From NCBI RefSeq assembly GCF_964019385.1, contig NC_088643.1:80108999-80172998 (forward strand): a stretch of 64,000 nucleotides of DNA, written 5' to 3'. Position 1 is the first letter of the stretch; each line of letters opens with the position of its first letter. This document shows positions 1 through 64,000 of this stretch, in pieces. The notes below the pieces were generated by a model, which was not told the origin of the DNA, did not search any database, and saw nothing but the letters and a program-made list of their open reading frames with translations. The position numbers and the translations under genes are program-made. Origin of the DNA: Sycon ciliatum (taxonomy: Eukaryota; Porifera; Calcarea; Leucosolenida; Sycettidae).

Positions 1-59
1 GGATTGAAGCATAGCTGCTTGGCAAAGCCACTATCAACAACAAACCTGCAGTCACGCCA

Positions 60-148
60 GGACATAGTCACACAGCGGTCACATGATCAAGACATAGACA
101 CACAGCGGTCATATGACCTAAAGACATAGACATTAGACACACAGCATT
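60..148. repeat. Short tandem repeat, unit about 32 bp
   Basis: GACATAGACACACAGCGGTC recurs about 2.5 times with small changes. Confidence 0.6.
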
Positions 149-721
149 ACTGAAGTGAATAGGCCCGTTCTTAGCGACATGCATACTGGAAATCTTTTCA
201 CACAGCCAAGTTCTGGCCTGCTTGCAGTCGGCCTGGGAATTTTGGTGCCCTTACACACACACATACATGTAATATCATCAGCCATTGTACAAATCACGGC
301 AAATCTTGCATTACAAGCTGCTCAATGCCAAATCACCATTGTCAGAGTGGCCGAACGGTACACAATTCGAGCAGGTTCTGGCTTCAAGCAGAACAACACC
401 CATAGTGCGCATAGTCTTTCCAACTTTCCATGCTAAAAATAATAACAATAATTGACGATTATACAAGGAACTCTGTTCTGATGTATAATCATAATTGCAT
501 GAAGAGGTGAAGCGAAATGCAATCATGGTTTGTGTGAGACTCAGTCAGATGTAATTTTCCGCATCCGTGGGGAAGCCACTCTCAAGGATCAGGGCGCAAA
601 TGCAGTTCCTAAAGCGGTCGGAGCTGAGTAGATCAGACCCACCGTTAATGGGGTCAAAGCTTCCATATTCATAGGTACTTATAAGACTGCACGATGAATA
701 GCACAGTGGCAGTGGTATGCA

Positions 722-727
722 TGCACA

Positions 728-788
<61 letters not shown>
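722..788. repeat. (AC)n microsatellite
   Basis: About 33 AC units with two interruptions, 30 bp from the donor of the last visible DHX40-like exon. Confidence 0.95.
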
Positions 789-791
<3 letters not shown>

Positions 792-818
792 TATAGAATA
801 ACCTCCAGTGCAACTCAC

Positions 819-6858
<6,040 letters not shown>

Positions 6859-7742
6859 GTAATAGTCTTAGGAGAAAGGGCATGCATTGGTCATAGAGAC
6901 ACAGTGCTGCAAACGACAAACTACTACAACAGTAGTACATGACTTGTAAAGTCAAAACTAAAGAACTAATTTCAAAGAAGGGGAACTCCCTAGCAAAATT
7001 TGTCGTAAAAAAGGGTAGATCTACGAGTTTTTACAACTATTATAATTATTAAAACCTACTGGCTCTAGCTCTGTCGACTAACTACTTCATTTTTTTCTGA
7101 ATGGACTGTAGTATTTTATAGCCGTGTGTGGCGTAGGTCAGGACAAGACGATAGAAATGGTCAGAATAAGAGCAAGAGTACATGAAAACAAACATGTTCA
7201 TGTACTTTTGATATTGGGTCACCGGTGGTAAATATAAACGTATTGACAGTAGACAGGATACAATATGCCTACAAAGTCATGACCTTTTCAGAGTACAGAT
7301 CATCCGTGGTCAGATCACCTACAAAGCTCCCATTTCTAGACGGGCGGCAAGATAGGAGCGTACCCCCGGCTGCATGTCACCAGTCACACAGAAGCGCAAG
7401 ACGAAAAGAAGACAAGGTTGAAGTTTTTGTCTCTCGGTAAACGAAATAAACAATAGTAGTTGGAGTAGTAGTAGCAGTAGAACATAGACAGTCACACAGG
7501 ACACTAACAAACAGACAATAGGATGGTACAGGGATCCAGTGTGTGTGTCAAGTACACCACAGCGAGGAGAGGAGAGAAGAGCACAGTTATAAAACAATTC
7601 TAAAAATGGATTGCTTTCTTAAACAGAGCTACGACAGATGGCAGTCTCATTTGTTTTCAGACGACACCTCAAATAACCAACATTCAATACTCAGGCAACG
7701 AACGAACAAACAAATGAATTATATGAAAAAGATATGAGATAT

Positions 7743-7748
7743 TTTATT
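7743..7748 (-). terminator. Candidate poly(A) signal of PTEN
   Basis: AATAAA on the minus strand, about 370 nt downstream of the PTEN stop codon and before the start of the DHX40-like gene. It is the nearest canonical hexamer; use is inferred. Confidence 0.4.
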
Positions 7749-8064
7749 ATATGAAAGGCAAATCAATTCGCTTCAAACACATAAAGACAATGTCACGCTG
7801 GAGGGGAGTGAATGAAATGCTACAGTTCAATATTATGAACTAAAAAAACATGACTATGAATGAGAAATCGGTCCCGGGCACAAACTCTGTGCAGCAATTC
7901 AGTTCAACTGAGACCATTTCTGAAAGCAAGGGAAATATAATATGAATGGGACACGTGCAGGAGTCCACTGTAATTGTGTCTGTATGTATTTTTGGTGTAA
8001 GCAGAGAATAGCCGGGCTTGATGGAGCATACATGATGCCGAAAATATGACGGCAAGCGAAGGAC

Positions 8065-8098
8065 GGAGAGAGAGAGAGAGAGATAGAGAGAGAGAGAG
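8065..8098. repeat. (GA)n microsatellite just past the PTEN stop
   Basis: Within the putative PTEN 3' untranslated region, 19 bp beyond the stop codon. Confidence 0.9.
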
Positions 8099-8116
8099 CG
8101 CTGTGAGGTGAATGTG

Positions 8117-17357
<9,241 letters not shown>

Positions 17358-18046
17358 CTTCTGTGCGCCATCGACACGAGCTGTTGGCTACCTAGCCCAA
17401 ATCAACAGCCATAACATGCTCAAAAACGGCAGTACGGCAACATCATACTCCCAAGTCCCTCAAACTACAATCGTCGTCATCCTGCGACACTGCTCGTCGG
17501 GAGCCTCGCCCCTTCGCACAATGCGCATGTGCATCACGTGTTACTATGGTAATGATTTGACCGTTGCGTCACGAACAACAATTCGCCGTCGTTCAAATCC
17601 TTTGCCAAGCACTTGCATTTTGCAAGGACCCTGCAAAGGCGACAGGTGGCTGCAAGGGAAGAACGAAAATCTTGTGTTGCTTTTTTTTTCTTGCTGTACT
17701 GCAGTCAATCATTACTCAATGGTAGATCTACAGACTACGCCGCGGTACCGGTAGTTGTGGAGTCGGACGGATCATGGACCTCAGGCATCGCATATTTTGT
17801 AAATCCTGGTTGTGAGATTCCACGTGCTGGGTCCCGTATTCAAAATTTTGAAAGTGTTATTCTTTCCCCTGCTGCACAACTGCGTGGTGCGGAAGAAGGG
17901 TGGAAGGATTTTTCATTGCGGAATCAGTGGCAGGAAACAATGCATCCCCACGTGTGTCTACATCGACGGACTCAGTTGTAGTTGCAGTTAGTTGGTGATA
18001 CACGGCCGTTTAGCCTTTACCTAGTACATGTAGTGGTAGCCCAAAC

Positions 18047-18083
18047 CAGGGAGTAGTAAAATACCGGTATTTACTGCTCCCTG
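18047..18083. repeat. 37-bp palindrome, AGGGAGTmGTAAAATAC family, copy 1
   Basis: CAGGGAGTAGTAAAATACC and its complement with one bulged base and one mismatch. Confidence 0.7.
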
Positions 18084-18387
18084 ACCCAAACCATGCAAAC
18101 TGTGAGTGGTGGTCCACTGCACTCTGTCTGTGAGCTGCGTTCGGATCTACCAGTACGAGTACCAGGCAACCGGGTCTCTGCTTGCTGACACGTTACCATG
18201 ATTGTACACTTCTGCAATGACTTTCTTTGCATCCAGACTCCCGTAGCTCAGATAATGCATTACGCCATTACTATTAGGAACAAAATTATCGAGGAGAAGC
18301 GACGTTTTTGTAATTAATTATTTTGGTATGATAGCGTGCAGAAAGTACCACCCAGTTGTATGCCCATCTTAACATTTCTTCAAATAA

Positions 18388-18759
18388 GGCCAAACTAAAG
18401 AAGGTGTGTGGTTCGACTAACATGGACATTTTTTTTACGGGCGGGCGGGCGGATTTTTGTTTTTTTAAATATATTTTTTAGTACATGTAAATACACTGTA
18501 TACGCGTATCGAGTAGACTCTACTACCAGCACAAGGCAGCAGTCGTACCACTCACTGCACTGCACTGCAGTACAACTACAAGTCAAGTCCAAAAGGAGCC
18601 GCCTGCGTCCGCAGACTCACGCCGCACAGCACGTAGACGTGGACGTGTTCAGTCCACGTACGTCAGTCACACGACAGCCCGCCGAAAAAAAGTTACGGTC
18701 GGGCTGAAATTGTACGGTCGGTCGGGTGAGTCGAACCACACACCTTCTTTAGTTTGGCC
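18388..18759. mobile_element. PIF/Harbinger-like MITE, 32-bp TIRs, TAA duplication
   Basis: Terminal inverted repeats of about 32 bp begin GGCCAAACTAAAGAAGG and are essentially perfect. TAA lies on both sides (18385-18387 and 18760-18762). The 3-bp TAA duplication and GGCC-type ends are hallmarks of Tourist-like MITEs. The interior is non-coding. Confidence 0.85.
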
Positions 18760-19082
18760 TAACAGAAAAAATTAGTCGTTAAAACGGTACTTTGTGACTT
18801 GTTACACTTTCCGGTTTTACAGTAAGTACAATGCTCATTCAGACCGTATACATGTGTATACGACGTTATTTATTTATTATTTAAAAAAAAGCATATGCCT
18901 ACATAGAATGGAGGAGGACAACAACAACAACAACAACAGAGAACACAGACTCAGTGGAAAACTAAGGCCCGCGCGTAGGTGCTATAAAAGCTAGCTGTGC
19001 AGGTGAGGCGAAATGCGCTGTTTTTGGCGTTGAGAGATAACATGCGATGTAACCAGGTAACCATACCTCGTTCATTTGGACC

Positions 19083-19440
19083 GTCTAGTCCGAGACCAGG
19101 CACTGCCCGTAACTACTTAAAAAATGCAACTCTGAATCGCACGTTCTGAGAGGGAAGTTTGAAAGGCAAGATATTATGATGTCACTATTTCCACAAAAAT
19201 GACAAAAGAGTACACTTTTCTCTCTTATCTGAACAGCCTGGGATCGGGCACTGCCCATCATGAACTTGTAAATGACCATAACTCTGGATCACATACGGTA
19301 CATTGTGATGGGAAAGAGCAAGAGATCTGGCATGCATAATGACATCACTATTTCAACAAAAAATGGCAAAAGATTGGTAATATTTCCACTAAAATTCAGC
19401 CACAGCGTGCCCGGTACTGAGACCGAGGTGCCCATAACCA
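19083..19440. repeat. Diverged tandem duplication, unit about 140 bp
   Basis: GGCACTGCCCrT, ATGACATCACTATTTCmACA and AAAATGrCAAAAG recur in the same order in two adjacent blocks. No coding signal. Confidence 0.5.
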
Positions 19441-19528
19441 TGATAACTTGGAGGTCTGGATAAGAGATAATATTATTATGAATAGGTGACGAGGAGACAA
19501 TAACTTTATTACAGCGATTAATAGTATA

Positions 19529-19979
19529 CCGTATTTTCTCTAATAAGAGCCCGGGGTTCTTATTTTTTCAGTGACAGCTCTAACCGCGCTACTATTAGAG
19601 ACTGGGCTATTATTGGAGACTGGGCTCTTATTTTTTCAATTGCCAACTATCAAGCCAACTCCAGTCTAAACAGGCATAAACTGACCATATCAACACTGAT
19701 TTTTCAACCCTAAACTCAGGAATATTGTCAAAACAGATATTTCACAATAGCATTGGCGCCAGGAAGGAAGCAGTAGACCGAAAACCTCCTTACAAAATGT
19801 TCTTGGCATGTTGTACTGCTATTTTATATGCAGTCAATATACTTGTTGCATACTCCAATTGTGACCCGCGCTACTATTAGAGACTGTGCTCTTATTTTTC
19901 AAACCACCCTCACCCCGGGTCATTATTGGAGTCTGGGCTATTATTGGAGACCTGGGCTTTTATTAGAGAAAATACGGTA
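19529..19979. mobile_element. MITE with ACCGTATTTTCTCTAATAAG ends
   Basis: The terminal sequence ACCGTATTTTCTCTAATAAG recurs inverted as TTATTAGAGAAAATACGGT. Inner repeats of TTATTGGAGACTGGGCT occur several times near both ends. Probably TA-targeting (Tc1/mariner or pogo type). Confidence 0.8.
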
Positions 19980-20195
19980 AGCGAAGCGGACATTAATCTT
20001 TGTTCTTTGCATTTTGCTGCAATCACTGCTTATCCATGCCAGTTCCTTTTTCTTCTCCTTCCCTTCTCCCTTCCTTGCCGTGGTTGGCTAACACCCTCTC
20101 TCTTTGTATTGGCCGGTGTTCTCACTGTGCTATGAGATGCTGTAATAAATAAATAAATAAAATAAAAATAAATTCCCGCTTCCCTAAACTATTAA

Positions 20196-21053
20196 AGGGG
20201 AAATTAAGGCTAAAATCAAAATTTCACCAGTTGTAGTCTTCGGGGTGCTGAGTCGAATGGTCGTGGTCCGAGGAAGCTGAGACGCTCCCTTCCTGCTTTA
20301 ATCCCAAATCGAACTCGCGCACTTCCACCGAAACTGGGTGACTGCGCCTTACTAGATGGGGATTTGTATGCAAAATGTCACTAAAAGCGCCATTTCGTTC
20401 TTATAAAAGCACGGATGACCGCGATTGGCCCATATGTTGTAGTCTTTTGGACGCTGAGTCGACTGGTTTGGGTCCGAGAAAGCTGCGCTGCAGCGTTCCT
20501 CCTTTATTCCGAATCGAACATGGTTGAACAAGCGGTCACATGCTCCTGCGTGCCCAAGTCACCTGGTCACAGCGCTAGCAGGCGACAACTAGTTACTTTC
20601 ACATCAAGGTTCAACTCGAGTGACAGGACTGCACCCAAAAAAGGTCAAACAGGCTAGTAAGTTGTACCCTGCAGGCACGGTGACCAGGTGACTGGTGTAC
20701 GCAGGAGCACGTGACCGCTTGTTCAACCATGTTCGATTGGGAATAAGGGCCGAACGCTGCATTGCAGCCGTTTCGGACCAAAACCAGTCGACTCAGCGTC
20801 CAAAAGACTACAACATATGGGCCAATCGCGGGCATCCGTTCTTTTATAAGAACGAAATGGCGCTTTTAGTGACATTTTGCATACAAATCCCCATCTAGTA
20901 GGGAGCAGTCACCCAGTTTCGGTGGAAGTGCACGAGTTCGATTGGGATTACAGCAGGAAGGGAGCGTCTCAGCTTCCTCGGACCAAGACCATTCGACTCA
21001 GCACCCCGAAGACTACAACTGGTGAAATTTTGATTTTAACCTTAACTTCCCCT
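20196..21053. mobile_element. Long-TIR transposon relic, 858-bp giant inverted repeat, TAA target duplication
   Basis: Left and right arms of about 400 bp are inverted copies of each other with roughly 90 percent identity by eye, meeting near 20630. The ends read AGGGGAAATTAAGG and its complement, and TAA flanks both sides (20193-20195, 21054-21056). There is no transposase. Because of the symmetry the same peptide (IGPYVVVFWTLSRLV) can be read from both strands, which is an artefact. Class is probably PIF/Harbinger or a related TAA-targeting family. Confidence 0.82.
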
Positions 21054-22358
21054 TAAATCGCTGTAATAAAGACATGAATGTAGTAGCAAAAGTACATACT
21101 ACTCCACTGGTCGCTAAAACGGGCTGGGAACGTACAACGGAAACGCTACACCACGTGATGTGAGTTTTCGCCTTCGGTGGACCCCATAAAAAGGGCATCC
21201 AGGGCAGCACACTCTGGGGAGCTTATGTACCCTTGGAAAAATCCACTACAACTCGCCAAAGTGTGCCTCGTAGATCAACGTGCACGTAATTTAGGTGTCT
21301 GGAGGCATGAGTGTACTTATTACAAGTTATCTGTCCAAAATATATGTCATTGGAGGTAGAAGGAAGCTTCATGATTGTAGTGCAAAGTCATTGTGCTGAC
21401 ACTGAACACAATGAATCAGATTCAAGTGCATGAAAATAATCCATGATAAAACGCAATGACCCTGAGTGTAGAGGGATCAGGGAGATAAATTTTACACACG
21501 GTGTTTAGTACAGATGTTCAATCCGTGCCTGTGCACACAGAGGCAACCAGCTGTTTAAGCAAGCAACGATGAGCCTCAAGAATGGCCTTTGCCAAATCTG
21601 AAATCAGAACATACCAGGTTCCCAGGTGTTTCAGAAGCAAAACCACTATCATCCACTGTCACATGGAGTACACTTCTTGTCTTGATAAACTGACACCGGT
21701 AGCATTCGGAGGATTCCAGCCGCTGGTGTGCATACAGTGCACAATAATTGTAGTAGCTTTTAGCTGGCTACAGTAACCTGAAGAAGTGCGCTGGCAGATT
21801 CGGCGTAGTGCTGTACACTCTTCAACAGACAACTGATGGTGCGCTGATCGATGCGTTAGCTCCCGAAGAATCTACACAAGCATCCAGGCAATGGAAACAC
21901 ATGCACCGGCACCGAAAGGCAATAAATTGCAAGAACAAGAAAACACCGCAAAAATACTACGGAGTGTGTTCTGGTCTACATGGTGTACCTAGCACCTACC
22001 ACGCCCAACTTTTGAACAGCATGGTAAAACCAGCATAATGCCTAACAAGACTTGAAGGGGTAACCCCTCCACCTCTTGGTTTTGGACGTGAGAAGTCGCT
22101 TTCGTTATCCGCCTCAAAGACCACTTTTGCCATGTGCACAGGGAACATAGGTACCGGACATGCTTTAGATCCCTGCATACTTGAAAGTCAAGAAGCTCCA
22201 AAAACATGCTGACATGGTCTCCAGCAAGTTGAACTTCACCTGACCAGAGGTTCATACCGCGTGGTCAATACTACAGTACAGTATTAGCAAAGAAAAAGTC
22301 TCCAGTCAATCTCCGAATAATCTTAGAATTGTAGGATATACGGCAGGCCATTCACTTA

Positions 22359-22682
<324 letters not shown>

Positions 22683-23354
22683 CTAAGTGTGACCTTAGTA
22701 CAATAAGGTTCTCACACCGTACAAACTTCGTTGCACTCTGCCATACGACTTTCCTTTCCCTGGAACACTACACCACGTGATGTGAGTTTTCGCCATCGGT
22801 GTCGGCGAACCCCATAGAAAGGGTATTAGGAGTTGCACGCTCTTTAATATACTCTTGATATTATTCAAAACAAAACTGGTCTGGTCAATCACCATAAATG
22901 AACTTATTCCCGTAGCTATGCAGAAGACGTTACTTCAGTAACGTCTGGCGCTAGCCAGGGTCCACACAGCTTTAATTTGGTATTTGTTTGTTTGTGTGTT
23001 TGTTTGTTTGTTTGTGTCACGCCTGGCGCTATCCCGTAACTGTCCCGTATCTGTCCCGTATCTATGACTACAAAGGCTCTACAGGATTGTACATAACAGC
23101 TGTCCACAATATTTGCGGGCTCCTGTATCTGTCCCGTACCGTACCAATATTCGTCGTATTATGTATACGACTCCCTGATGTAGAGGGAGATTTGGAAAGA
23201 AATAGGGAGACGAGGAGGAAATTAAATTAGAATAGACGCCGAATAGGTGATAGGATGCGTCAGCATAAACAGCGTCAGCATAAACATACATGTATTTTGA
23301 AAGAGAGATCGCGTCGTCTCCAAAATAAGCGTGAACGAGCGATTCAGCGCCGGT

Positions 23355-23600
23355 CACAGGAAACGTCGGAAGAGAGATCCCGTCGACTCCAGAACGCCCG
23401 TGATCGGCAGAGTCCACCGGTCCCAGGCAACGTCTGGACAGACATCCCGTTGAGTCCAGAACGCCCGTGATCGGCAGAGTCAGCGCCGGTCCCAGGAAAC
23501 GTCAGGACAGACATCCTGTCGAGTCCAGAACGCCCGTGATCGGCAAAGTCAGCGCCGGTCCCAGTGAACGTCAGGACAGACATCCCGTCGACGCGCAGAA
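23355..23600. repeat. Minisatellite, unit about 72 bp, at least three copies
   Basis: Unit contains CAGAACGCCCGTGATCGGCA and GGACAGACATCCCGTCGA. Just upstream the plus frame encodes ERSRRLQNKRERAIQRRSQE, a pattern seen in repeat-rich N-termini of Helitron-like proteins, so the array may derive from such a gene. Confidence 0.7.
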
Positions 23601-23853
23601 AAACTAAATCTGCAGCCTCTTTTGCGGTCGGACAGGATACGTATTATAGGAGACTGTAAAGTTATGTAATGTCCAAATTTCCACGTGAGCAGCAGGTCAC
23701 TCGCGTTGATTTTTCGACGTGCGAGCCAAATAACGCGAGCTGAACTTTCGCGTCGCAGACATCCCGTCGACGCGCAGAAAAACTAAATCTGCAGACTCTT
23801 TTGCCGTCGGACAGGATACGTATTTTAGGAGACTGCTAAGTTATGTAATGTGC
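23577..23853. repeat. Direct duplication of about 98 bp, spacing 179 bp
   Basis: The segment from CAGACATCCCGTCGACGCGC to GTTATGTAATGT at 23577-23674 recurs at 23756-23853 with few changes, separated by 81 bp of other sequence. Confidence 0.75.
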
Positions 23854-24461
23854 TCCACAGGCAACCATGCATTCGGCGTCGTCATTGGCTCAACAGGTCA
23901 ATGTACATGTATTACTACAAAAAGGCCAGAAAATCCGATTACTGTATTAAAATCAACTAATTTTCGCTGGCGATTTAATTTCGCTGATTTCGCCGCTTGG
24001 TACCAACCGGCCAAAGTAAATCACAGGCCAAAGTTTGTCATATAGGAAATTGATGCATTTTTGAGCAATGGATGCATGTGAAAGGAAAAATACCTATCGA
24101 TTTCAAATTTGACGTGAAATTGCGCGTCACGTCGGAAATAACGTGCATCTTAACCTCTCTAATAGAGAGGTTTCTATTTCTCATCAGCCAAAATTTGTTG
24201 ATTTACAGTATAAGGAGATAAAAAGAAAAGAAGGAGCAAACCAAAAGAAGATGATTATTAGAGAAATAACAATCCGCAATAAATTCTGCAAATACTTTTG
24301 CCTCAGTTCTTATAACATGTACGATGAGCTAGGCAAAAAAGCATAAAAGCATAGCGTAGGGCCCTGAGCTTCCAAGCTCTCTCGTTACTCAGTTATTAGT
24401 GAATTATTCACTAGTTGAAGAAATTGAAAAAGGAAAAAGTCTGCAGAAAAATTGACTGCCA

Positions 24462-24536
24462 CTACCAGGACTCGAACCAGGGACCTTTGCTTGAGGTCAG
24501 CGATGCTCTAACCACTGACTGGGCTATGGTGTAGCT
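24462..24536 (-). repeat. tRNA-like sequence (tRNA pseudogene or SINE head)
   Basis: Minus strand shows AGTCAGTGGTTAGAGC (box A-like) and GGTTCGAGTCC (box B) at tRNA spacing, but the acceptor stem does not pair, the T stem has a mismatch and the anticodon stem is poor. It is not a functional tRNA gene. Confidence 0.6.
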
Positions 24537-25957
24537 GTCATCCCAGCAGAGACCGCTCCAACATTAACAACATTTCGTGAAATAAAAACATTGATAACTA
24601 TGGATGACTCCTTACCAAATGATTCCTCGCCTTCAACCTCTTCACCAAAACCAGAATCCGGTCCTTTCCGTTTCCTATGCAGAGAGAAAAAGGAGAGATT
24701 CTGAGTGGCAAATAATCAAAAATCAATTGACCAAAACAATTGCATGGGCGATCACGCCACTTTGGAGCATAATAACAATGAACAGGAATTCAGGTTTGCT
24801 AGATTTCTACTAGATTAGCTAAGGTAAAATGGTTGGCAAAATGGTTAGAGTATTGGCATTCCAAACATGAAGTCACAGGTTTGATGCCCAATTTACCGTA
24901 ATGTCGCGTGTTAAAGCCGGGCTTATTCCTGTAGAAGACGATGTCAGGGCTAGGCTTATATTCCCAGCAGGCTTCTATTCAAACCAGGTATTTCTATGTA
25001 TGTCAATACTAAAATGGCCCGGTGTTTACGGTATTGAGCAACGCATTGCAAGAAAACGTCAGTAAACACTAACTCTGGCCATATCCAACAATACCGTAAA
25101 TCAACAAAATTAATTTTGGCGGGTGAGAAACTTTGGCCGATCTCGAAATGAAACTTTTGGTCGCGATCAAACTTTGGCCGATTGGGGTTCAATCTAGCAT
25201 CCTTTGCCTCTATGACAGACTTTGGCCTGCAGTTTACGTTGGTTGGTTGGCACCAAGCGGCGAAATCAGCGAAATCAGTTGATAGAAAAGAAAAGGACCA
25301 ATGAACTACCAGGTCTTTCATAGCTGAGACTTTCACCTCGTGCTTGTCTTGGTTGCGCTTACCTTCCCCTCCTACGGTATCATATAACTTAAGAACTTTC
25401 TAAGTTGGAAGGCTGTTCAGTGGTGGAGTGCGCATCCAAGATGTGCTGGAGCAGATAGCCAGTTAGTTGTAGAATGTCAGTACCGTCCGTCAGTGTCGTG
25501 CAATGTTATCGCATGAGCTGATGATTGTTTAGAAACTGGTGGTGTTAGTGGATAATATAAGCGTAACTGATAGTTTCTTGGTCCTTTTCTTTTCTATAAA
25601 TAAATTTATCCTTGGCTCTCTATCTGAGTCCATTCTTGAAAATCAGTTGATTTACAGTAGTACAAATCCAATCACTCCATGACACAAAGAAATAACTCAC
25701 AGCTTGAAGTTGAGTACAGCACCAGCGTTGACCAACAACGTACTGTCCGCAAAATCAGACGCAAACAGCACACACAGACAACACATTGCACGTAGTGATT
25801 ATACACCAATCCCATCCACACTAGTATTAGTGTAGTACTAGTAGGCAACGAGCTGGTCCTGGCGCAGGGGCGCCATGCCCCACAAAATGGGGTATTATGG
25901 TAAACATGTGATGTACATGTATGTGTACATGATGTGGATTTGAAATTATTATTTTTA

Positions 25958-26240
25958 GGGCTGAGTCGGGTAGCATTTTCTTCGGGTATCGGGTTCGGGT
26001 AGTTTTCCACGGGTAGCACGGGTACCCGGTCGGGTAATGTTTCCATGGTAACACCACAATGCACCCCTTCCCTTACACACTGGGTAGGCATGAAGAGTAT
26101 TGCATGAATTAGCACACGTGCACTGTACATGATGTCATCTGCGGCTTCGGGTTTTCGGGTACTACTAGTATTCTGTACCCGTCTACCCGAGGTCCTCACG
26201 GGTAGCACGGGTACCCGATTACCCGTGCACACCACTAATT
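25958..26240. mobile_element. MITE rich in CGGGTACCCG, copy 2 (inverted)
   Basis: Same element as 1019-1267 in the opposite orientation, ending ACCCGTGCACACCACTAA. Sharing of the central GCACCCCTTCCC block with copy 1 shows common origin. Confidence 0.65.
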
Positions 26241-26302
26241 TATTTTATTTTTAGGGGTGGGTGTTATGCCCTGCCCTAAACAATGAGGTGCGGCATGTCT
26301 TG

Positions 26303-27154
26303 GGGCATGTTCGATTGGTAGGATCGGGATCCAGATCTCAGATCCGTCGGATCCTACAGAGTCAACTGAACACTTTATTTTGGACCTTGACTGTTGCCAT
26401 GTTGACAAAGTAATAAAATGGTGCTCACAGGTCACCCAAAAGGGTGAAAGTCGTACTCATTGTGCACGTCGTACGAAAAGTCAACAAGAGTATCTCGATC
26501 CACATCATGTGTGCGTACCACAATGTGTACAAAAACGATTTTTACCCGCCATATACGCACAAAGGTCGCATTTGGATCTGTTGGATCCGGTCAACCCTGC
26601 TCCCCGGGGTGGGTTGCAAAGTAAAGTAAAGTTTGCACGTCCGCGTTACAACCGGCTATACAATTGTATTGAGAAATACAACCAGCCCAGGAAGTTTCGC
26701 ATGTGCCAGGACACCACCATGCCTGTGACACCAGGGTGGCAGATGCAGCTTATAACGGCGAGGGTGAGGTGGTAAGTCTCACAACCAATGCCCGACAAAG
26801 GGGCAAACACCTCGTTAGCTGATTCCATGTTACCCTCACTCCGAGTAGTGAGTACCAAGTTGACCGTGGGTGTCGGCGCAGTTCACTGCATGTAAAGTGG
26901 TTTATGCATGAATCACCGCATTTGTTAGCACAGTACACGTTCCCTGCTCCCGGCGCGGGTCTCGAACTCGGGACCTTGTGTCGTTGTGATTCGCAGGCGA
27001 GCCCACAACCACTCGGCCAAAGCGCTGGTTAGTGCGAGGTGGGTCGACCGGATCCAAATCCAAAGGATCCGGATCCAGATTCGACCAATCGAAAGGGTGC
27101 GAGTCCAGTGGATCCGGTTGATCTGGATCCCGGTCCTACCAATCGAACATGCCC
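26303..27154. mobile_element. Second copy of the GGGCATGTTCGATTGG MITE, carrying a SINE
   Basis: Same ends and GGATCC-rich subterminal sequence as 32368-32959. The right flank TAA is kept, the left flank is degraded. Compared with the other copy it lacks the hAT insert but contains about 425 extra bases, the SINE at 26612-27036. Confidence 0.82.
26612..27036 (-). repeat. tRNA-derived SINE
   Basis: On the minus strand the head reads TTGGCCGAGTGGTT (box A-like) and, about 45 bases on, GAGTTCGAGACCC (box B-like), as in RNA polymerase III tRNA promoters. The far end is a TTTAC repeat tail (26623-26636 on the plus strand as GTAAA repeats). The insertion interrupts a MITE whose other copy gives the empty site, and short GGTGGG copies flank it. 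Confidence 0.72.
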
Positions 27155-28469
27155 TAAGAGTTCGAACGTAAAACAGTGCCCTACTTTCAGATTCAAATCA
27201 GCCAACTTCGCCATGGCAGTCCCAGTGCTTGAACCTATCTTTGCAACATGTACAGTACGTTGTATGATTTAATATGGGAAATGGCTCCATTCCTGTAGCT
27301 CTACTGACTTTTACCAGCCCCAAACGCCTGGTAGAGCCAGTAAAGGAAAGTTGAAGTTAATATTACTAGGGGTGGAAAAAAAGAACGCAGCTATCTAAAG
27401 AAAAGCAGTGACTTGTAAATCAAAAAAAGATGTCCCCTTAGAGATAACACAATGGACGCATTCGACTACACATTCTCGATCCAGGTTTGAATATTTTTAG
27501 AAGGATCAGACTTTGCGGATTATGGCCATGTCAGCGAAAAGGAATTCACTGGGATGATCCATTCACGAAGCCGTGGAAGAGATCTCCTATAATTATGACT
27601 GTATGCATGCAGCAAATATGAGTGGTATCGAGAGAGTATACACCCCATGTCTGGTGGGCGATTTAGAAATTCTGCCTTCACAATTTCACATCGATATCAG
27701 TGAAATGGGATTCCATTCCATCGATTCTACAGACGGAATTATCTGTGTGATCAAACGGGAAACACGTCATAGAGAAGTCAAAAATGGACGGAAATGAGTA
27801 TAATTGAATGTGTCCATTGTGATTTGTCCTTTTCAATGACTTCATTCGATACAAAAATCATGGGGTGGTACATGTATAACACTGTCGTCCTTTTCCCACT
27901 AGTAAATGAATCGGTGAACTCGATGGGTACATTTTCTTCTCTCTCATTTAGTAGGCAAATCACCAAAAGAGAAATTCTTTCCTGGCTGAATAGATCAAGT
28001 TCGGATGCAGATGCAACGAGGCAGTCAGAGTGACCACTACAGCACATGTAGTGACGTTGTGTGAATCAAATAATTGTGCAACAAACTGGCCCAAAAGGGA
28101 AGATGAACTGCTGTACGTAACTGTCGTTGATTACAATCATGTATGCCCACAATTGCACAAGTCGTCACTGACTTACCAGCAAATTATCAAATCTGAAAGC
28201 ATAATCGCTCCTCAGCTGTAACTCCGAAATAAAAGTAGCCTTGATAATTATTCCTCCAATGTGCCAAAGCGCACCCTTGGCCTTAGGAAAATGTGCCAAC
28301 GTATACGTCTAACACTACACCCACCCAACAAAATCCTTCAGTTTGCGACTGTTCTCTGTTCAAGTTAGTTCAAGAAAGGGCCGGGATAGATGCAGTGCTA
28401 CTGTAGTGCAGTGAATCCAAAGTCAAATTTCATTTTCGAAGAGATCGAACGAGCTTTGTTCAAAGCAGG

Positions 28470-28497
28470 GAGTCGTAAAATACGTATTTTACGACTC
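28470..28497. repeat. Perfect 28-bp palindrome, same family, copy 2
   Basis: GAGTCGTAAAATAC followed by its exact complement, preceded by CAAAGCAGG and followed by TCTGGTTCAAA, which extend the dyad imperfectly. It lies about 470 bp upstream of the YJU2B start. Confidence 0.8.
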
Positions 28498-28810
28498 TCT
28501 GGTTCAAACTCAAAGCAGAAAATTCAGAATATTACGTCACGTCATCGAAAGAACTTCGTTTTCAAAATTCGTGTAGAATGACGTAATTCCAATTAAAGCT
28601 GTTCTGTGTTGTTGTGAGTTTGTGACTTTTGAGTTTGGACAATTGTTTGTTTGACCTATCAAAGTATCAGTGCAACGTTTTCATTCAGCGAACTACGATC
28701 GAGACGCGAAGTATTATAACACGTTACTTCAAGGCTTTTGTGATTTGGTAGATTGAAAAGATGTCAAGGGACAGTCCATAAAGTCACCTAACTAATGTTA
28801 GAATTTCGGA

Positions 28811-28951
28811 TCAGAAGTCTTTGAAAGAAATCGTTGTGTGTTTGGAGGACTGGTGCACTTTGCTGTTGCCTTTCAGACTTCGAGGCATGTAATCATCTGA
28901 CAACTCGAGTCTGGATAAGTCACATTCTCCCTCTCCATTATTGGCAGCTTG
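28811..28951 (-). CDS. Unidentified possible terminal exon, antisense to YJU2B 5' region
   Basis: After TTTTGTTGTCTTCAAG on the minus strand an open frame reads AANNGEGECDLSRLELSDDY and ends SKHTTISFKDF with a TGA. Amino-acid composition looks coding (acidic then Ser/Lys/His-rich tail) but no family is recognisable and no upstream exon was found. It overlaps the area where YJU2B should start, so it could equally be a chance ORF. Confidence 0.2.
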   Translation of the reverse strand, partial: QAANNGEGECDLSRLELSDDYMPRSLKGNSKVHQSSKHTTISFKDF

Positions 28952-28962
28952 AAGACAACAAA

Positions 28963-29293
28963 ATGGTACTCTACTGAGTTTTGCCAAGGCTGAGCTGTTC
29001 AAGAAATATCCCAAGCTGTTTTGTATTTCTGTATATGTATGTGTGCGTATGTATGTGCGCGCGGGCGCGTGTGTGCATATGTACATGTGCGTGTTTGTGC
29101 CGTTTTGCTGGCATACAGGCGGAGAGGAAGACAGTCAACAAGTACTACCCTCCAGAATGGAGGCCAGAAATGGTATGCCGATGAGCTGAGACTATTTTGT
29201 GTTGGTTTGTATCCAAAGGCCTAGCTTGCTGAATCATTGTGCCGCGGGTGTGCGTGTATGCGCACATGCGGGTGGGTGTGGGTTTATATGCGC

Positions 29294-29367
<74 letters not shown>

Positions 29368-29526
29368 CGTTTATACTGCATTTGTCCCAGGGCTCCATCA
29401 ACAAGTATCGCAACTCTCACCCGCTGCGGGATCGTGCACGAAAGATGCATGAAGGTGTCATGATAATCAGGTATTTGTATACTGCACTGTGTCACTGTGT
29501 CCGTACATGTGTGTATGTTTATATGC

Positions 29527-29598
<72 letters not shown>

Positions 29599-32500
29599 TC
29601 TGATGTTTTCCTGGTAGTCGTCAACCTTCCTCCGGTGGTTTCCCTCAGCATCTGTCGAAACCACTGCGGGCAGATTATGCACTGCAAATCGTACTCTCTT
29701 TGTAGATTTCCGCGGTTTCCACAGGACCCTGCCGAGCCTAAACCTGGCGGCAACAAGACTATGGTTGTTGTATGGCCCCAGTATTGTTCAATATATTCAT
29801 GTGGGCAGTATTCCAGCTGTGGCAGCGTGAGGTTGCGGACATACCTGAGATTGGACTTCCCGTCTCCTCTAACTCTGGACCGTCTCTCCTTTTCAAACGC
29901 CAGAAGACTGACACAATCAACATCCATCGTGACTGTCAATTCGCAGACGATTCGGCACTTATTGCTACAACTCACCATGGTGCCACACTTGCGCTCAGCC
30001 GGTTCATGGACGTCGCAACTCGCTTCGGCCTCACCATCAACCTATCAAAAACCAAAGTAATGGCGGTCGGTTTCGGCATTTCTCCGGAGGATCGTCGTCC
30101 ATTGGTGGTTGGCGGGGAAATTGTCTAGAATGTGCATGACTTTCGCTACCTAGGCTCCATCATCCATACTGGTGGCCGCACCGCAGTGGACACTCGGTCC
30201 CGAATAGCGTCAGCATCTAGGGCATTCGGAGCATTGCATCGATCTGTCTTTGATGATGGCGATCTTTCACTGGCAACGAAGCGAATGGTGTATGATGCAT
30301 GTGTGGCTTCTCTTCTCCTTTACGGAGCGGAGTGTTGGGTACCCCTGAAAAGCGAGCTAGCGGCGCTGTCCGCCTTCCATCTTCGCTGCATTTTCGCAGT
30401 CTTAGCCCTCGGTAGAAGAGACACCTGGGACTTCCACATCAACAGGAAGACCATTCTGGAGGCCTGGAATTGTCAAGATCCAGTGGATATTACCACACGT
30501 GTTCTTCGCCGCCGTCTGGAGTGGCTAGGCCATCTAGCTAGGATGGACGGCGATAGAACTCCGCGCCAGCTCCTGTTTGGTGCGCTCCTTCCGCCTAGGC
30601 CGGCTTGCGGTCCTCGGAAACGGGGGCGAGACTCTGTCAGAGCTGACCTCTCCGCAGTGAACATCGACCACACGGAATGGTACGACCTCGCCCAGGAGCG
30701 TGGGAAATGGCGCAGTGCGTATTCCGCTCAACCAGTACCGCGATCGGCTCAGCGTGACACTTCTGTGCTCTGCGATGTCTGCCAGCATACTTTCGCCCAC
30801 CAGAAATACAAGAATCGCCACAAGTGCCTGGCCGAGAGGAGGAAGCCCATATCTGAGCAGTCCGGCAGCCGACTATGTAATGCGTGCGGGAAATGGTTCT
30901 TGAGTGCTGGTGGGCTAGCTTCGCATAAGTGTCTCTCCAACTCGGCTGCTGAAGTGGCGTCGGTCTCGGCTGTGGCATCGGCAGACTCGGTCCGGAAACA
31001 GCGGGTTGCCCTGCCCTGCTGCAGAGCGCATTGTCTCGGCTGCGGTCGCTGCTGCAAGTCATCCCGTGGTTTCGACCTGCATAGCTGTGCTAATTTCCTG
31101 TCCAGGAAGTAGAGCGGCGTTTCTGGATCCAATGCTGAACTCAGTGCTGTCGACCCCTGCACAGGGGACACGTGACCATTTGATGGCAGTGTTACCAAGG
31201 ACCAAGGTGTGGTCTGCCGTCGTCCTGGGGATCTCAAGCGCCACGCTCCGTACTGCAAAGCTAGCAGATAGTCCCTTCGCTATCATTGCCATCGGCAATG
31301 GGCACGTTTAAGGTTCAAGGTGTGTGTCTGTGTGCTAATCCTCTGTGGTACCAAATGAGGAGTTGAGGCGAATTTGGGAAAGCCAGAGTTGTCCAACAGC
31401 ATTCACAAGCAGTGCATGGAGTGGCTTGGGCATACTGCTCGCATGCTTGATACCAGGCAAGCCGAGCAGCTGTTGTTTGGCTGTTTTGGTAAGGCTCGTC
31501 CGGCAGAAGGTCTGCACCTTCGGCTCAAGGACCATGTCCATCATGACGTACGTTCCCTGCACACTTCACGCTCCACTACAGCCCAGGATCGACCATTGTG
31601 GAGATTGTGTGTGGCTGATGTTTTGCCATCTCTGTCATCTAATCCGACTGTGCACTACAATACTACAATGTTTGTAACCGCCGTCTCAGTATGTCTGGGT
31701 ACAAGCGGCATGAGTGCAATTCGACCTGTCAACTTCTTATCTGTCAGCAGCCTGGTGCAAAGTATTGTTACCACTCACTGTGATGAATGGGTCAGAAGTA
31801 CTGGTTGGCTCAAGGTGCACAAGTGCTCTCCCACATCATCTTCCCAGCAGCCATCAAACTTGGTCGGCCCTGCACTTCACCTGGTGCTTCAATAGAAATA
31901 GTCTTGTGCATTCCGTCATCTGAACGCTGTTTCTGATCCACACGCAGATCAGAAACAGCATATAAAATTGTACGCTCGGCAAGCGGCCAACAGTGAATGA
32001 GTGGCTGCTATTCAAGTTCTGTTGCATGTGTGGCGAAAGATTTCGCCTGCAGCAGGATCTGCAACGTCAATGGTCATGAGACCAGATTTTCCACCGCGAA
32101 ACCATGATGCTATCCTCCCCCCCCCCCCCTGATCCCTATACTATTATGTCAGTATCCCATTGTTGTCATTAAAGTACATGTACCGTGGTGCTCATTCCAG
32201 ACAGCATGCCCCTTTGACTTTGATCCCATTAATGGCACACTTTGTGTTATTGTGTATACAGTAAAACCTGGTGTAAGCGACCTCTGGGTTTAGCTACCAC
32301 GTGCTCTTAACGACCGTTTTTTCATGCACGGACAGTTCTACACAGAAACTGTGGGACCTGGTTCTAAGGGCATGTTCGATTGGTAAGGATCGGGATCCAG
32401 ATCTCAGATCCGTCGGATCCTTCAGAGTCAACTGGACACTTTTTTTTGGCCTTGACTGTTGCCATGTTGACGAAGTAATAAAAAGTCGTACTCACCGCGC

Positions 32501-35500
32501 CAGTTGTACAAAAAATCAGCAAGCTCTATCTCGATCCACGTGTGTGTACTAGGTCTTTGCGGATAATGCCGGCAGAAAAATTGGCAGAATTCGGTACTTT
32601 TTCTGGTAAGTTTCATGCATGTTTGGTATGTGGATAAAGAAATGGAGCAGAATTCGAGTAATTGCCCGCCATAAGGTTTGTATGGTTCTGCCAATTTCAC
32701 TGCTTTTCGAGCAGAATCTGCCACCTTTTCGAGCATTATCCGCCAATGCCTGTGCGTACCACAATGCGTACAAAACGATTGATTTTTACCCACCATATAC
32801 GCACAAAGGTTACATTTGGATCCGGTCAACCCTGCTCCCCGAGGTGGATTGACCGGATCCGAATCCGAAGGATCCGGATCCGGATTCGACCAATCGAAAG
32901 GGTGCGAATCCAGTGGATCCGGTGGATCGGGATCCCGATCCTACCAATCTAACATGCCCTAAGACCACCTGGCTTTAACGACCGCTTTTGCTTGCACCGT
33001 GGGGTGGTCGCTTAAACCCGGTTTTACTGTACAGCAATAGAAGCTTTTGCTAGACAATGGCGAGTCTAATAATGATCTGCTGACTTCTCACCTAGGCTAG
33101 AGGCTGTTGTATGATGCCCTCGAGATCTCTGAGAGTGTTCTGAGAGTGTTCTGATGTCTCTTAGGATGCACAGAGATGTGACTATGGTGACATGCATGGT
33201 ACACACACTCACACACACTCACACACACTCACACACACACACTCACACACACTCACGCATGCACACGCACACTCACACACACTCACGCATGCACACGCAC
33301 ACTTCATGATCGATGTTATGTTATTCCCGCCTTCTACTTTTGCCTGTCTTTTTGGTGTTCAGGTTTGAGTTGCCCTACAATATTTGGTGTGGTGGTTGTG
33401 GCAAACATGTTGGAATGGGTAAGTTATGCTGCCAAGCACTCTACCCCACTCTACCCCACTCTAAACCATCTGCATTTGCGCGAACAAAAACGAACTGGAA
33501 TTTAACATTTTCTTCCTATGGGGAGGGGTGCGGTTCTGACCCTGAAAATACGATAACGTGTACTCTGTGCTGTGAGACTGTGTGCAGCACACAATGAATG
33601 AAATGGCCAGCGGTATCGAAAACGTAGGCGAAGCTGCATTGTGAGTGCTGTCCAGAGCTAGTTGTCTCGCCCAATCGATTTTCATTGAGCAGCACCGTCC
33701 TTTGAGCGAAACCTTTTTGTTTACCCTCAAAGAAGACGAATCTTCTGCTCTCCTATCGTAGACAGTCCAGAGCACTTGATTGCACATGTGCAGCTGAGTG
33801 GTAACCATGTGAGTTAGAGTGGAAGCTATGTCAATTTGGTGGAAGCACTCTTCTTGATTCCCTTTTGAAGCCCAGCTGTTGCCACTGATGTGTTGCCCCT
33901 TGTCAGGGATGTAAGGGCTGGATATCGTTGGCTGGAGCTGGTGTGATCTGTGCTGTTACCAGGTGGTGTAGTCATGCATTGTCTTGTCGTGCGTTATCTT
34001 GTTCTGACGTACATATGCAGGTGTTCGGTACAATTCAGAGAAGCGGAAAGTTGGCAACTACTATACCACGCCGATTTACCGGTTTCGCATGAAATGCCAC
34101 CTTTGCGATAACCACTTTGAAATTGAAACGGATCCCAAGGTGTGTACAGGGCTTCTTTGGACCACATGTATGTGCTGCAATCGTTAGACAAGCAGAGTTG
34201 TGAGAGTACCCTGTACTCAGTACTTCATACAAGAACTTGAGTTGAGATTGCCACGGACTAGAGAATGTCTTACTGTCCGCAACTCGCATCCCGAGAGGTC
34301 TTTGTTCAGAGGCAAACTGACTCTGGTACCGATGCGTCTTGACTGTATTTTGTTTTCCTTGCAGAATATGGAGTATGTCATTGTGAGTGGTGCAACACGC
34401 AAGGAAGAACGCTGGGATTCGAAGGACACTGAGACGGTAGAGGCAACAGGTATGTGGTCTTTCCTGGACAGCTCCAGTGCCAGTACATGCGATGCAAGTG
34501 TCTTATCTGGTACCTCTGGCTTGTTGTCCAGCACTTGCCTGTTCTGTCAGCGAACTAATGAAGAACAATGTGTACAGTAATGGCCAATGAAATTCCCAAG
34601 TCCTGTGTAAAGCAGAGCTGGATTGTAGCCAGCACTACACTGTGACTTGGCAACGTGTACAGGTATCACCCATGTACTCTGTATGTGATAGTAAGTTATG
34701 CCTCTAGTGACTGGATTTCTCTTTCCATCATATAGCCTGGGTCAGACTTTGCCGACTCTGAGCAAGGGTTTGTGGCTTTAGTGAGCTGTGAGCACAATTG
34801 CAGTAACTCATTACCGCATCCCCAGTCTGGCCTTGCTGACTGGGAATTCAGGAAGCTTCTCCACAGTCACACTGCACTTTACTTGTTTCACACACCGTGT
34901 GTGTTTTGTTGCTGCTGTTATTATGCTTGTTCTTACCTCATGGCTACGCTCTATTAGATTCGGAGGCGAAAAAGCGGCTGGCATCTGATCCAATGTATCG
35001 TCTGGAGCATGGCACAACTGACGCTAAGAAAGCGCAGGCGAACAAACCTCGCATTGCTGAGCTACAGGTAAGTAATTTTGGCAGAAATCCGCTGTGTGAT
35101 CAGCCATGGTGTATCGCTCTATAGCACACCTGTAGGCTGATCAAGTCTGTTTGCAACTTACCACCGAGATCGCGGTCATTGAATGGCGGAGAAGTTGTAC
35201 ATCGGTAGAACGTCTGTTTCAAGACATCTCTCAGCAAAGGACACCTCCGTATTCTGGACTTTTTGTTCTATCTCTGCTACTCCCAATCTAACTTTAGTTG
35301 TGCACATACTTTATCCTGTACTAGTATTCATCATGGATAGGCCTTCTCTTGGTCTGAAATGAAACATTCCACTGTACATGTATTTGATAGCAAGGTGTCC
35401 ACCAATCGATTTATGTTACGTATGTTCGCCTAATACTGGAGCAATTCCACTTGTATGTCGGTCTTGCTTTGGTTCTTATCCCCGTTCAGGCCAGTCAAGA

Positions 35501-36994
35501 AATCAAGAAGGATGACTACGCGCTCAATCAGCTTGCCAGGCGCAAGTTTCGAGTAAGATTTGAAACATGATTGAGCAATCTTTTTGTGCAAGAAAGTGAT
35601 GGATGGTGTTGGTCAGAACTCAACAGGAAAGGTAGCACACCTGGAGTCCCAGACATGTCCTTTACCTTTAGGATTACTTTGTGATAATGAGTTCCCATTT
35701 ACTTCATCACATCGCTTGTTCTGAGACCTATTAGCGTTTGGGTGTGTTGGGTAGTTTGCTTCGATCAGTTTTCTATGGTGATGGTGCTATGCTACGCTTC
35801 CTTCATGTTTGTAATGGTGTTGTGCCTGTGTCGTTTGCCTTGTCACACGCTCAGGGTGAGAAACGAAGTCTGTCGGCGAGAGACGCGTCAGATAGAGAAC
35901 TCTTAGCCAAGGGATCTATGTCTGTTGCGCTGCTACCAGAGTCAGAGGAAGACCGCAAGCAGGCCAAAGCAGTGGCCTTCAAGCACCAACGCCCGTGTAC
36001 GTCCATATATTACATGCCACCCAGGCTCTAGTCTAAGTGTCATGCACAGCTGTAGGTTTGTGTTTGGCAAAGGTTCATGCTCAGTTACATTCACAATGTG
36101 CATGTAAATAGTGCTAGCGGAATGGCACGTTATGAGGTGTAGTGCCAACTGGAATGCTGGGTTTGGGAGGTGCATATGTATGTTATGGATGAGTCAAAGT
36201 CCCGTATGGGTTCCCGTTTCCCACCTGAGTTGTGAAATATCAAGCCGGAGCGAGGAGAATGCATCGTCTCTGCGCACCCTAATGCCTTTTCCTTAGTTCT
36301 AAGATTGCTGACTACAATGTAGCAAAGATAGGGTTCATCTCACCTAAACTATGTTTGTAGTGGATGCGCCTCCATGGAATCCAATTTCTTGATTGTGGAG
36401 CATGATGACAAGGTCAGGACGGGAAAGGGTTCTGGCTTTTGGGATTCCACTTTACGAGGCCAGGCCCTACCAGTTCTTGAATGTTATGACTTTAACTTTT
36501 GAGTGCCAACTCTTTTTGGTGGTCATGAAAATGGAAGAAGACTGCTTATACGGGCAAGGAAAAATATACAAAATCGATAGTAAAGATTGCTACGACGTGT
36601 GACCCACTGTACACTTGAACAAGTTACATCACCAACAACAGTTTTGAGCGGAGCCACGCAAGTTGCATCCACACTCAAATTCCTCTCCTTCAGTGTTTTC
36701 TCTCTCTCTTCATGTGTGTTCACTCAACTGTTTTTTTTTTACTGTGTGGCCAATGCAGCTTTTGCCGATTACCAGAGGGAGAAACGCTTAAAAATCCAGT
36801 CCAAGCCACTGTTTGGGTCATCGTTGTCCTCCTCCTCAGTATCGTCCAAAGCACTATTGGTGCTGCAGCAGGCAAAGCACAAGTCCAGCTTAGACCGATC
36901 CAAGGTGGCTAGCACCACTGCGGCAAGGTCAGCCACCTCAGCCGTGAGTTCATCATCATCATCGACTAAAGCCATGTCTGCCAGCAAACACTGA
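28963..36994 (+). CDS. YJU2B: YJU2B / CCDC130 splicing-associated protein, complete gene
   Basis: Member of the CWC16/YJU2 family, nuclear proteins associated with the spliceosome. Exons: 28963-28965 (tentative, ATG only), 29119-29172, 29391-29470, 33363-33418, 34021-34139, 34365-34449, 34958-35067, 35490-35552, 35855-35996, 36759-36994, about 315 residues (human CCDC130 396). AERKTVNKYYPPEW is the family N-terminus, followed by INKYRNSHPLRDRARK, then FELPYNIWCGGCGKHVGMG and FRMKCHLCDNHFEI, which supply two CxxC pairs for the predicted zinc site. VIVSGATRKEERWD and MYRLEHG are also family signatures. Every exon junction keeps frame. The tail is Ser/Lys-rich and shorter than in vertebrates. 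The weak point is the start: the conserved AERK exon opens at an acceptor and lacks ATG, so I propose ATG|GT at 28963 (context ACAAAATGG). Intron 3 (3.9 kb) is full of LINE and MITE relics; intron 2 contains about 35 GT dinucleotides. Confidence 0.92.
29296..29366. repeat. (GT)n microsatellite before a YJU2B acceptor
   Basis: About 35 GT units ending 24 bp upstream of the exon 3 acceptor in a 218-nt intron. Confidence 0.95.
29528..29597. repeat. (GT)n microsatellite
   Basis: About 35 GT units 58 bp after the YJU2B exon 3 donor. Confidence 0.95.
29740..31113 (+). pseudogene. Non-LTR retrotransposon (LINE) reverse-transcriptase fragment with Cys-rich tail
   Basis: The reading frame starting near 29772 has MAPVLFNIF, then CQFADDSAL with the FADD catalytic motif of LINE reverse transcriptases, then INLSKTKVM. 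After a single in-frame TAG at 30126-30128 the same frame continues to 31112 with YLGSIIHTGGR, SLLLYGAECW and LEWLGHLARMDG, typical of the thumb and C-terminal part of craniate-type and CR1-like LINE ORF2. The end carries three Cys/His clusters (CDVCQHTF, CNACGKWF and CCRAHC), which look like zinc-finger-like motifs. The upstream fingers and endonuclease are missing, so this is a 5'-truncated dead copy. It sits in intron 3 of YJU2B in the same orientation. Confidence 0.85.
31345..31900 (+). pseudogene. Second, decayed LINE C-terminal fragment
   Basis: The frame at 31374-31895 includes MEWLGHTARMLDTRQAEQLL, parallel to LEWLGHLARMDGDRTPRQLL in the LINE just upstream, then a comparable spacing to a Cys/His-poor tail. 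It is a diverged relative of the neighbouring element, present as the C-terminal end only. It has no catalytic core. Confidence 0.65.
32368..32959. mobile_element. PIF/Harbinger-like MITE (GGGCATGTTCGATTGG), TAA duplication, middle shell
   Basis: Starts GGGCATGTTCGATTGGTA and ends with the complement, with TAA at 32365-32367 and 32960-32962. The interior is rich in GGATCC. It carries the hAT MITE 32550-32751. A related copy is at 26303-27154. Confidence 0.87.
32550..32751. mobile_element. hAT-type MITE, inner shell, duplication GTGTGTAC/GTGCGTAC
   Basis: Same family as 3891-4093 in inverted orientation. The flanking 8-mers (32542-32549, 32752-32759) differ at one base. The related Harbinger copy at 26303-27154 lacks this insertion and shows a single uninterrupted copy of the site near 26512, so the insertion is demonstrated within the window. 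Confidence 0.9.
33204..33302. repeat. (AC)n/(ACTCAC)n compound repeat
   Basis: ACACACTC units, about 60 bp upstream of YJU2B exon 4. Confidence 0.9.
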
Positions 36995-37758
36995 GTCCCA
37001 CCTTGCCACAAAAAAATACGCTTCATTTTTGTGGCGTTGTCGAATCCATTCACCCGACCCATCTTCGCTGTACATTGCTTTGCTGACGCATTTGTCTTGG
37101 ACTTGTCTTCCAACGCTTTGCTACGGTTGCTGTATATAATAATTATTATCTTTGTTCGACGTAACGGACGCCTGGTCTTGTCCACGTACACATGTGTTTC
37201 ACACTGGGTCCTCTGCCTCATCACAAAGCATCTAGTTCGTACTGGAAGTACAATCTTGTGCAGGTGGTACTTATGCAGTGCTGATAGGCTCATAGCAGTG
37301 TATGTGCTAACATGTTCCATGCTGTTATTGTGGGCTTTTTTTGAAGTTTTCTCGACTCTGGAGTAATGTGATTTTATATCGGTATTCTCCTCTACATCGA
37401 CGGTGCTTGTATTTGTTTATTAGGGATGTAAATACTCAATACGTGCTGCAAGTGTAAATAGTGGTAACCCTGTATATACAGTATTTTTTTGTGTTGTGTA
37501 ATATAGCTACATCACTGTACAAAATGGAAGAATTGCGCTGTACATAATACTACACATGACTTCTTCCTCCCATGAATTCTAAGTTATGATGCATTGCATG
37601 CTGTTGTTTGTAAGCATTACCATAATCTTACCATTACCACTCCAACTATTTTTTTTACCCGTGCTCGTGTTTCTTCATCGCAATGTCCTGGTGTGAGCAT
37701 GGCTGCCTTTTCTTTTGCAATATGCAAGTACCGGTAGTTGTCAGTTGACAAACCCCTT

Positions 37759-37764
37759 TTTATT
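37759..37764 (-). terminator. Candidate poly(A) signal of the SLC25A39/40-type gene
   Basis: AATAAA on the minus strand about 830 nt past the carrier stop codon at 38591. The space between holds short open stretches but no recognisable exon, so it is treated as 3' untranslated sequence. Confidence 0.35.
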
Positions 37765-37844
37765 TAATATGCAAACAGCAGACAGAATTATAATTATCCG
37801 AGTTCAGATTCTTACAGGAATTCTTGATATACCAGATACCACAG

Positions 37845-37850
37845 AATAAA
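37845..37850 (+). terminator. Candidate poly(A) signal of YJU2B
   Basis: AATAAA on the plus strand about 850 nt after the YJU2B stop. If used, the transcript would overlap the 3' end of the convergent carrier gene, whose own candidate signal is at 37759-37764. Nearer non-canonical signals are possible. Confidence 0.3.
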
Positions 37851-38590
37851 TAGTAACAGATGGGACAAAACAGATGGACAAAAACAAATTTTGTTTGAAA
37901 GAAGAATGTGCCGACCGCGCCTATAAAATAACCTACAAGATGATATACGGGGGATGGAGGGAGATAGAGGGTAATCAGGTGCATGCCTGCCTGAGACGCA
38001 TCATGAATGATTCACTCTGAGACGGCACATGTATGTTGACTGGAACAGTTATCAACACACTAAGAATAGACAAAGAACAGGACAGCCATCGACTCCTGCC
38101 TTTCTGGAAATAAAAAAAAATACGCCCAACAACCTCCAACAACAGTACAGCCATGTACACATAAGAAGTCTGCTTATCATTGGTGCCATCGATGGCTGAC
38201 AACACCTGAAGTAAAGCGACTGGGTGACATCTGTCCAGTAGCACATAGTTCACCACTTCGCATCAGCAGAGCATCGGTGGCACATGGCCAAGCAGATGGC
38301 AGAGCACTTGCAGTAGCTTAGAAGGCATACTCCGGCGAATCAGAGTGCCATAGCACACAAGTGTAGGCGGTTGGGCATTACCGCAAGGTATTCTGTTCAC
38401 CACATAGTGGTCAGAAGAAGTGCTGCTCCAATAACTAACCCGCCTCCTTGTTTCCAACAAGGGCAAAAGAGGCCAGCTTCGCTGCCTCTTCACTGAACTT
38501 GAACCGCGAGGGAAGTTGTTGCAGCAGCAGGGCAATCATTGCAGCACGCAGAGGTTCCAGAGTTATCCAGGACACCGATACATCCGAGCC

Positions 38591-40796
38591 TCACCTCTCA
38601 CTGCTGTTTCTCTCATGGAAGAACGTTTTGCAGAATTCATAGCTACTGATCATGATAGCACATGCTGGTGCAACCTTACTGACACGAGGTGCGAGACCTA
38701 AAGCAGAAAACGAAACGTTACACATAGACACGTGCGCACACACGCAAACGAAAACAAGAAACAATACACACTATTTTAAAGCAGAGGCAAGGAGAAAGAA
38801 GGAACAATGCCCCCCCCCCCCCCCGGAGCTGGGAAAACCAAGACACCAAGCGGCATGTGGGTGTAAATTTAATTTATATTATGGTATACGGTGCATACTA
38901 GTACTGTATGTAAAATATTACACTTCTTTTGTTGTTTACGCTGCTGAACACACCTGGTTACCAACTCACACCCCACCAGAGTAAGCATTAATGTACCGTC
39001 TTGCGTAGATCTTGTGATCGAATCCATGTGTTCAATGCATTCTAGGTTGCTAACATAACAAACCAGACACGTGCATAGTTATGGACTCATGATTATATGT
39101 AGGTGTGAACAAGTTAGTTTCTGGAAATGTTGTGATGTTTGGTTCCCGCACAACATTGTCGATCTGTATGTTTGCACTAGCTTGCAGCTGAAGTCGTGCA
39201 GCCGAACCAACGTGGCTTGCAATGCTTTGCTAGGCTTTTCTTTCACTGTATCTTTTTGGTCACATATAATACCGTACACTTTTCTTACTCAACAGAATCC
39301 CAGAACGAAGAAGGAACGGTCGGTTGTTGTCTTTGGCGGTGTGTCGGATCATAGTGCATGCTACTAGGCGCCATTCGGTTACAATCTGGTTTCGAACAAA
39401 CGCATGATGCTCAAGACGGAACTTTGGCACATAACACAAGCCAGGTCGTTGTGTCCACATACAGTCAAACCTCTTTAGGACGAACATCAAGGGACCGATG
39501 GTATTTGTTCGCAATAACGGGAGTTCTTCTTATCCATATGTTTTTATTATTATTATTATTAAACTCAATCTCGTAGCATGTGCACGCATTGCTAATGTGG
39601 GGAGCAACCCCGGTTTTACCCAGTGAATACACAGGGTTTTATCCAATAGTCACGGATACTATTTCTTCTTAGGCAAACATTGGTCTTATCAGTGTTCTTC
39701 CTAACGAGGTTTCACTGTACATAGACATAAACATAACCCTTGCATTAGCTGCTATAATACTAACTTGAAGGATTAAAGACCGGCTTTTATATGCAGGTAT
39801 ACGTCTGGACTAGCGACCATAGAGCAAATCGTGGCTGAAAATTCTTTTTCTTCATTCAACATGCCGGTCTATGACTATCATCAGGAAGGACGAAGAAGAA
39901 TGGAAGCTAGGTATTTGTATATCCATGATATAGCATAAGTGACTAACTAATGCCTATCACATGTACCGGCACTGTACCACTAGAACATACGCGGCAGGCC
40001 AAACATATTTTATACTCGACTTTGAGGTACCGCCTTTCACTAGTCATACACGCCTACACAAGGTAAAGTGCGTTCCACTCACCCACAAATAATCCACGGA
40101 CACCATGATCGTTCACAATCCGCCCCATGCAGTCACCCATGGACACAGTTGGCGCTGGGTGTTTCGGTACAGCTACACAAGTAGAACGAGTAGACACAAT
40201 GCAGCAGCAAAGACCATAGCCACCGCAACAACCACAACAAATAATCAAAAACAAATCCATGCAAGAGCCAAGGAGCAATACTAAGAGAAGACAATGGTGA
40301 GCACACGTCAAAAGCAATTACAAAAAAGCAGACAATTTCAGAATATAACAGTATTCTACTAGTGTAGGAATGGCAGGAGTTTGGGAGGTTAGGTGATGGA
40401 GCTCAGGCCAGTCAAGGTTGACATCACTCCATGGTCCACAACAGTACAAGAACAGTCATGGCACTGGTAGTGGCGCCGAGAAATATTCATGATTCACTCG
40501 CATCCTTACCTTTGCACCGCCTGTCCCCAACTTCAACTTGCCAATAGGTCTTGACAACATCAAACGGGTTTGTGAGAATGGCTGCAGTCTATATACAGCA
40601 CAAGAATGAGTTCCAGGAGAGGAGGATTTCATTGAGTATGATCTTAAAGTTGAATGTGGTAAAATAATGATAACTATCGGTGCATATATTGTCGGTATGC
40701 ATTCATGCAAATGGTCACACTACATGAACAACTACCATACCATCAGTGATTTCCGTGCTAAAGTGTTCAGTGTACTAGTAACTGTGTAACTGAGTT

Positions 40797-40880
<84 letters not shown>

Positions 40881-41333
40881 GTGTTGGTTTCAGGGTTCAT
40901 ATACTTTCTATTTGAAGTATACATACCTGTTAGCCATGGACTGCTTCTGGCTAGATTAACTCTTGTGTAATCAATGGTGCTAGTGAAGCTTATATCAGAT
41001 CCACTCTGATTTAGCCACCCACACTAGTACCAAGTATTACCTTCACTGGGGGGGGGGGGGGGGGGGGGCAGGGGTACCTGCAGTTGGATCCCGGGACGGA
41101 TACCCTGATGCCGTCAATCCTTTTTCTGCACCTTGTCCTCACCCACTTACTGAGGTGTGGTGAGCCCATAAGTGGGATCATTTCAAGTCCACCCTAGTTT
41201 GGGGATTTCAGGGGGTGTCGGCCGTTGGGTGGTTCAATGGCCAATTGAGTCATCTTTCCAAGATTCCTTTTGAGTCTCTCTCCCCTCTCCCGGGGAGACC
41301 CACGTGACCATTTTTTTTAGCAGTGAGCAAGTA

Positions 41334-41404
<71 letters not shown>

Positions 41405-44400
41405 TCTTTTTTATTCGGGAAAATAAAAAAGACCAAAAAGTAGGGATTCACTGGCCAGAAAAAGCCACTTCATAGCTGTGTGGTGTAGACCAGGCTGAAT
41501 AGTGGGGGCCAATTCTTCAGCCTTGCAAGCTGTTGAATGGTGCAATCCCAGCACAAGTTGCTATGGCTTCTGCTGTAGCATCGCTATCATCGCCTCCGGC
41601 GATGGGCGTCCAATGGTCCAATGGTGTGTGTGTGTGCGCGTGTGTGGTAATGCGTGTGCATGTGTGTGCATGCTGGCATTCAGATCAACTTGAACTCATC
41701 TTAGGGATGGAAGTGCCCATGGGGACGTGTGCACACGGTCGATATCTTATATGCATGAGCACAACGCAGCATTATTCCCGACGTACCGTTCCCGCTGCAG
41801 CACCAGCTGTGAATGCCTCCACAGTCGAGATGGTCCGACCTTCACGAACAGCACGCGACTTCATAACCTCATACGAACACCAGTAGATCGCTGGGCGTGA
41901 AAACAATGAGACAAAGAACAGTATCACCATGCGGATGAATGCAAGACACAAGCTCCAGCTGCTACAGGAATAATCATAATAATTAATTATGTGATAGATC
42001 GCATACAATATGCATTGACACAAACAGCATGATAATATCATGCTTTTTGTGTCCATGTGTTGCACAGTAATATTATTACTGTGCAACACATGGCTGCTAC
42101 ACCACACTGAGAACAGGAGCAATGTCTGGAAAAAGGCACTACATGTACTAACAATTGAACAGCAGCCAGACATAGCATGAAGATAGCAAGCTAACCTGAA
42201 AAGGGTACATCTCTCCATAGCATTGGTACCATTCCTCGCCACAGAGACCAAACACCATCTAATTGAATCGCTTCCTTCAGCACAGACTTTAGTCCTGATG
42301 AAAGGCAATAGAGGCACAGCATAAGGTGTACAGAAGATCAAGCGTTGAACATACCGCTTAGTTGCACAAAAGCAGTGCTGATCATCACATAAAGCGGATG
42401 CGCAAAAACACCGTTGTGGGTCAAACTTGTATTCAAGCAGGAATTTTAACCCTTTACTGTCCGATTAAAATGTATACAAGCCCACGCAACCACAAAATCT
42501 GAAACTAAAATTAGACGTAACTTTGGTTTGAATTTGACGATTTCCACGATCTTGGGCATCCTGGAAAGGTCTTGACGAGACGAACGCAATGAGCCCACAC
42601 TCGGCACCACAGGATGCACTGGTCCAGCGCTGCAAGCCGGGGAACGCGCAAAAGCGCTGAGCTCACGCTCGAGATCGATCTCAATCCACCATGTCACCCC
42701 TGTTGCTCGTATCGAGCTCAAATATTTTCGTAGAGACTCCCGGGAACCTGCTTTTGAATTTGAATCGGTGTAGCCTTGCCAACAGGTGACGTAAACAGGG
42801 AAAATCCCAGCCGTCGACATGCGCGTCGCGCTCTGAACGCACATTTCCCGGGACCAGAATTACGAGTGCGATAACTCAGCAACCGCTTTTCGTATCGCTT
42901 CGGGAATTGTTCGAGGCGACAGCTGAGACTTTTCTCTTCGACCTACATATTTCGATCTCTCCCAAAGACCTAGATTTGAGCAAGTTACGATAATTTCAAA
43001 ATGCCTACCCCATCGATCCCATTGGATCGATGCTTGTATGTACGGACAGTAAAGGGTTAAGCACACCAGAAGTGCAAAGACATGCCAACACATTCTTAAA
43101 CTGTCCCAATTTCTATTCCTATCATGATTTCACACAATACATGACGGCGATAAAATAATAATACCAAGAGTACATAACCCAAGCGTGTGCAACTACCGCG
43201 TACCTGCTGACCCGACAGAATTTCAAGTTGACGTCATTTTTATGATGCAATTCTCCTTGCACGAGTGACTAACGTCATTTGTACGCATCACACGTTTTTC
43301 TTCACAATAGTTTGTACAGGATTAAATGGGGCTTTGTCCACCACAGGTTCAGGATACGTCTGATAACAAGTGTACAGTGCGCATTGCATCATAAAAACTA
43401 CGTCAACGAAATTCTGTCGGGACAGTACCCATAGTCGAGATGCACACTCTGGGGGGGGGGGGAGGGGATCATGTACTCTTGATAATACTGATGATAATAG
43501 AAGCAACAGCTGCAGTCTGAGTCTCCATATCACCCACTAACCTCGGTGGCTGCTGAGTGCTTGTGACTGCATTTTCGTTCTGATCATTTCAATGGGGCAA
43601 ATAGCCAGCACCGCCAAAGCTGAGATGAAAAAGAATAAACAAAATCAGAAACAGTTCCACAATCGGTTTGGAGAAGTCTTTATGTTAACATAAAGCCAAA
43701 GAAGACATGGCAGCTTACACAGCCTCATATCAATAGACAACACAAATGAAAAGGCGGGGCAGATGGAAAGTACAACCCATGCACCCATACCCACTCTAAC
43801 ACACAGACCACCACACACACACGCGCGCGCGCACACACACACACACACAGACACGCACGCACCCACACACATCCGGCTTACAGCGAGAAGACGAGCCACA
43901 CACGATGGGATAGATGAGGTTTGAGCGGTTCTCATTGAAGCTCGTTCTCGCCATCATCATGTCATAAGCAGTGTAGTAGATAACTGTGGCTGGTATTGCC
44001 ATCACTCTGCAAGAAAAAACATACCCGCACACATAGCAGCAGCAGCAGGACAGCCAAGAATGCCAGCGGAGGGAAATTAGGCATAAGAGGAATCAAAAAT
44101 CATGACGAGAAGGCGCGCGAGTGTGTTGGGGGAGAGAAAGAAGGAGAGGTCAATGGCGAGCTTGTGCGGAACACCAAGATTGGCTGTGTGGTGTCTGGTC
44201 CAGCGTCCACCCCCAAATCCAAGCAGTAAGCCCGTGACTCAGTCATACGTGACAGCCCACATTGACACACTACGGCAAACGGATGGGCCCCCAGACCAAC
44301 AGCAGAGCTTGAAGGAAGTCTTGGTTGGAAGTGGGAAAGAAAGAGAGGGGAGGGGGAGAGAGAATATGTCCAACCCACTACTCAACATCAGCCCGAGGGT

Positions 44401-47400
44401 AGGTGAAATTACAGGAACTCACTCCGAGAAACTGACACCACAGAAGCCAGACCAGCTTCCAACCATGACATCACTACAATCAAGCATAGATGCATGGAGA
44501 ATACTCATGAAGCAACACCCTCGGGGGAAACAAACGGTACGTACAATGATGCAGAGAGCCCACGCCACAGGTGACGAGGTCCTTCTCCAACTGCAATAGT
44601 CTTCACCATTTGCTGTGATTAGAAGAGAAAAGAACAAACAGCACCTGTAAAAACTGGCCTTGTCCCATTGGGCACATAGTTCCACAATGCTTCGAAGTAC
44701 AGTAGTACATATCAGACCTTCGTGTAAGAAAAATCCAGGAGAGGGAACAATCACTCTCGCTATCCTCTCAAGGAGAGTAGTGGGAGAGCAGTCCCCACCA
44801 CCCCCCCCCCCCCCCCCAAAAGTCGTTCGCCTTATCTATCCAAGGCGAGCACAATACGGGTTTTTTCAACATCTTGCCATACCCCAATCGGATTCAATAC
44901 CCAATAGCTGCCAAATTCGTTCTGGAAAAACGCCGTACGCACTACAAATGAAAGCTGTTCAGACCACAACTTTAGTTTCCCTTCATCAGGGACAATGACA
45001 CACGCAATGGGAAATTGAGACAATTTGCTTAGATCCATGGTATTTTTGTAGTATTCATCGTAGAGCGCTCCTTTGAGGCTTTGTTCTGTAGCTGACGGCT
45101 AAAGACCGGTGCCTGGCGTCACACGTACACAGGTCTATGCATGCCCGGACTGTCACGCAAGAGCGAAATCCTTTATGTCACAATAATTATGTGTGCGGAA
45201 GTGAAAATTTGCAACGGTACGTAAAATACCTTGCGAGTGCCGTAACTCCAATATTGGACCTCGGATCGACTTCCGATTTGTTGGAGCCGACAGCTGAGAA
45301 CTTTCTAATGCGAATAGATCTTTCGATTACTTGATTCCGCTCAGGGAAAGCCGAGTTACGAAATATATGAGTGTTTTCAGAACTTCATAGTGATGCGGAT
45401 GCGCTCGAAATTCTCAAGGCGCGCGACGAAAAGTGCGCCCTAGAAGAAAATAAGGAGAGCGAAGGCGCGCGAGAGCGATCGCTCTCCTTTTACCAGGTGG
45501 TCTGCACATAGCAATCAAAGCCGACATCGTCAGGAAAAGTGGGCACCAAATAGAAGACTTGTACTATCCATCCTTCCCCTGCTTGAATCTTGCCAGTAAC
45601 CAATGTGCGCCCATTGCACCATGGTAACCATTGTGTACACTCAGTGCATGCAAGATCAATATACTAACGATACGTTCAACTACATAGTGGAGTGTACGGG
45701 CACTACGTGTATGGAGCCAGTACTTACAAACGAGGTGTAACGTTCTCTGGATATCTGAGGTAAAGATATGGCTTCCGTGCGGACAGCATTGGTCACACCG
45801 CACAAGCACAGTTCGCAGAGACCCCGCACACTGCTCACTACAGTGATGGTGGACAGAACAAGACCAAATGAGCAGAGCAAAAATAGAACGCCAGCTGGAG
45901 TCCTGCAGGGACAGCATGGGTTCGTAGTCAGCTCTGCAAAGCATGTGCTCGCTACAATAAGACCCGCAGCTCACAGCATATGTCACACACTGCTCGGGGA
46001 TGACTCCTCGCATGACTCAATCCTGTATGCCGTCATTTGTCGTGTCACAGTGAATCATTTCTATTCAAGATGTTACTAATTTATGACTATACAATCTAGG
46101 TCAAGGCCTTGCAAAGATAATGTCACGCAGCACACAAGTTGATAAGGCAACATACATGCACTGGTGGTCTTCTGGTGCGCTTGTAGACGGACTTTGACCA
46201 CATCAAATGGTGTTGCTGGATAGAGCACATGGACAGAACCAAGACGGGACAAGAGCTATACATATAGGAGTAGCACAAAGCAGAACAGCACTTACACATA
46301 ACATGCCTGGTTTAAAGCAGTGGTTTCCTTTGTCTGTACTGTCCTTGTCCCATTGTGTAGCTTCCCCCTCCCTCTTAGCTGTCCTCGCAGGACAACGGGA
46401 TACCGCGGATGCGTATTTTCCGCTTTGTTGGCTTTATCCGCATTTTCGAGAATTTTTTGCATAAGACACGCGCTATCCACGAGAATGCACCGCTGTACTC
46501 GGTGAAAAATACAATGATGTAATCAGAACTGGTCAAGGGTGCCAGTGTAGCCCTTTTGTACCCTTGCGTCCCCGCCTATGGTACGAAAGGTTGAACAGGT
46601 TCAACTCTGCCGTTGCTTCCCGATTTGTACGGTAGGAGGCTGCGTTCCCGTTCCTGGCATTCACATTCGACACCGTCAATCGGCATCTTGAGCGTCCCGT
46701 CAGATGTGAATTAGGCTTAATTAACCCTTGCACATTGACATTATACCACACAATCACCGTATAACCCCACATAACTGCCGCACAAGGACCTGTTTTCGAA
46801 GGCATAATTATGCACAGGAGTCAAGGACTTTGTCCGTACTATTCTGCGGGAATAGTCTCAGGGGGCGTTCGTTTTTGATCTACAGGTTTTGATAGAGCCG
46901 TTCCTCTTTCTTACCCCAAACAGAAATTTCTATTTTCCTCTACCGGCTCTACCAGGTTCAAGGCTGGTAAAAATCGGAAGGAGTCGGCAAAGGTGCGGGA
47001 TCATAACTATACATCTCAAGACTACCACTACTGCTGGACACCTGATGCTTTAAAATAGACCGATCCCCTTACTATACTGGGTTCGAGCACGGGGGCAACC
47101 TCACTCGCGATCGAGCTAGTTTTTGAACGTGACAGCATCTTTGACAGTGTGTTTCAGGTTTGTTTTGGAATGTCTTCTGCTTAGTTCAAGTGGTTTGCGA
47201 TGGCTTCGAGCGGTGCTGAACCTCCTGCTGGCAGGAGCAGAGTCTCCGAGAGAGACATGGACTGTGATGCAGCTGCAGGATTTTTTCAAGGCGCGGGAGG
47301 GAACGATCTCGGGCCACAAACAGGAGTTACTCCAGAGGTGAGGTTTTTCGTTGTTGAAATATTCGAGTCGCGAATCATGTTGTGAGATTTATTTTGTGCC

Positions 47401-50400
47401 TAGGCTACAGCAGACCGTATTTCTTTCTCCTTGAGATCGGTGCTGAAGATAATACAGTCGTCCCTCTCTAATCCGGCACTTGTTTATCCGGAACCCTTGC
47501 CAACCGGCGCACTTTCTGACGAAACCAATTTTTTTCGTTCAATTCCTACATCTTAATCCGGCACTTGAATTCCGCCTCCGGCAGTGACTTTTTGAAACGA
47601 ATCGCTCAAACTGCACGTAGTTTGATTTCATAATCCGGCAGTCGTAAATCGCGTACCGCACAGGTGCACTCCACGCTAGGCCAGTCTGGTCAATGTTGTC
47701 CAGGAGACAACGGTCTGTCAACCATACTTTCTTATTTTAGCAAGGAGTAGTGTCCTGCCAATTTTCAGGTGTGTGTGTGTGTGTGCAAGAGTGAATGTGA
47801 ACATGTTCTCTGTTTTACTTTATCACTTTATCACTGTGTATATTCTCGGAGAACAATTGAGAATATAAAGCCTTGCACCAAATACTTGGGTCGACACGGA
47901 AAAACCCTGCGTTTTGACGTACATATGATACATTTGGGTAGGGCCGGGTCAGAGGGCAGGATTTCTTAATCCAGCACCCTCGTTAATCCAGCAGAAAACG
48001 CCGTAGCAAAAGGTGCCGGATTAGAGAGGGACGACTGTAGTAACCTTTTTCTGGTCTGCCTTTTCCTCTCCAGAGCCATCTTCTATGAAGGTAACCGTGG
48101 TGCTGCGAAGTCACCAAGTCGCGATCGCGATCAGCAGCCCTGAAGTGGAAAAATCGATTTTTCAACGATCTGGTTGGACATCAGCCACTAAAGTACTTCT
48201 GATTTGCCTGTAGTGACAACAGCAGCCATCCTTGGACACCTTGCAAAGACAGGAAAATCCACTGGTGGAAGCGACTGCTATGAGGTGACGATAGCAGTGG
48301 TGATCGCTGTTTTGTCAAGTCGAAGGGCTAGCCAACCCAGAGGAAGCATAAAAAAAAACGATGAGCAGTGCGTGGTATTTGTTGAGCGTGAAGAGCTAGA
48401 GGAGGACAGTGCAAACACATGGAAGGAGTGGATGGTGTTTGAAGTGCTGTGTGCCGGCTGGTGGTGATGGTGGTCTTTGTCAGCATGTATTCGTGCTGGA
48501 ACACTTCTCGCCCAGGAAGGCAGATTGCGTGCTCCCTGGCCCTCAGTCGGCAATGGGGCATTTGTTCCAGGAACATTACCCCAGAGCCAGTGATGAGTCG
48601 TACCTTTGAAAGATCGAAGCTTTCTGTTAATCGCAAGCGTAGCGCAGTGGATTGCTCCCTCCTCGAAGTACGAGGGCCAAAGCTTGCCGCTGTCTGCAAC
48701 AAAGTGTGTGTGCGGTTCTTTCGAACCTATGAGTATGAATATACCCCCCCCCCCCCCCCCCTCTCTCTCTCTTAGGAAGACTGCATGTTCAGAGTGAACT
48801 ATTTTCTAGTATATTTAATGTGAGACGGGCTGTTTACGCCCAAGATCAAGATACAGTTGTTTTTCTGTTTCTATACCTTCCTAATAAAATACATTGTGAC
48901 AGAGCTTTCGGTCATACTCCGCTGTACTACACCCTCAACCCGCCACCACCATGCGCTCTTGGCCGAACTAATGCACGAAGCATAAACACACCAGCACAGC
49001 AAGGACACTTCCGTTGACAGATATTGTTTACGCCTCTAGACAGCTGTTTCGTTTCTTCGAGCTCATCGTTAGAGGAGGATAGTAGCAGGATATTAATGAT
49101 GATATAATATAAGATGATAGACGGTTTATGGTCCGATATTGATGATTGGAGATCTAAGAAAGCAATGACAGTGATTGCGAAATGGATAATATTATCATGA
49201 TTATATGCCAGTCTGGTAATGCGTTGTACTGGTGGACAATATTGAAATCATCACTGCATTCGATGCAAATATTGGTATACCTTGGTTTCAGTATTGGAAA
49301 AAAAGAGTAAGAGAACCTGGTTGATTTGGTTGCATCTGCGACTGGCTACTGGGTGTTGTGATCAGCAATGTTACCATGGGAGAAAATACGAGCGCAAGGA
49401 TCTGTTGGGTCTTGTTGTGCCGTGCCGGTGCGAGAACCCTAAGTGCATGGCAAAATAGAACTGTTTCACCCACAATGCAGAATGTCTTGCGGTACATGGC
49501 ATTGATGACTGAACATCTCGCCAGCTCGCCCAAATGGGGATCATGCCCAAACGGAGGAACAAGACATCTTTCCAGCTCAGCTAGCTATATACCGTGAAAC
49601 GGATGATTAACTTGTGCCACGCCTGCCAGCTTCTGTTCCATTCGGCCCAGGCTTAGACACATCAATGCCAATAGCAGCTGATCCTCCATTACATGCTCAT
49701 TGGCGATTTACGGCCACCTCCAACTGTATCCGCCGTCCCTCAGCTTCCGTCTTCGCAGATCCGGCGCGGCGCAGTACATTTTCTCGGCTAGGCTCAAAGA
49801 AGTCCCACAGAGCGGTCCAAACACCTGAAGGCAAACCAGTCAGAAACTGGAGCGGCTCAGAGTCTTTCTTTATGTTACTGTACGTAAGCTGTTTTTCGGC
49901 TTTCTTCACCCCAGTCCTCACATCGTCCAACTGCTCCACGAGACTCTGTACACGAGCTCTACTTGCTGCCAGCTCCTGATGCAGATGCTGCACTTCCATT
50001 ACAGGACCAAACTGCATTAAGCCAGGTTCCTTTCCAACTCAAAGTACCGTTGCCTCTCAGCAAAATACTGGTTTGGGAGCATGGGGAGCTCGTGATGCAG
50101 ACGCTGCACTTCCATGACCGAACTGCACTAGGCTCAGCAACTACTGTTTTGCGAGCATGGGGAGCAGGGCGTCCAGACTCCACTCTCTTGCGAAAAGCAA
50201 ACCTGGTACCGTAGAACAGCTGTTCGGGTTCCTGGACTCATCCTGCCCTTGTAGAGCTGGGCAAAACGATTTCGATTTCGGGATCGAAATGATCGCTGCA
50301 ACTATTCAGAGTGACCCTAAAACTACGTCCTTCCTCACGGGGCATAGCCTGGATCCGCTTGCTCCAGGCCGCTGTGGCTCCACACGAGGAAAGGAGTGAA

Positions 50401-51155
50401 ATGACTTGTTTGCATTGTCCTCCTGTTCTGACAGTGAGGAACGCAGCAATGATCCTGAGAAGGCATCCTGAAGTCGTAAAAAGGAAGACGTCTAAACAAA
50501 AACAAAACAGCTCAAATCAAAAGTCCTTGTGACATTTTTTGTAGACAGGCTTGCACTGCATGTACATGATGTAGATTTCGCGTGCTCTGCACTTCGCATG
50601 CGAGAAGTCGCGCACAGCCGAGGTGAGGTTGGTCGCGTGTGTGCAGCAGGATCCCACGAGACTGCGGAGTTGCCCCCTTGCTCGAACCCAGACAATAATA
50701 AGGGGATCGGTCTATTAGCTGAATGACGTGCATCCAACTTCTAGCCTTTGTCATCACCTTCGATATCATAGGTGATAAATCATCCTGACTACTCCGGTCA
50801 TGGGTCACTTGTGTAAGTGCTGAGAATACCTCTAACGCATAACTTGTGCACCGCCGTTTTCCTTGTTTCCATTTAATATTTTGCTTGGCTCACCATCTGG
50901 TTTCGGAATTGTTTCGCTATGTTCTAATTTTTTTTTATTGATTTCCACTAGAGTGATGTGTGATACAGAGTTTATGCACATTTTGACAATACATGTACAT
51001 GTACGTGTACATCATGTAGGCATATGTAGGTACTTACTGAAAAAGGACACCAGAGCAGCACCTGAGCTAGCTGAGATGATTTGCTGCACAGGTGAGAGTC
51101 GTGAAGCCATACCGGCATTGTACGGAACGGTAGACGCTGCTGCCGTCTTCGGCAT
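38591..51155 (-). CDS. SLC25A40: SLC25A39/SLC25A40-type mitochondrial carrier, complete gene
   Basis: Inner-membrane carrier of the SLC25 family; the vertebrate members SLC25A39 and SLC25A40 import glutathione into mitochondria. Exons: 51155-51038, 46215-46156, 45837-45728, 44612-44545, 44006-43882, 43619-43542, 42294-42196, 41890-41787, 40588-40510, 40172-40083, 38697-38591, exactly 345 codons plus stop. The three carrier signatures are visible: [18 protein letters not shown] and NPFDVVKTY. Other family blocks are [14 protein letters not shown] at the N-terminus, [28 protein letters not shown] and [14 protein letters not shown] near the end. The loop after the first signature has GLCELCLCG (Cys 67, 70, 72), where SLC25A39 has its cysteine-rich sensing loop. 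The start ATG is the only one opening the conserved first exon. Whether this is SLC25A39, SLC25A40 or their common ancestor cannot be settled by eye; the symbol is one of the two. The gene converges on YJU2B and diverges from the RhoGAP gene. Confidence 0.92.
39462..39717. mobile_element. Tigger-like MITE, TA duplication
   Basis: Ends CAGTCAAACCTCTTTAGGAC and, at the right, CCTAACGAGGTTTCACTG, flanked by TA. Located in the last intron of the carrier gene. Confidence 0.75.
40799..40884. repeat. (GT)n microsatellite
   Basis: More than 40 GT units in a carrier intron. Confidence 0.95.
41336..41402. repeat. (GT)n microsatellite
   Basis: About 33 GT units in the same intron, followed by the hairpin at 41403. 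Confidence 0.95.
41403..41434. repeat. Hairpin at the end of a GT array
   Basis: GGTCTTTTTTATT and AATAAAAAAGACC pair around a short CGGGAA loop, directly abutting the (GT)n tract 41336-41402. Confidence 0.65.
42053..42093. repeat. Perfect 41-bp palindrome, 20-bp arms
   Basis: CCATGTGTTGCACAGTAATA, one T, then the exact complement. In a carrier intron. Confidence 0.9.
42450..43056. mobile_element. piggyBac-like MITE, TTAA duplication
   Basis: Ends CCCTTTACTGTCCG and its complement CGGACAGTAAAGGG, flanked by TTAA at 42446-42449 and 43057-43060. CCC termini and TTAA targeting are diagnostic of piggyBac. No transposase. It lies in an intron of the carrier gene. Its interior (ACATATTTCGATCTCT and neighbours, about 42855-42960) is related to a stretch at about 14105-14250 in a PTEN intron. 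Confidence 0.85.
43162..43493. mobile_element. Member of the ATCAAGAGTACATG family in a carrier intron
   Basis: CAAGAGTACATAACCC plus GTGTGCAACTACC at the left and TGCACACTCTGGGG plus CATGTACTCTTGATA at the right. The interior CCGACAGAATTTC is inverted too. Confidence 0.65.
43813..43872. repeat. (AC)n/(GC)n compound repeat
   Basis: CA and CG dinucleotide runs directly next to the donor of carrier exon 5 (43881). Confidence 0.9.
47150..47340 (+). CDS. Possible exon with SAP-like motif, or overlapping MASSGAEP reading frame
   Basis: In one plus frame the segment [11 protein letters not shown], then [10 protein letters not shown] just before a GTGAGG donor at 47339, looks like a SAP domain (a DNA-binding helix-turn-helix motif common in invertebrate repeat-encoded proteins). 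A second frame opens with ATG 47200 ([19 protein letters not shown]) and stays open across the same bases. No further exon could be joined with confidence, although 48214-48283 has an open stretch between AG and GT sites. It may be a mobile-element gene fragment inside the carrier's first intron, antisense to it. Confidence 0.3.
47455..48037. mobile_element. Tigger/pogo-like MITE, TA duplication
   Basis: Ends CAGTCGTCCCTCTCTAATCC and complement, flanked by TA (47453-47454, 48038-48039). CAGT(G/C)GTCCCTC ends are typical of Tigger elements. No transposase domain is seen inside. Confidence 0.87.
49290..50060 (-). pseudogene. Decayed DDE_Tnp_4-like transposase relic with coiled-coil N-terminus
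   Basis: The minus-strand frame 50017-49697 reads a short coiled coil ([19 protein letters not shown]) followed by [20 protein letters not shown]. This resembles the leader and helix-turn-helix region of Harbinger/IS5-type DDE_Tnp_4 transposon proteins (the family usually shows FYTGFPSY...F..LF.FLEP). Below 49697 a frame shift leads to [21 protein letters not shown], matching the usual EDELLLTLMRLRLGLLEEDLA position, and weaker similarity persists to about 49290. Stops and frame changes show it is dead. It lies in intron 1 of the carrier gene, on the same strand. Confidence 0.6.
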
Positions 51156-52388
51156 CTTGCTCATTCACTGGTTGTAGCTTCACAAAACACCACGGTATTC
51201 TACTTGGCCTTGCTTGGCAAACTCGTGGCAGAGCATGAAATCAGCACTGGACAAGTATTTAATGGGCGTTGTGCAAGTGAACAGCTCTGCTGTACACGTC
51301 CTCACAAAATCCGAGCTCTCTAAAGAAGTGGATCGTCACGGCTACTACTAGTATGCAAACTGCATGCCATTGCTACTATCATCAGACTTCTCCCACCATG
51401 GAAGCCTGCCATATTTCACTCCACTTGGGACAAGGAACAGAATTATTTTCTCGACGTCCTCTACAATCCCATGTATACAGTCATGTAGCTCATCACCAGT
51501 AATTAAAATTAATTATTTGTTTATTTTTTTCTCGCAACACGTTGCATGCATGCATGCAGCATGCAGTCGTTTTTTTGATTTTGCAAATATTTGCAATCCA
51601 CCATGCATGACGTCACCATCATTAAATTCTCAAGTCACATGGTACAACCCAGGTAACCATGGTAACTATGCCTCTGGTTTCTTGTTGACAACAACAACAA
51701 GCGCGCCAAGCGTAGACTCTACTCGTGGAGTCTAGTCGTACGACACATACTCAGTACACCATGGTACACATGGTACATGTACTCGCACATGCAAAGCGCG
51801 GTACGGGTAGACTACCAGGTGCAGGTATCGGGTACCAGGCCCAGGGTACAGTGCTAGCCGGTAGATCTACGCTTGGGCCGCGCCGGACTGGTCATCTGAT
51901 CCACAATCTCACAGGTCAGGGACGCGCGGGCGTCGCGAAATCCATTTTTGGAGTTTGTGGTTGTGGTTGCCCCGGTTGTGTTCGATTTTACCGTAGACTA
52001 CGTAGCTTACGACCCAGTACGCGAGGGTAGTATGCTGAGTGCATCGTATGCCACTTCCAAGTACAAAACTGGATTCCACGCTCACTGGTTGATGAACTAC
52101 AACAGTCACTGTGGTGTTCATGGTGTTCGTGTTCGCTGATCATGATCCATACCAGGTCAGGAAACAACCAACAGGCAACACCTGAACACTGAGTTGACAT
52201 GATCCGGTTTGCTGGTTTATGCCATTGTCTTTTGTACCGCGGAGGTTTTGCTACCTTAGAGGTTTGAAGCTTGGCAGTAGTTGTTGTTTTCTGTAGTCTC
52301 CGAGATCATGCAAGAATGATAGGACGATGAGCTGTAGACACCTGATTGGAGCTGGTTGCGAAGCAGAGAGAACGCCTATCTTCTCAGC
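51156..52388. promoter_or_regulatory. Divergent promoter region between carrier and RhoGAP genes
   Basis: The first exons of the minus-strand carrier (51155) and the plus-strand RhoGAP gene (52389) face away from each other across about 1.2 kb. The interval has no recognisable coding exon. It contains a perfect CRE octamer TGACGTCA at 51608-51615 inside a run of GCATGC-type palindromes (51544-51563). Sharing of promoter elements is an inference from geometry. Confidence 0.4.
51608..51615. promoter_or_regulatory. Perfect CRE/ATF site TGACGTCA
   Basis: The palindromic octamer bound by CREB/ATF factors lies 453 bp upstream of the carrier start codon. ATF-type control would fit a stress-responsive mitochondrial gene, but a single octamer can occur by chance. 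Confidence 0.35.
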
Positions 52389-55300
52389 ATGTCCGGCAAC
52401 GCGGGTAAGGACTCTTTAGTTTTCAGGCAGTCAGGTGTACTTTGGGCTGTGTGCTGCTGGAAGTTGGTGATTCATCAAGTAGTTACTCTACACCGGAAAC
52501 CTGTTGTATGTGTGGGGAAGGACACCCGCAGCAACACAGCCCATGAAGGTTTGATCCGCGTGTAGGCTCTTCAGAAAATAAACCTTTCCGATGGGAGAAT
52601 GCTGCGGTTGGAAGAACTTTCTGCTGGTGTCATTGAGGGTCACTGATTCAATTCAATTTGAGGCTGGACAATGGTGTTTCTTCGCGTGCTCAGAGTTATG
52701 AAAGATACCGTCGATGCTTTCCCAAGAACGATTCAAGGACTTGTAATGTCTACAATAATACAATCATGTACATGTGTACCAGTTACACTTCTGAAGTTGC
52801 CCTGCAATTTTATTCACACTATGGAAACTGACATTGTGCAGATGAAGGGAGATCTCAGTGTTGAACGCACCGAAGCTATTCAAACTTTACTTGCATGTGT
52901 ACGTGCTTGTTTGGTTATGAAGTAACGTTAGTTGGAACACGTCGATCGTCCAAATAGCTAGGAGCATCTTTTTTTTCTTGACAAAAGAATTCGAAAATTG
53001 GCAACCCAGGATACCCAACTTGTCAAGTTCCAAGTAGTTCTCTTTGCTTCACGTGGGATGGTGCTTAGTGGTTTATGACTGTATACATGTAGCTCCCACA
53101 TACTGTATAAGGAGAAATATTAGTCTGGAATTTAATTTCGTCTTTTTCGTCAAAGGAGCTTTTGGACTAAATTAAATGCCCGACGAATGTCCATTTAGAA
53201 AGGAAAAGGAAATATAGATACGAGTTGAGAGTAACTCTCCATCACTTTAACCAGATACTACATTGTATATACAGTCAGAAAGTGCAACAACTAGGCACAA
53301 AACTGACAGAGTACTGAGACATTCGACGTCCTGACACCTAGCTTCAACACATCTCCGTGGCGCTAACCGTAACCTTGAACCTTCCAAGTTGGAAGGCTGT
53401 CGGTTAGCGCTACGGAGATGTGTTGAAGCTAGGTGTCAGGACGTCGAATGTCTCAGTACTCTGTCAGTTTTGTGCCTAGTTATTGCACTTTCTGACTGTA
53501 TATAGTATCTGATTAAAGTGATGGAGATACTCTCAACTCGTATCCATATTTCCTTTTCCTTTCTACATTTATTATTGGCTCAACATCCGAGTTTCAGAAT
53601 GTCCATTTGTCCAGCTTTTCAATACACTCTTATGATCGATGGATGAAATTTACAACTGGACAAACTCCCTTTCTTTGGAGTTGGACGAAATTATTGACCG
53701 ACGAAAATTTCTGCCTGTACGAGGTGATTCGTAATATTTTAACATTGAGTCATTTCCTAACAAATCGGTAAAATATCTCATTGCAAGCACCTGCAAAAAG
53801 TCACGTCAAATTTCTTTTTGCCATTGCCATTGCCAATGTTCTGTCAAGTTCGCCTCCAAAATTGAGACTGATATTCCTTCAGGAAGTGACATTGCAAGAG
53901 CGTTCAGTCTGCATGTGCGCGATGTTTACGGTAAAATAGAGTATAAGAGAGTCATAGCCGCTGGTTTCAACCTCGAGTGACAACATATTTAGCTGAATAG
54001 GAAGCATATGATAGCTACATACTGGAAACGACGCCTGGGAAGGAGGAATGTCGGTGTGTTGGCCCTAGTAATGGCCAAACATTGGCAATCACTGAATTTG
54101 CTAACAGATGTTGATCACAATTACACATGAAATCAGGTTGATACACCTATTGCTATGTAAGCTTGAATGGCTTGTATTTGGATGAACATGATCTTGATCC
54201 AGTCTTGCTGGACCATCCTGGAGACGTAGGGTCTCCTTCTATTGAAAACTAACTTGAAATTGTGCTGCTAAGGCCTATTTTACCACGATGTTAAGAAATG
54301 ACCACAACAAATAATATGCGGAAAAATTGCCATTTTTCAACTGCCACCTGCTTCCCAACACCAAGGATTATGTGAATGAGAATCCCAACATTGCAATCCA
54401 AGGATATCAGTATTACATATTATTTAGAGGACGAAATGGAAAGATTCACACCTCGAACCCTACAGAAGGCTTTTTTACTTTCGTGTTAAATAATGACGAA
54501 TCACCTCGTACAGTACCTAATGCTGGATTGTGACACTTCAACTACCGTCATACTTACATGTATGTTTTCAATAGCTACGGCCTCCGTTTCCATCGCGACA
54601 GTCACTGCATGTTTGTGGTCGGCGGATAATATCAGCCAAAAAATCTACAGAATTAATTTCTTTCATTTATCTGGGACAGCTCTAGCTCATACAGGTGTTT
54701 GTGTGGTTAGAGAAGAGGAGCAGAATTTGCAGAATTGCCCACCCTATCCTCAGACCTCTGTATGTTGTTTTCCAGACACATGTACACTGTATGCACCGGA
54801 AAGTACCGTTGATCCCCCCCCCCCCCCTCCCCCCCATCCCCCACACACTCCACACACTGTGTCGCTTCCCAGTTGGTGTTTAGCAGGAGGCAGGAGTTAG
54901 ATCAAGGTTGTCAAGTGCAGTACATGTACATGTGCTAGCAGTATGTACTGTGCAGTACACAAAATTAATATCGTTTTCATGCAAGCGATGCAGGCTGTAC
55001 TATGTTAACTCCTCGTACTGGCATAGTCCTTGGTGCCGTGTGTGCAAGGAATCTGCCATACGTGCACATGCCAGGCTAACCTGTGCACTCGTGTTGAGAT
55101 ATCCGTGATGTGTGTTGTAGATACCCGTGATGTGTGTTGTAGATATCGCCAGTACGATCTCAAACATTTGACTTGCAAGTGCAATGTAATGGACTGCCTC
55201 TGCCAACTGTTCGCTCTGCGAAATATTTAGGTCTCCACTTTGATGCGGACATGAGCTGGAACACCATGGTTGACCACGTCGCACGGGGCGTCGCGTCGAA

Positions 55301-58300
55301 AGTTGGCGTGCTCAGACGATACGCTACGTTCCTGCCTTTTCAATGTCGCATAGCCTATTTTCGTTCTTTCATTTTATCACACTTTATGTATGCCGCTTCT
55401 GCTTACTTACCATTTCTCACGGCGTATCAAAGTCGACGGCTTAATGGGCTCTTCAAGCGTGCTGTACGCACAGTCTGTCGGGTACCTCCCGGGACACCCA
55501 CAAGCAATATTCTTACACGCATGAACATCCAAACATTGACCACATACGCCAACATGCACCTTCTGGTTTTTATCTAGCGTTGTCTCCATGACTCCTCTAA
55601 CATCAGCATGTTGTTCGCTAACTTTTTCAGCCGCAGTAATTCCACTCAAACTCGTGGTAGGCACAGCAATTTACTGATTGTCCCAGCCAGCCCAACTGCA
55701 TATCTTGCCAAACGTGTCACCTATGCTGGGACCATCTTATGGAACCAGCTCCCCGCTGCGGTCAGGCAAGAAAGAAAACGCAATCGCTTTAAGTCAATGG
55801 CTCTTGCCTTTTTGCTTACCAGATAAATAAGCCTTTTTACAAATGCTGTATGCACTGCTCTACGTTATTTTCTCCCTATGCAAGTCGCAACTCCTGTTTT
55901 GAGTTGTTTTTCTTCTCTCTTTTATTTCCCTACTAGTTGCTGTTACACTCACTGATCCTTATGCACAGATATACAGCATTCCCTCACTAGTGGGACCATT
56001 GTTATTAGGCTAGGGCCTGTTTTGGACTTCCCACTCTAAATAAAGAATACAAACAACAGCAATACCCGTGATGTGTGTTGTAGATACCCGTGATGTGTGT
56101 TGTAGATACCATCAAGAGTATAATTATAACCCCCCAAGAGTGTGCAACTCCTGATATCTTTTCTATGGGGTATACCGACGGCGAAAACTCACATCACGTG
56201 GTGCAGTGTCGCAGTTGTACGTTTCCAGCCCGTTTTTAGCGAGCAGCGGAATAATAAAAAAGCACTCTCTGACAGAAACTCACCGCGGGTATGCAAATCT
56301 TCAGCATGATCGTGGCAGATATTTGGATAGCGCGCACACTATGCTTCGTTTGTACGTAGTACGAACGTACCTGAGACACGTGATGTGAGTTTTCGCCGCC
56401 GCAGACCCCATATGCAGAATTGCACACTCTTGTGGGGGGGGGGGGGGGGGGGGGTATACTCTTGATACCGTGTGTCTGTGTTAGGTGGTATATGTGGCAC
56501 TTTGTGCTTAGCAGCTACCACATGGGTTAGCTTGTGTTTGTGCTTAGTGCAATGGTTGCAAGTGAAATCTGACCCTGAATTATAAGTATTTTACGTGCAA
56601 TCCGCAGACCTTAAATTAATCGTGTTCAGTAGTGTGCATGCCCGTCGCACGCTAGCAAACAGCAAAGCGTGAAGATCACTTCTATGGCTTTCACTCTCTG
56701 GCCTTGCGTGTGCACAAGTACTGCTGCATACATGTGTATCGTCATGCCCAGGATGATCCTTGCTGGCAGGTCAACATACAAAATAGAGTAAAACCTATGT
56801 TTGCTGCACCCTGTACCAAGCAGAATCCTGTTTTGATCGGACAGATTTTCACGCTCCAAAGTGCTATGGATTGTGCCTGTCATATCAAAACAGTTTTGTT
56901 GTGTAACTTGTGTCAGATACCGGTATACATTTCAACAGGTTTGTTTCATAAGATTAATTTGTTGCTGTGTTTTCCTCCTGCAGACATAACATTAGTTAGA
57001 TCAACACCACCAGGGGCAGCAACAGCATTAGCTGAGGTCCACCACAATGTCCTTTCACCCAAGGGCCGTTCGGGCAAACGGGTGAACGGATCATTGAATC
57101 TAGAATGTTACTGGGAAGAAGCCAAGCGCATTGAGCAGGAGTCACCTGGCATAGCAGAGAAGCCGACATCGGAGTACGAGGACCCTAAAGAGGATAGGGA
57201 GACAGGTGAATGATCATAGTGCTCAATTCTGTTTTACTGATTGTTGTACTGTACGAGGTGCAGAGTTGCCTCCATGTCAGCTGAGCTATGTTGTGTTCCA
57301 TTGTCTATCAATGTCCCTTCTGAAACACTCAAGCTATTACAGCAGACTTCACATTCTTTCGTCATAATCCAATGTTCAAAGTCTTACTGCACTGACCAAA
57401 TGGTAATGTTGGCAGAATTGAGCCATTTGCCACAGAGATAGTCAAGGAATTTGCAGGATAACACTGGTGCTAGGAGGTTCGGTGGCACGGTGCGTGCCTC
57501 AATGGCCGCCGAAATCTGCTCAGAAAGACTGCTGCTACAACTGCTGTCGCAGGTCATGAAGTTCTGTCATCGATCATATTGATATTGAACCAGTGCACCG
57601 AGGCCCCAAGTATTGGGGTTAACGTATAAGTGGTAAATATGGTATGTATTCTTTGTTAGTGTGTACAAAGACAATAGTCTATAGAAAGGCATACAACTGC
57701 TTCAGTCCAATAAGGGAGGTTGGATAGCGTCAAGAGTACATGAAAACCAGAGTGTGCAGCTTGGGGCCTTTTCTGCTATGGGTGTCTGTCACGGCGAAAT
57801 TCCGTGATTACTGTGTAATACATCATATTTGGCCCAGATCTGAGGCGGGAAATGGCGTAGTACGTACAACTGAGCTGCAGTTGTGCAGAAAGAGACCTGC
57901 TTGAATCCTGCTTGTACGCACTACATCACTAAAATGATGTAATCACGGAATTCCGCCGTGACAGCCACCCATCCGAGCTGCACACTCTGGTTTTCATGTT
58001 CTCTTGATAGCGTGTAGTCTACCTGAACTCACTGGGAGTCCTTTCCCAGACTCATGAATGATGGTCGGAGTCAGCCCTGCAACAATCCACTGTTTGTCTG
58101 CTGTTTGAATACTGCATGCACAGACCCGGAAGCTGATGGCACGCCTGAACCAGGTCGGAAAGATGCGCGGCCCGCCTCGGTGCTGTCACTCAGCGAGGCC
58201 GTCACTGTTGTCAAGCATGTAGCCCTGCTCAGCGCCATGGTGCGTAAGCGGCGCCATGCACTGGCCCGCGCCAGCCTGCAGGAGGACGCGCCCGGCGACA

Positions 58301-61300
58301 GCGAGGTCATCTCTCCGCTGCGGACGTCATGTGACTGTGCACATCACTACGCCGATCATTCCGAGTGAGTGTATGATGTCATTGTGATGTAATAGCCAGC
58401 ACTAGTAGAAGTGCCTCGCACTACATTCTACATGTGTAGCTACCAATGATCGGATTTCACTTTGGACAATCTTGACCTTGAACTAGCCCCCTTGTCTACA
58501 CTCAAATGCTTTATCTTTGGCCGTGTTTACATGAGATGTTTCAACCCGGGTTGAAAAGTATGAAAAAAGTCAAGCTCCGTATGAAGACATCCAAGAAGAA
58601 GATTGCCTGATGAGTCCAGCGGGGACGAAACGTACGTCGCAATCGAGCTATGTCGTTGCTGTGTCATCATCTATGTGCCATGCGCTACTTGATGTACCAG
58701 CCTGCTATGCCGGATACCGCCAGCCATGCATCGACCAGGCGCGAACTGATGGTGGTGGTGAGAAGGAGAGCTCTGTGCCAGAACTTTACAGCCTAGAGAG
58801 CGTGTGTGGGCAGGCGTGTGTTTACCGCCATATTGCCAGGTGTGTCTTTACCACCATATTTATCAACCATGGGTTGAAAAGTATGGTGGAAAAATGTGGG
58901 TGCTAACATGAACAGGGTTGACCCAGGGAGATTGCTGATAGCAAGAGTACATAATCCCAAGTGTGCGCAACTGCCTGCACAACCGCAATCTAGTACTGTG
59001 AGTCTGTGAACGCAGAACTTCGCATGACACCAAGGTTACGCTGGCAAACAGTGCAAACTGACCAGCTGAGCGTTGAACCGAAAGCAGGATTATGTACAAC
59101 TTGGTACGTACATGTATCTATTATGCACAGGGTGCAAATAATTATGTGTAGGGGGTTGTCACGTGATGTTAAGTTCTGCTGCCGTTGACTACATAGGCTG
59201 GAGTTGCACACTCCAGGGGCTCTGTACTATTGCAATGGTAGGCATCAAAAGTCAATTTCCAGAGTCCTGTATAGTCGCATGGCTACTTAGGTGGGACATG
59301 TGCCTGTGCAATCCCAGCTCGAAATACGCACATAAGTACAGTATTATGCAAGCCTTGCCGGATAGGTAACATGTTTTCACGGTGACAGCATGAACAAGGC
59401 GAGGACCGAGACTCTACCAACCGGTTTATGGTTGTAGTCAGGAGCACTGTTTCCCATACAGTGCGTCCTCGCCTTGTTCACGCTGTCACCGTGAAAACAT
59501 AAGTACAGTAGTACGTTTCCTGTCCAACCCAGGTTAAGCGCTGTGTATTATGTAAACACTCCTGTCAATCCATGTTCATGCCAGTCTGAAAACTCGTATG
59601 GGAACACAGCCTTTCCCTGATACAGTTTACCGTAATCCCCTGCATACAAGAACAGTTTGTATTATCTGGAAACGCGCTGTTCCACGATTTTTCCAAGTGA
59701 TTGTTCTTCATGTGTAAGCAAATGTGCTTGTACTTAGCGTTTGCGAATTTAGTGAAGTCTCAGCATACAGTGTAGCTGTTCACGTACATACACACCCTGT
59801 GCTGTGTGATGCATGCTGGTCTGCACTACACCTACCACACTTCTTGCCCATGCAAATATATGCGGGACTGCTGTACGCATACGTGTATTCATGCTTGTAT
59901 TTATGCTTGCCTTTGTACTTTCTACTTGCAGCCCCCATCCTGGTGACCCCCGCGACAACGACTATCTGGTATTACAGTACGGAGAAGACGGTCGTACGGA
60001 TGAATCACAACCGCTGCCTGAGTATCGACTGCGGTTTCAGCCGACGGGCGTATCCTACATGGATGACTTATCGGTTCCAGATCGTGACAAGATACGTCAC
60101 ATTGCACTGCTGGAGCTGACGTCGCTGTTCGATCGCCACAGCTTACCGCTGCGAGTGTCCCGTCCACCCAAGCGGAAAGCAACCACATCCGAGTCTAAGG
60201 TTCTTGGTGTGCCGCTGACCACTCTACTGGAAAGAGATCAGGAGCGGATACCAACTGCCAAGTGTCCTGTCTTCATGGAAGAGGTAATGGAGTCGGCTGA
60301 GCTTAATTTCAAGGCATCGAGTACAGCTGGAACCCTGGTAACCCAAATCCCAACTTGCAGGGGGACCTCTAGTTATCGAAACGTGTACCCCAAGGCAGTG
60401 TGTATGTCAAATGCTTGCATTGTCACACAGAGTTGCGTTATGCATCTCACACCCTCTGCACTGGCGAGTACTGCTCGAGTACAGCCTGCTTGTGCACCCT
60501 GAGCTTCAAATTATCAGTAGGAATTCGACACATGTTTTATGTAGGCGGATTTCATGAGACTTCTAACAAGGGCGTATGTGCCCAGTTTGCGGTTCGAATT
60601 ATCAGACAAGAAAATGTAGGGATCTTATTGAAATCTTATTGACTGAAATTGAATTGGTGTAAGCCACGTTTGAATTACAGTCAACCTCGAAAATAATCAA
60701 TGACCTCGACCTAGTGACCATTTGACTGCATACTTTAAGCCTCACGAATAACGGCACTTTTCTAATGCACGGTTGGGGGGGGGGGAGGGGTGCTATTCGC
60801 AAGGCTGACTATATCCGGATTCCACTTGCATGTGCATTGAAAACATTCTTCTGTCCTCTTCATCCTTGGCTGCGCCCACAATCCAAACCTAATTCAACGT
60901 GAACCCTGCTTTTTGCTTGTACGGGTATCATCAGGGATATCGTAGCTACTGTCCATTCATCCAAATAGCGGTAGATATGGTAAAACGTTGCTAAAAACAA
61001 CTGTACTTACTGCATTATGCGAACTGTGCAGTTCTTCCTTGTCACATTAATTTGAGGTCGGGAAAGTCCAAGGGAGCTAGAAATTCAGCCAGGTTTTACA
61101 ATATAGGATGGGTGGACTGTGACAAGACGTATGCAGAAGCAGGTCCCAGCCCAGAAATTTCGGGCTTTCGAGCCTATTTATTTAGCCAAAACCTGGCATC
61201 CCAAAGCCAACGCAACTATTTGGGATAAATGGACTACAGTGAAAACCTTCTGGCAAGCTGTTTCAGTTCAGATCTCTAGGTGTGTTTAGCTCTGGTGGAT

Positions 61301-61891
61301 TAGTTTACTAGCAGTTTCCCTGTGGATATGCTTTGTGTTGCAAGACATAATTGTTGTTCTCCAATGTCCCTGTGTATTCCTTGCAGATTTGTAATTTCTT
61401 AGATGAAAATGGTACGTGAGCTGTGTACACTGCTCTATCAGACTATGGCTGGTTTGCTTGTAGCTGTGTTTAGAATGTATCTAACCACATCCATAGTGCA
61501 TATACATCAGGATGCTGTAGGGCCTATGGAAAGACGCCATGGGCAAGTGGAACGGAAAGACGACATGGGCTTCGCTCCTGGACTGTCTGTTTCAATTGCC
61601 CCTAAGGGCAAGTCCAGTTTATGCATGCGCAACTATGGCACAGCGGGTCTGTGCCATGTTTGGAGTCAGCAGTTCATGACTGCAGTTGCGTGGGTCATAT
61701 AGAGCCTCCAAATCCAAGGTCGCTACCCACAGATCGTTTTGGGTGCTATGGCCTCATGTTGTCTCCATAGATGCAATTACTCCTTGATGCACATATGGGG
61801 CACGTGGATGACAAAAGGAAGTGTATTCTTTGCTTGGTTTGGCAGATTGACCCATTTCAACCACTGCAGCACTGTGTGTGGAGAGAGAGAG

Positions 61892-61975
<84 letters not shown>

Positions 61976-63079
61976 GTGTGTGTGAGGAATTCCTGGTCCT
62001 TTATTCCCTGAGGTTTGGCTGCTTAGCCTATTCTCTGTTCTATTTCCAATTTTCCATATGGCAGAGTGTTGATCTTGTGGATTTCCTTTTCTGTCATTCT
62101 ACTGTGCAGCGCTGAAGGACGAAGGAATTTTGCGTATTCCGGGCAATTCGGCAAGATTAAAGGTGTGGTATACACAATCTAGCTTGACTAATTCATTCCT
62201 CCATCTGCGTGTTAAAAGCAAAATGGCTACTGCAAATAATTGGATTAGCTTTCCCGCCTTTCTAAAAGAACTGTTACTGTGTGATTTGATCTGTCATGTC
62301 ATTTTGGCATGGATGTCTAGTTGTGGCACGACAATTTGAAGTCTATTTCGGCAATTTATTGTTCGATGGGCGAGGTGCAGCTGGCAGTCAACACTAAAAA
62401 AGCCCAAAAGTCAGTACACGATGTATAATGATCATGCTGCCAGCAAGTGATCACTAGTATAAATGCTAGTTGGTCAACTTGTGTCACATTGATCAGCAAT
62501 CTGGTGACTCTTCCTGCTTCAACATTGGAAGAAAGTTGGAGAGCGAGCGCAGGGGAACTGCGTAAGCTAGGTCTAGCTGTAAACTGTGTGCAGCCATGCT
62601 ATCAGCAGGACTTTACAGCGCCAATCATTGACTGACTGTTGCTCTGATGTGTAATACTGTAAAAGCAGAAATTTTCGGCAACTTCGGTGCCAACACTTTT
62701 ACCGAAAATAAAACGCATCGAAAATGTCGATATAGTACTATAATTATAGTGCACTTACCTGGACAGCGGGTTTACCGAGAATTTCCCATCCACCGAATCG
62801 CCGATTTTGGAGAATACCGAAAATACTACACCACCGAAAATTTCTGCTTTTACACTATCTTTGATTGTCCTTAAAAGGAGAACTGTCACTGGGATGGTGA
62901 TTTCATCTTTGCTCGGTATGGTGGTGTTTCAATTGGCACGTTCTGAATTATCTGTTTTTCTGCGTTTTTGCGCTGCAGAGACTACGGGAGGAGTTAGAGA
63001 AAGGGTATGATGAAGGCACGTTTTCTTGGGCTGGCCGAAGAACAAATGATGCAGCAACGCTATTGAAGCAGTATCTAAG
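52389..63079 (+). CDS. ARHGAP18/28/40-type Rho GTPase-activating protein, 3' part beyond right edge
   Basis: GTPase-activating protein of the ARHGAP18/28/40 (Drosophila conundrum) group, expected to switch off Rho GTPases and shape the actin cytoskeleton. Exons: 52389-52404 (tentative start exon, MSGNA), 56984-57205, 58124-58364, 59932-60283, 61387-61411, 62110-62162, 62979-63079; all phases agree. ECYWEEAKRIEQ in the second exon resembles the YWxELExI segment of ARHGAP18. DKIRHIALLELTSLFD and LGVPLTTLLERDQERIP in the fourth precede the RhoGAP domain. The catalytic arginine-finger block is EGILRIPG, Arg codon 62133-62135, followed by YDEGTFSW and NDAATLLKQYLR. The rest of the RhoGAP fold (after QYLR) is not in the window, so the gene continues right. 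The start exon is chosen because ATG plus 16 nt ends in a GTAAGG donor in the right phase; it is the least certain part. The exact paralogue is not resolvable. Confidence 0.88.
53196..53565. mobile_element. 370-bp fold-back element, near-perfect palindrome
   Basis: The left arm (from AGAAAGGAAAAGGAAATAT) and right arm (ending ATATTTCCTTTTCCTTTCT) are inverted copies over about 180 bp each, with only scattered mismatches and a centre at the AACCTTCCAAGTTGGAAGG hairpin near 53385-53400. The transcript of the RhoGAP intron would form a very long hairpin. Confidence 0.88.
55099..56110. repeat. LINE insertion flanked by duplicated 22-bp repeat arrays
   Basis: Two copies of the unit CCCGTGATGTGTGTTGTAGATA occur immediately before the LINE fragment (55099-55146) and two copies occur immediately after its tail (56063-56110). 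The arrangement fits a long target-site duplication of about 45 bp created when the LINE landed in a two-unit repeat. Confidence 0.7.
55145..55826 (+). pseudogene. 5'-truncated LINE ORF2 C-terminal fragment
   Basis: The frame begins near 55173 with AKYLGLHFDADMSWNTMVDH, a typical post-catalytic segment of jockey/RTE/CR1-type LINE reverse transcriptases. It continues through FILSHFMYAASAYLPFL and RAVRTVCRVPPGT. A TAG at about 55575 interrupts the frame, which then continues to WNQLPAAVRQERKRNRFKS and stops at 55826. It belongs to a different LINE lineage from the copy at 29740. AATAAAG and a short A/C-rich tail follow near 56040. Copies of a 22-bp repeat flank it on both sides (see the target-duplication entry). 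Confidence 0.82.
56112..56470. mobile_element. Member of the ATCAAGAGTATA family with a G-tract
   Basis: ATCAAGAGTATAATTATAAC and GAGTGTGCAACTCC at the left; ATTGCACACTCTTG, a run of about 20 G, and TATACTCTTGAT at the right. CACGTGATGTGAGTTTTCGCC is present inverted on both halves. Related partial copies with the same ACTCACATCACGTGGTG motif are at about 21110-21240 and 22755-22865. Confidence 0.7.
57728..58012. mobile_element. MITE of the ATCAAGAGTACATG family
   Basis: Terminal CAAGAGTACATGAAAACC and GGTTTTCATGTTCTCTTG are inverted over about 33 bp, with inner CCGTGATTAC also inverted. It belongs to the most frequent element family here. In the intron between RhoGAP exons 2 and 3. Confidence 0.75.
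58601..58644 (+). ncRNA. Type I hammerhead ribozyme with minimal stem III
   Basis: The full conserved core can be read directly. GATTGC (58601-58606) pairs with GCAATC (58639-58644) as stem I. CTGATGA is at 58607-58613. GTCC and GGAC (58614-58617, 58623-58626) form stem II around the loop AGCGG. GAAA is at 58627-58630, followed by a very short stem III (CG-TA-CG, 58631-58636). The cleavage triplet GTC ends at 58638, just before stem I resumes. Self-cleavage would be expected between 58638 and 58639. Known hammerheads with such short stem III occur in retrozymes, Penelope-like elements and satellite repeats and often act as dimers. It lies in an intron of the RhoGAP gene on the sense strand; no associated reverse transcriptase was seen nearby. 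Activity is inferred from the sequence only. Confidence 0.88.
58936..59240. mobile_element. Diverged member of the ATCAAGAGTACATG family
   Basis: GATAGCAAGAGTACATAATC followed by GTGTGCGCAACTGC at the left, with GGAGTTGCACACTCC near the right end. The terminus is degraded. Confidence 0.5.
59369..59503. mobile_element. Short fold-back MITE with 36-bp arms
   Basis: ATGTTTTCACGGTGACAGC...GGCGAGGAC at the left is repeated inverted at the right with one or two mismatches, around a 60-bp centre. Confidence 0.78.
60284..61386. other. RhoGAP intron without recognisable features
   Basis: Only short ORFs, a short G-rich run near 60775-60786 and no repeat family I could define. Confidence 0.5.
61880..61970. 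repeat. (GA)n microsatellite
   Basis: About 45 GA units in a RhoGAP intron. Confidence 0.95.
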
Positions 63080-63736
63080 GTATGTTTCCGGTCACTTTCC
63101 GCTCACAAGTACATGTTGCTATTGTACGCTTTACTTTGGATCCACAGTTCCAGTTTCAGGCTACAGACACACTGGAGTCCAGATGTGGAATGTATAATAC
63201 TGCATGTGTCATGCCGGACATACACAATACCGGTCTCAAGTAAAATTGTCGTATTTCCTTCGGATTTTTTAAATTTGATATTGAAAATTGGGTGCTCGAA
63301 TCAGAAACAGCAAACTCGTCAGATCGTCTCTGATTCAAGCACACGGGTCTACCATCGTCTACGCTTGTTATGGCAGTTGAGGGCAGGGAGTAGTAACTTA
63401 CTACTTCGTTTTTGAGAGCAAGATAGTCAGTGGAGCCGCAGATTCAGCAGGTCTTTGGTAGCACCGTACCGTGGACCCACATCCTCGAATCAAGGACCCA
63501 ACAAAAAGTGGGTCGCAAGTATTTCGAAAACCGTTTACCGGGAAGAGCTGAAATTTGGCATACCATTACCGGGCCGTATGTTGATGGTATTTGTGAAAAC
63601 TAAACGAAATCGGAATAAGTTTAGGTCCAATTTCAGGCTGTTTCTGTTTTGGTACCATGTCTCTCATTCGAGCACCCGGGTCTACGGCTAAGTATTGAGC
63701 TTTTTGCACGTCATTCCACTCGTACACACGAGCACA

Positions 63737-63883
63737 TTAGTTGAAGTACTGCAAGTACTCCACCCAATCCCCCACGCCATCATATGCTTCAGGCATCACT
63801 GCCGGCCGTACCACCATCGCCCCACCATTGGCACCCCCTACAGCAGCGTTCGCTGCTGTATCCGGAGCCTGATTGTGAGCCAT
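63737..63883 (-). pseudogene. gag-like fragment of an LTR retrotransposon
   Basis: From ATG 63883 the minus strand encodes an Ala/Gly-rich lead followed by MPEAYDGVGDWVEYLQYFN and a stop. The pattern MPExFDGxGDWxxYLxxFE is the typical opening of invertebrate Ty3-type gag proteins. Only about 48 residues remain before a stop codon, so this is a truncated or solo leader fragment. No LTR pair, protease or integrase is seen inside the window. Confidence 0.5.
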
Positions 63884-64000
63884 GATAATAAGAAAATCGA
63901 GTGTGTTCGCTCTCAACAGGATTTCTTTGTCATTTGCAATCGCAAGACTGTGATACCTTTTCCTTGCCCAGTGGCGCCTTATATTCCCCACTTGCTACTT

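Follow-up and report, generated by a model that had tools for sequence, protein, structure and literature searches.

The analysed stretch of Sycon ciliatum DNA is 64,000 nt long and is called the window below. Three of its exons (56984-57205, 58124-58364 and 59932-60283) can be joined into a single 271-codon open frame; their phases match, and the splice ends follow the GT-AG rule. A hammerhead ribozyme motif lies in sense orientation within the intron at 58365-59931, and its expected cleavage point is 274 nt into this intron. The joined frame, the phases and the GT-AG ends bear out the preliminary description, which had placed the hammerhead in sense orientation within a protein-coding intron. 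The features of the locus are listed here.

56984-57205, plus strand: exon further upstream in the joined open frame
58124-58364, plus strand: exon 5′ of the host intron (joined open frame, matching phases)
58365-59931, plus strand: GT-AG phase-2 intron of 1567 nt in a RhoGAP-like gene, host of the insertion (joined open frame)
58548-58562, plus strand: left target-site duplication GGGTTGAAAAGTATG, an exact 15-bp repeat of 58871-58885
58563-58567, plus strand: AAAAA between the left duplication and the element, unmatched to the unit (unit alignment, letters)
58568-58870, plus strand: retrozyme copy, corresponding by alignment to U40-U352 of the 352-nt unit (the unit being L023:1423-1774)
58601-58644, plus strand: type I hammerhead ribozyme (RF00163, 35.4 bits)
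58601-58606, plus strand: 5′ strand of stem I, GATTGC (6 bp), pairing with GCAATC at 58639-58644
58607-58613, plus strand: catalytic core CTGATGA (sequence letters)
58614-58626, plus strand: stem II, GTCC/GGAC, 4 bp, loop AGCGG (sequence letters)
58627-58637, plus strand: GAA of the core and stem III ACGTACGT, 2 bp with GTAC tetraloop (sequence letters; duplex energy)
58638-58639, plus strand: expected cleavage site C58638/G58639, predicted from the position in the RF00163 alignment
58871-58885, plus strand: right target-site duplication GGGTTGAAAAGTATG, an exact 15-bp repeat of 58548-58562
59932-60283, plus strand: exon 3′ of the host intron (joined open frame), overlapped by the own-genome protein P0001

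The host had been named a RhoGAP gene. Two exons further downstream on the same strand (62110-62162 and 62979-63079) do carry this domain, with a Pfam RhoGAP match of 33.1 bits against a cut-off of 24.5, but the joined protein of the three exons around the intron matched no Pfam family. As we did not locate at least one exon that should link the two groups, we only infer that they form a single gene, possibly ARHGAP18/28/40. A protein search for the identity of the host found one protein among 2169 candidates, that of the own genome, and a PDB search with the RhoGAP piece gave no match at E 0.01. It is possible that the ribozyme cleaves the pre-mRNA within the host intron. Little effect on the splicing of the RhoGAP-like gene is expected, and the intronic copy is probably of little consequence to its host. 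Two short MITE-like inverted-repeat elements with arms of 34-36 nt (59371-59500 and 57730-58007) were also seen in or next to the host intron, and 58938-58975 of the window resembles 43161-43197.

The element in the host intron

A cmscan of the whole window against Rfam matched Hammerhead_1 (RF00163) at 58601-58644 on the plus strand, scoring 35.4 bits (cut-off 34, E 3.7e-05) over model positions 1-45. The alignment marks no pair as broken, and this was the sole gathering-level Rfam match in the window. The motif defined by the fixed core and its spacing was found at one site in the window, and none of 100 dinucleotide shuffles contained it. When the core and all three stems were required, a scan of both strands of the window returned only 58601-58644. 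A chance match was rejected on the score, the shuffles and this sole core-plus-stems site. The complete type I hammerhead first described from the letters, with its coordinates, core and stems, was thus recovered by the covariance model above the gathering cut-off. An extended stem I (GACAT/ATGTC) was dropped and is not claimed, because 16% of shuffled flanks reach five Watson-Crick pairs.

The stem III 8-mer, ACGTACGT, is its own reverse complement. Stem III had been likened to those of retrozymes and of Penelope-like elements (PLEs) alike, and only the first likeness held. Two pairs with a tetraloop are the ordinary form in invertebrate retrozyme hammerheads, according to PMC7229834, whereas PLE hammerheads are described as missing helix III in the available part of PMC7761336.

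The hammerhead was not the predicted fold of the lone 44-mer (-7.7 vs -10.5); for motifs resting on tertiary contacts, folding alone usually fails to favour them. The predicted fold of two 44-mers was a double hammerhead (-30.0), but a gain of this size from dimerising was also seen for 135 of 500 44-mers taken from the window, and therefore the trans dimer was given no weight.

A search for repeats around the hammerhead, suggested at the outset as a check, revealed a multicopy element. The genome DNA search with 58500-58960 gave at least 155 matches (40 scored of 1159 candidates). The listed non-self matches start at query position 68 or later and end at 374 or earlier, mostly spanning 69-371, which is 58568-58870. 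Among the matches listed, the genome-wide ends lie at, or at most 4 nt from, the borders 58568 and 58870. Because the listed sister matches reach no further, the flanks appear to be specific to the window site.

The window copy is 303 nt long and its 3′ end is the site called A below. It is 96.5% identical over 313 columns to the array unit L023:1423-1774, with one substitution and gaps of 7 and 3 nt. With so few differences from a unit of a tandem array, the window copy is, judged by its sequence, a young insertion and a near-intact family member. The suggestion that it is the relic of a small self-cleaving retroelement was therefore right as to the retroelement but not as to the relic, as the family has 817 exact cores. 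No Pfam match was found in the window open frame 58535-58903, and a frame for reverse transcriptase and GIY-YIG is absent from both the window copy (303 nt) and the 352-nt unit. A unit of 323 nt, deduced from the flanking repeats, proved wrong, the true unit being 352 nt; this 323-nt stretch was not unusually stable (-87.6 vs a shuffle mean of -93.9).

Family members and their ends

In the own genome (538 Mb, 313 contigs), the pattern CTGATGAGTCC-N3-8-GGACGAAACGTACGTC gave 422 + 395 = 817 exact cores, and the reversed-pattern control gave none. Comparatively, one neighbouring 27-mer had 568 exact occurrences, the core pattern allowing a variable loop of 3-8 nt. With this single control 27-mer, the excess of cores is suggestive of core conservation. 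All six pairs of stem I, with G-U counted as a pair, were kept in 81 of the 84 exact cores at the distinct loci fetched. The kept stem I and the excess over the 27-mer would suit a working ribozyme; they are no proof of activity, as the loci were selected by exact core. An own-genome search with RF00163 had at least 21 matches, at least four of them over the cut-off (74 scored of 76236 candidates), but this count says little because the window site is missing among the matches listed. No exact hammerhead cores were found in IMG/VR and GTDB contigs, nor was the flank pattern found in IMG/VR.

A sister sample was formed by the first 100 of the 817 places, all on contig C1 and all with the exact core; they fall into 63 clusters, all of which were examined. 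Among these 100 places, 13 of 25 same-strand neighbour pairs were exactly 352 nt apart, 12 neighbour pairs were head-to-head and none was tail-to-tail. A second sample was drawn from the match list of the 58500-58960 search, with 149 places typed; on C1 it partly overlaps the first. It contained 39 arrays, of which 25 had a single minus-to-plus switch and none a plus-to-minus switch. Its largest array comprised four minus and 14 plus units (C10:17974237).

Two side observations were made among the loci. At C1:69.387-69.459 Mb (L073, L074, L076, L077 and L078), the same diverged retrozyme array recurs with flanks that are alike, so the surrounding segment itself seems repeated. A second hammerhead family was seen at L002-L004 (C12:24463260, C13:12601910 and C14:16525492) in tandem units of about 226 nt, with the core CTGACGAGTCC...GGACGAAACAGTTCTGTC and a stem III unlike that of the window hammerhead.

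Duplications were scored at 64 loci, which are the 63 clusters and the window copy (L087); two loci contain N. Duplications of at least 9 nt were present at 33 of the 64 loci, compared with 7 of 1260 mismatched-flank control pairs. The window copy was mis-chained in this survey via a spurious minus-strand match, and is thus counted as lacking a duplication in the 64 and left out of the 53 below. Subtracting 10 flank duplicates from the 63 clusters left 53 distinct insertions: 29 head-to-head, 24 one-directional and 0 tail-to-tail. Duplications of 9-17 nt were found in 29 of the 53 (21 of the 29 head-to-head and 8 of the 24 one-directional insertions), and 21 of these 29 duplications were 12-14 nt long. 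The other 24 distinct insertions had no duplication of at least 9 nt.

The 3′ ends of the copies clustered at two places about 36 nt apart, site A (U345-352, 36 ends) and site B (U31-46, 31 ends), with windows and end classes set post hoc; the 5′ ends of one-directional copies were spread across the unit. Among the 21 head-to-head insertions with a duplication, 17 had one end at A and the other at B, four had one end elsewhere, and none had both ends at the same site. For all 29 head-to-head insertions the numbers were 19 A+B, one A+A (without duplication), no B+B and nine with at least one end elsewhere. The 24 one-directional copies, the window copy not counted, ended at A in 11 cases, at B in eight and elsewhere in five. 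A weak T-rich stretch before the duplication was noticed on the A side in 17 insertions.

We also compared the two arms of head-to-head insertions, using 19 drawn from the 21 with a duplication. The median divergence was 0.65% substitutions within an insertion (n = 19) and 2.27% between insertions (n = 380). The arms differed by gaps in four of the 19 (L034, L054, L056 and L084), in L056 by one base near the end only.

Penelope-like elements and other known systems

No autonomous partner had been visible at first. That may be so within the window; in the genome, however, there are GIY-YIG elements whose insertions have the same anatomy as those of the retrozyme. A GIY-YIG search of the genome gave at least 13 matches (150 scored of 944 candidates), and two of 13 places were read in detail. 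L091 (C1:2905500-2911500) has an 807-aa frame with a GIY-YIG match of 24.5 bits and no other Pfam match, including reverse transcriptase, at E 0.01. L092 (C13:217500-223000) has a 749-aa frame with GIY-YIG at 25.4 bits and RVT_1 at 26.9 bits (E 4.7e-06), the latter below the cut-off of 29.6. Both have long inverted arms. Read by eye, each has an outer end finishing at ...TTCGA, whereas its opposite outer end runs on into a 36-nt tail, GTTATGAAGCTGCAGGATGCCTCAC... Their apparent duplications, also read by eye, are near 11 nt: AGTTGTCTTCC in L091, less certain because the target is itself a local repeat, and about CGATATATTTT in L092. The PLE tail junction occurred 49 + 53 = 102 times in the genome and the control 0 times. 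At C10:28066353, 28066774 and 28067195 it was seen at an exact spacing of 421 nt, which looks like tandem PLE-derived units without the coding part.

The 3′ part of L091 and L092 contains CCTGATGATGGCAATTTGCCGAAACG, presumably a minimal PLE hammerhead, and a hammerhead-like motif CTGATGATGGCAATTTGCCGAAACG was seen in both; no Rfam hammerhead was found in L088-L092 at E 1. The idea that the hammerhead unit is the pLTR of a GIY-YIG element was discarded, as BLASTN of the unit against five GIY-YIG loci gave no match over 17 nt. The A-to-B stretch of the retrozyme has about the same length as the PLE tail. Both tails share AGCTGCAG followed by ACTTC, words that were chosen post hoc (P = 0.0011 by shuffling; 13 of 15991 real windows). 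Gapped alignments were not significant, either of the tails (P = 0.12) or of the wider 3′ zones (P = 0.71). Therefore, the PLE link rests on anatomy first and on sequence second.

The same anatomy has been described for PLEs, whose hallmarks are head-to-head pLTRs, duplications of 8-10 bp and a 31-bp tail optionally present on one inverted pLTR, as given in part of PMC3846280. Endonuclease-containing PLEs in that text resemble the present family in their head-to-head arms, partial tandems and short duplications, and in a 3′ tail, some 31-36 nt long, on one of the two inverted copies. In our samples, 29 of 53 insertions were head-to-head, 0 tail-to-tail, 21 of the 29 had a duplication, and 25 of 39 arrays had the corresponding switch. 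A one-end tail of this size is given by the A+B ends of 17 of 21, with site windows set post hoc. Unlike PLEs, the retrozyme has neither a reverse-transcriptase nor a GIY-YIG frame, and its hammerhead has a helix III.

The metazoan non-LTR retrozymes described by Cervera and de la Pena (2020, PMC7229834) share with our family the type I hammerhead whose helix III has two pairs and a tetraloop, tandem repeats with units a few hundred nt long, dispersed copies, duplications over 4 bp and more than one hammerhead family per genome. Retrozymes are recognised as multicopy, often tandem units of about 150-450 bp, and here 352-nt units with 817 exact cores were found. Duplications above 4 bp were likewise found, with 15 bp in the window and 9-17 bp in 29 of the 53 insertions. 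Retrozymes of this kind are further characterised by small circular RNAs as their transcripts and by the lack of an LTR, a primer-binding site and a polypurine tract. Two properties differed. Published retrozymes have a GC content below 50%, whereas the unit has 52.8%. They are also highly self-paired and stable, whereas the unit as a circle was 66% paired and not unusually stable (-101.4 vs a mean of -108.9, sd 6.7, for 150 single-base shuffles). Systematic head-to-head copies and two fixed 3′ ends set our family apart from the retrozymes of PMC7229834, in the main text of which the words "inverted", "orientation" and "head-to" are absent.

Schistosoma Sm-alpha and newt satellite hammerheads are also type I in short repeats, according to part of PMC6155905, but their unit is different; the schistosome repeats carry a full tRNA, as stated in part of PMC4918200. 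In open-access literature, with most subscription papers outside this scope, we found neither a retrozyme paper with twin priming nor one linking Penelope-like head-to-head copies with a hammerhead retrotransposon. Five papers there do mention retrozymes together with Penelope and inversion, and in two of them the word "inverted" appears a single time, in the title of a reference and in a list of abbreviations, respectively; this is no proof of novelty. The notable result is the Penelope-style insertion anatomy of the family.

Origin of the insertions

We interpret the window copy as a recent insertion of a metazoan-type (non-LTR) retrozyme, made from a circular or multimeric RNA template and most likely by PLE machinery (probability about 0.75). 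Cleavage, RNA circles and dependence on PLEs are what we infer here. Tandem laps, which pass the A-to-B stretch and the cleavage point, require a circular or multimeric template. PLE machinery seems most likely, as PLEs show the same anatomy both in published descriptions and in the genome studied here.

Transcripts of the arrays would cut themselves at the hammerhead, at unit position 110/111, into 352-nt RNAs, which would then be closed into circles. A nicked end of the target DNA would prime reverse transcription at a fixed place, site A near U350 or site B near U35, and the polymerase might run several laps on the circle to produce tandem units. The other target end would often start a second copy at the other site. 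The two starts would give head-to-head arms within one duplication, and one of the two ends would carry a tail of 36 nt. The window copy would be a single arm of about 0.9 lap from site A.

Instead of two priming events, self-priming could also account for the head-to-head insertions; this would be a snap-back of the kind proposed for PLEs, perhaps with an antisense strand as template. We regard this as possible but doubtful. Self-priming is favoured for PLEs in the available part of PMC3846280, and it fits the likeness of the arms (median 0.65%, n = 19, vs 2.27% between insertions, n = 380). However, arms copied from each other would be expected, and gaps distinguish the arms in four of 19 insertions (L034, L054, L056 and L084). 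The fixed 36-nt offset of the outer ends is unlike a simple snap-back product, and the lap numbers of the arms can be very unequal (4 vs 14 units at C10:17974237). Two priming events at A and B, one per target end, would lead to unequal head-to-head arms in one duplication, and the likeness of the arms agrees with a single template molecule shared by both. We favour twin priming, with both events on one circle, over self-priming.

It is unlikely that a LINE-type reverse transcriptase mobilises the retrozyme and produces its head-to-head copies by twin priming. The window does contain a 327-aa open frame (30129-31112), putatively the end of a non-LTR reverse-transcriptase protein, and duplications of 9-17 bp would fit LINEs too. 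To our knowledge, LINEs do not show a one-sided tail of 31-36 nt together with head-to-head copies. The retrozymes of Nematostella, likened to LINEs in the available part of PMC4918200, have 15-bp duplications, the same size as at the window copy. On the other side, that very combination of a one-sided tail and head-to-head copies is described for PLEs in part of PMC3846280, and two GIY-YIG elements in the genome studied here have a one-sided tail with inverted arms.

The preliminary description had also offered a domesticated intronic ribozyme. In this case the hammerhead would regulate the splicing of its host, like the RECK and C10orf118 hammerheads of amniotes, and its intact motif, sense orientation and intronic position agree with such a role. 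The amniote precedents (RECK, C10orf118/CTCL and DTNB) lie within introns of coding genes as well, but they are conserved across species, as far as described in the available parts of PMC6155905 and PMC3088659, whereas the hammerhead here belongs to a young multicopy insertion. The window copy is one of hundreds, a single substitution and a pair of gaps separate it from an array unit, its 15-bp duplication is undecayed, and no tested feature sets it apart from its sisters. Domestication is thus unsupported and very improbable. The least credible reading, a DNA-transposon derivative (MITE or hairpin element) with an incidental hammerhead, arose from palindromic flanks (58539-58556 and 58847-58893) that first resembled terminal hairpins, and it was rejected when the sister copies revealed these repeats as the target-site duplication of a palindromic target and since tandem laps and spread 5′ ends are unfit for a cut-and-paste element.

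To return to insertion from a circular template by PLE machinery, the anatomy of the ends is relevant to the question of why inverted copies and one-sided tails are found in PLEs, and it can be counted in any long-read genome. A more specific proposal, to which we would give even odds, is that circular hammerhead RNAs serve PLE machinery as templates right at the target, with copying from two fixed starts about 36 nt apart, one per target end. If this is true, a complete two-armed insertion would have one tailed and one untailed end, and the retrozyme would be a minimal substrate that explains the PLE tail and the inverted pLTRs. Both of these would then record that priming had taken place twice, at different positions, on a template that was circular or multimeric.
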